Origin: Rhodococcus sp. ABRD24
GTDB taxonomy: Bacteria; Actinomycetota; Actinomycetes; Mycobacteriales; Mycobacteriaceae
Assembly: GCF_004328705.1 (NCBI RefSeq)
Contig: NZ_CP035319.1
Span: 1,178,001 to 1,242,000, forward strand
DNA: 64,000 nucleotides
Direction of reading: 5' to 3'
Position numbers and translations under genes: made by a program. Positions 1 through 64,000 of this stretch are shown piece after piece (position 1 is the stretch's first letter; each line of letters begins with the position of its first letter). Under the pieces are notes generated by a model. It searched no databases. It worked only from the letters and a program-made list of their open reading frames with translations, and had not been told where the DNA came from.

Positions 1-1445
1 ACGTTCACAGCGCCGGGGATGGCGCCGGCCGCGAACTCGTCAGCGGTACGGACGTCGACCAGCGACGCGCCGCCAGCCAACAGACCATCGAGTTCGTGCC
101 ACTGGACGGTACGGGTGGAGCCGGTGCGCATGTTGTCGGCGATGTAGCCGAGCATGTTCACCGGGTCCTTTGCCGAACCGAACTGCGGCGCGTATGCGAG
201 CTCCAGGTCGGCCAGATCGGACGCCGTCAGCCCACCGGTCATTGCGGTGGCGATGATGTCGATGCGCTTGTCGACGCCCTCGCCGCCCACGGCCTGAGCA
301 CCGAGGATCGCATCAGTTTCCGGATCGACCAGCAGCTTGATCGACATCTGCTGAGCGCCCGGGTAGTACCCGGCGTGCGACTGCGGATGCGTGTGGATCG
401 CGTTGTAGGCGCGACCGGATGCCCGCAGCCGCTTCTCGTTCCAGCCGGTCGCGGTAACGATCAATCCGAAGACCCCCACGACCGCGGTACCCGATGACGC
501 TCGCGCATGCACGGGCCGGCCCGCGATGACGTCGGCCACCAGTCGGCCCTGCCGGTTCGCCGGGTTCGCCAGCGGAATCAGGGCGGCGGTGTCGCCGATC
601 GCGTCGTGCTTCTCGACGGTGTCGCCGACAGCGAAGATGTGTGGCGCCGACGTGCGCATCTGGTCGTCGACTGCGATCCCGCCGCGCTCGCCCAGCGTCA
701 GGCCGGCCATCTTCGCGAGGGCCGTCTCGGGCCGGACTCCGATCGCCATGACGACGACATCTGCCGGGACGGTGCGCCCGTCCGCCAAGTCGACAGTGTT
801 TGCGCCGATGGCGGTCAGCTGGGTGCCGAGTTCGAGGCGCACCCCGTTCTCGCGCATCCGGTCGGCCACCGGTGCGGCCATCTCGGGATCGAGCGGAGCG
901 AGCACCTGATCGGCGAGCTCGACGACGGTGACGTCCAGGTCGCGGTGACGCAGATTCTCGGCCAATTCGACGCCGATGAACCCGGCACCGACGATGACCG
1001 CACTGCGCGCCGACGCCATCTGACCGACCAGACGGTCGACATCCTCGACATCACGCAGGATCAGGGCACGCTCGACGCCCGGCAGTGGCGGCACGATTGG
1101 GCTCGCGCCGGTGCTCAGGACCAGCTCGTCGTAGCTCTCGACGTAGGTGTCGCCCGAGTCGAGGTTGTGGACGGTGACGGTGCGGGCGTCGGGCTCGATC
1201 GCAACGACCTCGCTTCGCACTCGAACGTCCAGCCGGAAGCGCGCGCCGAGACTCTCCGGCGTCTGCAGTAGCAGCTCGTCACGGTCCTCGATGATGCCGC
1301 CCGCGTAGTACGGCAGACCGCAGTTCGCGAACGACACGTGCGCGCCCCGTTCGAACACGACGATCTCCGCCGATTCGTCCAGACGACGCATGCGGGTGGC
1401 CGCGGACATGCCGCCGGCGACACCTCCGACGATGACAACCTTCAC
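1..1445 (-). CDS. CoA-disulfide reductase-like FAD/NAD(P) oxidoreductase with C-terminal rhodanese domain (partial, C-terminus outside window)
   Basis: The protein starts at a GTG preceded by GAGGAGGT (1451-1458). Its N-terminus has a Rossmann FAD motif (VVIVGGVAGG, residues 3-12) and the SFANCGLPYY signature with the candidate redox-active Cys42, as in CoA-disulfide reductases. A second NAD-binding motif (VIVGAGFIGVELAE) and a FAD-domain GD motif (IFAVGDTVE) follow. The last visible residues (LVDVRTADEFAAGAIPGAVNV-like, near the window start) open a rhodanese domain; its catalytic Cys would lie outside. Fusions of this type (CoADR-RHD) act in persulfide/polysulfide or thiol-disulfide metabolism. 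That role is inferred from the family; the substrate is not visible here. At least 481 codons are present. The inverted repeat just upstream suggests regulation by a CsoR/CstR-type repressor. Confidence 0.85.
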   Translation of the reverse strand, partial: MKVVIVGGVAGGMSAATRMRRLDESAEIVVFERGAHVSFANCGLPYYAGGIIEDRDELLLQTPESLGARFRLDVRVRSEVVAIEPDARTVTVHNLDSGDTYVESYDELVLSTGASPIVPPLPGVERALILRDVEDVDRLVGQMASARSAVIVGAGFIGVELAENLRHRDLDVTVVELADQVLAPLDPEMAAPVADRMRENGVRLELGTQLTAIGANTVDLADGRTVPADVVVMAIGVRPETALAKMAGLTLGERGGIAVDDQMRTSAPHIFAVGDTVEKHDAIGDTAALIPLANPANRQGRLVADVIAGRPVHARASSGTAVVGVFGLIVTATGWNEKRLRASGRAYNAIHTHPQSHAGYYPGAQQMSIKLLVDPETDAILGAQAVGGEGVDKRIDIIATAMTGGLTASDLADLELAYAPQFGSAKDPVNMLGYIADNMRTGSTRTVQWHELDGLLAGGASLVDVRTADEFAAGAIPGAVN

Positions 1446-1473
1446 GATCTACCTCCTCGATGTTGAAGTCGAG

Positions 1474-1491
1474 TATACCCCAGGGGGTATA
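1474..1491 (-). promoter_or_regulatory. CsoR/CstR-like operator upstream of the CoADR-rhodanese gene
   Basis: A perfect inverted repeat TATACCCC-AG-GGGGTATA lies 29 bp upstream of the GTG start. CsoR-family repressors (CsoR, RcnR, CstR) bind G/C tracts flanked by A/T of this general form, and CstR controls rhodanese/persulfide genes in Staphylococcus. The site position and the sulfur-related gene fit a persulfide-sensing repressor. No csoR-like gene is visible in the window. Confidence 0.55.
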
Positions 1492-1513
1492 TAACCCGCG
1501 TGTGAATCCGCTC

Positions 1514-4500
1514 TCAGCGGAAGTCCCGCGATGTGGTCGACATCCGCAGATCCATCAGTTGGAGATGGTCCGCGACGATCGTCACCGCGCCTTCCGCGTT
1601 CTGCACCCGCCCGCGCACCAGCAGGGCTGGAGCGCTGTTCGCCAACTTGCGGTACTTCGCCCACAGTCCAACCGAGCACACGACATTGACCATTCCGGTC
1701 TCGTCCTCGAGGTTGACAAAGGTCACCCCGGCAGCCGTCGCGGGACGCTGCCGGTGTGTCACCGCTCCCCCGACCAGCACCCGGTCCCCGTCCGGGACGT
1801 CGAGCAATTGCGATGCCGGGACCACCCCGAGCGCGTCGAGTTGCGGGCGCAGGAACTCGGTGGGGTAGGTATCCGGCGAGACACCAGTGGCCCACACATC
1901 GGCGGCGGCGAGTTCCACATCGCTCATGCCGGGCAGTGTCGGGGCACGCGTGGACGCACCCATCCCCGGCAGCCGGTCTGGACGCTCGCCCGCCGCGGCA
2001 CCTGCCGCCCACAGCGCTTCCCGCCGCGAGATCCCGAAACACCCGAGAGCACCGGCTGTGGCCAGCGACTCTGCCTGCGCCGTGCTCAGCTCTACCCGCC
2101 CGGTCAGATCCAGGAACGAGGTGAACGGCCCGCACTCCTCGCGGGCCGCGACGATCCGCTCGGCCAGCGCCGTCCCGATGTTGCGGACCCCTCCCAGACC
2201 CAGACGCACCTCGGCGCCCGCGGCCTCGAGCGTCGCATGCGCGAGGCTCGCATTGACATCCGCACCGTGCACTCGCACCCCGTGCCGTCGGGCATCGGCC
2301 ACCAGGGACTGCGGCGAGTAGAACCCCATCGGCTGCGCCCGCAGCAGCCCGGCACAGAATGCCGCCGGATGATGCAACTTGAACCACGACGAATAGAACA
2401 CCAGCGACGCGAAACTCTGCGAATGACTTTCGGGGAAACCGAAGTTCGCGAAAGCGTACAGCTTCTCGTAGATCCGGTCGGCCACCGCATCGGTGATGCC
2501 GTGCAGCTCCTGCATCCCTTGGTACAACCGTCCACGCAGCCGCTCCATCTTCTCCGGTGAACGTTTGGAGCCCATCGCCCGGCGCAGCTGGTCCGCCTCT
2601 GCGGCACTGAATCCGGCGACATCGACCGCCATCTGCATGAGCTGCTCCTGGAACAGCGGCACCCCCAGAGTCCGTTTCAGCGCCTTCTCCAGACATGGGT
2701 GATCGTAGGTGACGGGTTCGCGGCCGTTGCGCCGCCGGATGTACGGATGCACCGAACCGCCCTGGATCGGCCCGGGCCGGATCAGCGCGACCTCCACCAC
2801 CAGGTCGTAGAAGTTGCGCGGCTTGAGCCGCGGCAGGGTCGCCATCTGGGCGCGCGACTCCACCTGGAACACGCCCACCGAGTCGGCCCGCTGGAGCATC
2901 TCGTAGACCGCATCCTCCGAGAGATCCAGCTGCGCCAGATCCACCTCGATTCCCTTGTGTTCGGCCACCAGATCGATCATGTAGTGCAGCGCGGAGAGCA
3001 TGCCGAGACCCAGTAGATCGAACTTCACCAATCCCACTGCGGCACAGTCGTCCTTGTCCCACTGCAGCACGCTGCGGTTCTCCATACGCGCCCACTCCAC
3101 CGGACACACGTCGGCGATGGGACGGTCGCAGATCACCATGCCGCCGGAGTGGATGCCGAGGTGTCGCGGGAACCCCTCGATCTGGGCCGCCAACTCCAGC
3201 ACGGCGGGCGGGATGTCCGTACCCGTCTCCCTGCCGACGCCGCTCCAGCGGCTGACCTGTTTGCTCCACGCGTCCTGCTGTCCCTGCGAGAAACCGAGCG
3301 CCCGGGCCATGTCCCGCACCGAGGACTTGCCTCGGTAGGTGATGACGTTGGCGACCTGCGCGGCGTACTCGCGGCCGTACTTGGCGTAGACGTGCTGGAT
3401 CGCCTCCTCGCGGCGGTCGGATTCGATGTCGACATCGATGTCGGGTGGGCCGTCCCGCTCCGGCGAGAGGAACCGCTCGAACAGCAACTGGTTGCGCACC
3501 GGGTCGACGTTGGTGATCCCGATCGCGTAGCAGACCGCCGAGTTGGCCGCCGATCCCCTTCCCTGGCAGAGAATGTCATTGTTCTTGCAGAACGAGACGA
3601 TGTCGTGGACTACAAGGAAGTAGCCAGGGAAGGTCAGTCGCTCGATGATCCCGAGTTCGTGTTCGATCTGTGCGTAGGCAGCCGGGTTCCCGGAGGGCGG
3701 ACCGTACCGTCGACGCGCCCCGGCCATTGTGATTTCCCTCAGCCAGCTTGCCTCGGTGTGCCCGGCAGGGACGTCGAACGGCGGCAGCTGCGGCGCGATC
3801 AGCCGAAGGTCGAACGCGCACTCGAGTCCGAGTTCGGCCGCCCCCGCCACTGCCTCCGGGTACCACGCGAACAGCCGAGCCATCTCGGCACCGGACCGCA
3901 GGTGTGCGCCACCGGTGGGCGCGAGCCAGCCCGCGGCATCGTCGAGGCTCTGCCGCGCCCGCACCGCAGCCATCGCCATCGCGAGCCGTCTCCGGGACGG
4001 GTCCCCGAAGTGCGCCGCAGTGGAGGCGATCACGGAAAGTCCTTGCGCACGAGCAAGTTCAGCGAGGTTCGAATTGACCTCGACATCCTCGGGCAGGCCG
4101 CGATGAGTGAGTTCAACCGTCACCCTATCCGCTCCGAAGCGGTCGACGAGATCGCGCAGCGCGGCGCCGGCAGCGTCAGGCCCACCGGCCGCGAGGGCAC
4201 TCCGCACGTGCCCCTTGCGGCAACCGGTGAGGATCTGCCAGTGCCCGCCCGCAGCCTCGGCGAGTGCGTCGTAGTCGTAGCGCGGCTTGCCCTTTTCTCC
4301 ACCCGCGAGATGCGCGGCCGCGATCTGCCGGGACAGCCGCCGGTAACCCTCCTGCCCGCGGGCGAGCACCAGCAGATGGGTGCCGTCGGGGTCGGGAGTA
4401 CCGGTGCGCGGCGCCGCGTCCAAGGACAACTCGGCACCGAACACCGTCCGCATGTTCAGCTCCTTCGCGGCCTCGGCGAACCGGACCACCCCGTACAGCC

Positions 4501-4792
4501 CGTCATGGTCGGTGAGCGCGACGGCGTCGAGACCGAGCCGCACCGCCTCCTCCACCAGCTCTTCGGGCGGGCTCGCGCCGTCGAGGAAGCTGAAAGCAGA
4601 GTGCGTGTGTAGTTCCGCATAGGGAACTGTGGCGCCGACGGGCCGGGACGTTCCACCTCGATACTCTCCACGCCTACGGGACCACGCCGGGCTGTCGCTG
4701 CCGTCGCCCGGGAACCGCGACTCGTGACGCGGCCGCCCGGACAACACCCGTTCCATTTCCGCCCACGTAGGCGGGCCGTTACCCCATCCCAT
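1514..4792 (-). CDS. dnaE2: Error-prone DNA polymerase III alpha subunit DnaE2
   Basis: A C-family replicative-type polymerase of 1092 residues, the usual size for DnaE2. The N-terminal PHP domain begins with YAELHTHSAFSFLDGAS. The palm carries the acidic motif PDIDVDIE, followed by finger and helix-hairpin-helix segments and an OB domain near the C-terminus. The chosen ATG (4792) gives MGWGNGPPTWAEMERVL, which matches the mycobacterial DnaE2 N-terminus; a longer reading up to 4858 adds an unrelated arginine-rich lead. DnaE2 works with ImuA' and ImuB in damage-induced mutagenic translesion synthesis, and both partners are encoded at 14.7-17.1 kb. A LexA box lies 70 bp upstream, so SOS induction is expected. 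Confidence 0.95.
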   Translation of the reverse strand: MGWGNGPPTWAEMERVLSGRPRHESRFPGDGSDSPAWSRRRGEYRGGTSRPVGATVPYAELHTHSAFSFLDGASPPEELVEEAVRLGLDAVALTDHDGLYGVVRFAEAAKELNMRTVFGAELSLDAAPRTGTPDPDGTHLLVLARGQEGYRRLSRQIAAAHLAGGEKGKPRYDYDALAEAAGGHWQILTGCRKGHVRSALAAGGPDAAGAALRDLVDRFGADRVTVELTHRGLPEDVEVNSNLAELARAQGLSVIASTAAHFGDPSRRRLAMAMAAVRARQSLDDAAGWLAPTGGAHLRSGAEMARLFAWYPEAVAGAAELGLECAFDLRLIAPQLPPFDVPAGHTEASWLREITMAGARRRYGPPSGNPAAYAQIEHELGIIERLTFPGYFLVVHDIVSFCKNNDILCQGRGSAANSAVCYAIGITNVDPVRNQLLFERFLSPERDGPPDIDVDIESDRREEAIQHVYAKYGREYAAQVANVITYRGKSSVRDMARALGFSQGQQDAWSKQVSRWSGVGRETGTDIPPAVLELAAQIEGFPRHLGIHSGGMVICDRPIADVCPVEWARMENRSVLQWDKDDCAAVGLVKFDLLGLGMLSALHYMIDLVAEHKGIEVDLAQLDLSEDAVYEMLQRADSVGVFQVESRAQMATLPRLKPRNFYDLVVEVALIRPGPIQGGSVHPYIRRRNGREPVTYDHPCLEKALKRTLGVPLFQEQLMQMAVDVAGFSAAEADQLRRAMGSKRSPEKMERLRGRLYQGMQELHGITDAVADRIYEKLYAFANFGFPESHSQSFASLVFYSSWFKLHHPAAFCAGLLRAQPMGFYSPQSLVADARRHGVRVHGADVNASLAHATLEAAGAEVRLGLGGVRNIGTALAERIVAAREECGPFTSFLDLTGRVELSTAQAESLATAGALGCFGISRREALWAAGAAAGERPDRLPGMGASTRAPTLPGMSDVELAAADVWATGVSPDTYPTEFLRPQLDALGVVPASQLLDVPDGDRVLVGGAVTHRQRPATAAGVTFVNLEDETGMVNVVCSVGLWAKYRKLANSAPALLVRGRVQNAEGAVTIVADHLQLMDLRMSTTSRDFR

Positions 4793-4861
4793 CCCACTGC
4801 AGCCTTCCCGCAGGCACCGACCTGCACACCAGGGAAGATGCCGAAGGGGAAGACGCATCTT

Positions 4862-4877
4862 TCGAACTCACATTCGA
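4862..4877 (-). promoter_or_regulatory. LexA (SOS) box of dnaE2
   Basis: TCGAACTCACATTCGA matches the actinobacterial SOS consensus TCGAA-N6-TTCGA exactly in its arms. It sits 70 bp upstream of the dnaE2 ATG and between dnaE2 and the 3' end of the serine hydrolase gene. Confidence 0.8.
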
Positions 4878-4928
4878 GTGTGGCACGTGCGCCCGGCAGG
4901 GTCAACGCGGGCCCCGCCGGGCAACCGC

Positions 4929-6119
4929 CTACTTCCGGTCGAGGTTGCGATAGGTGCTGGTCTCGAAGTCGAGGTAGCCCCCGATCGATGCCGGATCGAC
5001 GAACGGCAGGATCTGCGTCGCCCAGAATCCGGCGATGCCATTGCGTCGGTCGATCCAGTAGTAGAGGTTCGCGAGCCCCGCCCAGCCGAGAGACCCGGCC
5101 GGTCGGCCGGTCGGCGCGTCCTCGTCGTTGACCATGAACGTGCAGGCCCAGGACTTGGGCTGACCGGGGAAGAACTCTGCATCGTGCGAGAGTTCGGGTT
5201 CGACGCCGGGCAGCATCGTCACCTGCTGACCGTCCAACCCGTTGCGCACCGCCTGCCGCACAGTGTCCGGAGCGAGGACGCGCCCGTGCTCCCCAGCGCC
5301 GTCACCGAGCCACATGCGCAGGAACTTCGTGTAGTCACCGGCCGTCGAATAGAGCCCGTGACCACCCATGTGCACCTCGGGATCCTGTGGCAGCACCAGG
5401 TCGAGCGGCTCCAAGGTTCCGTCGAACCGACGTTGGTGGATCGTGGCGCGGCGCGAGTTCATGGCCGGGTCGAGTGTGAACGCGGTATCCGTCATCCCCA
5501 GCGGAGCGAAGATTCGCTCCGCCATCACATCCCCCAACCGCTTGCCTCTGACGGCCTCCACCACGAGCCCGGCCCAGTCGATGTTCGAGCCGTACTGCCA
5601 GCGTTCACCGGGCTCGAACAGCAGCGGTGTCTCCAGCGACGCCCTGGTCGCCGTAATCACACTGGGCTGCCCGTGTTCAACGGCCAGCCGGTGGTAGGTC
5701 TCGTCGAAGAAGGAGTAGCCCAATCCTGCAGTGTGCAACAGCAGCATGCGCGTAGTGATCTCACGCCTGGGTGCCCGCAGCACCGGGACACCCGCTGCGT
5801 CGAACCCGTCGATGACCTGTAGTTTTCCGATCTCCGGGAGGTACCGCGCCGCTGGCGCATCGAGGTCGACGAGCCCCTCCTCCACGCACTGCAGCACGGC
5901 GGTGCCGGTGATCGCCTTCGTGGTCGAGAACATCGCAAAGACCGTGTCGAGGGTCATCGGCTGGTCCGTGTCGCCGACCGACCGGAGCCCAGCGGCGCCC
6001 TCGAACACGGTGCCGTCCCGGTCGGTGAGCATCGCGACCACACCGGGCACCTGCCCGGCGCCGTCGGCCCCCGTCACGTCGCGCAGAACGGCGTTCAGTT
6101 CCGAATCACGTTGCCCCAT
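4929..6119 (-). CDS. Serine hydrolase, beta-lactamase/EstB-like family
   Basis: A 396-residue member of the class C beta-lactamase/transpeptidase fold. The nucleophile motif SxxK is STTK (Ser65, Lys68), and the YxN-type motif appears as QYGSN in the middle of the protein. Many members of this group are esterases or D-aminopeptidases instead of antibiotic-degrading lactamases. No signal peptide is visible, so a cytoplasmic esterase or peptidase is more likely than a secreted lactamase. It stands alone between dnaE2 and an AraC regulator, both on the same strand. The physiological substrate cannot be deduced. Confidence 0.8.
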
Positions 6120-6237
6120 GGTTTGTCTCCTGTCGGCGAAAGGTCGTTGCAGGAGAGCAACCTACGGAGATCTGCGCGGCATCCACGTCCCAGATCGGCA
6201 GCGCCCGTCCCGAATCGGCAGCCGTTCGTGAGCCGCG

Positions 6238-7260
6238 TCACCCCCGCGCGCGACTCAGGGTGTCAGACGGATTCTCGCCGAATCGCCGCCGGTAGGCGGC
6301 CGCGAACACACCCATGTTCACGTACCCCCACGCGCCGGCGGCGGCCGCGACCGTGGTCGTCGTCGACGCCGACAGTTCTCGCCGTACCCCCTGTAACCGT
6401 TGTTCCCGCAGACAATCCCGCGGCGTGATCCCCAGGTACTCACGGAACGCGCCGGAGAGGGCCCGCACACTGACACCTACCGACCCCGCCACCTCCGACA
6501 CGGTCGGTAGGTCCTGCGCATTGTCCTCGATGTAGCGAACGGCGCGCCGGACATAGCCCGGGGCACGAACACCGCTCGTCGACGTCGGCTCGATGCCGGC
6601 ACCGGCAGCCCAGTCCGCGAGTAGCTGCGCGGCGATCAGTTCTTGCAGGTTGACTCCGACACGTTCGTGATCGACCAGGTCCCGGGAACCCGACAGGGTG
6701 CGAGTGACATACTCCATCAACGCAAGCCACGGGCTGCCCGGCCCCCCGATGACACACTTGTGCCGCCACAACCGGTCGTCGGGCACCCACCCCCACCAGC
6801 TCAGTGCCAGATCGGCGAGCATGCGGTGCGGAACCGTGAGGTTCAGTTGCAGGTGTGCAGCGTCCGCGTCGAGCCGGTAGTCGACCCGGCTGCAGTCGGC
6901 GACGAAGGTCTCCCCGATTGTCAGATCGACACTCGACTTCGCGGTGACCGCATGGCGCGTCCACCCGGCGAGGGTGGTGAGCACCAGGATGTTGCCCGCC
7001 TCCGGGGCGAACTCACCGATCGTCACCGGGACCCCGTAGCAGAATCGGGTCAGCGTCATCTCGCCGATCTTTGCCGAGAACATGCTGGACGCCGGGGCAA
7101 GCGAACGACCGACCGGGCGCACCTCGTAGGGCATGTACACCGTATCCGACCACTGCTTTATCTCATCCCAGTCGGTGACAAGACCAGCGGCCCGCTCACC
7201 GCAGGTCCTGGGATCGAATGTCGGCAGCACACCGGGAGCATAGGCAGCTTTGCCTCCCAT
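6238..7260 (-). CDS. AraC-family transcriptional regulator
   Basis: The C-terminal third has the two helix-turn-helix units of AraC proteins (for example LPTVSEVAGSVGVSVRALSGAF and a second unit ending YRRRFGENPSDTL). The N-terminal half is an AraC-type ligand-binding region with no close named relative that I can recognise. The ATG at 7260 is chosen because an upstream in-frame start at 7317 would overlap the end of the neighbouring gene (stop at 7268-7270); this gives 340 residues. An eight-base gap to the upstream DUF4261 gene suggests co-transcription. The target genes are unknown; the downstream serine hydrolase is a candidate. Confidence 0.85.
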   Translation of the reverse strand: MGGKAAYAPGVLPTFDPRTCGERAAGLVTDWDEIKQWSDTVYMPYEVRPVGRSLAPASSMFSAKIGEMTLTRFCYGVPVTIGEFAPEAGNILVLTTLAGWTRHAVTAKSSVDLTIGETFVADCSRVDYRLDADAAHLQLNLTVPHRMLADLALSWWGWVPDDRLWRHKCVIGGPGSPWLALMEYVTRTLSGSRDLVDHERVGVNLQELIAAQLLADWAAGAGIEPTSTSGVRAPGYVRRAVRYIEDNAQDLPTVSEVAGSVGVSVRALSGAFREYLGITPRDCLREQRLQGVRRELSASTTTTVAAAAGAWGYVNMGVFAAAYRRRFGENPSDTLSRARG

Positions 7261-7267
7261 GGTCAGG

Positions 7268-8089
7268 TCAGCGCCGGCGGCCGAACCAACCCCGCTTGCG
7301 TGTGCGCTGCCCGGCATCGAATCTCAGCCGCAGCACCGTGCGTTCGGGGTCGACGTCGCTCGGGGCGTGGTCGACGACGATCTCGGCGGCCTCGGTGCTT
7401 CCGATCGTATCGCCGTCGGCGATGACGGGCCCTTGCTCGAGAAGGTACGAGGCAATCCCGGTGAGGCGGTCGAACGTGTCACCGGCGGACTCGGGGGTTG
7501 CCGGGATCTCGATGTCCGGGAGGTCGAGCATCTGGAGACCGCGTGTGTGGCCGGTCATCCCGCCGTCCGGACGCTGGCCGACGTTGATCGCGACCCACGC
7601 GAGCAGCGGCGGCTCGGGCAGCACGTCCTTCACGAGGTCTCGAAAGAGTTCAGGCAGGATGATGTGATTCGCACTGCCGAAGTACACGGCACGGATGGTG
7701 CCACTGAGCGCGACGAGTGACGCAATGACGCGGGACAACAACACCGCGTCGGCGATCGCTTCGTCCTCTGCACTCCCGGGGCGAAGGACGGTGACAATCG
7801 TGTGCGCGGCGTAGTCGGTCGGCGCAGGCACGTGCTTCGGCCACAGGCGACTGTGCTCGGCGATGTCGGCGACGTCGTCACCCACCGGGGAAGGAACTGT
7901 GAGCAGCGCGATCATCCGGCCGTCCAGATCGAGGCACACCGGCCCGTCCCGGTCCGCGGATGCGTCCTGATCGGCGGCCAGGTCGGAGAAGTCGACGTCC
8001 GGCCAGTCCAGGTGCAGCTGCGCAGCGAGGGCTTCGGCCGTGATATCGGCGTCGAGCCGATCCTGGAACAGCATCGCGAGCGCGGGCAT
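7268..8089 (-). CDS. DUF4261-like protein
   Basis: A 273-residue soluble protein whose central part (YFGSANHIILPELFRDLV, then a segment with MTGHTRGL and LDLPDIEIP) resembles the DUF4261 family of unknown function. It ends in a basic tail (RTRKRGWFGRRR). No membrane segment or signal peptide is present. It lies directly upstream of the AraC regulator with 7 bases between them, so the two are probably one transcript. No enzymatic motif is evident. Confidence 0.65.
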   Translation of the reverse strand: MPALAMLFQDRLDADITAEALAAQLHLDWPDVDFSDLAADQDASADRDGPVCLDLDGRMIALLTVPSPVGDDVADIAEHSRLWPKHVPAPTDYAAHTIVTVLRPGSAEDEAIADAVLLSRVIASLVALSGTIRAVYFGSANHIILPELFRDLVKDVLPEPPLLAWVAINVGQRPDGGMTGHTRGLQMLDLPDIEIPATPESAGDTFDRLTGIASYLLEQGPVIADGDTIGSTEAAEIVVDHAPSDVDPERTVLRLRFDAGQRTRKRGWFGRRR

Positions 8090-8382
8090 GGGTTCCTCCG
8101 AGACTTATGTCTGCCAACACGATCGGCCACCAGAGGGGATGCTTCCAGTGGCCGCGTCGCGCTACACCCTATCCGCAGACCGGAAGACCCTCGGCGGTCT
8201 GCCAGCGCGACTCACGGCTGTCGGCCCCGCGATCGAATCAGGGCATACCCGGGCTGTTCGTGGCTCGAGGCGGCATACATCTAGCCGACACCACAGTCTC
8301 CCGCGGCTGGCAGCGAGGTCCTCGTCGGTGAAGACGCCGCCACCCCTGGCGCCCTTTCTTACTTCGGAGTAAGTTTCGGCTC
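8090..8382. other. Divergent intergenic region between the DUF4261 gene and the acyl-CoA reductase gene
   Basis: This stretch of 293 bases separates two divergent genes and has no convincing ORF. It must carry promoters for both. The only clear structure is the inverted repeat at 8358-8373 immediately before the acyl-CoA reductase start. Confidence 0.5.
8358..8373 (+). promoter_or_regulatory. Candidate repressor operator (inverted repeat) before the acyl-CoA reductase gene
   Basis: CTTACT-TCGG-AGTAAG is a perfect 6+4+6 inverted repeat ending 9 bases before the ATG at 8383, where it would cover the translation start region. The form suits a TetR- or MarR-type dimer; alternatively it is a small hairpin affecting translation. 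The cognate regulator is not identifiable. Confidence 0.35.
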
Positions 8383-10377
8383 ATGGCCACGTACATCGTC
8401 ACGGGCGGCACCGGATTCCTCGGCAGGCACACGATCGAGCGACTGCTCGATCGTGACCCGGGCGCGGAGATCCACGTTCTCGTCCGACCGGCCTCGGTCT
8501 CGAAGCTCGAGCGGATGTCGATGGCCTGGCCTGGCGGCGAGCGCGTCCACCCGCTGGTCGGCGATCTCACCGAACCGGCGCTGGGCCTGGACACCGCGCC
8601 GCCGTCAGCCGATCACATCCTGCACCTCGGCGCGATCTACGATCTGACGGCCGGCGAGGAGCAGTCGTCGACGAACATCGACGGCACCCGATCGATCATC
8701 GAACTCGCCGCCCGGACCGGCGCCACCCTGCACCACATCTCATCTATCGCAGTTGCGGGGGATCATCACGGCCGCTTCACCGAGGACGACTTCGATCTGG
8801 GCCAAGGGTTTCCGACGCCCTATCACCGCACCAAGTTCGAAGCCGAACGTCTGGTACGCGCATCGAATGTGCGGTGGCGGATCTTTCGGCCGTCGGCCGT
8901 CGTGGGAAGTTCCGGCACCGGCGAGATGGACAAGGTCGACGGACCCTACTACTTCTTTCCCGCTCTCGCTGCACTGTCGAAACTGCCTGCCGTCCTGCCG
9001 GTCGCCGTACCGAAACTCGGCTGCACCAACGTGGTTCCGGTCGACTTCGTCGCCGCCGCGATCGTCGAGCTGATGCTTCGGCCCGGTCTCGACGGCCGCA
9101 CGTTCCACCTCGTCTCCCCCGAGCCGCAACCGGTCCGGGAGATCTACGCCGCCCTCGCCGAGGCCGCCCACGCGCCGACACCGGTGGCCGACCTACCCGG
9201 CGGACTGGCCGCACCGCTGCTGAACCCACCGGATCGGATCCGGCCCGCCCGCAACCTCGTCCTGCGCCGGATGGGCATCCCGCCGGTGCTGCTCGACCAC
9301 CTGACCCTGCCGACACAGTTCACCACCGACCGCACCCGTGAAGCGCTCGAGGACAGCGGAATTTCGGTGCCCCCGTTCGCGTCCTACGCATCGAAACTGT
9401 GGTCGTATTGGCGCGAACACCTCGATCCGGACCGGGCCCGGCGTGACGATCCTGCCGGTTCCCTCGTCGGCCGTCATATCGTCATCACCGGCGCCTCCTC
9501 CGGCATCGGCCGCGCAGCCGCGATCGCGACGGCCGCCGAGGGGGCCATCGTGCTGCTCATCGCCCGCCGCGCCGACGAACTGGACGTCGTCGTGTCACAG
9601 ATCCGCGAGTCGGGAGGGTCCGCGTTCGCGTACCAGTGCGACATCACCGATACCGAGGCCGTCGATCGAACCGTGCAGACGATTCTTGCCGACCATGATC
9701 ACGTCGACATGCTCGTCAACAACGCGGGCCGCTCCATCCGCCGCGGCCTGTACCGGTCCACCGACCGCCTGCACGACTTCGAACGCACCATGGCGGTCAA
9801 CTACTTCGGTGCGGTGCGCATGGTTCTCGCACTGCTTCCCCATATGCGGCGGCGGCGGTTCGGCCACATCGTCAACATCAGTTCGGCAGGCGTCCAGGCC
9901 CGCACGCCCCGCTTCGCGGCGTATGTGGCAAGCAAGTCGGCGCTCGACGGATTCTCGGACGTGGCCGCGGCCGAGACGCTCTCCGACGGCATCACGTTCA
10001 CCACAATCCACATGCCACTCGTCCGGACGCCGATGATCGCACCGACCGGTCAGTACAACGCCGGGCCCGTGGCGAGTCCCGAGAAGGCCGCCGCAATGGT
10101 GGTGCGGGCGCTCGTCGAACGCCCCAAGCGCATCGACGTCCCGGTCGGTACGCTCGCGGAACTCGGTGGCATCTTCGCGCCCCGCATCAAAGACCGCGCG
10201 CTGTCGCAGCTGTACCACGCATTCCCGGATTCCCCCGCGGCCCGGGGCGAGGTGACCGCCGAACCGGAGCCTGTCCCCGACACCGTGGCGACCGCCGATC
10301 CCCCGCGCAGTCCGGTGGTCGCGGCGACCCGATTCGCCCGCCAGCTGGCCCGGCTGCTTCCCGGCGTGCACTGGTGA
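8383..10377 (+). CDS. Two-domain SDR protein, AcrA1-like acyl-CoA reductase
   Basis: This is a 664-residue fusion of two short-chain dehydrogenase units. The N-terminal extended SDR begins IVTGGTGFLG and carries the YHRTK active-site pair. The C-terminal classical SDR (from about residue 365) has ITGASSGIG, NNAG, and the catalytic Ser/Tyr/Lys in NISSAGVQ and YVASK. This architecture and length match the mycobacterial acyl-CoA reductase AcrA1 (Rv3391), which reduces fatty acyl-CoA towards aldehyde or alcohol for wax and lipid synthesis. Its position close to imuB-imuA' also matches mycobacterial gene order. Substrate length is unknown. Confidence 0.8.
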   Translation: MATYIVTGGTGFLGRHTIERLLDRDPGAEIHVLVRPASVSKLERMSMAWPGGERVHPLVGDLTEPALGLDTAPPSADHILHLGAIYDLTAGEEQSSTNIDGTRSIIELAARTGATLHHISSIAVAGDHHGRFTEDDFDLGQGFPTPYHRTKFEAERLVRASNVRWRIFRPSAVVGSSGTGEMDKVDGPYYFFPALAALSKLPAVLPVAVPKLGCTNVVPVDFVAAAIVELMLRPGLDGRTFHLVSPEPQPVREIYAALAEAAHAPTPVADLPGGLAAPLLNPPDRIRPARNLVLRRMGIPPVLLDHLTLPTQFTTDRTREALEDSGISVPPFASYASKLWSYWREHLDPDRARRDDPAGSLVGRHIVITGASSGIGRAAAIATAAEGAIVLLIARRADELDVVVSQIRESGGSAFAYQCDITDTEAVDRTVQTILADHDHVDMLVNNAGRSIRRGLYRSTDRLHDFERTMAVNYFGAVRMVLALLPHMRRRRFGHIVNISSAGVQARTPRFAAYVASKSALDGFSDVAAAETLSDGITFTTIHMPLVRTPMIAPTGQYNAGPVASPEKAAAMVVRALVERPKRIDVPVGTLAELGGIFAPRIKDRALSQLYHAFPDSPAARGEVTAEPEPVPDTVATADPPRSPVVAATRFARQLARLLPGVHW

Positions 10378-10425
10378 CGCATCGGCGCTGGTGAACCGGC
10401 GTTTCCCAGGAGGCCAACCGCGTAA

Positions 10426-10453
10426 AATTTCCGGTTTTTCAGCCTCGGAAATT
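10426..10453 (+). promoter_or_regulatory. AT-rich inverted repeat upstream of the FMO gene
   Basis: The arms AATTTCCG and CGGAAATT (10426-10433 and 10446-10453) are perfect complements separated by 12 bases that include a run of five T. The site lies 63-90 bases before the TTG start of the monooxygenase gene and about 50 bases after the previous stop codon. It could be a regulator site or a weak terminator of the preceding gene. The surrounding 80 bases are noticeably richer in A/T than the neighbouring genes. Confidence 0.35.
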
Positions 10454-10515
10454 CGCCAAACCGTCTTTCGCTGTGCTAAGCAGGATAGGGGACCAACGAA
10501 AATAGGGAGAAAACT

Positions 10516-11982
10516 TTGACGCCAAGGATCGCGATTTTGGGAGCCGGTCCGAGCGGCCTCGCACAGCTGAGGGCATTCGAGTCAGCACGTAAATCAGGTC
10601 TTGGGTCGATGCCCGAAATTGTTTGTTTCGAAAAGCAGAGCGATCTGGGCGGCATGTGGAACTACACATGGCGCACCGGACTCGATCAATACGGCGAGCC
10701 GGTGCACGCAAGCATGTACCGATTCCTCTGGTCCAACGGACCGAAGGAATGCCTGGAGTTCGCCGACTATTCTTTCGAGGAACATTTCGGCCGACCGATT
10801 CCGTCCTACCCGCCGCGCGCCGTGCTGCGCGACTACATCATGGGCAGGGTCGATCAGAGCGACGTGCGCAAGTACATCCGCTTCGACACCGTCGTGCGCT
10901 GGGTGGAGTACGTCGAACCCACGAACAAGGCTGAGGCCGGACGGTTCGCGGTAACGGTCGCCGACCACAAGACCGACTCACTCGAAACCGAACTGTTCGA
11001 CCACGTGATTGTGGCGACCGGACATTTCTCCACACCCAACGTTCCGCACTTCGACGGCCTCGAGAACTTCCCCGGCCGCATCCTGCATGCCCACGACTTC
11101 CGGGATGCGCGGGAATTCACAGGCAAACGGCTTCTACTGATCGGCAGCAGTTACTCAGCGGAGGACATCGGCACCCAGTGCTTCAAGTACGGCGCGGCCG
11201 AGGTCACCTTCAGCTACCGAACCAAACCGATGGGACACGACTGGCCGGAGGGCTTCTCCGAGGTCCCGCTGCTGACCGGAATCGACGGCGACACCGCCCG
11301 CTTCCAGGACGGGAGCACCCGCGAGGTGGACGCGATCGTGCTGTGCACCGGCTACCAGCACCACTTCCCGTTCCTGCCGGACGAGCTGGCGCTGCGGACC
11401 AACAATCGGCTGTACCCGGCGGGGATCTACAAGGGCATCGTCTCGCAGGCGAATTCGCAGCTGTTCTATCTCGGAATGCAGGATCAGTATTTCACGTTCA
11501 ATATGTTCGACGCACAGGCGTGGTACACCCGCGACATCATTCTCGGTCGAATCGAATTGCCGGACGCAGAAACCCGGGAACGCGACATCGAGGAATGGCG
11601 AAATCGCGAGCAGGCTCTGGGATCCGCGATCGAGGAGATCGATTTCCAGGCCGCCTATATTCGTGATCTCGTAGACCGGACCGACTATCCAGAATTCCAT
11701 GTCGAAGAACAGGGCGAGCTCTTCAAGCAGTGGAAGAAGGACAAGAAGTCCGACATCATGGGCTACCGGAATCGCAGCTACACCTCGACGCTGACCGGCA
11801 CGGTCGCCCCTCCTCTGCACGACGAGTGGCTCAACATTCTCGACGATTCTGCGGAATCGTTCCTGAACAATGATTTCGGCACGGCAGGTGTATCCGCGCC
11901 GAAGAACGTCACGCGTATGGCAACCCGACGGGCGCGCGCTCACACCCGCCCGGTGGCGACATCCTCCGAACTGTCGGGCTGA
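10516..11982 (+). CDS. Flavin-containing monooxygenase, trimethylamine monooxygenase (Tmm)-like
   Basis: A 488-residue class B flavoprotein monooxygenase. It has the FAD motif GAGPSG (residues 9-14), the FMO fingerprint F-x-G-x3-H-x3-F in [11 protein letters not shown], and an NADP-binding motif in [14 protein letters not shown]. Segments such as [24 protein letters not shown] and [10 protein letters not shown] closely resemble bacterial trimethylamine monooxygenase, which oxidises trimethylamine to its N-oxide with NADPH and O2. Translation starts at TTG (10516) behind AGGGAGA. No trimethylamine N-oxide demethylase or transporter lies beside it, so another tertiary amine or sulfide could be the substrate. 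Confidence 0.8.
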
Positions 11983-12890
11983 CCCTCCCGGTCCGGGAGC
12001 TCCTGCACCCTCACCGCGACCACCGGCCGGACGGGCTTGGCCTCGGCGCCACAGCTCGCCGGCCGGGGCGCGAGTTCACGCTGCTCCAATGTGACCTGCC
12101 ACCGTCGGCCGTCGCGATGCACCACGACGGGGTCGTCGCCGGCACGCTCGTCCACTGCTAGTTCGTCCACCCCGGCGAGCACCTGCTGCCGCACCGCGAC
12201 CTCCGCGACCTGTCCACGGGGACTCCAGCTGCTCCGGCCCCGCAACCCGGGCAGGTACACCCGGCCGTCGGCGGCCGCATGCACCGCGAGGAGACTCCCG
12301 TCCGATCCGAGCCGGCCGTAGGTGTTGCCGCTGGGCAGCAGAATCATCGACGGCGCGAACCGGTGCCCACCGGTGTGCGAGCACTCCCATACGGCGTCGC
12401 CGAACTCCGCGGCCAGAACAGCGGCCACCGGGCGCCCCAGGACGGCGCAGCATTGGTCCCGCTTGCCGTGCGCACATACCAGGACCACCGGATCGGTCAC
12501 CCGCTCACCCAGCCCCGGAGCCGGTCCGGAAACCCGGGCCAGGTCCAGGCTCAGCAGGTCGGAGACGTCCCCGATCGCGAGCCGCTCGCACCATGAGTGC
12601 TCCGGACGAGAATTGGCCAGCAGCACCGTGCGGGAGCCGTGCGCCGTCTCGGACCGCCCCGGCCGGCGAATGAACATGATACGCACCCCTGCCGCGTCGG
12701 CTCGTAGGGTGAGCTCGCGGGCCAGCTCGGCACCGAGCGCCGTCCCGTCGAGCACGTCCCTCCCCCAGGCGCCCGGGTACTCGATGCATACCCAGCCGCC
12801 GACCTGCGCCGCGGTACCGGGCAGCGGCTCATCGGCCGCGGACAGCGCGGAACACGTCATGGGGCCGGGCTGGGGCGCAGATTCACTCAC
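11940..12890 (-). CDS. Sucrase/ferredoxin-like (thioredoxin-like Fe-S) family protein
   Basis: A protein of 316 residues from the GTG at 12890. It carries the segment [17 protein letters not shown] and, about 20 residues later, [19 protein letters not shown]; these Cys/His motifs typify the sucrase/ferredoxin-like family, which has a thioredoxin-like ferredoxin fold. The role of the family is poorly known. The reading frame is open upstream to 13217, but that extension overlaps the divergent methyltransferase gene and is compositionally unlike a protein. The last 43 bases overlap tail-to-tail with the FMO gene on the other strand. Confidence 0.75.
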
Positions 12891-13134
12891 CCTGCCATTG
12901 TGTACCGGCGTCCAGCCATGGAACTTGCGGCCCTCGGTGAACCGCTCCACGCACGTCGCAATCGGCGCGCCGACCCACGCCCGAAGGTGCCGCGGGTCGA
13001 CGGCGAGGACGAGACTTTCCAGCCGTCCCGCGAGCTGCCCGAAATAGGTTCGACCGGAACATGCTACGGCGGATAACGTGCACTGCGATGTCGTTACCGG
13101 CGCCGCGGCGCCGACTGGATCGTGAGGTGGATTG

Positions 13135-13923
13135 GTGTCGATGGAAGCGGGCGCAGCAGCGGCAGGCGCAGCGTGGGAATACGGGCCACTGGCCACGCTG
13201 GCATACGAACTCGACAAGCCGATCGGAACATCGTTCGGGGACGTCGAGTTCTACTCGTCGCGTCTGCACGGCGTGACGGGGCGCGTGCTCGAACCCGCGG
13301 TGGGCACGGGCCGAATCCTCATTCCCCTTCTCGAGCAGGGCCTTTCCGTACGGGGATACGACACGTCGGCCACCATGCTCGAACAGTGCCGCACCAACTG
13401 CGCGCGATACGGACTCACCGCCGACGTCGTCGAGGGCGACATGACCAGCTACCGCGACGAACACGCGTACGAGGCAATCGTCATCCCGACCGGCTCTTTC
13501 GCGCTGCTCCCGGACCGTGACAGCGCCCTCGCCGCACTCGAAGCGATGCACGGCAACCTCACGCCGGGAGGACGGCTCATCGTCGATATCGAGCCGCCGG
13601 CCCTGCGCATCGACCCCGGGCACGACCCGGTTCGCCATTGGTGGCGCGACGGGGACCTGCTCACGCTCAGCACCTGGCAGAAGACTGTCGACCCGATCGC
13701 CCAGCGATCGACCAGCTGGCTCCGCTACGAACTCTGGGAAGCCGGCACGCTGAGCCGAACCGAACTGCAGATCTTCTCGCTGCTGTGGTTCGGAATGGCC
13801 GAGTTCACCGCCATGCTGCGCCACGCCGGATTCACCGAAGTATCCGTCCATGGCGGTTACCGCGTCGACCATGCCCCGACCCCCGCCGATGACGTGTGGA
13901 CCTTCGAGGCAATCCGCAGCTGA
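13135..13923 (+). CDS. Class I SAM-dependent methyltransferase
   Basis: The protein has a classical methyltransferase core: motif I VLEPAVGTGRIL, motif II acidic end GYDTSATML, and VVEGDMTSY as motif III. It is about 260 residues long. Several starts are possible (TTG 13132, GTG 13135, ATG 13141); GTG 13135 is best spaced from GAGG (13124-13127). Substrate cannot be inferred. The gene converges on the alpha/beta hydrolase gene with a 30-base gap and no obvious hairpin. Confidence 0.8.
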   Translation: MSMEAGAAAAGAAWEYGPLATLAYELDKPIGTSFGDVEFYSSRLHGVTGRVLEPAVGTGRILIPLLEQGLSVRGYDTSATMLEQCRTNCARYGLTADVVEGDMTSYRDEHAYEAIVIPTGSFALLPDRDSALAALEAMHGNLTPGGRLIVDIEPPALRIDPGHDPVRHWWRDGDLLTLSTWQKTVDPIAQRSTSWLRYELWEAGTLSRTELQIFSLLWFGMAEFTAMLRHAGFTEVSVHGGYRVDHAPTPADDVWTFEAIRS

Positions 13924-13953
13924 GCAGCGCTGTCTGCACACCTGGGACGGCCG

Positions 13954-14715
13954 TCAGGGCACCATCAGGAACGGCAGGACTGCGGCCTCGAAATCCCGGT
14001 ACCGGTCGCGGTGGATGCTGTGACCGCATGTGAACGAGACCACCTCGCAGTCGGGTATGGCGGCGACCATTGCCTCGAGCAGCACCGGATCCACCATTCC
14101 GGTGGGGCCGCCGCGCAGAACCAGTGTGGCTGCTTCGATGTTCGGGAGCCGTTGCCACCATGCAGGGTTCGGCTCGTGGAACTGAGTGAGCGCCGATGCT
14201 GTCATCGACCGGTCGAACGCCCAGACCGCACGCGGGCTACGCAGAAGGCTGGTGGCTGCGTGCCACAGCTCGACCGGCGAGGGCAGCCGCCCGCCGAAGG
14301 TCGGAGCGGGATCGCCGGGACGCAACGGCAGTGGCGCCTCCTCGAGCACGAGCCGACGCACCAGATCCGGCCGCTGCTGCGCGACCAGCGAGATCGCGTG
14401 ACCGCCCAGTGAGTGCCCCACCAGATCCACCCGGTCGAACTCGAGATCCTCGCAGAGTCCGAGCACATCGTCGCCGAACTCACCGAACAGGTACGACTCC
14501 GCGTGTGCGCTGCGCCCGTGTCCGCGCAGGTCCACCGCGAGTACCCGGCGGCCCTTGGCGGCCACCGCACGAGCGAACCGATCCCACGTGCGACTGTCTC
14601 CACCCATCCCGTGCACCAGCACTACCGGAACATCATGTGTCACAGCAGATCCGGTAAGACCACTGTCGCGATACGCGATCGTGTGGCCGCTCCGGCCCAC
14701 TGTCGTCTCGGTCAT
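13954..14715 (-). CDS. Alpha/beta hydrolase
   Basis: A 253-residue hydrolase with the oxyanion region LVHGMGGDSRTW, the nucleophile elbow VGHSLGGHA and a terminal histidine in CGHSIHRDR. The acid residue is probably the Asp in the GMVDPVLLE segment. The ATG at 14715 gives MTETTVGRSGHT; an upstream extension to 14778 would overlap the end of imuB. The gene begins 35 bases after imuB on the same strand and may be read from the same SOS-controlled transcript, but no repair role is suggested by its sequence. Substrate unknown. Confidence 0.8.
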   Translation of the reverse strand: MTETTVGRSGHTIAYRDSGLTGSAVTHDVPVVLVHGMGGDSRTWDRFARAVAAKGRRVLAVDLRGHGRSAHAESYLFGEFGDDVLGLCEDLEFDRVDLVGHSLGGHAISLVAQQRPDLVRRLVLEEAPLPLRPGDPAPTFGGRLPSPVELWHAATSLLRSPRAVWAFDRSMTASALTQFHEPNPAWWQRLPNIEAATLVLRGGPTGMVDPVLLEAMVAAIPDCEVVSFTCGHSIHRDRYRDFEAAVLPFLMVP

Positions 14716-14750
14716 CTCCACGGTCACCGAGCGTAATCGTGCTGCCACGA

Positions 14751-16307
14751 CTACTCGTAGATGCCCTCCACCGCCCATCTTCCTTCATCGCAGATCAGAA
14801 GCAATGCTCGTGATTCGGCAAGCAATACCTGTGCGCGGGCTGCTGCCCGCGCACTCGAGGTGTCCCACCAGCGTTCGTCCACCGACCACGGCCCCGCCCA
14901 GCCCTGTACCCGCCACTCCTTGCTCCCCCACCTCAGCCGGGCAGGTGCGGCACTGAACTCGCCCCGGTCGGTGACCCGCACGGAGCTTCCCGAACCGTCC
15001 TCGAGCGACACCGTCGGGGTAGCGGGCAGGACCGTCGCCGGCGCCGGTTCGGGCAACCGCCCAGGCCACGGTGCTGCCGGATCTGCGCCGGGAATCAGCT
15101 CGTCTCCCAACGGCACCAATGTGATTCGTTCCATCGGGCCGCGTCCGCCGCTGAGCACCCCCACCAGTACCGACTCACCGCCGAGTAGACCCTGCACTCG
15201 CACCAGGGAGCGGCGGGCCCGTTCCTCCTCCTCCCCGACTCCGCCCCACAGCCCCAATTGCAGGGCACTCGCTGCCACCACCTCAATCGGTTCGAGCCGC
15301 AGCACCGTGATGCCGGCGGTGGGCCGGGACTCGCTACGGCCGGTGAGCCAGCCGTCCAGCTGCCAGCGAACGCGGTCTGCCGTCCCCTCCGGGGTCAGAG
15401 GTTCGGCACACCTCCACGTACGCGACAGGTGCTCACCGTTCCCGGTACTCGCAGAGACCTGCAGACGCGTACACGCCACAGCCGCCGCCGCGAGTTTCGT
15501 ATGCAGACGCTCCGCCAGCGCCCGTCCGGCGAAGGCCGCTGCGTCGACGCGGTCGATCGGCGGATCGCAGTGCTGCTCCACCTCCAGGTCCGGCGGGAGC
15601 ACCCGCGCCGACGGCGGGCGCTCGGGCTCGCCGCGAGCGCTGCGGTGGGCGCGCACCGCGTCCGTGCCGAACCGCGATGCCACATCCACCGCGGACAACG
15701 CCGCGAAGGCTCCGACAGTGCGCAACCCGAGCCGACGCAGCAGGTCCACCAGATCCGCCCGGCCCGGGTCCGCCAGGCTCGGCTCGACCGCGATCTCCGT
15801 GATCGGCAACGACGCCAGGAATCGGGCGCCGTCGCCGGTCGGCACGAGCGCCGCGTGGCGGGCCGCGATCACCGCAGTAGACAACTCATCGGCAATGCCG
15901 ATCTGGCATTCCGCCCCGGCCGCGGACACCTCGTCCACCAACCGTTCGGCCGCAGACTCCTCGGATCCGAAGTACCGGATCGCGCCGCGCGCCGCCAGCA
16001 CCAGCAGCCCCGGGCGCAGCACCTCCACCCCGGGCGCCGTCGCATCCACTGCGGCGGCCACCGGCTCGAACAATCGGGCATCACGGTCCGGATCCGACTG
16101 GGCCACATATAGTTCCGGACATCGCGCCTGCGCCTCGCGACGCCGCAGCCCGCGGCGCACCCCCTCTGCCCGGGCCGTCACCGAACACGCAATCACACGG
16201 TTGGCGGACAGCACCGCGACCGGACGAGTGACCGGCAGCTCCGCGGACGCCGCCGCTGCCACGGCGGGCCAGTCCGGACACCACAGGGCCAGTACCCGTG
16301 TACTCAC
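14751..16307 (-). CDS. imuB: ImuB, Y-family polymerase-like mutasome hub
   Basis: A 518-residue Y-family polymerase homologue. Its first strand (VLALWCPDWPAVAA) replaces the metal-binding acidic motif of active Y-family enzymes, as in other ImuB proteins, which are catalytically inactive adaptors. A beta-clamp binding motif QLGLWG is at residues 350-355, the counterpart of QLPLWG in M. tuberculosis ImuB. The GTG start overlaps the imuA' stop by four bases (GTGA), implying translational coupling. ImuB bridges ImuA', DnaE2 and the clamp during damage-induced mutagenesis. A longer in-frame reading to 16433 runs inside imuA' and is not supported. Confidence 0.93.
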   Translation of the reverse strand: MSTRVLALWCPDWPAVAAAASAELPVTRPVAVLSANRVIACSVTARAEGVRRGLRRREAQARCPELYVAQSDPDRDARLFEPVAAAVDATAPGVEVLRPGLLVLAARGAIRYFGSEESAAERLVDEVSAAGAECQIGIADELSTAVIAARHAALVPTGDGARFLASLPITEIAVEPSLADPGRADLVDLLRRLGLRTVGAFAALSAVDVASRFGTDAVRAHRSARGEPERPPSARVLPPDLEVEQHCDPPIDRVDAAAFAGRALAERLHTKLAAAAVACTRLQVSASTGNGEHLSRTWRCAEPLTPEGTADRVRWQLDGWLTGRSESRPTAGITVLRLEPIEVVAASALQLGLWGGVGEEEERARRSLVRVQGLLGGESVLVGVLSGGRGPMERITLVPLGDELIPGADPAAPWPGRLPEPAPATVLPATPTVSLEDGSGSSVRVTDRGEFSAAPARLRWGSKEWRVQGWAGPWSVDERWWDTSSARAAARAQVLLAESRALLLICDEGRWAVEGIYE

Positions 16308-17065
16308 AGTGCCACCGACATCGCCGTCTCCGGCACCCATTCCACCCGCCCCTGCGCCGAGCGCAGGTCCAGGCATGTGCTCCGCGGGCGAAACGCCCGG
16401 CCCTGTGCCCGCACCGCCAACCGGACCGCGCATACTCGCCCGCGTCCGGCGTCGGCGCCGCTGCCCACCCCGTCATAGCCACGCACCTGCGCGTCCAACC
16501 GGACCTCGGCCCCGTCCCAGTGCCCGTCCGTTACCACCAGTGTGGACCGCTTGCTCCGCACCCGCGCCACCACAGCCCGCGCCCGCGACGGCGGCACCGA
16601 GGCGCCGCCGAGCCCGAGCACCACCAGGTCCATGCCGTCGAGCAGCACCGCCGCCACCTCCACCGGATCCGGCCCGGGATCCGGAACGAACGCCAGCCGC
16701 TGCAACTGCGCCCCCATCTCGGTGGCCGCGAGCAGCCCGAGCCCGGGGCGGCCGATCACCGCTGCGTGACCACCCGCCGCCGTCACCGTCGCCAGCAGAC
16801 CCAGCAACAACGACGTCGCCCCGGAGACCGCAACCACGGACCCCCGCGCCAGCCCGCCATTCGGCAGGAGCGTGGCCAGCGGCGTCGGCACCGGGAGCAC
16901 CTGAGCAGACTCACCGGGAACGGACGCATCGGATACCGCCCCACCCCGCGCCGGCACGGCCGCGATCCGGCGACGCAGATACTCCAGGCGTTCCCGCCGC
17001 GACAGCCCCGCCAACCGGTCGGATACCGCTGACGGGGGTTCGGTCAGTCGAGCTGGTTCGGCCAT
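16304..17065 (-). CDS. imuA': ImuA' (RecA-like accessory mutasome protein)
   Basis: A 253-residue protein with a degenerate RecA-type fold. The region PLATLLPNGGLARGSVVAVSG corresponds to the RecA Walker A neighbourhood without a canonical GKT. The ATG at 17065 follows GGGGAG with a five-base spacer. Earlier in-frame starts are excluded because they would place the LexA box inside the coding region. ImuA' is required with ImuB and DnaE2 for SOS mutagenesis. The gene is directly coupled to imuB and lies upstream of guaA as in mycobacteria. Confidence 0.9.
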   Translation of the reverse strand: MAEPARLTEPPSAVSDRLAGLSRRERLEYLRRRIAAVPARGGAVSDASVPGESAQVLPVPTPLATLLPNGGLARGSVVAVSGATSLLLGLLATVTAAGGHAAVIGRPGLGLLAATEMGAQLQRLAFVPDPGPDPVEVAAVLLDGMDLVVLGLGGASVPPSRARAVVARVRSKRSTLVVTDGHWDGAEVRLDAQVRGYDGVGSGADAGRGRVCAVRLAVRAQGRAFRPRSTCLDLRSAQGRVEWVPETAMSVAL

Positions 17066-17139
17066 ATTCACTCCCCGGACACACTTCTGGTTCTTCTGGG
17101 CTGTTCGGCCACGGGGAAGACGCGGCATTCGATCTTGAT

Positions 17140-17155
17140 TCGAACATAGTTTCGA
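17140..17155 (-). promoter_or_regulatory. LexA (SOS) box of imuA'-imuB
   Basis: TCGAACATAGTTTCGA lies at the centre of a longer perfect inverted repeat with 8-base arms GATTCGAA/TTCGAATC (17137-17158). It is 75 bases upstream of the imuA' ATG and 71 bases upstream of the divergent kinase gene, which might also feel LexA occupancy. Confidence 0.85.
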
Positions 17156-17226
17156 ATCAAGTCCAGTAAAGCCCCTCCCGGTCGGCACGTCAAGAAGAGC
17201 GCCGCCGATCCACTAACCTCGAAGAC

Positions 17227-18456
17227 GTGACCGAGCAGGAACGCACCCGACGACGCAGGGAGAACCGGGCGGTGGTCGGACCCGACTACCTGATGGCGGG
17301 CAGGTACCGGCTGCAGTCCAAGCTCGGGGGCGGCGGCATGGGCGCGGTGTGGCTCGCGCACGACACACTGCTCGAGCGGGACGTCGCCGTCAAACAGGTG
17401 ACCTCGACTGCAGGCCTCGGCGACACAGAGGCCCGCGAGATCCGCGAACGTGCCCTGCGTGAGGGCCGCAATGCCGCACAGCTGTCGCATGAGCACGCCA
17501 TCGCGATGTACGACGTCGCCGTCGAGTCCGGCGAGCCGTGGCTCGTCATGGAGTACCTGCCCTCACGCAGCCTGGCCCAGGCGATGAACTTCGTCGACTC
17601 GCTGCCCCCGCTCGAGGTCGCGCAGATCGGCGCACAGATCGCCGCCGCCCTCACCGAGGCGCACGCGGCCGAGATCCTGCACCGGGACATCAAGCCCGGC
17701 AACATCCTCGTCGCCGACCGCGGCCCAACACTGGGCACGGTCAAGATCAGCGACTTCGGAATTGCCCGCGCCAAGGGTGACGCCCCCAGCGGCAAGCCGG
17801 GCGTCATCACCGGAACGCCGGCGTACTTTGCACCCGAGGTGGCCCGGGGCGACGACCCCACCGAGGCCAGCGACGTATTCTCCCTCGGCGCCACCCTGTA
17901 CACCGCGGTCGAGGGGTTGCCCCCATTCGGACTGGACGACGATCCCATCGCCCTACTGCACCGCGTGGCGAAGGCCGAGATCTACCGGCCCAGCCGCAGC
18001 GGTCCCCTCACCGACACACTGCTGCACATGCTCGAACCCGATCCGCGCCGACGCCCGACCATGGCACAGGCGCGTGACGCCCTCGCGGCCGTCGCGCTCG
18101 GCTCCGACCCCAGCGTGCACGTCGGTCAGCTGATCGGGGAACCGGTCAAAACCACCGATGGCACCACCCCCAACTGGGCCTATCGGTCGGCACCGGCAGC
18201 TATCCCTCGTCGCCGCCTGGCTTCAACCACTGCCACGGATCTTCCTGCCGCACAGATGAACACGCCGCTCAGCTCAGTTCCACGCCCAGCCGGTCGAGCG
18301 TGGCTCCGCCAGCTCACCGAGGGTCTGACGGGCCCGCAGGCCCCGACCGATCTGCGGGGCAAGGTGATCGCGGCAGCTCCGCTGGCGATGGCGGTCATGG
18401 TCGGCATCATCGTGCTGGCCTTCGTCGTGGTCCTGATCGTCGCACTCCTGCAGTAG
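17227..18456 (+). CDS. Serine/threonine protein kinase (PknB-type) with C-terminal membrane anchor
   Basis: A 409-residue eukaryotic-like kinase. It has the Gly loop LGGGGMGAVW (33-42), catalytic lysine in DVAVKQV (Lys56), the catalytic loop HRDIKPGNIL, DFG in SDFGIA and APE in YFAPEVA. After the kinase domain comes a Pro/Ala-rich stretch and a single hydrophobic helix at the extreme C-terminus (MAVMVGIIVLAFVVVLIVAL) with no extracellular sensor domain. It starts at GTG 17227. It converges on the response regulator gene with only 14 bases between stops. Substrates are unknown; neighbouring envelope-stress regulators are plausible targets by position only. Confidence 0.9.
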   Translation: MTEQERTRRRRENRAVVGPDYLMAGRYRLQSKLGGGGMGAVWLAHDTLLERDVAVKQVTSTAGLGDTEAREIRERALREGRNAAQLSHEHAIAMYDVAVESGEPWLVMEYLPSRSLAQAMNFVDSLPPLEVAQIGAQIAAALTEAHAAEILHRDIKPGNILVADRGPTLGTVKISDFGIARAKGDAPSGKPGVITGTPAYFAPEVARGDDPTEASDVFSLGATLYTAVEGLPPFGLDDDPIALLHRVAKAEIYRPSRSGPLTDTLLHMLEPDPRRRPTMAQARDALAAVALGSDPSVHVGQLIGEPVKTTDGTTPNWAYRSAPAAIPRRRLASTTATDLPAAQMNTPLSSVPRPAGRAWLRQLTEGLTGPQAPTDLRGKVIAAAPLAMAVMVGIIVLAFVVVLIVALLQ

Positions 18457-18470
18457 GAGAGGCGGGCCGC

Positions 18471-19145
18471 TCAGTCGATACGACGGCGATGCGCCCACCG
18501 GGTGAGCGCATTCCGGTTGGACTGCTGCGTCTTTCGCAGCACATTGGATGCGTGGGTCTCGACGGTCTTCACCGAGATCACCAACTCCTCCGCGATCTCC
18601 CGGTAGGTATAGCCGCGTGCCAGCAGCCGTAGCACCTCGAGCTCGCGCGGTGTGAGCGAGTCCAGCTCCGGATCCAGCGGCGGCTCCGGCACATTCGAGC
18701 GTCCCGTGAACGAGTCCAGGACGAATCCCGCGAGCCGCGGGCCGAACACCGCGTCACCACCGGCGACCCGGCGTACCCCGTCGGCGAGCTCGGTACCCGA
18801 GATGGTCTTCGTGACGTACCCGCGCGCACCGGCCCGGATCACCGCGATCACGTCCTCAGCGGCATCCGAGACGCTCAGCGCCAGACACACCGGCCCCGAG
18901 TCGATTCCGTTCAGCACTGCGACGCCGCCACCGTCCGGCATATGGACGTCGAGCAGTACCACCTGTGGACGCAGGGCGTTGATACCCGCCACCGCCTCGG
19001 CGACACCACCGGCCTCACCGACGACCTCCATGTCCGGTTCACGGCCGAGTTCGGCGCGCACCCCGGCCCGGAAGACCGCGTGATCGTCGACGAGGAACAC
19101 GCGAAACTTGTCGGGGCTGGACGCAGCGAAGGACGGAAGAGTCAC
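18471..19145 (-). CDS. LuxR/NarL-family response regulator (EsrR-like)
   Basis: A 224-residue response regulator. The receiver domain has the acidic pair in FLVDDHAVFR and phosphoacceptor Asp66 in VVLLDVHMP. The LuxR-type DNA-binding domain has LTPRELEVLRLLARGYTYREIA and SVKTVETHASNVLRKT. It begins with GTG, 25 bases after the histidine kinase stop on the same strand, so the two form an operon. The partner kinase has a PspC domain and a PspC membrane protein is encoded divergently. This is the arrangement of the EsrISR cell-envelope stress system of Corynebacterium glutamicum. Confidence 0.88.
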   Translation of the reverse strand: MTLPSFAASSPDKFRVFLVDDHAVFRAGVRAELGREPDMEVVGEAGGVAEAVAGINALRPQVVLLDVHMPDGGGVAVLNGIDSGPVCLALSVSDAAEDVIAVIRAGARGYVTKTISGTELADGVRRVAGGDAVFGPRLAGFVLDSFTGRSNVPEPPLDPELDSLTPRELEVLRLLARGYTYREIAEELVISVKTVETHASNVLRKTQQSNRNALTRWAHRRRID

Positions 19146-19170
19146 GGCCCTACCCTAGGACATCGCTTCC

Positions 19171-20520
19171 CTATGACATCGCTTCGGACTCTCCCGAGAC
19201 CTCCTCGGCGGAGGTGTGTACAGCGCCGTCTTCGGACACCGGCCGCGGCATGTGGATCCGCACCTCGGTCCCCTTCCCCACCGTCGAGCGGATGTCGACC
19301 CGTCCGCCCCGGCGTTCGACGCGCGCGTGGATCGACTTCGCAAGACCCTGCCGATCCTCGGGCACCGACGCGGGGTCGAAGCCGACCCCGCGGTCGCGCA
19401 CGAAGATGCTCACCTGGTCGCGTTCCGTTTCGGCGAACAGGTCGATATTGGGCACCCCCGAATGCTTCGCGGCGTTGACCAGCGATTCCCGGGTCGCCCC
19501 CAGCAGCGCGGTGAAGCACTCCCGGGACAGCCCGGACCCATCGCCGGTGTCCAGGTCGACATCACCGACGGTTACCGGCCGCACGGTCACCCCGTGCTGG
19601 TCCTCGACCTCCCCTGCGATCGTCTGCAGTGCCTCCGCCAGGCTCGTGTGCGCCGTCTCGCCGCCACTGAACAGCCACCGGCGCAGCTCCCGCTCCTGCC
19701 CGCGGGCCAGCCGGGTCACCTCCTGCGGAGAATCGGCCTGCTTCTGGATCAGTGCGAGGGTCTGCAACACCGAGTCGTGCAGGTGCGAGGCGATCTCCTC
19801 GCGCTCCTCGTTGCGGATGCGGGCCGCCCGCTCCTCACCGAGCGCTCGCCACATCCGCAGCCACAGCGGGACCGTCAGCAGCCCCGCCCCGATCAGGGTC
19901 ACCACCACCGCGAGCAGCGACGAGCGCAGCGCCTCGATGTCCACCTGCGCGAGGATCACCACCCCGAGGCCGGCCACGATCAGTGTCACACCGCCCAGGA
20001 CGCGAGCCCAGGTGAGCACCGTCGGGCGGTGCGGCAGCCCCAGCACCGAGCGAGATCCGTCGGTGTCGAATTCCCGCCACACCAGCGCGGCACCGACCGC
20101 GACGACGATGAACGGCGTGATCACCGACGCAGCGGTCCCGTTGACCAACCAGCTCAGGCTTGCCGCGACACCGAGGCCGAGCACCGCCAGGCCAACTGCT
20201 CGCCGGCGCTCGGCGGGGCTGGGTTTCTCGGTGTCGGTTCCGGGCGGGGTGAAGATCCACAACAGCCCGTAAGCCATGATTCCGGCGCCTGCGAGCGATG
20301 CCAGCAAGGTGAACGCGATCCGCACCTTGAACGGATCGACGCCGAGATGATCCGCGACACCACCGGCGACACCGCCCACGATTCGGCCTCCGACCCGACG
20401 CCGGAGCTGGGGGTAGAGAGTCTCGTCCCGGGCGGGGTCCAGCGCCGTGTTCACAGCCTGGTTCGGGTCGGCCAAAGGTTGCACAGTCCCGATACTGGCA
20501 CGGCAGCCGTCGTCCGACAT
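19171..20520 (-). CDS. PspC-domain sensor histidine kinase (EsrS-like)
   Basis: A 449-residue membrane kinase. An N-terminal PspC domain (GRIVGGVAGGVADHLGVDPFKVR, about residues 45-92) includes one hydrophobic helix. Several further membrane helices follow between residues 105 and 222. The dimerisation box is EEIASHLHDSVLQTL with probable phospho-His248, followed by a HATPase region with VNAAKHSG and DRGVGFDP. This layout matches EsrS, whose activity is held off by a separate PspC membrane protein and released by envelope-active antibiotics. That regulation is inferred from the family, not visible here. Confidence 0.88.
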   Translation of the reverse strand: MSDDGCRASIGTVQPLADPNQAVNTALDPARDETLYPQLRRRVGGRIVGGVAGGVADHLGVDPFKVRIAFTLLASLAGAGIMAYGLLWIFTPPGTDTEKPSPAERRRAVGLAVLGLGVAASLSWLVNGTAASVITPFIVVAVGAALVWREFDTDGSRSVLGLPHRPTVLTWARVLGGVTLIVAGLGVVILAQVDIEALRSSLLAVVVTLIGAGLLTVPLWLRMWRALGEERAARIRNEEREEIASHLHDSVLQTLALIQKQADSPQEVTRLARGQERELRRWLFSGGETAHTSLAEALQTIAGEVEDQHGVTVRPVTVGDVDLDTGDGSGLSRECFTALLGATRESLVNAAKHSGVPNIDLFAETERDQVSIFVRDRGVGFDPASVPEDRQGLAKSIHARVERRGGRVDIRSTVGKGTEVRIHMPRPVSEDGAVHTSAEEVSGESEAMS

Positions 20521-20622
20521 CAGGGCCCGACCCTGAGATCTGTGGGACCTGGCCGCGGCTTCAGGGAAAGATCAGGGTAGTTCCCGATGGTGCGGCGCCA
20601 GTCCGATCGCGACGATGGTTCC

Positions 20623-21936
20623 ATGAGCACTGAAAGGACCACCGGGAGCTTCACCGATCAGCTTCACGACCTGTGGCGGACCCGCCCTGTCCGGCTGCCG
20701 GTGCAGGGTCACATCGCCGGTGTCGCGGCCGGTATCGGCCACCGCTACCGCGTAGACCCCGTACTGGTGCGCGTCGCGTTCGTAGTGTCGACGATTTTCG
20801 GCGGTGCGGGCATCGTCCTGTATCTCGCGGGGTGGCTGCTGCTGAGCAAGCCCGGCGATCAGGTGTCGCCCGCCGAGTCGCTGCTGGGACGCGGCCAGAG
20901 TTCACAGTCCGGGACCAAGACCGTCGTGCTGCTGGTCGCCCTCGCGATCGCAATGAGTACGCTCGGCCCGATCGGGATAGGGATGGGCGGGTCGGGGCTG
21001 ATCAGCTTCGCGCTCATGCTGGGCGGTCTGTGGTTGCTGTTCCAGCGCCAGCCGGTCCCCCCGCCGCTTCCCGCAGGGACGCCGCAGGGCTTCCCCGTGA
21101 CGCCGTTCCAGACGGTGTCGGCGGCCACCTTCCCGGGCCAGGCGTACAGCCCGTACACCCTGCTACCGGACCACTACGAACCGTCACCGACACCGGCACC
21201 GGCACCGGCACCGGCGCAACCTCAGGCCCCGAACGCAGAGGCAACCGCGCAGCCGTACCCGACTCCCCCGGCTTGGGATCCCCTCGGAGTCGCCCCGTTT
21301 GCGTGGGATCTACCCGACCCGGCGACACCACCGGGACTCCCGGCGGAGCTGCCGCGCAAGCGCACCCGGTTCACATCGGTCATCCTCGGGCTCGCTGTGC
21401 TGGCCGCCGCCGCAGCAGCAGCGGTGTCGGCCGCAGTGGGCTCGGAGTGGTTGTCCCCCGGCCGGATCGGTGCAATCTCACTCGCCGTTGTCGGCATCGG
21501 CCTGGTGCTCGGCGGGTTCCTGCGCCGCGGCTACGGACTGCTCGTGGTCACCGGACCGCTGATCGGATTCGTCGTTCTCGCGTCCCTGGTCGGACCGCTC
21601 AACTTCGATGCGACCGGGCAACAGAGATGGTTCCCGGCCACTGCCGCGGAACTCCAGTCGTCGTACTCCGGCGGATTCGGGGACTTCACCCTCGATCTGA
21701 GCATGATGAAACTGACGAAAGACACGACAGTGGAAGTCGATACGAAGTTCGGCGAGTTCAATGTGATCGTGCCGCCCACCATGAGCGTCGAGAACATCTG
21801 CACCGTCACGCTCGGTGACGCGAGCGGGTGTCTCGACTCGGGCGTGCATCGAGGAACGAATGCCCCGGATGGCAGTCCGGTCCTGACCGTCAAGGCCCAC
21901 GGAACGATGGGAAGTGTAGGGGTGCAGCATGGCTGA
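20623..21936 (+). CDS. PspC-domain membrane protein (EsrI-like inhibitor)
   Basis: A 437-residue protein. The PspC domain (HIAGVAAGIGHRYRVDPVLVR, about residues 28-80) is at the N-terminus with a membrane helix. A second helix and a Pro/Ala-rich linker, including a run of alternating Pro-Ala encoded by a short tandem repeat at about 21190-21222, come next. Further helices precede a C-terminal extracytoplasmic domain (GDFTLDLSMMKL and DTKFGEFNVIVPP) of the kind often found in such proteins. It is divergent from the PspC kinase gene with a 102-base gap. By analogy with EsrI it would keep the kinase inactive in unstressed cells. Confidence 0.8.
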   Translation: MSTERTTGSFTDQLHDLWRTRPVRLPVQGHIAGVAAGIGHRYRVDPVLVRVAFVVSTIFGGAGIVLYLAGWLLLSKPGDQVSPAESLLGRGQSSQSGTKTVVLLVALAIAMSTLGPIGIGMGGSGLISFALMLGGLWLLFQRQPVPPPLPAGTPQGFPVTPFQTVSAATFPGQAYSPYTLLPDHYEPSPTPAPAPAPAQPQAPNAEATAQPYPTPPAWDPLGVAPFAWDLPDPATPPGLPAELPRKRTRFTSVILGLAVLAAAAAAAVSAAVGSEWLSPGRIGAISLAVVGIGLVLGGFLRRGYGLLVVTGPLIGFVVLASLVGPLNFDATGQQRWFPATAAELQSSYSGGFGDFTLDLSMMKLTKDTTVEVDTKFGEFNVIVPPTMSVENICTVTLGDASGCLDSGVHRGTNAPDGSPVLTVKAHGTMGSVGVQHG

Positions 21937-22174
21937 GTTCGGACAGACGCAAGCGCCAGACGAGCCGAATGCGTCGAGCACATCGAGGACACCCCGGCGC
22001 GCTTCCTGGCCGCTGTTCCTCACCGGTCTCGCAGCTCTCCTGGTCAGCGCATGGGCCCTGATCGGGCCGTTCTCCCTGGACCCGCTCGCGAATGTGGAGT
22101 TCCGCTGGCTGTTCGTGATCGTGGCGGTCGCGGTCGGCGCGGTTCTGGTGTTCTCGCCGGGCAGGCGAAAGTAG
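21929..22174 (+). CDS. Small two-helix membrane protein next to EsrI-like gene
   Basis: An 81-residue protein with two hydrophobic helices (WPLFLTGLAALLVSAWALI and LFVIVAVAVGAVLVF) and a short basic end. Its ATG lies inside the final codons of the PspC gene (8-base overlap), which indicates translational coupling. Small membrane proteins often accompany PspC genes in actinobacteria. A role as subunit or modulator of the stress system is inference from position. Confidence 0.75.
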   Translation: MAEFGQTQAPDEPNASSTSRTPRRASWPLFLTGLAALLVSAWALIGPFSLDPLANVEFRWLFVIVAVAVGAVLVFSPGRRK

Positions 22175-22201
22175 CTGCCTCAAACAGAACCGAGCAGACG
22201 A

Positions 22202-22231
22202 AAGCGCCCCGACCGTCCGGTCGGGGCGCTT
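22202..22231. terminator. Bidirectional terminator between esrI-like operon and guaA
   Basis: Perfect 14-base arms AAGCGCCCCGACCG/CGGTCGGGGCGCTT with a two-base centre lie between two convergent genes. A-rich and T-rich ends flank the stem on the two sides, as expected for a shared terminator. Confidence 0.85.
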
Positions 22232-22246
22232 GCTTTCACCCGGGAA

Positions 22247-23818
<1,572 letters not shown>

Positions 23819-23849
23819 CCGGACAGTCTAATATGCCCAGCTCCGACCC

Positions 23850-25610
23850 CTACGCGACCCCACTCCCGCTACCGGTACCGGCCTTCTCGCCCCCGCGGAT
23901 CTCCACGATCGGCAATGTCAACGCGGCGGGAGCACCTGCCGGGACCACCGGGTTCTTCGGCGCAACCGGCGCAATCCGCTGGTAGTCGGCGCCCTGCGCG
24001 GGCCGGGTGTCCTGTTCGCCCTTGTTCGGCCACAGCGACGCCGCCCGCTCGGCCTGCGCGCTGATCGTCAGCGACGGGTTCACGCCCAGGTTCGCGGACA
24101 CCGAGGCGCCGTCGACGACGCTGAGCGTCGGGTAACCGTACACGCGGTGGTAGGGATCGATCACGCCATGGTCCGCGTCCGATCCGATCGCGCAGCCGCC
24201 GAGGAAGTGCGCGGTGAGTGGGACGTTGAAGACCTCACCCCAGGTGCCGCCCGCGACACCGTCGATCTTCTCGGCGATCCGCCGGGTGGCGTCGTTGCCG
24301 GCGGGAATCCACGTCGGGTTCGGCTCACCGTGGCCCTGCTTGCTGGTGACCTTGCGGCGGCCGAGGATCCCCTTCTTGGTGTACGTGGTGATCGAGTTGT
24401 CGAGGTTCTGCATCACCAGCGCGATGATGGTGCGCTCGCTCCAATCCTTCACCGACAGCATGCGCAGCATCTGCCCGGGATTCGCGACAATTGCCTTCAG
24501 GAGCTTCACGAAGCGCGGCGTGGAACCGCCGCCGTCGGTCATGAGCGTCTGCAGCAGGCCCATCGCGTTGGAGCCCTTGCCGTAGCGGACCGGCTCGATG
24601 TGGGTGTCCGACGTCGGATAGAACGACGACGTGATCGCGACACCGTGAGTGAGGTCCATCGCGGGATCGACCTTCATCTTCCCCGCCCCGACGATGGATT
24701 CGGAGTTGGTGCGGGTGAGCTCGCCCAGCCGGTCCGACAGCCTGGGCAGCGCGCCGGTGTCCTTCATCTTGTGCAGCAACTGCTGGGTGCCCCACGTGCC
24801 GGCCGCGACGACGACGTGCTTGGCGGTGTAGGTCTTGTGGTTCTTGCGAACCTTGGCGCCGGTGCGGCGGGTCACGACGTCCCACGTGCCGTCCGACGCC
24901 TCGTACAGCGACTCGACGGTCGTCATCGGGACGATCGTGGCGCCCGCCTTCTCGGCGAGCCCGAGATAGTTCTTGATCAGCGTGTTCTTGGCGCCGTGCC
25001 GACAGCCGGTCATGCACTCACCGCACTCGATGCAGCCGGTGCGAGCGGGGCCGGCGCCGCCGAAGTACGGATCTTCCACGGTCTTGCCGGGCTCGCCGAA
25101 GAACACGCCGACCGGCGTCTGGATGAACGTCTCGCCCACACCCATGTCCTCGGCGACGGACTTGATGACCTCGTCGGCGGGGGTCATGTGCGGGTTCTGC
25201 ACGACGCCGAGCATCTTGCGGGCCTGCTCGTAGTGCGGCGTGAGCTCGGCATCCCAGTCGGTGATATCGCGCCACTGCGGGTCCTCGAAGAACGACGCCG
25301 GCGGCTTGTAGAGAGTGTTGGCGTAGTTGAGTGACCCGCCGCCGACGCCCGCACCGGCGAGGATCAACACATCGCGCAGCAGGTGTACGCGCTGGATGCC
25401 GTAGCAGCCGAGCGCCGGCGCCCACAGGAACCGCTTGAGGTCCCAGCTGGTCTTGGCGAAGTCCGCATCGGCGTACCGGCGTCCCGCCTCGAGCACGCCG
25501 ACCTTGTAACCCTTCTCGACGAGCCGGAGCGCGGTGACACTGCCACCGAATCCGGAACCGACGATGAGCACGTCGTAGTCGGTTGCGCGCTGCTTGTCCC
25601 GCTGCCCCAT
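23850..25610 (-). CDS. choD: GMC-family oxidoreductase, ChoD-like
   Basis: A 586-residue flavoprotein. FAD motif VLIVGSGFGGSVTAL is near the N-terminus, and a Cys-rich insert TGCIECGECMTGCRHGAKN follows in the middle. The C-terminal GMC region has FLGGCAIGSD and SANLGVNPSLTI. The ATG at 25610 has GAGGTG upstream; a reading to 25679 adds an unrelated lead. Sequence pattern and position between guaA and guaB3 match M. tuberculosis ChoD (Rv3409c), historically called cholesterol oxidase, although its true substrate is doubtful. No other sterol gene is nearby. Confidence 0.88.
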   Translation of the reverse strand: MGQRDKQRATDYDVLIVGSGFGGSVTALRLVEKGYKVGVLEAGRRYADADFAKTSWDLKRFLWAPALGCYGIQRVHLLRDVLILAGAGVGGGSLNYANTLYKPPASFFEDPQWRDITDWDAELTPHYEQARKMLGVVQNPHMTPADEVIKSVAEDMGVGETFIQTPVGVFFGEPGKTVEDPYFGGAGPARTGCIECGECMTGCRHGAKNTLIKNYLGLAEKAGATIVPMTTVESLYEASDGTWDVVTRRTGAKVRKNHKTYTAKHVVVAAGTWGTQQLLHKMKDTGALPRLSDRLGELTRTNSESIVGAGKMKVDPAMDLTHGVAITSSFYPTSDTHIEPVRYGKGSNAMGLLQTLMTDGGGSTPRFVKLLKAIVANPGQMLRMLSVKDWSERTIIALVMQNLDNSITTYTKKGILGRRKVTSKQGHGEPNPTWIPAGNDATRRIAEKIDGVAGGTWGEVFNVPLTAHFLGGCAIGSDADHGVIDPYHRVYGYPTLSVVDGASVSANLGVNPSLTISAQAERAASLWPNKGEQDTRPAQGADYQRIAPVAPKNPVVPAGAPAALTLPIVEIRGGEKAGTGSGSGVA

Positions 25611-25736
25611 TGCACACCTCCACCATGAACCGGATTTGCTACTCGCCAGTATGCACCGTAACTCTGTGACTCGAGCCACAAGGGTGCCCTAACTGTAACT
25701 ACAGGTTCCACAAACGGTGCGGGTTCCCCGAAACAC

Positions 25737-25772
25737 GCGAGTGGCCCGGCACCACGGTGCCGGGCCACTCGC
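25737..25772 (-). terminator. Terminator downstream of guaB3
   Basis: Perfect 17-base arms GCGAGTGGCCCGGCACC/GGTGCCGGGCCACTCGC with a two-base centre lie 12 bases beyond the guaB3 stop codon on the minus strand. Confidence 0.8.
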
Positions 25773-25784
25773 CGAGATCCGATT

Positions 25785-26924
25785 TCAGGCGCGAACGCTC
25801 AGGCCGACCTTCTGGAACTCCTTGAGGTCGGAGTAGCCAGCCTTCGCCATCGACCGGCGCAGGCCGCCGACGAAGTTGAGCGAACCGTACGGGTCGTCCG
25901 AGGGGCCGTTGAGGACCTGGTCCAGGCCGGGACGCTCACCGTAGGCGACCGGCAGCAGCGAGCCGCGCGGCATAGACGGATGCGCGGCCGCGGAAGGCCA
26001 GTACCAGCCGCCGCCGGGAGCCTCCTGCGCGACGGCGAGGGGTGCTCCGAGAACCGCAGCGTCGGCGCCGCATGCGATGGCCTTGGCGAAGTCGCCGGAC
26101 GAGGTGATATCGCCGTCGGCGATGACGTGGACATAGCGTCCGCCGGTCTCGTCGAGGTAGTCCCGGCGGGCCGCGGCGGCGTCGGCGATCGCGGTTGCCA
26201 TCGGAACACCGATGCCGAGCACCTCGCGGGTGGTGGTCGCGCCCTCGGTGGAGCCGTAACCGACGATCACACCGGCCGCGCCGGTACGCATCAGGTGCAA
26301 TGCGGTGCGGTGATCACTGACGCCACCGGCGATGACCGGCACGTCCAGCTCGGAGATGAACGTCTTGAGGTTGAGCGGTTCACTCTCCCCATGTGCGACG
26401 TGCTCGGCGGAGATGATCGTGCCGTGGATGACCAGGAGATCGATCCCGGCCTTCACCAGCTCCGGGGTGAGCGCGAGCGCATTCTGCGGGCTCACCCGGA
26501 CGGCGGTGGTGACACCGGCGTCACGAACCCGTGCGACGGCCGCCGCGAGCAGCTCCGGCTGCAGCGGCGCGGCATGCAGTTCCTGCAGACGCGCGACGGC
26601 CGCGTCGGGATCGATCTCGGCCTCGGCCAGTTCGGCGAGCTTGGTCAGCTCCGCCTCGACGTCGGGGTGCCGGCCCCACAGGCCCTCACCGTTGATGACC
26701 CCCAGACCACCAGCCTTGCCCAGTTCGATCGCGAACGACGGCGACACCAGCGCGTCGGTCGGATGGGCCAGCACCGGGATATCGAAGCGGTAGGCGTCGA
26801 TCTGCCAGGCCGTCGACACCTCCTTCGAGGAGCGGGTCCGGCGAGAGGGAACGATGTTGACATCGTCCAACTCGTAGGTACGTCGGGCAGTCCTGCCCAT
26901 GCCGATCTCAACGAGGTCGCGCAC
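25785..26924 (-). CDS. guaB3: GuaB3, IMP dehydrogenase-like family protein without CBS domains
   Basis: A 379-residue TIM-barrel protein of the IMPDH/GMP reductase superfamily. It opens with a barrel segment including NIVPSRRTRSSKEVST and LAHPTDALVSP and lacks the CBS pair found in GuaB2. The phosphate-binding region IVGYGSTEGATTTREVLG replaces the GPGSICTTR loop. GuaB3 proteins are typical of actinobacteria and always accompany guaB2, as here. Their reaction differs from or is weaker than IMPDH; a purine-recycling role has been proposed. The gene is 30 bases downstream of guaB2 and co-oriented. Confidence 0.93.
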   Translation of the reverse strand: MRDLVEIGMGRTARRTYELDDVNIVPSRRTRSSKEVSTAWQIDAYRFDIPVLAHPTDALVSPSFAIELGKAGGLGVINGEGLWGRHPDVEAELTKLAELAEAEIDPDAAVARLQELHAAPLQPELLAAAVARVRDAGVTTAVRVSPQNALALTPELVKAGIDLLVIHGTIISAEHVAHGESEPLNLKTFISELDVPVIAGGVSDHRTALHLMRTGAAGVIVGYGSTEGATTTREVLGIGVPMATAIADAAAARRDYLDETGGRYVHVIADGDITSSGDFAKAIACGADAAVLGAPLAVAQEAPGGGWYWPSAAAHPSMPRGSLLPVAYGERPGLDQVLNGPSDDPYGSLNFVGGLRRSMAKAGYSDLKEFQKVGLSVRA

Positions 26925-26954
26925 GCGCGCCCCTTTCTCGATTGTGAGGTGTGC

Positions 26955-28631
<1,677 letters not shown>

Positions 28632-28668
28632 CTAGCGCGGACCGGGCTGACCTGCGTACCGTGGTGTT

Positions 28669-29073
28669 GTGCGCGATCAATTGCCTCCCGGCCTACCGCC
28701 GGACCCCTTCGCCGGCGACCCCGCCGACCCGTCTGCTGCGCTCGACGCGATCGAGCCGGGCCAGCCCCTGGATCCCCACGAGCGCTTGGCTGTGGAAGAG
28801 GACCTGGCAGACCTGGCCGTCTACGAAGCACTGCTGGGCCACCGCGGCATCCGTGGCCTCGTCGTGTGCTGCGAGGACTGCCAACAGGATCACTACCACG
28901 ACTGGGACATGCTGCGGGCGAACCTGCTTCAGCTGCTCGTCGACGGCACGGTCCGCCCCCACGAGCCTGCGTACGATCCGTCGCCCGAGGCGTATGTGAC
29001 GTGGGACTACTGCCGCGGGTATGCGGATGCCTCGATGAACGACGCGCTGCACGGCGACGGATTCGATCTCTGA
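28669..29073 (+). CDS. DUF5319 family protein
   Basis: A 134-residue acidic protein from a GTG start. It has paired cysteines and a His cluster in CCEDCQQDHYHDWDM, which may bind metal. It matches Rv3412 in position (between guaB2 and the sigD anti-sigma gene) and in pattern. Function unknown; no signal peptide or membrane helix is seen. Confidence 0.88.
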   Translation: MRDQLPPGLPPDPFAGDPADPSAALDAIEPGQPLDPHERLAVEEDLADLAVYEALLGHRGIRGLVVCCEDCQQDHYHDWDMLRANLLQLLVDGTVRPHEPAYDPSPEAYVTWDYCRGYADASMNDALHGDGFDL

Positions 29074-29095
29074 GAACCTGGAACTGACAGCCTGA

Positions 29096-29140
29096 AACGG
29101 CGGAGGCCCGGCAAGTTGAACTTGCCGGGCCTCCGCCGTT
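29096..29140. terminator. Bidirectional terminator between DUF5319 gene and rsdA
   Basis: Perfect 22-base arms (29096-29117 and 29119-29140) around a single G lie between two convergent genes. The stem starts AACGGCGG and carries flanking A/T bases, suitable for both strands. Confidence 0.88.
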
Positions 29141-29160
29141 CGGTTGTCAGGACGCCACTG

Positions 29161-30126
29161 TCAGGGAGTCGACTGCTGTGTACTGCCGGTCGACCCGCTC
29201 GGCAGTTTGCTGGTGGTGGTCGTGAACGGGGGAGACGTCGTCGGCCCGGGCGACTCCGTGCCCGAGTCGCCGGGGCTCGGCGTCTGGGTGGGCGACGGCA
29301 GCGTCGTCACGGGTGCGGACGGCTCGACGGGCACCGACGTGGCCGAAGTGAGCGGCAGCGGGATGACGGACGTGCCAGGTGATCCGGTCTGCGGCGCCGG
29401 AGTCTGCGGAACGCCCGATGTGCTGCCTCCCGGAGTGTTCGACGGGGGCCCAGCCGGTAACGAAGGCACCTGCGGCGGAACTGCCTTCTGCAACTCGGCG
29501 AGCAGACGCTCCCGCCATCCATTCAGCTGATCGCGTGTTCTCGCCTCGTTGACGGCGCTGGCCCGTGCACTGGCGGAATCGAGCTTGGCCCGCGCACCGG
29601 CCGCATCGCCCGACGCGATGAGCCGTTCGGCGTCCTCGAGATTGGACGTCGTGTCGATCTTCGCGACGGTCGAGTTCGCCTTCTCCGAGAAGACGACCTG
29701 CGTGATCCCCCACAGCGGATCGCCGGGTTCGGCGTTGTACGAGAAGACCGTCATGCCCCCCATCGCGATCGCCACGACGGCAGCCGCCGCGGCAACGGGG
29801 CGGAGCAGACGGAGTTGGTTCCGGCCGGAGCGGCTGCGGGTGGTGAGCGCCTCCTGCGCCCCCAGCTCCCGGCTGACCCGAGCGACGATGTCGTCGAGGT
29901 CCGGCTCGGCCGGCATGGGCTGCGCCAGGATCTCGGTGCGCCAGTTCGCCAGCAAGGCGGCGACCTGATACTCCTCCGGGCTGTCGGTGGCAACTGGACC
30001 GTCGCCGACGATCGCGTCGATCAGCGCGTCGTCGCGGCGCACCGCCGCAACATCGACCGGCATGCCGTTTCCGGCGAGATCGGCAAAGGGATCGCGCTGC
30101 TCGCCACCCCTGTCTCCCCTAGCCAT
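29161..30126 (-). CDS. rsdA: Anti-sigma-D factor RsdA
   Basis: A 321-residue membrane protein. The cytoplasmic N-terminal part carries the sigma-binding region (DVAAVRRDDALIDAIVGDG). One transmembrane helix (VAAAAAVVAIAMGGMTVF) is at about residues 110-128, followed by an extracytoplasmic domain ending in a Pro/Ser/Thr-rich tail. The family holds SigD inactive until proteolysis releases it. The ATG at 30126 overlaps the sigD stop codon by 8 bases; a GTG at 30135 is an alternative. The order sigD-rsdA is that of M. tuberculosis Rv3414c-Rv3413c. Confidence 0.9.
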   Translation of the reverse strand: MARGDRGGEQRDPFADLAGNGMPVDVAAVRRDDALIDAIVGDGPVATDSPEEYQVAALLANWRTEILAQPMPAEPDLDDIVARVSRELGAQEALTTRSRSGRNQLRLLRPVAAAAAVVAIAMGGMTVFSYNAEPGDPLWGITQVVFSEKANSTVAKIDTTSNLEDAERLIASGDAAGARAKLDSASARASAVNEARTRDQLNGWRERLLAELQKAVPPQVPSLPAGPPSNTPGGSTSGVPQTPAPQTGSPGTSVIPLPLTSATSVPVEPSAPVTTLPSPTQTPSPGDSGTESPGPTTSPPFTTTTSKLPSGSTGSTQQSTP

Positions 30127-30697
30127 GCCTCTCACCTGCTCTCGTCACTTCCTTCTTCAACTTGGCGAGGGCTCGGTGTTGAGCCACCCGCACAGCTCCC
30201 GCGGTGCTTCCGACCGCGGCCGCCGTCTCCTCGGCCGACAGACCGACGACCAGCCGGAGCACGAGGATCTCGCGATGCTTCTCGGGAAGCGTTTCCAGCA
30301 ATGCGCTCATCTGTCGGCTCGCTTCCGAGTTCAGCGCCCGTTCCTCTGGACTGTCCTCGGCGGATACGACATCTGGTACTTCTGCAACCGGATCGGATTT
30401 GTTACGCGCCGCGTTTCGGTGTGCATCCGCCACCTTGTGAGCGGCGATACCGTAGACGAATGCCATGAAGGGGCGACCCTGATCCTGGTACCGCGGAAGT
30501 GCCGTCATGACAGCAAGGCACACCTCCTGCGCCACGTCATCCGCTGAGAGCTGACCCCGCTCAGCAGCACCGACCCTCGCTCTGCAATACCGCACAACCA
30601 GGGGGCGAATACTCTTGAGGACCTGGGCCAGAGCATTCCGATCGCCCTGCGCGGCTGCAGTGACGGCGGAGTTCAACTCCTCACCCGTGTTAGACAT
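30119..30697 (-). CDS. sigD: ECF RNA polymerase sigma factor SigD
   Basis: A 192-residue ECF sigma factor. Region 2 includes LSADDVAQEVCLAVMTALPRY and FVYGIAAHKVADAHR. Region 4 has LPEKHREILVLRLVVGLSAEE and STAGAVRVAQHRAL. The ATG at 30697 gives MSNTGEELNSAV; the longer reading to 30808 is compositionally poor. It is translationally coupled to its anti-sigma gene rsdA. In mycobacteria SigD responds to starvation. Confidence 0.92.
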   Translation of the reverse strand: MSNTGEELNSAVTAAAQGDRNALAQVLKSIRPLVVRYCRARVGAAERGQLSADDVAQEVCLAVMTALPRYQDQGRPFMAFVYGIAAHKVADAHRNAARNKSDPVAEVPDVVSAEDSPEERALNSEASRQMSALLETLPEKHREILVLRLVVGLSAEETAAAVGSTAGAVRVAQHRALAKLKKEVTRAGERHG

Positions 30698-30826
30698 CGT
30701 CAGCAAGAATCCTGGCGTTACAGTGGCACGTCCCCCCAGCCGGGTGTGCTTCCGCCTCACGGCGGAACGCTTGTAAGAGTAACGACACCGTTCGGCCCGA
30801 CCGTGCATCGTTCGAAAATCGGGTCA

Positions 30827-31621
30827 TCATTCCTGGAACCTTCCGCCTCGACGGGCGATCATGGCGCGGCATTCGTCCCGAACCTCGCCCGCACGGGAGC
30901 TCGGCGCCAAGTTCTCGAGGAGCATGGCCGCCGCCCACCGCAACGGCACGAGCCCGTGGGCACCGGCCGCAGCGAGAACGCGCTCCGCCGTCTCGAGCGC
31001 GAGGTCCGGTTCGGGACGGCCCGTGGCTGCGGCCGCCAGCAAGAGCTCCGACTTGATCCGGTGGCGGACCGACGGACCGTCCGCGGCCCGATCGACGGCG
31101 GCCTGCGCGTGCACCGTCGCGGTGACGAAGTCGCCGGACGCGAGTGATATCTCCGCCGTGACCCAGTTCAAGCGGATGTGCTGACGCCAGAGCCGATTCT
31201 CGTCACCCACCATTGTCAGGTAGGTCCCGCATCGTTCGAGTAACCGGCGTCCGAGCGCCAACCGGCCGCACCCGAGGGCGGCGGCCGCCAGCCCGGTCAG
31301 TGCGTCGCAGCGTGCCTCAAGCCACCAGTGGTCGTCCGCGCGCCGCATCCCGACCAATGCCAGGGCGGCGCCGTCGAAGGCCGACGCGCGAGCGTGCGAT
31401 CCGAGCTGACGCAGCAGCGATGCCTGCGTGCTCGCGGCCAGCGCCGCGATCTCCGGCCGGGTCGTCGACAACTGCCGCAGATCGTCGAGTTCGGCCCGCG
31501 CTCGGGCGTAGCGCCCCTGCCCGCCGAGCGCGACGGCACCCATCCACCGCCCCACCGGATCGGAGGGCAACGGCAGGGGGAACCGGCCCGGGTTTGATCC
31601 GAACGCAACGTCGCGCAGCAT
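30827..31621 (-). CDS. Rv3415c-like helical repeat protein
   Basis: A 264-residue, alanine- and leucine-rich, all-helical protein whose spacing of small residues resembles TPR repeats (for example RYARARAELDDLRQL and GRLALGRRLLERCGTYL). Position between sigD and whiB3 and length match M. tuberculosis Rv3415c, a conserved hypothetical. No catalytic motif. It lies 129 bases upstream of sigD on the same strand and might be co-transcribed. Confidence 0.75.
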   Translation of the reverse strand: MLRDVAFGSNPGRFPLPLPSDPVGRWMGAVALGGQGRYARARAELDDLRQLSTTRPEIAALAASTQASLLRQLGSHARASAFDGAALALVGMRRADDHWWLEARCDALTGLAAAALGCGRLALGRRLLERCGTYLTMVGDENRLWRQHIRLNWVTAEISLASGDFVTATVHAQAAVDRAADGPSVRHRIKSELLLAAAATGRPEPDLALETAERVLAAAGAHGLVPLRWAAAMLLENLAPSSRAGEVRDECRAMIARRGGRFQE

Positions 31622-32115
31622 CGGGCGATCATCGCACTGCCCGCCCCGCTGATTTCATCCGATACCGCTTGAAGAACAGTCCAACCGACCCGATCCCTCA
31701 AACTGGACGACCGTTTAAGCTCATATCTGCACCATAAGTGCGGTGCATGGTTCGAAACATGATTCAATCTTGAAGAATATGCGACAGTGAGGTTAACGGG
31801 AATCGTCGCCGACGGCTCACACGGACTCAGTCCGCGGCCTCAAATAAGACGATCGTCCAGGTGAGGACCGGGCAGGGCTACGCTGGCGCTATCCCGCACG
31901 GGACCAAACACAATCACAGCGCCTGCGCGATGTAAATGTCCAACGCGTTAATTCTGTGACCGCGGGATATGCAAATCGCCACTTGTCGAAACTATTGACG
32001 AGATTTCATATACGCCTTTACGGTTGCGGGGCGTGACCGTTTACATGGTCCCGGCGTCGTGAGGCGTTCGGGCCGCTCGCAGCTTCACCGTGAGCCTGCA
32101 TACAGAGGAGTCCTG
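31622..32115. other. Long divergent intergenic region upstream of whiB3
   Basis: These 494 bases hold no convincing ORF and are AT-richer than the flanks between about 31690 and 32030. They separate whiB3 from the divergent Rv3415c-like gene, so they carry both promoters and a long control region. Apart from the promoter-like pair at 31983-32011 I see no defined element. Confidence 0.55.
31983..32011 (+). promoter_or_regulatory. Candidate whiB3 promoter
   Basis: TTGTCG and TCATAT are separated by 17 bases, about 105 bases before the whiB3 start; TTGACG at 31995 is an alternative -35. It lies in the AT-rich part of the intergenic region. Weak motif evidence only. Confidence 0.3.
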
Positions 32116-32406
32116 ATGGCTGTTCCGAATCACCTTCCCGGCCCGAATGCCGACGTCTGGGACTGGCAGATCCACGGACTGTGTCGTGGGGTGGATTCCG
32201 CAGTGTTCTTCCATCCCGACGGTGAGCGTGGCCGTGCCCGCGCACAGCGGGAGAACCGAGCCAAGGAGATGTGCCGACGGTGCCCCGTGCTCGCCCAGTG
32301 CCGCAATCACGCGCTGGCGGTGTGTGAGCCGTACGGCATCTGGGGCGGGATGTCGGAGGCCGAGCGCGAACTTCACACTCGCCAGATGCGTCGCCGGATC
32401 GCCTGA
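32116..32406 (+). CDS. whiB3: WhiB3, [4Fe-4S] redox-sensing transcriptional regulator
   Basis: A 96-residue WhiB protein. Cluster ligands are Cys23, Cys53, Cys56 and Cys62 (the last three in EMCRRCPVLAQC), followed by the GIWGG turn (74-78) and a basic C-terminal tail (RQMRRRIA). GAGGAG stands six bases before the ATG. Location upstream of groEL1 and downstream of the sigD block matches Rv3416. WhiB3 links redox state to lipid metabolism and interacts with the principal sigma factor in mycobacteria. Confidence 0.94.
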   Translation: MAVPNHLPGPNADVWDWQIHGLCRGVDSAVFFHPDGERGRARAQRENRAKEMCRRCPVLAQCRNHALAVCEPYGIWGGMSEAERELHTRQMRRRIA

Positions 32407-32448
32407 GCCGACGACCCCCGTTCATCCGGGGGGTGAAGGAGCCACATG

Positions 32449-32488
32449 CAGCCCCCGGGGCGCCGAGATCTCGGCGCCCCGGGGGCTG
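32449..32488 (+). terminator. Large perfect palindrome, probable whiB3 terminator
   Basis: A perfect 40-base palindrome (20-base arms, no spacer, centre GAGATCTC) of extreme G/C content lies 42 bases after the whiB3 stop. It would form a very stable hairpin. No clear U-tract follows, so it may also act as an mRNA-stabilising structure. Confidence 0.7.
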
Positions 32489-32523
32489 TGCGCCCTCCTT
32501 TCGACGTCACCTCTGCCCCCGAC

Positions 32524-32550
32524 CCATCCGGGACAGTCCGCGCTCCGAAG
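32524..32550 (+). promoter_or_regulatory. Candidate SigK-dependent promoter of the fasciclin lipoprotein gene
   Basis: CCATCC (32524-32529) and CCGAAG (32545-32550) are separated by 15 bases. This is close to the CCATCC-N15/16-CCGAAT consensus that I recall for mycobacterial SigK promoters of mpt70/mpt83. It lies 46 bases before the ATG of a fasciclin-domain gene that is itself followed by sigK-rskA. Confidence 0.6.
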
Positions 32551-32595
32551 CCCTCCCTGACAGTGCAGAACACCACCCGTCAGGAAGGCAGTCTC

Positions 32596-33267
32596 ATGAG
32601 CATCAAGACGTCCCGCACAGTTGCCGTCGCCGCCGCCGCTTCGATCGCGCTCCTCGGCGTCGCTGCGTGTTCGTCCGACGACTCGTCGGACAACTCCACG
32701 ACCTCGAGTTCCGCCACGATGTCCAGCACCCAATCGAGCGAGTCCGCAATGGCGCCGTCCGGCAGCGCCGCACCTGCCGCGGACCTGGTCGGCCCGGGTT
32801 GCGCGGAGTACGCGGCAACCGTCCCCTCCGGCCCCGGCTCCGTTGCCGGAATGGCGCAGGACCCGGTCGCGGTCGCAGCGTCGAACAACCCGATGCTGAC
32901 GACACTCACGGCCGCGGTGTCCGGCGAGCTCAATCCGGACGTCAACCTCGTCGGCACCCTCAACGGTGGCCAGTTCACGGTGTTCGCACCGACGGACGCG
33001 GCTTTCGCCAAGCTGGATCCGGCGACCGTGGACACACTGAAGACCGATGACGCGCTGCTGACGAAGATCCTCACCTACCACGTCGTTCCGGGACAGTTGG
33101 CGCCCAGCGAGATCGACGGCACACACACGACGGTCGAGGGCTCCGACGTCACCGTCACCGGGTCCGGCGACAACCTGAAGGTCAACACGGCCGGCGTCGT
33201 ATGCGGCGGCGTCAAGACCGCCAATGCAACGGTGTACCTCGTGGACTCGGTCCTGATGCCGCAGTAA
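32596..33267 (+). CDS. Fasciclin (FAS1) domain lipoprotein, MPT83/MPT70-like
   Basis: A 223-residue exported lipoprotein. The signal peptide ends in the lipobox LLGVAAC (Cys25), followed by a Ser/Thr-rich linker. One FAS1 domain follows (from about residue 85: [25 protein letters not shown] and the C-terminal [11 protein letters not shown]). This is the MPT83/MPT70 type of surface antigen, a classic SigK target in mycobacteria. The presence of sigK-rskA 65 bases downstream and a SigK-like promoter upstream suggests a self-contained regulon. Upstream in-frame codons back to 32446 run through the whiB3 terminator and are rejected. Confidence 0.92.
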
Positions 33268-33332
33268 TCACGAGGGCCGGCGGTCTTCGACCACAGAACG
33301 ACTAGCCGCCCCAATCCGAGAGGATCCGGCCG

Positions 33333-33998
33333 ATGGACGCTACGGTAGTCCTCGATGCAATCGAACGGCGCCACGTGAATTCGGCCGGATCCTCCGGCGG
33401 CGATGACTTCTGCCCTGCCGACAACCGAAATCTCATCGCCGCCCGCCACGAAGAGTCGATTCGGCTGCGAAAGCTGTTGGCGAGTATCGCCGAGGGCGAT
33501 CGTGCGGCGTTCGCAGACTTCTATGACCGGACCGGCGCGCGGGTATACGGAATGGTCCTGCGGGTCCTGCGCGATCCAGGCTTCTCGGAGGAGACCACAC
33601 AGGAGGTCTACCTCCAGGTATGGAAGTCGGCGACAAGTTACGATCCCGAACGCGGGTCACCGATGTCGTGGCTCATGACTCTCGCCCATCGACGGGCGAT
33701 CGACCGGGTCCGCTCGGAGCAGTCTCACTCCGACCGCGAGGTGGTCTACGAGACCACGAATCGCGTGGATGCGTTCGACCAAGTGACGGAAGAGGTCCAG
33801 CACCGTGCCGAACGGCAGGCAGTTCTGGACTGTCTCCAGACACTCACCGACATACAGCGGCAATCCGTGACACTCGCCTACTACGGCGGCCGAACCTATC
33901 GTGAGGTGGCTGCCGACCTCGGGGTCGCGGTGCCCACGGTCAAGTCCCGGATCAGAGACGGATTGACAAGGCTCAGAGGATGTCTGGGGGTGATGTGA
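33333..33998 (+). CDS. sigK: ECF RNA polymerase sigma factor SigK
   Basis: A 221-residue ECF sigma factor. Region 2 includes DRAAFADFYDRTGARVYGMV and ETTQEVYLQVWKSATSYDP with SPMSWLMTLAHRRAIDRVRSEQS. Region 4 has LTDIQRQSVTLAYYGGRTYREVA and VAVPTVKSRIRDGLTRLR. These features and the downstream RskA-type gene one base after the stop identify SigK. The adjacent fasciclin gene is a probable target. Confidence 0.9.
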   Translation: MDATVVLDAIERRHVNSAGSSGGDDFCPADNRNLIAARHEESIRLRKLLASIAEGDRAAFADFYDRTGARVYGMVLRVLRDPGFSEETTQEVYLQVWKSATSYDPERGSPMSWLMTLAHRRAIDRVRSEQSHSDREVVYETTNRVDAFDQVTEEVQHRAERQAVLDCLQTLTDIQRQSVTLAYYGGRTYREVAADLGVAVPTVKSRIRDGLTRLRGCLGVM

Positions 33999-33999
33999 G

Positions 34000-34704
34000 A
34001 TGGACGACGACCTGATCGAGTGGGCGCACGCCGACGCATTGCACGCCCTCGACGACTCCGACCGGCGCGAACTCGACGCACGACTGGCCGCGGCAGACGC
34101 GGCGGCCCGAGCCGAGTTCGACACCGCGGTGCGGCTCGCCCGCGAGACGATGGCGGTGGCCAGCTCCCTCGTCGCGGTCACCCCACCCAGCTCACTGCGC
34201 CACAATCTGCTGGAGCAGGTGCCGGGTGACGAGATCGCCGCCCGGCGAAACCCGAGGCGCGGCTGGCGGATTGCCATTGCATCGGTGGCCGCAGCCGCAG
34301 CCCTGCTGGCCGGTGGCGTCGTGGTCGGCCGTCAAATCACGGAAACCGTACCGCCCCCGTCGATCTCCGCGCAGATCATGGACGCCCCCGATATGCAGTC
34401 GTCCTCGGCCGCGATTCCCGGGGGCGGCACCGCGACCGCGATGTACTCCAAGCAAGCCAACGCGGCCATGCTCGTGATGAACGGTGTCGCTCCGCCCCAG
34501 CCGGATTCGGTGTACCAGATGTGGCTCATGGGCGGCGCGCAGCCGGTGTCGGCGGGAACGATGTCACCCGAACAGGTCTCCCCAACCACGACCGCGGTCC
34601 TCGAGGGCATCGACGGTGCCACGAAGCTCGGCTTCACGATCGAGCCGCCCGGCGGTTCGGCAACCCCGACGGGAACCATGTTCGCCGCGATCCCGCTCAC
34701 CTGA
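34000..34704 (+). CDS. rskA: Anti-sigma-K factor RskA
   Basis: A 234-residue membrane anti-sigma factor. The N-terminal zinc-less anti-sigma domain (DLIEWAHADALHALDDSDRR) is cytoplasmic. One helix (IAIASVAAAAALLAGGVVVG, about 92-111) spans the membrane, and an extracytoplasmic domain with SVYQMWLMGGAQPVSAG is typical of RskA C-termini. It starts one base after the sigK stop, so the pair is co-translated. Release of SigK would require regulated proteolysis. Confidence 0.92.
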   Translation: MDDDLIEWAHADALHALDDSDRRELDARLAAADAAARAEFDTAVRLARETMAVASSLVAVTPPSSLRHNLLEQVPGDEIAARRNPRRGWRIAIASVAAAAALLAGGVVVGRQITETVPPPSISAQIMDAPDMQSSSAAIPGGGTATAMYSKQANAAMLVMNGVAPPQPDSVYQMWLMGGAQPVSAGTMSPEQVSPTTTAVLEGIDGATKLGFTIEPPGGSATPTGTMFAAIPLT

Positions 34705-34725
34705 CCGCACTCGGTCGACCTCGAG

Positions 34726-34771
34726 AATGTCGAGGCCCCCCGGACGATTTCGTCCGGGGGGCCTCGACATT
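34726..34771. terminator. Bidirectional terminator between rskA and groEL1
   Basis: Perfect 21-base arms (34726-34746 and 34751-34771, starting AATGTCGAGG) with an ATTT loop lie between the convergent genes. Confidence 0.9.
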
Positions 34772-34790
34772 TCGGCAACTGCCGAGTGGA

Positions 34791-36518
<1,728 letters not shown>

Positions 36519-36821
36519 TTACTTGGAGACGACAGCCAGAACGTCGCGCGCCGAAAGGATCAGGTACTCCTGACCGGCGTACTTGATCTCGGTTCCGCCG
36601 TACTTGCTGTAGATGACGGTGTCGCCTTCCTGGACGTCCAGGGGGATGCGCTTCTCGCCATCCTCGTCCCAGCGGCCGGGACCAACAGCGACGACGGTGC
36701 CCTCCTGGGGCTTCTCCTTCGCCGTGTCGGGGATGACGAGGCCGGAGGCAGTCGTCGTCTCGGCCTCGTTGGCCTGGACGAGGATCTTGTCCTCGAGCGG
36801 CTTGATGTTCACGCTCGCCAC
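36519..36821 (-). CDS. groES: 10 kDa co-chaperonin GroES
   Basis: A 100-residue Gro[26 protein letters not shown] with the mobile loop region, and [19 protein letters not shown] near the end. The GTG at 36821 follows GGAGGG with a six-base spacer; in-frame codons back to 36893 lack GroES similarity. It caps the GroEL chamber and is co-transcribed with groEL1. Confidence 0.96.
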
Positions 36822-36947
36822 GATGAGCCCTCCACTTTCAGGGGTTTGTTGGGCCCGAAGCTGCTCCTCGGACCACGATTGTTCAGTCATCACAGTGACC
36901 CTTCACAAGGCCCGTCGTCGCGGGTGCCGGGACTCGCTCGGTGTCGA

Positions 36948-36974
36948 CTAGCACTCTATACATGCGAGTGCCAG
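36948..36974 (-). promoter_or_regulatory. CIRCE element (HrcA operator) of groES-groEL1
   Basis: CTAGCACTC-N9-GAGTGCCAG matches the CIRCE consensus TTAGCACTC-N9-GAGTGCTAA at 15 of 18 arm positions. It lies 127 bases upstream of the groES start. HrcA repression and heat-shock release are expected; hrcA itself is not in the window. Confidence 0.85.
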
Positions 36975-37004
36975 CACTCAAGGGCAGTGGCCGTTCGAGC
37001 GCGC

Positions 37005-38303
37005 CTAATCGAGCACCTTGCCCTTGGTCTCGGGCATCGTAGAGACGATCACACCGGAGATCACGGCGCACACAGCGAGATAGACGAAGAAGTAGCGGCC
37101 GATTCCGGCGGACATCAGCGAGGTCATGAGCAGCGGCGCCGTACCACCGAACAAGGCGACGGTGACGTTGTACCAGGTACCGATCCCGACTCCCCGCAGC
37201 TTCGTCGGGAACATCTCGGCCATGGTGCACGGCACGATCGAGGTATTGATAGCGAACACCGACAGCCCGATCACGAACAGAATCAGCATGTTCCCCAGAC
37301 CGGGGCCGATGAGGAACGATGCCGGAACGGTGAACACCGCCATGAAGGCGCAGTAGAACAGCAGCTGCGGCTTACGCCCGAAGCGGTCGGACATCGCGCC
37401 GGCCGGGTACTGGAGCGCGATGAAGAAGACGCTGCCGATCGCCAGCGCCGTGAAGACGTCGGACGCGTCGGCGCCCTCGCTCTTGACCGCATAGGGCGTA
37501 ATGGCCGAGTAGAAGGTGTAGTAGGCCAGGCAGGGCATCATGATGAAACCGATGAGGTGCACCACGGACCGCGGATGCGTGCGTAGCGTGGTCCGCAGCG
37601 GGTTCCGCATCTCGGCGGCGTCGGCCTGCGCCTTCTTGGACATCTCGGTCTCATCGAGGTTGCGGCGCAGCCACAGCGCGAGCAGGCCGAGCAGGCCCCC
37701 GATCACGAACGGGACGCGCCAGCCCCACGCATCGAGCTGGCCGTCGGTGAGCAGGTTGGTAGCGGCGACGCCCAGCAGCGATGCCAGCAGCACCGCGACA
37801 CCTGTCGACATGTAGTAGACCGACGAGTACCGGCCACGCCGGTCCGGCGGCGCGATCTCCGCCAGATACGATGCTGCGCTGGATGTCTCACCGCCCATCG
37901 AGATGCCCTGGACGATGCGTGCGAGCAGCAGCAGGACTGGGGCGAGCCAGCCCACCTGCCCGTAGGTGGGCAGGATTGCGAAGACCAACGAGCCGCCGGC
38001 CATCATCGAGACCGTGACGACGAGGCCCACCTTGCGACCGCGCATATCGGAGATTCGGCCGATGATGATTCCGCCGAGCGGACGGAAGAAGAACGCGAGG
38101 GCGTACGTCGCGAAGGTACTCATCAGCGCCAGCGCCTGGTTGCCAGGCGGGAAGATCTGTGTCGCGAAGTAGATCGAGAACGTTGCGTACACGGTCCAGT
38201 CGAACCATTCGATCGCATTGCCGAGGCCGGCGGCAAACAGGGCCCGAAGTGGCATGCGGTGTTTCGCGGAGGTGTCCGGTTGCGGCGGAGCAATTGCCGT
38301 CAT
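37005..38303 (-). CDS. MFS transporter, metabolite:H+ symporter (MHS) type
   Basis: A 432-residue, about twelve-helix transporter. The loop 2-3 signature is GRISDMRGRKVGL, and helix 1 has LGNAIEWFDWTVYATF, a hallmark of the MHS subgroup (ShiA, KgtP, ProP relatives) that import carboxylates, shikimate or aromatic acids. It lies next to a block of aromatic catabolism genes, so an aromatic carboxylate is a reasonable substrate guess. It is co-oriented with the upstream reductase gene. Confidence 0.85.
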   Translation of the reverse strand: MTAIAPPQPDTSAKHRMPLRALFAAGLGNAIEWFDWTVYATFSIYFATQIFPPGNQALALMSTFATYALAFFFRPLGGIIIGRISDMRGRKVGLVVTVSMMAGGSLVFAILPTYGQVGWLAPVLLLLARIVQGISMGGETSSAASYLAEIAPPDRRGRYSSVYYMSTGVAVLLASLLGVAATNLLTDGQLDAWGWRVPFVIGGLLGLLALWLRRNLDETEMSKKAQADAAEMRNPLRTTLRTHPRSVVHLIGFIMMPCLAYYTFYSAITPYAVKSEGADASDVFTALAIGSVFFIALQYPAGAMSDRFGRKPQLLFYCAFMAVFTVPASFLIGPGLGNMLILFVIGLSVFAINTSIVPCTMAEMFPTKLRGVGIGTWYNVTVALFGGTAPLLMTSLMSAGIGRYFFVYLAVCAVISGVIVSTMPETKGKVLD

Positions 38304-38465
38304 GGAGAACGCCTTTCATGGGAGCCGCCCGTGCGGATCGCTCGGGCGAAGGTGTGACTGAGACCACGTCGGCCGAAATCCTCGCCGTGACCCACACCAC
38401 GTGCGAGTGCATGTGCCGTCAGATGGAACACCTGGCGGAACCGATGCCTCGCACTCGCGAAACGA

Positions 38466-38499
38466 AAGTGGCGCCGAGGCGAATGCCCCAGCGCCACTT
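38466..38499 (-). terminator. Possible terminator downstream of the MDR dehydrogenase gene
   Basis: Nine-base arms AAGTGGCGC/GCGCCACTT (38466-38474 and 38491-38499) with a 16-base loop lie 42 bases beyond the stop codon at 38541. The long loop makes it only a moderate candidate. Confidence 0.4.
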
Positions 38500-38540
38500 G
38501 ACCGTCATCGACTGTCAGTACTACAACCCGATCCAGATGC

Positions 38541-39512
38541 TCACGAGACCTTCACCACGACCTTGCCGTTCACGTCGCCGTCGATCATTGCCTGGAACCC
38601 AGCGTGAATGTCCTGCAGAGAAATTCGACGGTCGATCTTGGGTCGCAGGCCGGTCGCCTCCATCATGCGGAGCATCGACACCAGCTCGGCACGGGTGCAT
38701 CCGGTGGACCCGAGGATCCGCTGCTGCAGGTAGAAGATGCGGGTGAGGTCGGCCGGCGGGTTGGAGCCCGACGTCGCACCGGCGATCACGATGGTGCCGC
38801 CGGGGCGCAGCGAACGCATCGAGTGCGCCCACGTGGCCTCACCGACGGTTTCGATCACGACGTCGACCTTCTCGGGCAGCCGCGCGCCGGCCTCGACCGC
38901 GGTGTGCGCACCCAGTTCGAGCGCGGTAGCGCGCTTCTCCGCGCTGCGGCTCGCGGCGTACACCTTGGCACCCGCGGCTGAAGCCAGGCTGATCGCGGCG
39001 GTCGCGACGCCGCCGCCGGCACCCTGCACGAGCACCCGGTCACCGGCCTTGATCTGCGCCTGCGTGAACAACATTCGGTACGCCGTGGTCCACGCGACGG
39101 GCAGACATGCGGCCTCGTCGAACGACAGCCACTCGGGCTTGGGGATCAGGTTGCGCCGGGGCACCACGAGGTACTCGGCAAAGGCTCCGTCGTGCTGCTC
39201 GGACAGCAGTGCGCGGCCCGGGTCGAGTGTCTCGTCGCCGCCGCCACCGTCCGCGTCGGCGATCACCGGGTAGATGATCACCTCGTTGCCGTCCTCGTCG
39301 ACACCCGCCGCGTCACAGCCCAGAATCATCGGGATCCGGTCGGCCGGGTGCCCGACACCGCGCAGCGTCCACACGTCGTGCATGTTGAGAGCGGACGATC
39401 GCACCGCGACCTTGGCCCAGCCGTCGGGAACGACCGGGTCGGGAACCTCGCGGAGTTCGAGGCCACTGAGCGGATCGTCCGCGTTCTGGGCGACGGCGAC
39501 GGCTGCGAGCAT
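38541..39512 (-). CDS. Medium-chain dehydrogenase/reductase (zinc-binding dehydrogenase family)
   Basis: A 323-residue MDR protein. The GroES-like N-terminal domain has LNMHDVWTLRGVG and ILGCDAAGVDEDG. The nucleotide-binding domain has VLVQGAGGGVATAAISLA. The catalytic-zinc Cys/His pair of true alcohol dehydrogenases is not evident, which favours a quinone-reductase or enoyl-reductase activity. ATG 39512 follows AGGAGA; an extension to 39644 reaches into the divergent dioxygenase promoter and is rejected. It is divergent from the dioxygenase operon with 162 bases between starts. Confidence 0.8.
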   Translation of the reverse strand: MLAAVAVAQNADDPLSGLELREVPDPVVPDGWAKVAVRSSALNMHDVWTLRGVGHPADRIPMILGCDAAGVDEDGNEVIIYPVIADADGGGGDETLDPGRALLSEQHDGAFAEYLVVPRRNLIPKPEWLSFDEAACLPVAWTTAYRMLFTQAQIKAGDRVLVQGAGGGVATAAISLASAAGAKVYAASRSAEKRATALELGAHTAVEAGARLPEKVDVVIETVGEATWAHSMRSLRPGGTIVIAGATSGSNPPADLTRIFYLQQRILGSTGCTRAELVSMLRMMEATGLRPKIDRRISLQDIHAGFQAMIDGDVNGKVVVKVS

Positions 39513-39674
39513 GGATTCTCCTGTGCTGTCGGACACAACCACGCCGATGCTGCGGTTGCGAAATACGTGTTCGGGTAACCATGTTCGACGCCACCCGGAT
39601 CCCACGCGAGGAGCCGTTCCGTACCTCGGCACGACTGCTGGCATCGGAGGTCACCGCGAGAGTCTCCTGTATGC

Positions 39675-41015
39675 ATGCCAAGTACCTCCGACGGCGGCGC
39701 CGTGCCTCAGGGCTCGATCCAGCGGCCGGCCGCCCTCACCAAGTTCGTCGACGTGGCGACGATGGTCGACACCGACAACGGCTACGTCGATCGCGCGGTC
39801 TTCACCGACCACTCGATCTACCAGCAGGAGCTGCGCCGCATCTTCGCGCCGAGCTGGCTGTTCCTGGGTCACACGTCGCAGATCTCCAAGCCTGGCGAGT
39901 TCCTCACCACCTACATGGGTGAGGACCCGGTCATCGTCTCGATGGGCAAGGACCGCAAGATCCGGGCGTTCCTCAACTCGTGCCGCCACCGCGGTGCGCG
40001 GGTGTGCCGCGCGGACTTCGGCGCCACCAAGAACTTCACCTGCACCTACCACGGCTGGAGCTTCGACACTGCCGGGCAGCTGGTGAGTGTCCCGAACGAG
40101 GCCGGCTACCCGGAGTCCTTCGACAAGAAGGACTGGGGCCTGGTCGAGGTCGCCCAGCTCGACACCTACCACGGACTGATCTTCGCGACGTGGAACCCGG
40201 CGGCGCCGCCGCTGAAGGAAGCCCTCGGGGGCATGACCTACTACATGGACGCGATGCTCGATCGCGATCCGGAAGGCACGGTCGCCGTCGGCGGCATTCA
40301 CAAGTGGGTGCTCGACGGCAACTGGAAGCTGGCGGCCGAGCAGTTCGCCACCGACTGGTACCACGTCAACATGTCGCACGCGTCCGCGCTGATGGTGCTC
40401 TCCCCCACCGGCCGCGGGCCGAAGGCCGAGATCGTCAACACCCCGGGCCGCCAGTTCAGCGACCCGATGGGTCACGGCGCCGGTTTCCCGACGCACCCGC
40501 GCAGCCGCTTCGACGCGCAGCCGGTGCACGAGTACTACGACTACGACGTGCTGCGTGAGCGTCTCGGCGACGAGCGCGTCGAGGGTCCGATGACCACCGG
40601 TCACGCGACCGTCTTCCCCAACTTCTCGTACCTGCCGGTCAACGGCAGCATCCGCGTCTGGCACCCCAAGGGACCGGACAAGATGGAGGTGTGGGCGTGG
40701 ACCATCGTCGACAGGTCGATGCCCGAGGACGTGCGTGAGGCGCAGCGCCTCTACAACCTCCGCACGTTCGGCCCCAGCGGCATCTTCGAGCAGGACGACG
40801 GAGAGAACTGGAGCGAGTGCCAGTCCATCGCAGGCGGTTTCATCACCAACAGTGTGCCGCTGAACTACCAGATGGGCCTGGGCTCCGAGCGCGAGGACGG
40901 CGTCTACCCCGGCAAGACCAGCGAGCTGTACAGCGACGCTGCCGGCCGCGGCTTCTACCGGCGCTGGGCAGAACTGATGAACACACCGGCTTGGCACGAA
41001 AAGGGCGCGAAGTGA
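39675..41015 (+). CDS. Rieske aromatic-ring dioxygenase alpha subunit (HcaE-like)
   Basis: A 446-residue oxygenase large subunit. Rieske ligands are Cys103, His105, Cys123 and His126 in the C-x-H-x17-C-x2-H pattern. The mononuclear iron site is D227-x2-H230-x4-H235 in ATDWYHVNMSHA. The N-terminal organisation (VDTDNGYVDRAVFTDHSIYQQEL, WLFLGH, YMGEDPVIV) resembles 3-phenylpropionate dioxygenase HcaE. It would add O2 to the arene to form a cis-dihydrodiol using electrons from the ferredoxin and reductase encoded next. The real substrate could be another phenylalkanoate or alkylbenzene. It heads the 39.7-46.9 kb operon. Confidence 0.88.
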   Translation: MPSTSDGGAVPQGSIQRPAALTKFVDVATMVDTDNGYVDRAVFTDHSIYQQELRRIFAPSWLFLGHTSQISKPGEFLTTYMGEDPVIVSMGKDRKIRAFLNSCRHRGARVCRADFGATKNFTCTYHGWSFDTAGQLVSVPNEAGYPESFDKKDWGLVEVAQLDTYHGLIFATWNPAAPPLKEALGGMTYYMDAMLDRDPEGTVAVGGIHKWVLDGNWKLAAEQFATDWYHVNMSHASALMVLSPTGRGPKAEIVNTPGRQFSDPMGHGAGFPTHPRSRFDAQPVHEYYDYDVLRERLGDERVEGPMTTGHATVFPNFSYLPVNGSIRVWHPKGPDKMEVWAWTIVDRSMPEDVREAQRLYNLRTFGPSGIFEQDDGENWSECQSIAGGFITNSVPLNYQMGLGSEREDGVYPGKTSELYSDAAGRGFYRRWAELMNTPAWHEKGAK

Positions 41016-41362
41016 GCGAGACCACCACCAAGTTCAAGGTCGGCGCGGTCGGCGACATCGAGGACGGCGAGGCGCTGGTCGTCGACGCCGAGCAGACCGG
41101 CACGGGCGAGCCGATCGCGGTCTTCCACGACGAGGGCGAGTACTTCGCGCTCAACGACCGCTGTAGCCACGGCGAAGCGTCCCTCGCGGACGGCTGGATC
41201 GAGGGCGGCCAGGTGGAGTGCCCGCTGCACTCGGGCAAGTTCTGCCTGCGCACCGGCGCGGTACTGTCGATGCCGGCCACCGAGAACGCCCCGACGCACA
41301 GGGTCGAGATCGAGGGCGACGAGATCTGGCTGTACCCGGGCCAGAGCGCAGTCGCGCAATGA
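41012..41362 (+). CDS. Rieske ferredoxin of the dioxygenase (HcaC-like)
   Basis: A 116-residue Rieske ferredoxin with ligands Cys51, His53, Cys70 and His73 (RCSHG and CPLHSGKFC). It transfers electrons from the reductase to the oxygenase. The GTG start overlaps the alpha-subunit stop (GTGA), and the stop overlaps the next ATG (ATGA), showing translational coupling on both sides. Confidence 0.92.
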   Translation: MSETTTKFKVGAVGDIEDGEALVVDAEQTGTGEPIAVFHDEGEYFALNDRCSHGEASLADGWIEGGQVECPLHSGKFCLRTGAVLSMPATENAPTHRVEIEGDEIWLYPGQSAVAQ

Positions 41363-42585
41363 GCACCCCCGCCAGCGTCGTCGTGGTCGGCGGCGGGCTC
41401 GCCGGCGTCAGTGCCGCCGGCGAACTCCGCACCCGCGGCTTCGAGGGTGAGATCACGCTGATCGACGGCGGACCCACCCCGTACGACCGTCCGCCGCTGT
41501 CCAAGGCGTTCATGTTCGGTACCGCGGACGAGGCGGATCTCGCCCTGGCCAAGCCGGATTGGTATGTTGCGCAGAAGATCACGCTGCGGACCGGAATGCC
41601 GGCGACGGCGCTGAAGCCGGATGAGGGCGTGGTCGAACTCGCCGACGGCACCCGCCTGGACGCGGATGTGACGATCCTGACCACGGGTGCGGGCGCCCGT
41701 CCGCTGCCGGTGCCGGGCGGCGACCTGCCGCAGGTCCATCTGCTCCGCACCATCGACGACGCCCGTGCCCTCAAGGCCCGGCTCGTCCCCGGCGCACGTC
41801 TGGTCGTGATCGGGGCCGGCCTGATCGGCGCCGAAACCGCCTCGGCGGCATTGCAGCTCGGCGCCCAGGTCACTCTGGTCGACCCAGCCGACCCGCCGAT
41901 CGTTCCCGCGGTGGGCCCGGAGCTGGCGCGCTACCTGCACGACCAGCACACCGAGCACGGCATCGCCGTACACACCGCGGGCGTCACGGAGATCCGGAGC
42001 ACCGGTGATGCGGTGACCGTCGTGCTCACCACCGGCGAGGAACTGCCCGCCGACGCGGTGCTCGTGGGTATCGGGTCGATCCCGTCGACCGAGCTCGCGG
42101 AGGCCGCGGGCCTCGACGTCGACGGGGGCGTGCTCGTCGACGAGCACTTCCGCACGAGCCACCCGGCGGTATTCGCCGCCGGTGACGTCGCCCGTCGACG
42201 CGATGCCGACGGCGCCCTGCACCGACGCGAGGAGCATTGGGAAGCAGCACAACTCAGTGCTCGTGCCGTCGCCGCCCGCGTCCTGGGACAGGAACCCGAG
42301 CCCGAGTGCTCGGGCTGGTTCTGGTCCGATCGGCACGGCATCCACGTGCAGGGCGTCGGGTCGATGACGGCGGCGGGCGAGACCGTGATCCGGCCGCACC
42401 CCGACGACGCCACCCGCCCGCAGATGGTGTTCCGAGTCCGGGGCAACACCCTGGTCGGAGCAGCGTTCATCGACGGCGGCCCGGCCGTGCGGGCCGCCCG
42501 CATCATCATCGACCGCGCTCTTGCGGTGGATCCGGCCGCACTGGCCGACCCGACCGTGAACCTGCGCAAGCTCGCCAAAGGATGA
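41359..42585 (+). CDS. Ferredoxin reductase of the dioxygenase (HcaD-like)
   Basis: A 408-residue FAD/NAD reductase. FAD motif VVVVGGGLAGVSAA is at the N-terminus, PYDRPPLSKAF follows, the NADH-binding motif is VVIGAGLIGAETAS, and FAAGDVA precedes the C-terminal reductase domain. It oxidises NADH and reduces the Rieske ferredoxin. The ATG overlaps the ferredoxin stop by four bases. An in-frame open stretch back to 41218 lies within the ferredoxin gene and is not used. Confidence 0.92.
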   Translation: MSTPASVVVVGGGLAGVSAAGELRTRGFEGEITLIDGGPTPYDRPPLSKAFMFGTADEADLALAKPDWYVAQKITLRTGMPATALKPDEGVVELADGTRLDADVTILTTGAGARPLPVPGGDLPQVHLLRTIDDARALKARLVPGARLVVIGAGLIGAETASAALQLGAQVTLVDPADPPIVPAVGPELARYLHDQHTEHGIAVHTAGVTEIRSTGDAVTVVLTTGEELPADAVLVGIGSIPSTELAEAAGLDVDGGVLVDEHFRTSHPAVFAAGDVARRRDADGALHRREEHWEAAQLSARAVAARVLGQEPEPECSGWFWSDRHGIHVQGVGSMTAAGETVIRPHPDDATRPQMVFRVRGNTLVGAAFIDGGPAVRAARIIIDRALAVDPAALADPTVNLRKLAKG

Positions 42586-42593
42586 CCTGACTG

Positions 42594-43151
42594 ATGGCTT
42601 CTGACACCACCCCCGCACACCGTGACCTCGCTGACGCCGACACTCACTTCCGCGTCCAGCAGCTGTATTTCCGTGAGGCCGAACTGATCGACGACGGCCG
42701 ATTCACCGACTGGCTGGACCTGCTGGCCGAGGACCTGCACTACTGGGCACCTACGCGTACCAACCGGCTGCGGCGTCAGCAGTCGCTCGCGGTCGCCGCG
42801 CGCGGTGAGGCCGCCTTCTACGACGAGACCCGCGCGAGCCTGGCCTGGCGCATTCGCCGCTTCGACTCGGGCATGGCCTGGGCCGAGGATCCGCCGTCGC
42901 GCACCCGGCACCTGGTGAGCAACGTCGTCGTCCGCCACGCGGACGAGGACGAGCAGAAGATCGGGCAGTGGTACGCACGCTCGAACTTCATCGTCTACCG
43001 CAACCGGCTCGAGCGCGAGGTCGACATCTACTCCGGCGGCCGGGAGGACATCCTCCGCGAGACCGAGAGCGGCGGCCTGGTGGTCGCCCGCCGCAAGATC
43101 CTGCTCGATCAGAACGTGTTGCTGGCCAAGAACATCAGCACCTTCTTCTGA
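42594..43151 (+). CDS. Aromatic-ring dioxygenase beta subunit (HcaF-like)
   Basis: A 185-residue small subunit of the SnoaL-like fold family: FYFREAELIDDGRFTDWLDLL-type start, RRFDSGMAWAEDPPSRTRHLVSN in the middle, and KILLDQNVLLAKNISTFF at the end. It is structural in the alpha3beta3 oxygenase. Here it is separated from the alpha gene by the ferredoxin and reductase genes, unlike the E. coli hcaEFCBD order. Eight bases separate it from the reductase gene. Confidence 0.9.
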   Translation: MASDTTPAHRDLADADTHFRVQQLYFREAELIDDGRFTDWLDLLAEDLHYWAPTRTNRLRRQQSLAVAARGEAAFYDETRASLAWRIRRFDSGMAWAEDPPSRTRHLVSNVVVRHADEDEQKIGQWYARSNFIVYRNRLEREVDIYSGGREDILRETESGGLVVARRKILLDQNVLLAKNISTFF

Positions 43152-43216
43152 TCTCTCATTCCCCCTCGGAACTACCAGGCGACGATCCTCCCCAGACACA
43201 AGGAGCGCGTGACACA

Positions 43217-44098
43217 GTGACAACGAATGCAGCGGTAGAGACGGCCGTGACCAGCCGCGAGGTCGAGACCTCGCTCGGCACCATCAAGGTGAGCGAGGCC
43301 GGCGGCGGCCCGGTCCTGGTGATGCTGCACGGCGGTGGCCCGGGTGCGTCGGCGATCGCGAACTACAGCCAGAACCTCCCCGCTCTGACGCCGCACTTCA
43401 CCGTCGTGCTGCCGGACCAGCCGGGCTTCGGTGGCAGCTACCGCCCTACGGAGGAAGACCTCCAGCAGCGGAGCATCACGCAGATCACGGTGGACGCACT
43501 GATCCAGACGCTCGACGCGATGGGCATCGAGGAGTTCCACCTGATGGGCAACAGCCTCGGTGGTGCCGCCGCGATCGCCCTCGCGCTGGCGATCCCGCAC
43601 CGCGTCACCCGTCTGGTGCTGATGGCTCCGGGCGGTGGCTGGCTGCCGTTCGGCCCGACGCCGACCGAGGGTCAGAAGGCGATGTTCCGCTACTACAACG
43701 GCGGCGGCCCGACCGTGAAGAAGATGAAGGACTTCGTCCGCACCATGGTCGCCGATCCCAAGCAGTTCGACGACGCCAACATCGAGGCCCGCTACGAGGC
43801 GTCGCTGGACGAGAGCCACATGGAGTTCTATCACCGCTACAACGCCGCGTTCGCGCGTCGTCACGGCATGGATCCGCTGTGGCGCGACGCCCACAAGATC
43901 AAGGCCCCGACGCTGCTGCTGTGGGGCACCGAGGACCGCACCATCACGTTCGAAGGCTCGCAACTGATGCTCAAGCAGATCCCCGACGTGCAGCTGCACG
44001 CGTTCAGCAAGTGCGGCCACTGGGTGCAGGTCGAGCGCCAGAAGGAGTTCGAGCGGCTCGTGGTGGACTTCCTGACCGACTGTTCGGAGGACGCGTGA
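43217..44098 (+). CDS. Meta-cleavage product C-C bond hydrolase (MhpC/BphD-like)
   Basis: A 293-residue alpha/beta hydrolase. It has LHGGGPGASAIANYSQNL, the nucleophile Ser113 in MGNSLGGAAA, and the terminal histidine in KCGHWVQVE; these features define the MhpC/BphD group that splits ring-fission products into a hydroxydienoate and an acid. GTG 43217 is chosen as the first start in frame after AGGAG (43201). No extradiol dioxygenase is in this operon; the matching MhpB gene lies at 62 kb. Confidence 0.9.
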   Translation: MTTNAAVETAVTSREVETSLGTIKVSEAGGGPVLVMLHGGGPGASAIANYSQNLPALTPHFTVVLPDQPGFGGSYRPTEEDLQQRSITQITVDALIQTLDAMGIEEFHLMGNSLGGAAAIALALAIPHRVTRLVLMAPGGGWLPFGPTPTEGQKAMFRYYNGGGPTVKKMKDFVRTMVADPKQFDDANIEARYEASLDESHMEFYHRYNAAFARRHGMDPLWRDAHKIKAPTLLLWGTEDRTITFEGSQLMLKQIPDVQLHAFSKCGHWVQVERQKEFERLVVDFLTDCSEDA

Positions 44099-44931
44099 CC
44101 GGGTGGCTCGAGGGCAATGTCGCCCTCATCACCGGCGGCGGTTCCGGACTGGGCCGGGCCGTCGCCGAACGGTTCCTCGACGAGGGCTCCTCGGTCGTCG
44201 TCGCGGACCGTGATCCGGCCAAGCTGAGCGAGCTGGTGGAGGCGGCCGGCGATCGCGCCGATCGCGTCCACACGGTGGAGGCCGATGTCCGGTCGACCGC
44301 CGACCAGCATCGCGCGGTCTCGGAGGCCGTCGCGCGCTTCGGTAAGCTCGACACCCTGGTGCCGAACGCGGGTATCTGGGACTACCAGCGCAGCATCACC
44401 CGCCTGGATGGCGAAGCCCTGTCCGCGGCGTTCGACGAGTTGTTCGCGATCAACGTCAAGGGCTACCTGCTGGCCGTCGAGGCCGCGTGGCGTGAGCTGG
44501 TCAAGACCCGCGGCAGTGTCGTGATGACGCTGTCGAACTCGGCCTTCTATCCGAACGGAGGCGGACCGCTGTACACCGCGAGCAAGCACGCCTGCCGCGG
44601 GCTCGTGCTCGAGCTGGCGTACGAACTGGCCCCCAAGGTCCGGGTGAACGGCGTCGCGGCCGGCGGTATGCGCACCGATCTGCGTGGCCCCGAGTCGATC
44701 GGTCTGGCCGATCGGTCCATCGAGGCGTCGTTCGCACGCGGCACCACGACCGGTGACAACCCGCTGCTGCCGTTGCACGACGCCAGCGTCGATCCCGCCG
44801 ATTTCACGGCGCCCTACGTGCTGCTGGCTTCCGCAGCCAACAGCTCCAACATCACCGGTGCGATCATCCCCGTCGACGGCGGCATCGCCGCCCGCGGATT
44901 CCGCACCGCAGCAGGCGGTGACGATCTGTGA
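44095..44931 (+). CDS. cis-Dihydrodiol dehydrogenase-type SDR (HcaB-like)
   Basis: A 278-residue short-chain dehydrogenase. Cofactor motif LITGGGSGLGRAVAE, NAG in VPNAGIWDYQ, and catalytic residues in LSNSAFYPNG and YTASKHA. NAGIWDY resembles cis-dihydrodiol dehydrogenases (BphB, HcaB), which aromatise the dioxygenase product to a catechol. GTG start overlaps the hydrolase stop (GTGA). Confidence 0.9.
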   Translation: MTGWLEGNVALITGGGSGLGRAVAERFLDEGSSVVVADRDPAKLSELVEAAGDRADRVHTVEADVRSTADQHRAVSEAVARFGKLDTLVPNAGIWDYQRSITRLDGEALSAAFDELFAINVKGYLLAVEAAWRELVKTRGSVVMTLSNSAFYPNGGGPLYTASKHACRGLVLELAYELAPKVRVNGVAAGGMRTDLRGPESIGLADRSIEASFARGTTTGDNPLLPLHDASVDPADFTAPYVLLASAANSSNITGAIIPVDGGIAARGFRTAAGGDDL

Positions 44932-46529
44932 GCACCGACAAGGCCCCCGTCGATATCAGCCCCGCCCGCGCACTGCAATCACTGGGCCGCCTGCACGGCG
45001 CCAGCACCGCGCTGATCTACGAGGACCACACGATCGACTACCGCGATCTCACCGCTCGCGTACACGCAATGGCGCTGGCACTGCACGCCTCGGGTGTCCG
45101 CAAAGGCGACCGCGTGGCATACCTCGGCCTCAACAGCCCGACGTTCCTGGTGACCTACCTGGCAGCGGCCTGGGTGGGCGCGGTGTACGTACCGGTCAAC
45201 TTCCGTCTCGCCGCCGCCGAGATCGCGTATCAGCTAGGCGATTTCGGACCTCGTGTACTGATCGTCGAGCCCGGGCACATGCCGGTGATCGAGGAGATCG
45301 ACCCAGCAGTCCAGCCGCCGCGGATGATCGCGGTCGACAACGACGACGCGGTGCCGCTCAGCGATGCGCCGTCGGGACGCTGGGAGAAGCTGACCACCGC
45401 ACTCGCGCGCGGCGCTGCACTCGAGACGGAGCTGACACCGCTACCCCGCTTCGCGGACGACCTGGCTGCGCTGATGTACACGTCGGGCACCACGGGACGT
45501 CCCAAGGGCGTCATGCTCACGCACGGCAACATCTGGTGGAACTCGTTCAACGTGGACTCGGTGGTGGACACCAACCGCCGTGACATCAACCTCGCAGTGG
45601 CTCCGCTGTTCCATATCGGATGCCTCAACTCGTTCACACTGCGCAGCCTCAGCCGCGGCGGCGCGACGCTGGTCCGTCGCACGTTCGACCCCGCGGGCAC
45701 GCTCGCCGACCTGGTGGAGCACAAGGTCAACACGATCTTCGCGGTACCCGCGATGTTCTCCGCGATCGCACAGTTGCCCGAGTTCGCGGACGCGGACCTG
45801 TCGCAGCTGCGCTCGGCGATCGTCGCCGGGGCTCCGGTGCCGCCGAGCCTGGTCAAGGAGTACGGCCGCCGCGGTGTCTCGCTGCAGCAGGCGTGGGGTC
45901 TGACCGAGACGGCACCGTTCGCGACGTCACTGCCGCCCGAGCGGACGCTCGAGCGGGCGTCGTCGGCGGGCCTGCCGATGCCGTTCACGGAAATCAAGAT
46001 CGTCGATCCGGTGACGGGTGCGACACTCACCGAGGCCAATGCGGCCGGTGAGATCTGCGTGCGCGGCCCGAACGTCACGCCCGGCTACTGGGCCAACCAG
46101 CAGGCCACCGACGCTGCATTCGACGCCGAGAACTGGTTCCACTCCGGCGATCTGGGCTGCCTGGACGAGGAGGGCTTCCTCTACATCGTCGACCGGATCA
46201 AGGACATGGTGATCACGGGCGGCGAGAACGTCTATCCCGCCGAGGTCGAGCGGGTGCTCGTCGAGTACCCGGGAGTGACCGATGCGGCCGTCGTCGGTGC
46301 CCCCGATCCCAAGTGGGGCGAGGTTGTGGTCGCGGTGCTCTGCGTGTCGAGCGAGAAGGACCCGACGCTCGAGGAGATCCGCGCGTTCACCGGCGAGCGC
46401 CTCGCCCGGTACAAGCTCCCCAAGGAACTGCTCGTCTTGGATTCGTTGCCGCGCAACGGCTCCGGCAAGCTCGACAAGGTCTCACTGCGCAAGCTCGCAG
46501 CCGACGGCCATCGCGCACTGAACCGATGA
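44928..46529 (+). CDS. Acyl-CoA synthetase / AMP-dependent ligase (FadD-like)
   Basis: A 533-residue ANL-superfamily enzyme with P-loop YTSGTTGRPKGVMLTHG, ATP-binding QQAWGLTETAPF, the hinge region DRIKDMVITGGENVYP, and the catalytic lysine in LPRNGSGKLDK. It activates a carboxylic acid as CoA thioester. In a dioxygenase operon it may activate the aromatic side-chain acid or the acid released by C-C hydrolysis. Start GTG overlaps the preceding stop (GTGA). Ligase genes are not part of the E. coli hca-mhp set. Confidence 0.9.
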   Translation: MSTDKAPVDISPARALQSLGRLHGASTALIYEDHTIDYRDLTARVHAMALALHASGVRKGDRVAYLGLNSPTFLVTYLAAAWVGAVYVPVNFRLAAAEIAYQLGDFGPRVLIVEPGHMPVIEEIDPAVQPPRMIAVDNDDAVPLSDAPSGRWEKLTTALARGAALETELTPLPRFADDLAALMYTSGTTGRPKGVMLTHGNIWWNSFNVDSVVDTNRRDINLAVAPLFHIGCLNSFTLRSLSRGGATLVRRTFDPAGTLADLVEHKVNTIFAVPAMFSAIAQLPEFADADLSQLRSAIVAGAPVPPSLVKEYGRRGVSLQQAWGLTETAPFATSLPPERTLERASSAGLPMPFTEIKIVDPVTGATLTEANAAGEICVRGPNVTPGYWANQQATDAAFDAENWFHSGDLGCLDEEGFLYIVDRIKDMVITGGENVYPAEVERVLVEYPGVTDAAVVGAPDPKWGEVVVAVLCVSSEKDPTLEEIRAFTGERLARYKLPKELLVLDSLPRNGSGKLDKVSLRKLAADGHRALNR

Positions 46530-46912
46530 GCACACCGGGCTGGCCACTGAAGTACACGATGGACGTCGATGGTGCCCCGTTCGAGGTCCGCGCACGTTAC
46601 GCCGTGCGCGGACCTCTCGGCAACGCGTACCCGGCCGGTGTAGCCGACCTGGAGATCGACATCGAGGGATTGCGCGACGCCCAGGCGCTGACAGTCCTCG
46701 GCCGCCGCATCCTGGCTGACCATCCCGCGTGTCGCCGCGTCGTGCTGCCCGTCGCGGCCGGCGATCTCGTGGCGATCGGCCACGCCGAGGACGCCGGATT
46801 TCGATACGTCGTCGACGTTGACGTTCGAGGCGAGCTGAGCCAGATCACCGAGCTTTCCCTCATGGTCCTGGAACCTGGATGGGTCACCGAGATCGGTCGG
46901 TCGCAGAGGTAG
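46526..46912 (+). CDS. Small GNAT-like protein at the end of the dioxygenase operon
   Basis: A 128-residue protein. The end of the sequence (RRVVLPVAAGDLVAIGHAEDAGFRYVVDVDV, then a strand LSLMVLEP) has the shape of a GNAT acetyltransferase C-terminus, but the acetyl-CoA loop is not clear, so an enzymatic role is uncertain. Its ATG overlaps the ligase stop by four bases (ATGA), so it is expressed with the pathway. A strong hairpin follows. It may be a CoA-binding accessory; this is inference. Confidence 0.6.
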   Translation: MSTPGWPLKYTMDVDGAPFEVRARYAVRGPLGNAYPAGVADLEIDIEGLRDAQALTVLGRRILADHPACRRVVLPVAAGDLVAIGHAEDAGFRYVVDVDVRGELSQITELSLMVLEPGWVTEIGRSQR

Positions 46913-46930
46913 TTTCGTCTGACAAACTCA

Positions 46931-46963
46931 GGGCGGTGGGTTCCACATCGGAACCCACCGCCC
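46931..46963 (+). terminator. Terminator of the dioxygenase operon
   Basis: Perfect 14-base arms GGGCGGTGGGTTCC/GGAACCCACCGCCC with a five-base loop ACATC are followed by TTT. It lies 19 bases after the last stop codon and isolates the operon from the downstream iclR gene. Confidence 0.9.
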
Positions 46964-47049
46964 TTTCACCATTTCCAGGGTGGAGACGATCGACCGCTCG
47001 GAGCAGCATCTCCATAGCGAGGGCGGATCGAGGAAGGAGGCGGTTCGAC

Positions 47050-47847
47050 ATGGCAGGTACTCCTCGAGAAGCCGGCCGAACCACAGCGTCGCGGATACTT
47101 GCGATCCTGGAAGTGTTCGAGGAGGACCCTGGGCCGCTGGCGTTGAGCGACATTGCGGCCACGACGGGCATGCCGTTGACGACGGTCTATCGCTTGGTAG
47201 GCGAACTCGAGCAGTGGGGCGCACTCCTGCGCGGACCGGACGGCCGCTACCAGATCGGCATCCGGCTGTGGGCGATCGGCCAGAATGCCGGGCTTCGGCT
47301 TCGTGACATCGTCCATCCGCCACTGCAGGACCTGTTCGATCTGACTCACGAGACGGTTCACTTCGTGGTGCGGCGCGGAACCGAAGTGATCTACGTAGAT
47401 CGCATCTACGGAAGCAGGCGCGTCCCACGACTGGCGCGCGTCGGTAGCCGATTGCCCCTGCACCCGACCGCTGTCGGAAAGGTGATGCTGGCATATCAGG
47501 ACCCGTGGTTCAGGGAGACGTACCTCGCCCATTCGCTGGAGCGGCGCTCGAGATTCACAATCACCGAACCGGCGCGGCTCGCGCGGGAACTCGACACCAT
47601 CCGAGAGCAAGGCTTTGCGAAGACGCAGGAGGAGATGGCCCTCGGGTCATGTTCGATTGCGATCCCGGTTCGGGCGCCGAACGACGAAGTTGTCGCTGCC
47701 ATCGGCGTCGTACTCCCCAGCAGCCGATCAGCCGACATGGCGCGCTTCCTGCCACCGCTCCGAGGCACCGGCGCACGCCTGGAGAGGGTCTTCAAGGCTC
47801 TTCCGCAGCCCGTTGAACAGGCAATACGAACCTTCTGGCTCGGCTGA
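47050..47847 (+). CDS. IclR-family transcriptional regulator
   Basis: A 265-residue IclR protein. The winged helix has LALSDIAATTGMPLTTVYRLVGELE. The effector domain includes ETVHFVVRRGTEVIYVDRI, RLPLHPTAVGKVMLA and EEMALGSCSIAIPVRA. ATG follows GGAGG (47036-47040) with nine bases. It sits after the dioxygenase terminator and before the cre-like operon, on the same strand as both. It is the obvious candidate to control the phenol-phosphorylation operon, possibly also the dioxygenase operon. Confidence 0.9.
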   Translation: MAGTPREAGRTTASRILAILEVFEEDPGPLALSDIAATTGMPLTTVYRLVGELEQWGALLRGPDGRYQIGIRLWAIGQNAGLRLRDIVHPPLQDLFDLTHETVHFVVRRGTEVIYVDRIYGSRRVPRLARVGSRLPLHPTAVGKVMLAYQDPWFRETYLAHSLERRSRFTITEPARLARELDTIREQGFAKTQEEMALGSCSIAIPVRAPNDEVVAAIGVVLPSSRSADMARFLPPLRGTGARLERVFKALPQPVEQAIRTFWLG

Positions 47848-47923
47848 TTCCGTTCATCGGAAGGATTCGCTTGGCTGCTTCGCGGTCGGGCGCAAGAGTG
47901 GTCCATGTCATAAGGAGGACCGC

Positions 47924-48025
47924 ATGGAGACTGTCACCACACGACATCGAGGCGACAACGACGACAACGGCCTCCTCGCCGACGTCGATGCGCCCACAGC
48001 CGCTATCGACGAACCCGCACAGTAG
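47924..48025 (+). CDS. 33-residue ORF with a near-ideal ribosome binding site, upstream of the P450 fusion gene
   Basis: The ATG is preceded by TAAGGAGG (47911-47918) with a five-base spacer, a stronger site than that of most genes here. The product is a hydrophilic, acidic 33-mer (METVTTRHRGDNDDNG at the N-terminus, ending DEPAQ) with no signal peptide or hydrophobic stretch. It lies between the iclR stop and the P450-ATP-grasp gene, 74 bases before the latter. It could be a leader peptide, a small accessory protein, or a remnant. I recognise no family. Confidence 0.5.
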   Translation: METVTTRHRGDNDDNGLLADVDAPTAAIDEPAQ

Positions 48026-48099
48026 CGCCGGCCTTCCATAGTCGTCTGCCGAAGCAACAGACAACGCGCGCCCGCGCCCTCCCAGATCCAGGAGTGACA

Positions 48100-50469
48100 A
48101 TGCCCGCCCCCACCGACCCTGCTGCCACGCGTAATTATCCCGTCGACCACCATGGCTACGAGCCGTTCAAGATGAACGACCCGTTCCCCGCCTATGCGCG
48201 CCTCCGATCGGAGGAGCCGGTGATGTTCGACGAACGAATCGGATGCTGGGTAGTCAGCCGTTACGAGGACATCAAGGCGGTCTTCGACGACTGGGAGACC
48301 TTCAGCAGCGAGAACGCGCAGGCGCCGGTCCGCGAACGTGGATCGCAGGCGAAGAAGATCATGGCGGACGGCGGTTTCACGGCCTATTCAGGGCTGTCGG
48401 CCCGACGGCCTCCGGAGCACACGCGGATCCGGAAAGCGGTATCCAAGGCGTTCACCCCGCGCCGCTACAAGGCTCTCGAACCATTCATCCGCGACAACGT
48501 GGACCGGCAGCTGCGCGCGCTGCTCGCGCATGAGGATCGCCGGGGCGACCTGCTGCGCGACCTCGCCTACGACGTGCCGACCGTCACGATCTTGACGCTG
48601 ATCGGCGCGGACGCCGACAAGGTCGACCAGTTCAAGCGCTGGTCCGACTCGCGCGCGGCGATGACCTGGGGTGATCTCAGCGACGACGAGCAGGTCCCGC
48701 ACGCACACAATCTCGTCGAGTACTGGCACGAGTGCCTGCGTCTGGTGGCGCACGCCCACGAGCACGGCGGCGACAATCTGGTCGCCGATCTCGTCCGCGC
48801 GCAGGAAGAAGGAAGCGAGATCACCGATCACGAGATCGCGTCGGTCTGCTACAGCCTGCTGTTCGCCGGCCACGAGACGACCACGACATTGATCTCGAAC
48901 ACGCTTCGTCTCCTGCTCGCCCACCGCGATCAGTGGGAGGCCCTCGCCCAGGACCCGAAGAAGATTCCGCAGGCAATCGACGAGGTCCTCCGATTCAGTC
49001 CCTCGATCGTCGGCTGGCGACGTAAGGCACTCGAGGACACGGTGATCGGAGAAACCCCGATTCCTGCCGGTGCCGAGATCCTGCTCGTCATGGGATCCGG
49101 GAACCGGGACGAATCGAAGTTCACCGATCCCGAGGTCTTCGACATCACCCGAGGCAATGCACGTGAGCATCTCGCATTCGGGTTCGGCCTGCACTACTGC
49201 CTGGGAAACATGCTCGCCAAACTCCAGGTGAAGATCGTTGTCGAGGAGCTGTTGAAGACTGCTCCGTTCCTCGAACTCGTCGACCCCGAGGCCATCACCT
49301 TCGGCGACAACCTCTCGTTCCGGGCCCCGACGGCGGTACCAGTGCGCTGGGACGATCCGAGCAGCGACACAACCGAGGACTCCCCCGCCCGGTACATCCA
49401 GTTCTTCGACGACCTGCAAGCGCCGCAGCACGATCAGCTCGGCGGCAAGTGCGCATCACTGGTATCTCTGACCACGGCGGGGATGCCGGTGCCGCCCGGG
49501 TTTGCACTGACCACCGCGCTCTACGATTCCTTCATCGAGGAAGCCGGCATCGCCGACGAGATCCAGCGGTTGCTGGACGGCCTCGACCCCGAAGACGTTG
49601 CTCACGTCGACGCGGTCTCCGCCCAGATCCGCGATGCGATCACCTCGCGTGCGGTCCCCGAACCGCTCCGGCGCCTGACGATCGATGCCTACCACAGATT
49701 GCAGGCCCGCTTCGATCAGCCCGTACCGGTCGCTGTGCGATCCTCGGCGACGGCGGAGGACCTTCCCGACGCAAGCTTCGCCGGGCAGCAGGACACATAC
49801 CTGTGGCTCAACGGAATCGACGAGGTACTCGAACGCATCCGTTGTTGCTGGGCATCGCTGTACACCAGCCGCGCCATCATCTACCGGCTCAAGAACAACA
49901 TTCCCGACACGGGGCTGTCCATGGCCGTCGCGGTCCAGAAGATGGTCAGCGCCAAGGTCGCCGGCGTCGCGATGACGATGGATCCGACCAATGGCGATCG
50001 ATCCAAGATCACCGTCGACGCATCGTATGGCGTCGGCGAGATGGTGGTCTCCGGACAGGTCACCCCGGACAACATCGTCATGGACAAAGTGATGTTGACC
50101 GTGGTTTCGGAGACCATCGGCGACAAGCACGCCGAGCTCGTTCCAGACCCCGGATCACACCGCCTCGTGGAAAGAGACGTCGACGCCGACCGCCGCACCC
50201 GACGAAGCCTGACCGACCAGGAACTGCAGGCCGTCGCCGCGATCGCCAAGCGCGCCGAGAAGCACTACGGGTGCCCGCAGGACATCGAATGGGCGCTCGA
50301 CGCCGACCTGCCGGACGGCGAGAACCTGCTGCTCCTACAGTCCCGACCCGAAACGGTGTGGTCCTCGAAACCCAAGCAGGACAAAGTGACCGAATCAAAG
50401 AAGTCTGCCCGGCCGGGGCTCGACCTGACCGGAATCAGCCGGGCGATGACCCGGCCCCGCACCGCGTAA
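48100..50469 (+). CDS. Cytochrome P450 fused to PEP-synthase-like ATP-grasp domain (CreJ-CreH-like fusion)
   Basis: A 789-residue fusion. Residues about 1-415 are a bacterial P450 with I-helix FAGHETT (A256-T261), the ExxR in DEVLR, and heme loop FGFGLHYCLG with Cys367. After a short linker, residues about 430-765 are a complete PPDK_N/PEP-synthase nucleotide-binding domain: LGGKCASL (from 447), VRSSATAEDLPDASFAGQQ, WASLYTSRAIIYR, KMVSAKVAGVAMTMDPTNGD and LLLQSRPETVWS. In the Corynebacterium cresol pathway these activities belong to CreJ (oxidises aryl phosphates) and CreH (phosphorylates the phenol with CreI). Fusion would place phosphorylation and hydroxylation of one substrate on one chain. 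ATG 48100 has AGGAG five bases upstream; GTG 48094 overlaps that site. Confidence 0.9.
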   Translation: MPAPTDPAATRNYPVDHHGYEPFKMNDPFPAYARLRSEEPVMFDERIGCWVVSRYEDIKAVFDDWETFSSENAQAPVRERGSQAKKIMADGGFTAYSGLSARRPPEHTRIRKAVSKAFTPRRYKALEPFIRDNVDRQLRALLAHEDRRGDLLRDLAYDVPTVTILTLIGADADKVDQFKRWSDSRAAMTWGDLSDDEQVPHAHNLVEYWHECLRLVAHAHEHGGDNLVADLVRAQEEGSEITDHEIASVCYSLLFAGHETTTTLISNTLRLLLAHRDQWEALAQDPKKIPQAIDEVLRFSPSIVGWRRKALEDTVIGETPIPAGAEILLVMGSGNRDESKFTDPEVFDITRGNAREHLAFGFGLHYCLGNMLAKLQVKIVVEELLKTAPFLELVDPEAITFGDNLSFRAPTAVPVRWDDPSSDTTEDSPARYIQFFDDLQAPQHDQLGGKCASLVSLTTAGMPVPPGFALTTALYDSFIEEAGIADEIQRLLDGLDPEDVAHVDAVSAQIRDAITSRAVPEPLRRLTIDAYHRLQARFDQPVPVAVRSSATAEDLPDASFAGQQDTYLWLNGIDEVLERIRCCWASLYTSRAIIYRLKNNIPDTGLSMAVAVQKMVSAKVAGVAMTMDPTNGDRSKITVDASYGVGEMVVSGQVTPDNIVMDKVMLTVVSETIGDKHAELVPDPGSHRLVERDVDADRRTRRSLTDQELQAVAAIAKRAEKHYGCPQDIEWALDADLPDGENLLLLQSRPETVWSSKPKQDKVTESKKSARPGLDLTGISRAMTRPRTA

Positions 50470-50523
50470 CCACTGACCTCCGTCGCCGATCCCCTCCTCG
50501 GCGATCGCGAAAGGAAACCTCAC

Positions 50524-52338
50524 ATGACGATGAAGTCCTTCCCAAGCCCCTTCGACCTCGAAACCCCTGCGGGCGCCGAGGGATGGGAGGAGCTCTACCC
50601 CTACAACTTGGTCTTCCAGCCGAGCCGCAAGGACGTCGAGGACGGCAAGTTCTGGTTCTGCGACAGCCAGCACTGGCCCACCGTGTTCAAACCGTTCGAG
50701 ACGATCGGCGGCGAGTTCGCCGTCAAATGCCTGGGGCAGTACAACACCAAGCATCTGTTGATTCCCAACTCGAACGGCATCGAGTTCCGGATCCACCTCG
50801 GCTACCTGTACATGTCGCCGATCCCCGCTCCCGAGGAGGAGTTCGACGCGCGGGTGCCACTGTTCGAAGAGCGGGCCGCGTACTACTACCAGAACTGGGA
50901 GCCGCTGCTCGAGAAGTGGCACAAGAAGGTTCGGCTGACCATCGACGAGATGGAGGCGCTGTCCTTCGAGAAGCTGCCGGCCATGGTGCCGATCGAGGAC
51001 ATCCGGTCCGGTAAGGCCAAGGACGGCACCGAGGTCCTGCTCGAGAACTACGATCGGCTGATCCAGCTCTGCTACCAGAACTGGCAGTACCACTTCGAGT
51101 TCCTCAACCTCGGGTACATCGCCTACCTCGACTTCTTCGGCTTCTGCAAAGAGGCCTTCCCGAACATCCCGGACCAGTCGATTGCAACCATGGTCCAGGG
51201 CGTGGACATGGAACTGTTCCGCCCAGACGACGAACTGAAGGAACTGGCCAAGCTTGCCGTCGAGCTCGACCTCACCTCGCTGTTCGACGACACCGCGGAC
51301 GTCGACGGAACCCTGGCCCGGATCGCTCAGGCCGAGAACGGGGCCCGGTGGATCTCCCAGTACGAAGCCGCCCAGGATCCGTGGTTCAACTTCACGGTCG
51401 GCAACGGCTTCTACGGGCACGACAAGTACTGGATCGAGCACCAGGACCTGCCACTGGGCTATATCGCCGACTACATCCGCCGTTTGAACGAGGGACAGGA
51501 CATCATGCGTCCGGTCGCCGAGCTCGCCGTCGAGCGTGACCGGATCGCCGCCGAGTACCGCGATGTCCTCGACGGCGAGGCACGAGAGACGTTCGACGCC
51601 AAGATCGCCCTCGCCCGAACCGCCTACCCGTACGTCGAGAACCACAACTTCTACATCGAGCACTGGACGATGGGCGTGTTCTGGCGCAAGGTGCGTGAAC
51701 TGTCCCGCATGCTGCACGAGGAGGGATTCTGGGCCGAGCCGGACGACCTGCTGTACCTCAACCGCGGTGAGGTGCGCGAGGCACTGTTCGACCTGGCCAC
51801 CGCCTGGGGTGTCGGCGCGGAGCCGATCGGACCGCACTACTGGCCTGCGGAGATCGACCGCCGGAGGGGCATCATCGACGCGCTCAAGTCCCGCCGACCG
51901 GAACCGGCGCTGAACACCCCTCCCGAGTTCATCACCGAGCCGTTCACCAGCATGCTGTACGGCATCACCACCGAGCAGGTCCAGCAGTGGCTCAGTGACG
52001 ACGAGGAATCCAGCGACCATCTGCGCGGGATGGCAGCATCGCCGGGCGTCGTGGAGGGCATCGCCCGCGTGATCACCAGCTCGGACGAACTATCCGAGAT
52101 CCAGGACGGGGAAATCCTCGTCGCACCTGTGACCGCACCGTCGTGGGGTCCGATCTTCGGAAAGATCAAGGCCACCGTTACCGACATCGGCGGCATGATG
52201 AGCCACGCCGCGATCGTGTGCCGCGAATACGGCCTGCCGGCGGTGACCGGCACCGGATCCGCGTCCACCCAGATCAAGACCGGACAGCGGCTCCACGTCG
52301 ACGGCACCAAGGGTGTCGTCACCGTTCTGAGCGAATGA
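50524..52338 (+). CDS. creI: PEP-utilising-enzyme family protein with phospho-His swivel domain (CreI-like)
   Basis: A 604-residue protein. The first 500 residues are aromatic-rich (FWFCDSQHWPTVFKPFE, YYYQNWEPLLEKWHKK) and form the large subunit body seen in phenol-phosphorylating enzymes. The C-terminal 90 residues are a PPDK mobile domain: GMAASPGVVEGIARVI, then GGMMSHAAIVCREYGLPAV with phosphoryl-carrier His561. There is no PEP-binding barrel. With the ATP-grasp domain of the preceding fusion it would make a two-component phenol kinase similar to CreHI or phenylphosphate synthase. ATG follows AAAGGAAA. It lies 54 bases after the fusion gene. Confidence 0.85.
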   Translation: MTMKSFPSPFDLETPAGAEGWEELYPYNLVFQPSRKDVEDGKFWFCDSQHWPTVFKPFETIGGEFAVKCLGQYNTKHLLIPNSNGIEFRIHLGYLYMSPIPAPEEEFDARVPLFEERAAYYYQNWEPLLEKWHKKVRLTIDEMEALSFEKLPAMVPIEDIRSGKAKDGTEVLLENYDRLIQLCYQNWQYHFEFLNLGYIAYLDFFGFCKEAFPNIPDQSIATMVQGVDMELFRPDDELKELAKLAVELDLTSLFDDTADVDGTLARIAQAENGARWISQYEAAQDPWFNFTVGNGFYGHDKYWIEHQDLPLGYIADYIRRLNEGQDIMRPVAELAVERDRIAAEYRDVLDGEARETFDAKIALARTAYPYVENHNFYIEHWTMGVFWRKVRELSRMLHEEGFWAEPDDLLYLNRGEVREALFDLATAWGVGAEPIGPHYWPAEIDRRRGIIDALKSRRPEPALNTPPEFITEPFTSMLYGITTEQVQQWLSDDEESSDHLRGMAASPGVVEGIARVITSSDELSEIQDGEILVAPVTAPSWGPIFGKIKATVTDIGGMMSHAAIVCREYGLPAVTGTGSASTQIKTGQRLHVDGTKGVVTVLSE

Positions 52339-52339
52339 C

Positions 52340-53098
52340 ATGACAGACAAAAATGGCACGGGCAGAACGGTTTTGATCACCGGCGGGGCCGGCGGACTGG
52401 GTCGCGCATTCGCTCTGGGCTTCGCCGAACGAGGCTATCGGGTCGCGGTGGCCGATATCGACGGAACCGGCGCGGACGAGACCGCAAGGCTTCTGCGTGA
52501 GAGTGGCGCCGCTGCAACGTCGGTCACAGTGGATGTGACCTCGGTCGAATCCACGGACGCGATGGCCGCCTCGGTTGCGGAGTTCGGCGGTGGCCATATC
52601 GACGTCCTGGTCAACAACGCTGCGATCTATGCGGGTGTGACGCGGTCGCGCTTCGAGGAGATCGATCCCGCCGAATGGGACCGAGTCATGGCAGTGAATC
52701 TGAAGGGCCCCTGGATGTGTGCGCGGGCGTGCAGCCCACACCTCGCGGACGGCGGCTCTGTGGTGAACCTGTCCTCGGCCACGATCCTCAGCGGCTCCGC
52801 GAACTGGATGCACTACGTCGCCTCGAAGGGCGGTGTCGTGGCCCTCACCCGAGTGATGGCCAAGGAGTTGGGGGCTAGGTCGATCACCGTCAACGCCATC
52901 GCTCCGGGCTTCACCCTGACCGAGGCCAGCTACGGCCTGATGGAAGGGGCCGAAACCTACGGTGTCGACCGCGGCGCACTCAAGCGGGCCAGCCGGCCCG
53001 AGGACATCGTCGGTGCCGCACTGTTCCTGGCCAGCCCGGACAGCGAGTACATCACCGGCCAAACTCTCGTCGTCGACGGCGGACGACAGTTCATCTAG
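52340..53098 (+). CDS. creG: Short-chain dehydrogenase (CreG-like)
   Basis: A 252-residue classical SDR with cofactor motif LITGGAGGLGRAF (residues 12-24), NNAA (92-95), active-site Ser145/146, Tyr159 and Lys163 (YVASK), and DGG near the end. The ATG lies one base after the creI stop, so it is translationally linked. In the cresol pathway the CreG dehydrogenase oxidises the hydroxybenzyl alcohol to the aldehyde; the same step is assigned here by context. Confidence 0.82.
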   Translation: MTDKNGTGRTVLITGGAGGLGRAFALGFAERGYRVAVADIDGTGADETARLLRESGAAATSVTVDVTSVESTDAMAASVAEFGGGHIDVLVNNAAIYAGVTRSRFEEIDPAEWDRVMAVNLKGPWMCARACSPHLADGGSVVNLSSATILSGSANWMHYVASKGGVVALTRVMAKELGARSITVNAIAPGFTLTEASYGLMEGAETYGVDRGALKRASRPEDIVGAALFLASPDSEYITGQTLVVDGGRQFI

Positions 53099-53109
53099 GA
53101 GAAGCAGCA

Positions 53110-53430
53110 ATGCCCAAAGTTACGTACACCGACTGCGACGGGAACGCCCGAGCAGTCGAAGGCAATGTCGGTGACTCCGTCATGGAAGTCGCGATGCGCA
53201 ACGGAGTAGCCGGCATCGTTGCCGAATGCGGCGGCTCGCTGTCGTGCGCGACGTGCCATGTCTTCGTCCGCCCGGACCAGTTCGACGAACTGCCCGCCAT
53301 GGACGACATGGAGGACGAAATGCTGTACGGCACAGCAGTGGAACGACAGGCGAACTCGCGGCTGTCCTGCCAGATCAAGCTCACCGAGGACCTCGATCTG
53401 GACGTGAGCACACCGGAAACGCAGGTCTAG
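53110..53430 (+). CDS. creF: [2Fe-2S] ferredoxin, putidaredoxin type (CreF-like)
   Basis: A 106-residue adrenodoxin/putidaredoxin-type ferredoxin with ligands Cys40, Cys46, Cys49 and Cys87 (AECGGSLSCATCH and LSCQ). It carries electrons from the reductase encoded next to the P450 domain. AGGAG stands before the ATG. It lies 11 bases after the SDR gene. Confidence 0.9.
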   Translation: MPKVTYTDCDGNARAVEGNVGDSVMEVAMRNGVAGIVAECGGSLSCATCHVFVRPDQFDELPAMDDMEDEMLYGTAVERQANSRLSCQIKLTEDLDLDVSTPETQV

Positions 53431-53432
53431 CG

Positions 53433-54740
53433 ATGGACTCTCACACCTCCGCCGGCGAGGACGGACTGCTGATCGTCGGGGCGAGCCAGGCCGGGGTACA
53501 GCTCGCCGGCTCACTGCGCGCCCTCGGATACGAACCGCCCATCACGCTCCTGGGAGACGAGAACCACCGCCCGTACCAGCGACCGGCGCTGTCCAAGGAG
53601 TTCCTCCAGGGACTGGTCACCTCCGAGTCGCTGATCTTCCGGACCGCCGAGTACTGGGACGAGCACCGCATCCGATTGATCATGGGCGAGCGCATCACGA
53701 CCGTCGACCGCCGAGTCGACGGGTCGGGTGTCGCAACCGCGGCGTCCGGAGCGCAGTTCCCCTTCGACCGATTGGCGCTCACCGTCGGTGCCCGGCCTCG
53801 GCCCCTCCAGGTAGAGGGCAGCGGATTGGACGGAGTGCTGTACCTGCGCAATGCCGACGACGCGCTCGATCTGCGACGACGCATGCCCGACGCCACCGAT
53901 GTCGTCGTGGTCGGCGGAGGATTCATCGGACTCGAGGCCGCTTCGAGCGCACGGAAGATGGGCAAACGGGCAACCGTTCTGGAAGCAGGTCCGCGGCTGA
54001 TCGGACGGGCTGTGGGCCAACAAACGTCCGCGTTCTTCCTGCAGGCACACCGCGACCGCGGTCTCCGGATCGAGCTCGATGCGACGGTCGCTCGAATCGT
54101 CGGCGAGAACGGCACGGTCACCGGTGTCGAGCTCGCCGACGGACGGGTCATAGCCGCGCAGATCGTCCTCGTGGGCATCGGAGTGGTGCCCAACGTCGAA
54201 CTGGCGCAGTCGATGGGTCTGTTGTGCGACAACGGTATCCGTGTCGACGAGTACGCCCTGGCCTCGGATGGAACGACCGTTGCCGTGGGTGACTGCGCGA
54301 ACATGCCCAACCCCGTACCAGGGGCACCGCCCGGCGACCGGATCCGCGTCGAAAGCGTCAACAACGCGATCGAGCATGCCAAGGTTGCGGCGTACTCCCT
54401 TACCGGCCGGCACACCGAATACACCGGTACACCGTGGTTCTGGTCGAACCAAGCCGATCTGAAACTGCAGATCGCGGGATTGGCCACCGGATACGACGAC
54501 ACCGTGGTGCGTCGGGACGACGCGAAAGGCAAGTTCTCCGTCCTGTACTACCGCAACGGGCGCATCATCGCCGCCGACTGTGTCAACAACCCACTCGACT
54601 TCATGGCCGTCAGGAACGCCCTGGCGAAACGCGCTGACATCCCCGCCGACCTGGCGGCCGATCCCACGACAGCTCTGAAGACGATCACGACCGAGGGCGC
54701 TCTCGTTCTCTCGGCTCCGCCATCGCCCGAATCGAGGTAA
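53433..54740 (+). CDS. creE: Ferredoxin reductase for the P450 (CreE-like)
   Basis: A 435-residue FAD-dependent NAD(P)H:ferredoxin reductase. FAD motif LLIVGASQAGVQLAGSL, the RPYQRPALSKEF segment, the NAD motif VVVVGGGFIGLEAAS, and VAVGDCAN before the C-terminal domain. The start lies two bases after the ferredoxin stop. Together with CreF-like ferredoxin it completes a class I P450 electron chain dedicated to the fused P450. Confidence 0.88.
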   Translation: MDSHTSAGEDGLLIVGASQAGVQLAGSLRALGYEPPITLLGDENHRPYQRPALSKEFLQGLVTSESLIFRTAEYWDEHRIRLIMGERITTVDRRVDGSGVATAASGAQFPFDRLALTVGARPRPLQVEGSGLDGVLYLRNADDALDLRRRMPDATDVVVVGGGFIGLEAASSARKMGKRATVLEAGPRLIGRAVGQQTSAFFLQAHRDRGLRIELDATVARIVGENGTVTGVELADGRVIAAQIVLVGIGVVPNVELAQSMGLLCDNGIRVDEYALASDGTTVAVGDCANMPNPVPGAPPGDRIRVESVNNAIEHAKVAAYSLTGRHTEYTGTPWFWSNQADLKLQIAGLATGYDDTVVRRDDAKGKFSVLYYRNGRIIAADCVNNPLDFMAVRNALAKRADIPADLAADPTTALKTITTEGALVLSAPPSPESR

Positions 54741-54748
54741 ACGCACCG

Positions 54749-55396
54749 ATGCGTACCCCCACCACCCGCCCCGTCGACACTTCCCCGATCGCCGCGGCGC
54801 CCGACGCTGCCACCGACCTGGATCCGATCTGGAAGTCCGTCGTCCCCGAGACGCGAACGCGTGGCAACGACATCCACCTGCCCACGTCGTTCGCCTATGC
54901 GGAGCGCCTGTGCGACTGCTATCCGGACGCGGACGCACTCGTCGTCCGCGTCGCAATCCTGCTGCACGACACCGGATGGGGTCGAGTGGATGAATCGCGC
55001 ATTATTTCCGAAGGCTTCAGCGGAGACTGGCGCAAGGCCGCGATCCGTTACGAGCACGAGCGCCAGGGCTGCCTCATCGCACGCGAGGTCCTACCGCCTC
55101 TGGGATACAGCGAGGATTTCGTCGAACGCGTCTGCGCAATCATCGACGGCCACGACACTCGCCAGGACGCACACTCCCTCGAAGACGAGTTGGTGCGCGA
55201 CGCGGACCGGCTGTGGCGCTTCGGGCCCACCGGGATCGCATTGGCGTCGTCGTGGTTCGGAATGACCCCGGCGCTGTACTGCGATCGCCTCGAGATCGAG
55301 ATCCTGCCCGAGCTGAAAACCGAAGCCGCCCATCAGATCGCAGTCGCCGATCTCGCCAGATCGCGTGCCTTGCTGAGGACGGACGTGCTGCGATGA
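54749..55396 (+). CDS. creD: HD-domain phosphohydrolase (CreD-like)
   Basis: A 215-residue HD protein. Metal-binding candidates are His43, His73-Asp74 (LLHDTG), His103, His135-Asp136 (DGHD) and Asp151/Asp153 (RDADRLWR). In the cresol pathway CreD removes the phosphate after P450 oxidation. Assignment rests on the HD signature plus its place in the operon. The start codon lies eight bases after the reductase stop, and the stop overlaps the aldehyde dehydrogenase start. Confidence 0.82.
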   Translation: MRTPTTRPVDTSPIAAAPDAATDLDPIWKSVVPETRTRGNDIHLPTSFAYAERLCDCYPDADALVVRVAILLHDTGWGRVDESRIISEGFSGDWRKAAIRYEHERQGCLIAREVLPPLGYSEDFVERVCAIIDGHDTRQDAHSLEDELVRDADRLWRFGPTGIALASSWFGMTPALYCDRLEIEILPELKTEAAHQIAVADLARSRALLRTDVLR

Positions 55397-56856
55397 ACCG
55401 GGCATCGCTCGCGCTCCCCTACACCCACGTCGACGACCTGTTTGTGGGAGGCCGTTGGGTCACGTCGGCCGGAACCGAACGCATCGAGGTCGTCGACCCG
55501 GCCACCGAGGAGGTCTGGGGTTCGGTGCCCGATGCGACCACCGAGGATGTCGATGCGGCGGTGCGCGCCGCGGACCGTGCCTTTCACACCCCGGGCTGGT
55601 CGGATCTGCGTCCGTCTGCGCGGGCAGAATATCTCTTGCGGATCGCGGACGAGATCGAAGAGCGGGCCGAACCCATGTCGTGGACCAACACCCGGGAGAA
55701 CGGCAGCCCTGTCGCCGAGACCTCGGGCAGCGCTTCCAACGCCGCCGGGATCTTCCGATACTTCGCGTCACTGGCCTCGTATCTCGAGAACGACGACGAG
55801 CGTCCCTATCCGAACGGTCTGGGAACGACCACCGTCTTTCGCGACCCCGTCGGTGTCTGTGCACTCATTGCGCCGTGGAACTTCCCGATCAACCTCGTCG
55901 TCGCCAAGCTGGCGCCCGCGCTGATTGCCGGTTGCACGGTGGTGATCAAACCTGCCGAGTCGACTCCGCTGTCGATTCGGTTCGTCATCGAGGCCGTCTC
56001 GGCGGCCGGTGTCCCGCCCGGCGTGGTCAACCTGGTGACCGGCACGGGTGCCGTCGGGGATCGCCTCGTGCGTCATCCGCTGGTCCGCAAGGTCGCCTTC
56101 ACCGGGTCGACACCCGTCGGAAGGAAGATCGCCGCGGCCTGCGGTGAACTGTTGCGGCCGGTCACACTCGAACTCGGCGGCAAGTCGTCGGCGATCGTGC
56201 TCGAGGATGCCGATCTGGACGCCTTCGCACAGGTCTTGATCCGGTCCTGCATGCGCAACACGGGCCAGACGTGTTACATCTCGACCAGAATTCTGGCGCC
56301 TGCGGCGCGGTACGCGGAAGTGGTCGACACGGTTACCCGAACCGTCGCCGCTGCCAAGCAGGGCGACCCGCTCGACGCGGACACCGACTTCGGTCCGTCG
56401 GCCACCGAGGAGCAGTACAAGATCGTCCTGAAGTACCTCGACAGCGCCCGAGCCGAGGGAGCCCGTGTCACTACCGGCGGTGGCCGCGCCGCCACCGACC
56501 GCGGGTACTTCGTGCAGCCCACCGTCCTCGCCGATGTAACCCCGGACATGACCATTGCTCGCGAGGAGATCTTCGGCCCGGTTGTCACAATCCTGCCGTA
56601 CGAGACCGTCGACGACGCAATCCGGATTGCGAACGACACCGATTTCGGGCTCGGCGGAATCATCTTCTCCCGTAACGAGACTCAGGCCATCGCGCTGGCA
56701 CGCAGAATCGACACGGGATCGGTCGGAATCAACTTCTTCGCCTCGAACCACAGTGCGCCGTTCGGCGGTCGACGCGACTCGGGGCTGGGAGTCGAGTTCG
56801 GAATCGAAGGTCTCAACGCGTACCTGACCCCGCAATCGGTTCACCACCGAACGTAG
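55393..56856 (+). CDS. creC: Aldehyde dehydrogenase (CreC-like)
   Basis: A 487-residue NAD(P)-dependent aldehyde dehydrogenase with Asn163 (PWNF), Glu260 (LELGGK) and nucleophile Cys294 (GQTCY). It would oxidise the hydroxybenzaldehyde to hydroxybenzoate, the last step of the cre-type route. ATG overlaps the HD gene stop (ATGA). Ring cleavage of the product (for example protocatechuate pathway) is not encoded in this window. Confidence 0.88.
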   Translation: MNRASLALPYTHVDDLFVGGRWVTSAGTERIEVVDPATEEVWGSVPDATTEDVDAAVRAADRAFHTPGWSDLRPSARAEYLLRIADEIEERAEPMSWTNTRENGSPVAETSGSASNAAGIFRYFASLASYLENDDERPYPNGLGTTTVFRDPVGVCALIAPWNFPINLVVAKLAPALIAGCTVVIKPAESTPLSIRFVIEAVSAAGVPPGVVNLVTGTGAVGDRLVRHPLVRKVAFTGSTPVGRKIAAACGELLRPVTLELGGKSSAIVLEDADLDAFAQVLIRSCMRNTGQTCYISTRILAPAARYAEVVDTVTRTVAAAKQGDPLDADTDFGPSATEEQYKIVLKYLDSARAEGARVTTGGGRAATDRGYFVQPTVLADVTPDMTIAREEIFGPVVTILPYETVDDAIRIANDTDFGLGGIIFSRNETQAIALARRIDTGSVGINFFASNHSAPFGGRRDSGLGVEFGIEGLNAYLTPQSVHHRT

Positions 56857-56964
56857 GGCGACGCGAACCCAGCTCGTGGCATATCGGACTCGACTGAACC
56901 CTCGGACGGGACGAAACGGATAGACTGCCCATCACAAACCGGTTACGGAGGCGATGGGGGCGAA

Positions 56965-57954
56965 GTGTCGGTGATGGGATCCAGAACGCTACGACTGCTC
57001 GCCGCAGGAGTCGGCGCGGCAGGACTCGTGGCCGGGGTCGCAGCCTTGGCCGCGTTCAAATCCGGCGCCTCCAACAATCTGGTGATCGTGCTCGCGTCGT
57101 TCGCACCGCTGCTGTTGCTCGCGACGGTGGTCGGCGCGATCGTATCCGCCGTCGCCCGTCGGTGGCTGCTGCTCGCGGCCTCGGTTGTCGTTGTCGGCCT
57201 AGGCGCCTGGGCATACGGCCCGTTGTTCGTCGCTGGAGCGTCCGGCGAGCCGGCTGTGGACGCTAGCGGGCCGTCGATCCGGGTGATGCAGGCCAACATC
57301 ATGGTGGGGTCGGCCGATCCGGAGGCGCTGGTGCAGACGGTGCGGGAGCGCGGCATCGATGTACTGACGATTCAGGAACTGACCGACCCGTCCGTCGAGG
57401 CGCTACGCGCAGCCGGACTCGAGAAACTGCTGCCCCATCAGTTTCTCGCGCCCTACGCGACCGGTGGTGGTGGCGGCGGCATCTACAGCAGGCTGCCGTT
57501 GGCGAACGGTAGTCGGGTCGACGGGATGGCGCTCACCAATCTGGTGACCGAGGTCGACGCCGGGCTGGCGAGGCCGGTGATCGTGTACGACGTGCATCCA
57601 GTTCCCGCGTACATCGCTCCGGCAGCGCACTGGACCGAGGATTTCGATCGGCTACGCGACGCCCTCGACTCGACCGCCGGAAGCGACAACGTCATCGTCA
57701 GCGGCGACTTCAATGCGACCTACTCGCACAGCAAGTTCCGCGACCTGCGCCGCGGCGGATACGTCGACGCCGCCGATCAATTGGGCGCTGGAATTCTGCC
57801 GACGTATCCCACCGACAAGCGTTACCCCGCCGTCGTCGGAATCGATCACATTCTCACGAAGGGTGCCGCTGCGACATCGCTCGAGCGCATCGCCATCGTC
57901 GGCTCGGACCACCACGGCCTCATCGCGGACGTGCAGTTGAGCAACGGGTCCTGA
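56965..57954 (+). CDS. Membrane-anchored endonuclease/exonuclease/phosphatase (EEP) family protein
   Basis: A 329-residue protein starting at GTG 56965 (ATG 56974 is an alternative). Three hydrophobic helices occupy residues 5-95. The catalytic EEP domain has QANIMVGSAD, the acidic residue in LTIQELTD, GDFNATYSHSKFRDL, GIDHILTK and the final GSDHHGLIADV. These are the metal and catalytic residues of the fold. Members act on nucleic acids, phosphoinositides or sphingolipids; the exported location suggests a surface phosphodiesterase. It begins 108 bases after the cre-like operon and is not clearly part of it. Confidence 0.85.
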   Translation: MSVMGSRTLRLLAAGVGAAGLVAGVAALAAFKSGASNNLVIVLASFAPLLLLATVVGAIVSAVARRWLLLAASVVVVGLGAWAYGPLFVAGASGEPAVDASGPSIRVMQANIMVGSADPEALVQTVRERGIDVLTIQELTDPSVEALRAAGLEKLLPHQFLAPYATGGGGGGIYSRLPLANGSRVDGMALTNLVTEVDAGLARPVIVYDVHPVPAYIAPAAHWTEDFDRLRDALDSTAGSDNVIVSGDFNATYSHSKFRDLRRGGYVDAADQLGAGILPTYPTDKRYPAVVGIDHILTKGAAATSLERIAIVGSDHHGLIADVQLSNGS

Positions 57955-58492
57955 CGCGGCCACCGATTCGCAGGACCGTGCGGGTTCCTCGTAGTTGTCT
58001 CGGGCCCGATCGTCACGCTTTCCTTCGTCACGACGTCAACAAGCCGACACGTCATGCCCGGAGGGAACCAGCCCCACCAGTCCGTAATGCGGGCAACGAC
58101 TCTCTCCGCGGTGCTGGGCCGCAGGTAGGAAAACTGCTCCGGCTCCCCGAATCTCCTCCGACACCACATGTTTTGCCGACGGCGACGCAGCGTGAGGTAG
58201 TCCCGCACATACAGGCCCACGAGCCGGACAGTCGAGTGACTCGGGAGGCATCGCAGGGCTGCGCGCAAAGAAATCACGCATCTTGCGCTGGGAACGCGGG
58301 ACACGCAGACGGAAGTCACCCACGGTGCACCGGCCGGTTGAACTCGTCGACCGGCGATTCGACCACGGCTCCGAAGGAACGCCAAGCAACCGCCGATTCG
58401 GCTCATCTTCGACCTCATCGGTCTCGGCGTACTGATCCAGATCCCACTGGTGTCAGATGCCAGGCCACCTTCCCGCCTAACACACTGCAGAA
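57955..58492. other. Degenerate non-coding or fossil coding stretch
   Basis: No gene here is supported with confidence. The minus strand stays open from 58892 to 57846, and its translation near 57965-58220 has protein-like composition (for example VARITDWWGWFPPGMTCRLV, with G/C-rich third positions). It then runs antisense through the end of the EEP gene. I read this as the remains of one or two genes joined by deletions, or a fast-evolving hypothetical gene. Confidence 0.4.
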
Positions 58493-58892
58493 CCACGTCG
58501 GCTATGTCACAACCGGATTCGGGCCGCGCCGCTTCGGCATGATGCCGCAGGTCCGGGACGGTGCCCTTCGCGACGGCCATCACGATCATTCGCGGGAGAT
58601 CGAGGTTGCTGATGCCCGGGTACTTCTCGACGGCCTCCCGGATCTGGTCCGGGATCTGCATCTGCCCGCGTCGGTGTTCGTCGATCAGCGCGTCCCGCTC
58701 GTACTCGCTGATCAGTTCCGCCGCGAACCGCGCCTGTGGAGATGCGAGCCTGTCGCGACCGACACGAAGGAAGACCTCGTCCTCGAACTCGCTGGCCCGA
58801 GTCGACATCGCCCGACCCGCCGTTCGCTCGTTCCACACGTTCCGGGTCAGGGTGCTTCTCGAGATGCCCAACTCGGTGGCGGTCGCCCGCAA
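58493..58892 (-). pseudogene. Fragment of a hydrophilic helical protein gene, probably remnant
   Basis: About 133 codons from a TTG at 58892 look coding: ISRSTLTRNVWNERTAG, FEDEVFLRVGRDRLASPQ, ELISEYERDALIDEHRRG and IPDQIREAVEKYPGISNLDL. In-frame protein-like codons continue a few residues upstream of the TTG and then end, as if the 5' part was lost at about 58910. Downstream the frame loses protein character. A DNA-binding or plasmid-type protein is possible from the HTH-like start, but I do not recognise the family. Confidence 0.4.
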
Positions 58893-58910
58893 CGGCGACG
58901 TGCCCGCTGG

Positions 58911-59119
58911 ACGGTGGGCCGGGCGCGCACATCTACTTCGCGTTGTCCGCTGACCAGGCGGCGGGGGTTAACGCATGGATCGACCCGGAGACGGGCGGCC
59001 TGATCGTTGATGCCGAGACCTTGACGTTCACGGGAGATGTCGAGGTTCGGATCGACTCTGAGACTGTGCCCAGCGAAAACGACACGTCCCGCGCGGGGGC
59101 GGGGGGAGGGAACCGACGG
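58911..59119 (+). pseudogene. N-terminally truncated small hypothetical gene
   Basis: The frame reads ALSADQAAGVNAWIDPETGG and continues through EVRIDSETVPSEN with good composition, but it has no start codon of its own. Upstream it enters a reading antisense to the fragment on the other strand. The join at about 58910 looks like a deletion boundary shared by both fragments. The frame continues without a stop into the next ORF. Confidence 0.35.
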
Positions 59120-59452
59120 ATGACGAGCGAGATGCAGACCGTGGAGATCGAGTGGACCGAGGTGTCACACCACCGGGTGGCAGTGAACGTGGCTCCGGGC
59201 CTGGGCCTCGATTGTGTGGACCTGAGCGACGCGCTCGCTGCCCCGTTCGACGCGGGGTTCACCGGTGTCGAGCGGGAGGGGATCGCGGTCCGTCCTGTCG
59301 AGCACGATGCGGCTGCCCCGAGGTTAGGCCCGATCGGATGCGGGTGGGACCGGCCCGAAGTCGCCGGGCCGGTCCCGTTCGTCAGTGTGGTCGATAGCGT
59401 CGGCGCAGCACGGTTCGGCCTTCGCACCCACGGTGGATTTGAGGGCCTTTAG
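59120..59452 (+). CDS. Small hypothetical protein in the decayed region
   Basis: A 110-residue ORF with its own ATG behind GGGGGGAGGG (59101-59110). The first 50 residues (TVEIEWTEVSHHRVAVNVAP, then DLSDALAAPFDAG) look like a genuine domain of the type found on actinobacterial mobile elements. The end is Gly- and Arg-rich and less convincing. Function unknown. Confidence 0.45.
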   Translation: MTSEMQTVEIEWTEVSHHRVAVNVAPGLGLDCVDLSDALAAPFDAGFTGVEREGIAVRPVEHDAAAPRLGPIGCGWDRPEVAGPVPFVSVVDSVGAARFGLRTHGGFEGL

Positions 59453-59560
59453 TGGCTGAGCTGGGAGGATCCCGGGTCCGAGGTGTCGCATTCAGGTTCG
59501 GGAACGCCTTGTGGGTGAGATGATGGTGTCGTAAGGGGCAGGTGACAGGAGGGGGTAGCG

Positions 59561-59932
59561 GTGTGGGTACGTCGCGTGGTGGCGGGGTTCGCAGGGGTGG
59601 GACTTGCTCTTGCAGTTGGAGGTTGCGGTAGCGGAGGTGATGCAGGCTCGGGGACAACGGATATCGCGGCGGTGGTGGCAACCGTGCCTCGTCCCGACCG
59701 GGTCGTGGTACATCAGCCGGGGTTCGTCGATATCGGCTTCCCGGCTGATGAGGTTCCTGTGTGGCCCGGACCCGACCCTTACGAGTTCCTTGGGCCCAGT
59801 CCACCGTCGGGCTCGAGCGGCGAGATCACTGGAGAGCAAGCTGAAGCCGTGTACGCGGCGGCACTCGATAATCCAGGCGAGCTTTGGAATGTCAGAGGCA
59901 TTGTGTGGTGGCTGGTTGTCGATCCTCTTTAG
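59561..59932 (+). CDS. Small putative lipoprotein
   Basis: A 123-residue protein from GTG 59561 with GGAGGGGG upstream. The signal peptide RRVVAGFAGVGLALAVGGC ends in a lipobox with Cys22, followed by a Gly/Ser linker and a short domain (HQPGFVDIGFPADEVPVWP, QAEAVYAAALDNPGELWN). Surface attachment is likely. No family recognised. It lies antisense to the decayed 3' end of the DUF222 fragment, and its presence shows that the DUF222 gene has lost its C-terminal half. Confidence 0.65.
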   Translation: MWVRRVVAGFAGVGLALAVGGCGSGGDAGSGTTDIAAVVATVPRPDRVVVHQPGFVDIGFPADEVPVWPGPDPYEFLGPSPPSGSSGEITGEQAEAVYAAALDNPGELWNVRGIVWWLVVDPL

Positions 59933-59964
59933 GGAGGGCTCCACGTAGGATTCGACCCTCACAC

Positions 59965-60544
59965 CCACGCTGGGTGTGGGCGATTTCTCATGTCGTGACC
60001 TGGGGTGATGGCATGTCCCGTCAGGTGACGGGATGAGAGCCGCCGCTTTGGTGTGGATGGTGTGCTCGAGCTCGGTGGGATGGGTGGTTTCTGGGGCGGT
60101 GTGAGGGGCTCCTGCGGACTCGCCCGCCACGATCTCCGCCTCCAACAAAACCACCGTCTCCGCCGACAACCCCGTCGTCTCACAATGAATCCGCCACACC
60201 CGCGCATAATCGACATCCCCCGCCAGGAACGCCGCCCGCGTCACCGGCAGACGTAACCGCAGATCCACCCCCAGATCACAGAAATGCGACGCCATCGTGT
60301 GCGAACACCCCAACCGCGTCGACACCTCCGCGATCGCCTCGTTACCGCAGTCACGCACATCCCCACCCCGCAACCGCACGTCCCGCTCGAGCGCCGACAA
60401 CGTCAACTCACCCGCCAACAACACCTTCCGCGCCGCACACACGTTCTCCACCCGCGCCAACACAGACAACTCCACGAACCGTGCCGCGTCCCCCACGACC
60501 GCGTCCGTCAGCGCCTCACCGACCCCACCCCCGATATCGAACAT
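59965..60544 (-). pseudogene. Truncated DUF222 / 13E12-repeat-type HNH endonuclease gene
   Basis: About 190 codons from ATG 60544 show the DUF222 N-terminus: ENVCAARKVLLAGELTLSAL, LGCSHTMASHFCDLGVDLRL, LAGDVDYARVWRIHCETTGL and LLEAEIVAGES. Intact members run to 400-500 residues and end in an HNH nuclease domain, which is absent here. The frame beyond about 59965 is antisense to a lipoprotein gene. A LexA box overlaps the start codon, in keeping with SOS control of this family in mycobacteria. Confidence 0.75.
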
Positions 60545-60552
60545 AGTTTCGA
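60537..60552 (-). promoter_or_regulatory. LexA (SOS) box overlapping the DUF222 gene start
   Basis: TCGAACATAGTTTCGA is base-for-base the same 16-mer as the imuA' box. It includes the ATG (complement of 60542-60544). A further half-site TATCGAAC follows at 60556-60563. LexA bound here would block initiation directly. Confidence 0.75.
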
Positions 60553-60758
60553 TTCTATCGAACCCCACCGACAAACACGGACGGAATCGAGAAGGTCATT
60601 CCAGACGCGCGGCCGTCAGAGCGGCTTCGCGAGGCACACACTGAGCGACAGCCCCTCTCAAAGCCCGTAGTTACGCAGACATCTCAGTTTCAGCCCGCGT
60701 CGTTGAGCATCCGAGAGTAGCCGCGGACATTTGCGTCCTGATACTGACCACGCTGCCG

Positions 60759-61274
60759 GTGATCGTGTTGTTGGGCCTCTACTACCGGTGGCCTCTGGTC
60801 GGAGGCGATGCGGACTATGACCGCAAGCTGTTCATCGCGGCGCCGATGCTCCTGATACTTGGTGCTGCTGCACTGTTCTGGATTCATCGAGCGTTGCCGT
60901 ACGTCCGCGGTAGGGAAGGTTGGTCGTGGTGGGGTCTTCCAGCCCCCCCCGGTGTCGTCGTCACAGCAGCTTTTGTTGCCCTGGCGCTTCCGCCAGCCGG
61001 TTTCGACGAAGCCCGCCCTCGGCTCGAGGAAATCGCGCTCGAGATCATCGCTGCTCCAGGGAGCACACGGAGCGGTCTGGACGTCGGCGGGATCGATATC
61101 AGCCGAGTCGAACAGCGCAGCGGCGGAGCCGTGTACTTCATAGAATCCGATACCTCGTTCGGGACGACACACGGATGGATCTACTCGCCGACCGGAAACC
61201 CGGGTGAGCAGCGGAACTTCATATCGCTCAGGCACATCGACGGTTCCTGGTACGAATTCGAGTACGCAACATGA
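60759..61274 (+). CDS. Hypothetical membrane protein, N-terminus possibly truncated
   Basis: From GTG 60759 the ORF gives 171 residues with a hydrophobic segment (RKLFIAAPMLLILGAAALFW) and a third helix (GVVVTAAFVALALPPAG), then a soluble C-terminal domain with GGIDISRVEQRSGG. The frame is open upstream to 60645 and encodes ICVLILTTLPVIVLLGLYY, so the GTG cuts a membrane helix in two. No start codon exists in the upstream open part. Either the 5' end was lost or a start codon has mutated. No family recognised. Confidence 0.5.
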   Translation: MIVLLGLYYRWPLVGGDADYDRKLFIAAPMLLILGAAALFWIHRALPYVRGREGWSWWGLPAPPGVVVTAAFVALALPPAGFDEARPRLEEIALEIIAAPGSTRSGLDVGGIDISRVEQRSGGAVYFIESDTSFGTTHGWIYSPTGNPGEQRNFISLRHIDGSWYEFEYAT

Positions 61275-61341
61275 GTGCAGATCACCGCAAAGTCCATTCG
61301 GACAGCGCCCTGTGCATCGATCACCGACTGGACCGAAAGAG

Positions 61342-61659
61342 CTACGGCAGGTCGCGTTGCGCCAACCGAACATTCCCGATCGGAATGACACCGGGAAGGT
61401 AGTGGTGGCCCTCCGGCGACAGAACCAGGTCGGCAGCATCGACGCCGTGGACCTCCCAGACATCCACGGGGCCACCGGTGCTGTTCATCCGCACAAACCA
61501 ATCACGCTCGAACTCGTCGGCAGCCAGGAAGCAGCCTTCCTGTTCCGGTAGACGACTGCCTGCAATACCGGGCGCAGCACCCATGCGGCGCCAGTCCAAG
61601 CCGAATCGCTGAATCGACGTTCGGTTCAGTGCCGAAGTGACGTGGTAGCGGACGGGCAT
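61342..61659 (-). CDS. Conserved-looking small hypothetical protein
   Basis: A 105-residue protein from ATG 61659 with a well-composed sequence: YHVTSALNRTSIQRFGLDW, RRMGAAPGIAGS, PEQEGCFLAADEFERDWFVR and SPEGHHYLPGVIPIGNVRL. The YHVTS start and compact size recall small ADP-ribosyltransferase-like folds, but this is only a resemblance in pattern. It stands alone between the membrane protein gene and mhpB. An in-frame extension to 61734 is less likely. Confidence 0.6.
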   Translation of the reverse strand: MPVRYHVTSALNRTSIQRFGLDWRRMGAAPGIAGSRLPEQEGCFLAADEFERDWFVRMNSTGGPVDVWEVHGVDAADLVLSPEGHHYLPGVIPIGNVRLAQRDLP

Positions 61660-61825
61660 ATGCTCACAGTAACAAGCCTGAACACTGGCCAAGCGTGACG
61701 CCAGGTTCTTCTCGATCTGCCGGTGCACCCACATTGTTCGTTTGCCGCCGGCCCGAGAAGCCGGCGAGGCTCCGGCATCATCGATCGACCGTTCCGCCGT
61801 CGGCGCCGGAGCCGCTGCCGAACCT

Positions 61826-62758
61826 CTACCGCGCCGTGGTCACCGCAAATCCCGCGACCCATTCGGGAATGGGCCGGTAGTAACGCAACCGCACCTCGTA
61901 CGAACCCGAGGCCGCGAGTGCCGCATACGCAGCGATCCATGTCCGCACCTCGTGCGACGAACCGCCGGCCTGCTCCTCGAAGAACTCGTTGGTCCAGCCG
62001 TCGAACACCTCGAGATCGCCTGCGGCGACGATGTCGAGAACATCGTTGTCCCACTCCGGGTTCAGCGGTTTACGCGTGGAAGTTCCTGCAGCCAGGTCGA
62101 TTCCGGACTGCACGACGCGCTGCTCACCCCGAGCGCGCTGCTCGGGCGTGGGCGGATTACCGAGAATCAGCGCCTCCGCGACCCGCGGCGGGGCACCCGC
62201 GAGGATCGGTACCGGCGGATCGTGCGACAGACCGCCTGACGCCAGGAACAGCACACGCTTGTCGAGTAGCCTCGCCGCCTCGCCGAGCGCCTTGCCGAAC
62301 TGGCGGATCCGGCGCACCGGACCGAGTGGCGCCGCAACGCCGTTGATGAATACCGGCACCACTGGGACCGACCGGATTCCGCCGAACAGCATCTCGAGCG
62401 GCTGCACGAACCCGTGATCGACCACCATGCGAGCCGAGATCGTCAGATCGATGTCACGCTCGAGCACGCCCTCTGCCATCGCATTGGCCGACTCCGCGTC
62501 GACCAGAATCTCCCCCTCGGCGGATCCGAAGTCGCCCACCGCGATCGCGCCCGTCGCAATCGCGAACGGGGGCATCTTCTCGTAGAAGAAGCCGTTGTAG
62601 TGATCCGGCGCGAACAGCACGACGATCTCGGGATCGAACTCCTCGATGAATGTGCGGGCCCCGGCGACGGCGTGATCGACCTCGTCGAGCACCTCCTGGT
62701 CCGGATCGTTGAGCCCGATCAACGGTGAATGGGACAGCGCAACCAGCGCTACTGTCAT
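61826..62758 (-). CDS. mhpB: 2,3-Dihydroxyphenylpropionate 1,2-dioxygenase (extradiol ring cleavage)
   Basis: A 310-residue class III (LigB-type) extradiol dioxygenase. LSHSPLIGLNDPDQEVLDEV opens the protein, FAPDHYNGFFYE follows, catalytic His115 is in VDHGFVQPLE and His179 in SGGLSHDPP, the same numbering as the catalytic pair in E. coli MhpB. The C-terminus ends YYRPIPEWVAGF. It opens the ring of 2,3-dihydroxyphenylpropionate, giving the substrate of an MhpC-type hydrolase; such a hydrolase is encoded at 43.2 kb. It is preceded by an iclR gene on the same strand 61 bases upstream. Confidence 0.93.
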   Translation of the reverse strand: MTVALVALSHSPLIGLNDPDQEVLDEVDHAVAGARTFIEEFDPEIVVLFAPDHYNGFFYEKMPPFAIATGAIAVGDFGSAEGEILVDAESANAMAEGVLERDIDLTISARMVVDHGFVQPLEMLFGGIRSVPVVPVFINGVAAPLGPVRRIRQFGKALGEAARLLDKRVLFLASGGLSHDPPVPILAGAPPRVAEALILGNPPTPEQRARGEQRVVQSGIDLAAGTSTRKPLNPEWDNDVLDIVAAGDLEVFDGWTNEFFEEQAGGSSHEVRTWIAAYAALAASGSYEVRLRYYRPIPEWVAGFAVTTAR

Positions 62759-62819
62759 GAAAGACTCCTTCGCCTGAATCCGTTTCCGGCAACATTCGTT
62801 CCGGGAAGTTGTGACGGCG

Positions 62820-63626
62820 TTACGACGCGAGTGCGCTGTGCGCGGCGCACAGCGCCCGCGATGCGGCCAGGCTCACCCTGCGCAGCGCGGGCTCGACACT
62901 CGCCGGGGAGAAGCTCGACACGGGGCCCGACACCGAGAAAGCTGCTGCCACACGCAAACCCGGCCCCGCGACCGCCCCGCCGATGCAGACCAGACCGTCG
63001 CGGGTCTCCTCGCGGTCGAACGCCACCCCGGTCCGACGGACCTGGCCGAGTTCGGCACGCAGCCGGACCGCGTCCGTCACAGTGCGTTCGGTGCGGGCGA
63101 CGAGGTCCCGGCCGAGCAGACCTTCGATGTCTTCGTTCGAGTACGCAAGCAACGCCTTGCCGACCGCGGTGCAGTGGGCCGGCGAACGTCCACCCACACG
63201 CGACGGCGATGCGACGTGCCGGTGCCCGTAGAGCTTGTTGATATAGAGCACATCCGGCCCGTGGAGCACCGCGAGATGGACGGTCTGCCGCGTCGCCTCG
63301 TACAGGTCCGCGAGATACGGTGTAAGGACGTCGCGAATCACCGAGTGGTGCGGCGCGTAGACCCGCTCGCCGAGGTTGTGCAGTTCTGCCCCGAGCCGGT
63401 AGTCGCTGCCGACCCGCTCGACGGCGTGGTTGCGCTCGAGCATCCCGAGAATGCGGTGCGCGGTGGACTTACTCAACCCCGAGCGGCGGGCCAGCTCGCT
63501 GACCCCGACGCCCGAATGCGCTTCACGGCCGAAGCTGGTGAGCAGGCTCATCGCTTTGTCAACGGCCGCACGCCCGTCACGCGCCGAGCTCGAATGCGAC
63601 AGATCGGTCAGCTCCTGCACATCCAT
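62820..63626 (-). CDS. IclR-family regulator (MhpR/HppR-like by context)
   Basis: A 268-residue IclR protein. Winged helix: VGVSELARRSGLSKSTAHRILGMLE. Effector domain: QTVHLAVLHGPDVLYINKLYG, SPAHCTAVGKALLAYS and DGLVCIGGAVAGPG. It is the first gene of an iclR-mhpB unit and is divergent from the XRE regulator gene. IclR-type MhpR activates mhp genes in E. coli, which supports a role in phenylpropionoid control here. Confidence 0.88.
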   Translation of the reverse strand: MDVQELTDLSHSSSARDGRAAVDKAMSLLTSFGREAHSGVGVSELARRSGLSKSTAHRILGMLERNHAVERVGSDYRLGAELHNLGERVYAPHHSVIRDVLTPYLADLYEATRQTVHLAVLHGPDVLYINKLYGHRHVASPSRVGGRSPAHCTAVGKALLAYSNEDIEGLLGRDLVARTERTVTDAVRLRAELGQVRRTGVAFDREETRDGLVCIGGAVAGPGLRVAAAFSVSGPVSSFSPASVEPALRRVSLAASRALCAAHSALAS

Positions 63627-63817
63627 CGGTCCCTACCCATTCACTTCCGGAAACGGCCATCCCAGACGCAGCGCGTCGACGCGATCGAGTCTGCCCACCG
63701 GCCGTTTATATGTCAAGATGGACGATAGTTATATTAAAAGTGACACCCATGCTCGCTCGGCTTTAATCATGCGAAGCAGTGAGCGCATTCCCGTGACGCT
63801 CGAGGAGAGGAGGTTCG
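63627..63817. promoter_or_regulatory. Divergent control region between iclR-mhpB and the XRE regulator
   Basis: 191 bases with an AT-rich core (about 63706-63740, including TTATAT and TATATTAAAA) separate the two divergent regulators. Promoters in both directions are expected. I cannot assign individual boxes with confidence. Confidence 0.4.
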
Positions 63818-64000
63818 ATGGACAGCAACGGCCTGATCGCACGCAACGTGCAGCGGTTCCGCGGCGAACGGCAAATGAGCATGGGCGAACTCGCCAAGCG
63901 CGCCAACCTGTCCAAGCAGACCCTCTCGAAGATCGAACAGGGCGTAGGCAATCCGACGGTGGAGACTATCGACGCGATCGCAGAGGCCCTCGACGTCCCA
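63818..64000 (+). CDS. XRE-family helix-turn-helix regulator (partial, C-terminus outside window)
   Basis: 61 residues are visible from ATG 63818, preceded by GAGGAGAGGAGG. They form a Cro/C1-type HTH: RNVQRFRGERQMSMGELAKR, then ANLSKQTLSKIEQGVGNPTV and DAIAEALDVP. A C-terminal cupin domain is common in proteins with this kind of N-terminus but lies outside. Target unknown. Confidence 0.85.
   Translation, partial: MDSNGLIARNVQRFRGERQMSMGELAKRANLSKQTLSKIEQGVGNPTVETIDAIAEALDVP

Follow-up and report, generated by a model that had tools for sequence, protein, structure and literature searches.

A cytochrome P450 joined to a CreI-type ATP-grasp subunit in a cre-like gene block of Rhodococcus sp. 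ABRD24

Here we describe an open reading frame in which a cytochrome P450 and an ATP-grasp phosphorylation domain share one polypeptide chain. It lies in a window of 64,000 nucleotides from Rhodococcus sp. ABRD24 (contig NZ_CP035319.1, positions 1,178,001 to 1,242,000), inside a block of genes that all read in one direction and run from an IclR-type regulator through the fusion of CreJ (the P450) with CreI (the ATP-grasp protein) to CreH, CreG, CreF, CreE, CreD and CreC (Table 1), the names of the reductase (E) and the ferredoxin (F) following the part of PMC9549646 that was covered. The identical order, opposite end first, extends from cg0637 (creC) to cg0645 (creJ) in Corynebacterium glutamicum, where, as the original prediction had stated, the two homologues are separate genes, cg0645 creJ and cg0644 creI (PMC7764795, in part). 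The fused frame occupies 48094-50469 on the forward strand and holds 791 codons from a GTG with no internal stop; judged by eye, the likelier start is the ATG at 48100, which has AGGAG upstream and gives 789 amino acids. Upstream, between regulator and fusion, is a 33-codon frame (47924-48025, forward strand) with a strong AAGGAGG ribosome site, absent from all nine related loci checked by script. A promoter scan returned no sites, against 1.5 expected in shuffles.

Table 1. Features of the block in window coordinates.
Feature	Coordinates	Strand	Basis
IclR-type regulator, opening the conserved block	46879-47847	+	Pfam IclR_C/HTH_IclR
CreJ-CreI fusion (P450 + ATP-grasp)	48100-50469	+	ORF, Pfam, homologues
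CreJ-type P450 domain, residues 18-418 (numbered from the GTG)	48145-49347	+	match to CreJ 5gwe/5xjn
Interdomain linker, ~15 residues, Asp/Glu/Ser/Thr-rich	49348-49392	+	model pLDDT, junction comparison
CreI-type ATP-grasp domain, residues ~434-754	49393-50355	+	PPDK_N; fold match HpeI 9goj
C-terminal tail: flexible stretch and motif LDLTGISRAMT (50419-50451)	50356-50466	+	motif analysis
CreH, phenol-binding and swivel domains	50524-52338	+	Pfam PEP-utilizers, homologues
CreG-like short-chain dehydrogenase	52340-53098	+	Pfam, synteny
CreF-like 2Fe-2S ferredoxin	53110-53430	+	Pfam Fer2, synteny
CreE-like ferredoxin reductase (approximate start)	53430-54740	+	Pfam Pyr_redox_2, Reductase_C, synteny
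CreD-like HD-domain phosphohydrolase	54749-55396	+	Pfam HD, synteny
CreC-like aldehyde dehydrogenase (approximate start)	55400-56856	+	Pfam Aldedh, synteny

The frame, the Pfam matches (PF00067, p450, at 1.6e-30; PF01326, PPDK_N, at 2.2e-108 over residues 447-769) and the relatives all bear out the claim of a P450 followed without a stop by PPDK_N in one chain. Neither a stop nor a frameshift, which the original prediction had named as what to look for, occurs between residues 415 and 440, and the junction is likewise open in full-length homologues of 85-87% identity from other genomes of the same genus (Prescottella). Since these relatives hold the frame through the junction, a sequencing error or frameshift is ruled out as the source of the fusion, and chance is no concern as an explanation of the fused frame. 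Among 14 same-genus genomes searched at E <= 1e-100, four (this one included) carry the intact fusion, nine have no match, and one, with an assembly completeness of 79%, has a fusion broken within the P450 part. A frameshift in that part, either assembly error or decay, is seen in Prescottella defluvii (L025, the same as G003). Between the halves the AlphaFold model drops to a mean pLDDT of 57 (block of residues 421-430), and with a pTM of 0.65 no rigid arrangement of P450 and ATP-grasp domain was obtained for the fusion.

Compared with solved structures, the P450 half is closest to CreJ (5gwe/5xjn; 71% identity, TM-score 0.97-0.98), and since 5xjn is a complex with 4-ethylphenyl phosphate, this homology suggests that the half takes phosphorylated alkylphenols as CreJ does. 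The features that define a CreJ-type P450 are all present, namely the fold, the I-helix threonine (T262, within AGHETT at residues 258-263, numbered from the GTG), the ExxR pair (E297/R300) and the heme cysteine (C369, codon 49198-49200, or 367 when counted from the ATG at 48100), so that the landmarks reported earlier were located just where they had been placed. A self-sufficient P450 is ruled out: the chain contains no redox domain, and ferredoxin and reductase are separate genes at 53110-54740.

The other half has what marks a CreI/HpeI/PpsB-type protein, a PPDK_N domain with its ATP-site residues in a chain that lacks a swivel domain and ends after the tail. Here the original prediction had the subunit names the wrong way round, calling the ATP-grasp domain CreH and its partner CreI-like: according to the part of PMC12167813 covered, the ATP-grasp protein is HpeI/CreI/PpsB, and the protein with the swivel histidine and the phenol-binding domain is HpeH/CreH/PpsA, which makes the gene 3' of the fusion CreH. 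That protein carries the phospho-histidine, His561, within TDIGGMMSH (codon 52204-52206). A two-component phenol dikinase has an adjacent CreH-type subunit with a swivel histidine, as found here, and two unfused components, which is not the case here, CreI being joined to the P450 while separate from CreH. Identity as a PEP synthase or PPDK is ruled out, PF02896 being found by Pfam in neither the fusion nor CreH. When the ATP-grasp domain was modelled together with CreH, the first fold match was rifampin phosphotransferase, which fits domain by domain and only loosely overall (TM 0.39/0.44, rmsd 31).

It is very improbable, in our view, that the ATP-grasp domain lacks activity or merely regulates, with another CreI serving CreH. 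The genome does contain a second ATP-grasp match (36% identical, C1:135423-136367, in an 855-codon frame), for which no support in this role was found; the genome search shows no closer CreI, no gene separates the fusion from creH, and the five ATP-grasp positions checked (K452, R549, E732, Q749 and R751) are all kept. Nine positions of the fusion which we take to be catalytic are intact, and the same nine are identical in all 45 fused proteins of alignment A2; both halves are very probably functional.

The surroundings of the fusion are well conserved. In 78 loci from named genomes, CreI and CreH were matched 78 times, the aldehyde dehydrogenase 69, the P450 and the reductase 67 each, and IclR, HD, short-chain dehydrogenase and ferredoxin 66 each (matches at >=35% identity, except ferredoxin and HD, which had no such limit; a few of the matches are distant ones at another place in the locus, and certain loci are short). 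Of the 67 P450-bearing loci, 65 have an IclR match ahead of the P450, and the CreH gene adjoins CreI in 79 of 81 loci, the two being a single chain in the other two. The genome also has a 4-hydroxybenzoate hydroxylase-like (pobA-like) gene, at 465 bits below the cut-off of 538.7, and two protocatechuate dioxygenase beta genes above the cut-off; together these would carry 4-hydroxybenzoate onward. Other genes for aromatic catabolism lie in the window as well: a 3-carboxyethylcatechol 2,3-dioxygenase near the cre block (61826-62758, reverse strand), and an HsaD/BphD-like hydrolase, a dihydrodiol dehydrogenase and an acyl-CoA ligase (42968-46529, forward strand).

Taken together, these data make it probable that the locus is a cre-type 4-alkylphenol operon, its creJ and creI merged into one gene, with the pathway and division of labour that follow. 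The most likely substrate, judged by homology and synteny, would be 4-cresol. By analogy with HpeHI, the CreI domain would bind ATP and phosphorylate His561 of the separate CreH, which would transfer the phosphate to a phenol held in its own pocket. Once CreH had released the aryl phosphate, the P450 domain would oxidise its alkyl group with electrons supplied by the ferredoxin CreF and the reductase CreE; CreG and CreC would oxidise the product further, and CreD would take the phosphate off to leave 4-hydroxybenzoate. The fusion, its intact catalytic residues, the operon and the recurrence of the fusion are read from sequence, whereas the chemistry would carry over from HpeHI and from the work on C. 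glutamicum, where the Cre pathway was reportedly described by Du et al. in 2016 and 2017.

This division of labour changes what the fusion may do. A hand-over of substrate between the fused domains had been proposed, and this does not hold if CreH, a separate protein, binds the phenol as HpeHI suggests: the fusion would then lack one of the two substrate sites, and any hand-over would have to pass via CreH. Similarly, what the fusion would fix is not the proposed stoichiometry with the kinase partner, since CreH remains free, but a ratio of 1:1 between P450 and CreI. The chain would thus combine the phosphate donor with the user of the phosphorylated product, the phenol site being elsewhere, in CreH. 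Because CreI has to dock on CreH in every cycle, proximity can still arise, each docking bringing the P450 near the site of substrate release. Under the in vitro conditions used, HpeH and HpeI did not associate stably (PMC12167813, in part), so by analogy the docking would be transient and the time in proximity may be short. A benefit from proximity is one that we put forward tentatively, as a possibility that falls well short of an even chance.

How often, then, has this fusion arisen? In the 67 loci with both P450 and CreI, a stop separates the parts in 63, which are split adjacent genes, an uninterrupted J-I frame is found in three (Prescottella agglutinans, L014; Cryobacterium aureum, L022; Rhodococcus tukisamuensis, L024), and the remaining locus, L025, is interrupted inside the P450. 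In 396 genomes of the phylum searched at a threshold of 1e-90, this genome gave the sole full-length match and nine others matched the ATP-grasp part alone, with two candidates scored per genome, so that distant P450s are hidden. The search for proteins carrying both P450 and PPDK_N, which the original prediction had asked for, gave at least 58 clustered database proteins, at least 53 of them free of signs of frameshift or fragmentation (P0018, P0096, P0108, P0119 and P0120 were set aside). In the fused proteins listed, 6-65 residues (median 19) lie between the ends of the two BLAST matches. The architecture had also been called undescribed, and no published description of a P450 joined to an ATP-grasp domain was found in the open-access literature searched, but with at least 53 database proteins sharing it, it is undescribed as far as found rather than unseen in databases.

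The split or fused label takes eight changes on the 80-row P450 tree, seven of them forced by well-supported branches; each change could reflect either the joining or the separation of the two parts. A single origin of all P450-CreI fusions is rejected, the AU test on this tree refusing to place them in one clade (p = 1.06e-5). A first FastTree of all 184 rows, doubtful rows included, took ten changes, eight forced. The later tree was given 84 of the 184 rows: doubtful rows (P0018, P0096, P0104, P0106, P0108, P0119, P0120, L025 and L073) and most separate P450s (P0026-P0103) were left out and near-identical split rows were thinned, from 103 to 84, before the long-branch rows P0105, P0107, P0113 and P0118 were dropped as well; the protein rows were the best 120 of 196 matches. 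The ATP-grasp tree gives five changes for the P450 fusion, four forced, but its proteins are the best 120 of 5794 and only those of ~540-1720 aa, so fused forms are over-represented among its deep branches, and the P450 tree gives the more reliable count. The trees for these counts were 'quick' (SH-aLRT only) or FastTree. L027, from Saccharopolyspora shandongensis, has one stop codon within its CreI match and was omitted from the fold alignments; one of the doubtful rows, P0106, is a 710-aa database protein that joins an IclR regulator to a P450, the first two members of the cre block. The P450-CreI fusion seems to be rare and yet recurrent, arising from a common arrangement of two adjacent genes.

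That same arrangement is the basis of a serious rival to any benefit for flux, namely that creJ and creI were joined neutrally, by one small indel, and that the product works and brings no advantage. Because the pair lie side by side, frequently overlap and are probably translated together, such an indel is enough to join them: of ten split junctions, five have an ATGA overlap, four are a few bases apart and one about 40 apart. At the junction of the fused frame in L022 there is a single additional base compared with the split relatives L048 and L049, whose genes show the ATGA overlap; this illustrates a route to fusion, although it is a single-genome case and could be an assembly error. The rarity of the fusion, with a stop retained in nearly all loci and one full-length match in the phylum sample, fits neutral joining too. 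What speaks against it is that some fused clades are wide, as in the nine-row clade of Prescottella, R. tukisamuensis and metagenome or other sources, or deep, as in those that include Solirubrobacteraceae and a Chloroflexi record, and that the junction in the window has no in-frame ATG: the stretch from residue 400 to 454 offers no start-like codon in frame except a GTG at 417, without a visible ribosome site. On balance neutral joining, which concerns the benefit only, is a credible account whose chances we put slightly below even. Another reading, that the fusion serves to equalise the amounts of P450 and CreI and that their position in space is irrelevant, strikes us as unlikely. The overlap at half of the split junctions would already tie their translation, and the remaining genes of the operon stay separate, both of which are in keeping with co-regulation, but an overlap that already gives near-equal translation leaves little to gain from fusing.

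A further, unexpected feature lies at the end of the chain. In CreI proteins the last ATP-grasp motif, QSRPET, is followed by a loose stretch and then by a short conserved motif, with the consensus FGIESITRSLL in our training set and SIVDTLVNPL-like forms elsewhere; in the AlphaFold model of the fusion the tail is a short helix of low confidence. The tails of 73 separate CreI proteins (the interrupted L025 among them) served to train an 11-column profile, and 72 of them beat their own shuffles (p <= 0.02), partly by construction. Among the matches listed, 48 of 55 P450-CreI fusions pass the profile, the one in the window included; by eye, five of the other seven have an L-x-P form and two (P0007 and P0008) look degraded. 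Three further fusions (P0014, P0017 and P0019) end their ATP-grasp part in CRPET and were unscored, and the motif is visible in them by eye. The picture differs in proteins that join CreI to CreH in a single chain of RPH-like order (L016, 11243-14200; L082, 9947-12814; P0242-P0248, P0251 and P0258; P0250 was left out for signs of a frameshift). One of these 11, among the matches listed, passes the profile, nine lack the motif, and P0258 (p = 0.05) has a relic of it by eye. They amount to five changes on the ATP-grasp tree, with the motif lost in four by our reading, against none or one of eight for the P450 fusions (Fisher p = 0.007 or 0.03, rough values because the origins were counted by hand). 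The number of CreH columns altered in the CreI-CreH fusions, six, is not significant (control mean 0.8, but maximum 15).

All ten CreI proteins from loci without a P450 match have the motif as well (all of them training rows, from loci that in some cases span only 6-12 kb), so the motif probably has a partner other than the P450. From these patterns we infer that the conserved tail may be a peptide that docks on CreH, and that it would be lost once CreI is covalently joined to CreH. AlphaFold did not place the tail on CreH with confidence: the motif blocks have a mean pLDDT of 30-36 with CreH and 43-45 in the model of the fusion without it, so CreH does not raise the scores of the tail. A query of PDB chains with the tail alone, the HpeI chain included, returned no matches, and the parts of the HpeHI paper covered make no mention of such a tail (PMC12167813). 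A parallel to the P450-CreI case is possible in P0309, one cluster of two sequences from a 2.9-kb contig, where a NagD-like HAD phosphatase is N-terminal to a CreI/HpeI-type ATP-grasp domain with the tail motif visible by eye; in the hpe cluster the phosphatase is proposed to be HpeD, which among characterised proteins is most similar to NagD (24% identity; PMC9618137, in part). Perhaps CreI is a docking hub, its C-terminal peptide leading it to CreH while the next enzyme of the pathway is repeatedly added at its N-terminus (the P450 several times independently, the phosphatase in P0309), so that a transient cluster both makes and uses the aryl phosphate; as a whole this reading, the loss of the tail included, is speculative and rather doubtful.

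Set beside known systems, the locus is closest to the CreHI-CreJEF 4-cresol pathway of C. glutamicum, with the P450 71% identical, the order J-I-H-G-F-E-D-C and the functions the same, except that CreJ and CreI are separate there and one chain here. The hydroxyphenylethanone dikinase HpeHI of Rhodococcus rhodochrous GD02 (PDB 9goj) is also a two-component dikinase, split into HpeI and HpeH (PMC12167813, in part), but HpeI is a free monomer and the hpe gene table has no P450 (PMC9618137, in the part covered). Rifampin phosphotransferase (RPH) shares the ATP-grasp, substrate-binding and swivel domains and holds all three in one chain, whereas in the window the ATP-grasp domain shares its chain with the enzyme that acts next in the pathway rather than with the swivel and substrate-binding domains. 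Self-sufficient P450s (CYP102, CYP116B) are natural P450 fusions too, the CYP116B heme domain being ~30% identical; they carry their own redox partner, while the P450 of the window carries half a kinase and leaves ferredoxin and reductase separate. In the open-access literature searched we found no account of a P450 fused to a portion of a small-molecule kinase.

The protein is thus a recurrent fusion variant within the known Cre pathway. If the fusion speeds the hand-over of the aryl phosphate, nature would have supplied a design for converting alkylphenols by phosphorylation, oxidation and dephosphorylation, a form of biocatalysis for which separate CreH, CreI, CreJ and CreD are already in use in Escherichia coli (PMC9549646, in part). 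The CreI tail may, in turn, offer a handle on how the two halves of the kinase meet, where the HpeHI study saw no stable complex (PMC12167813).
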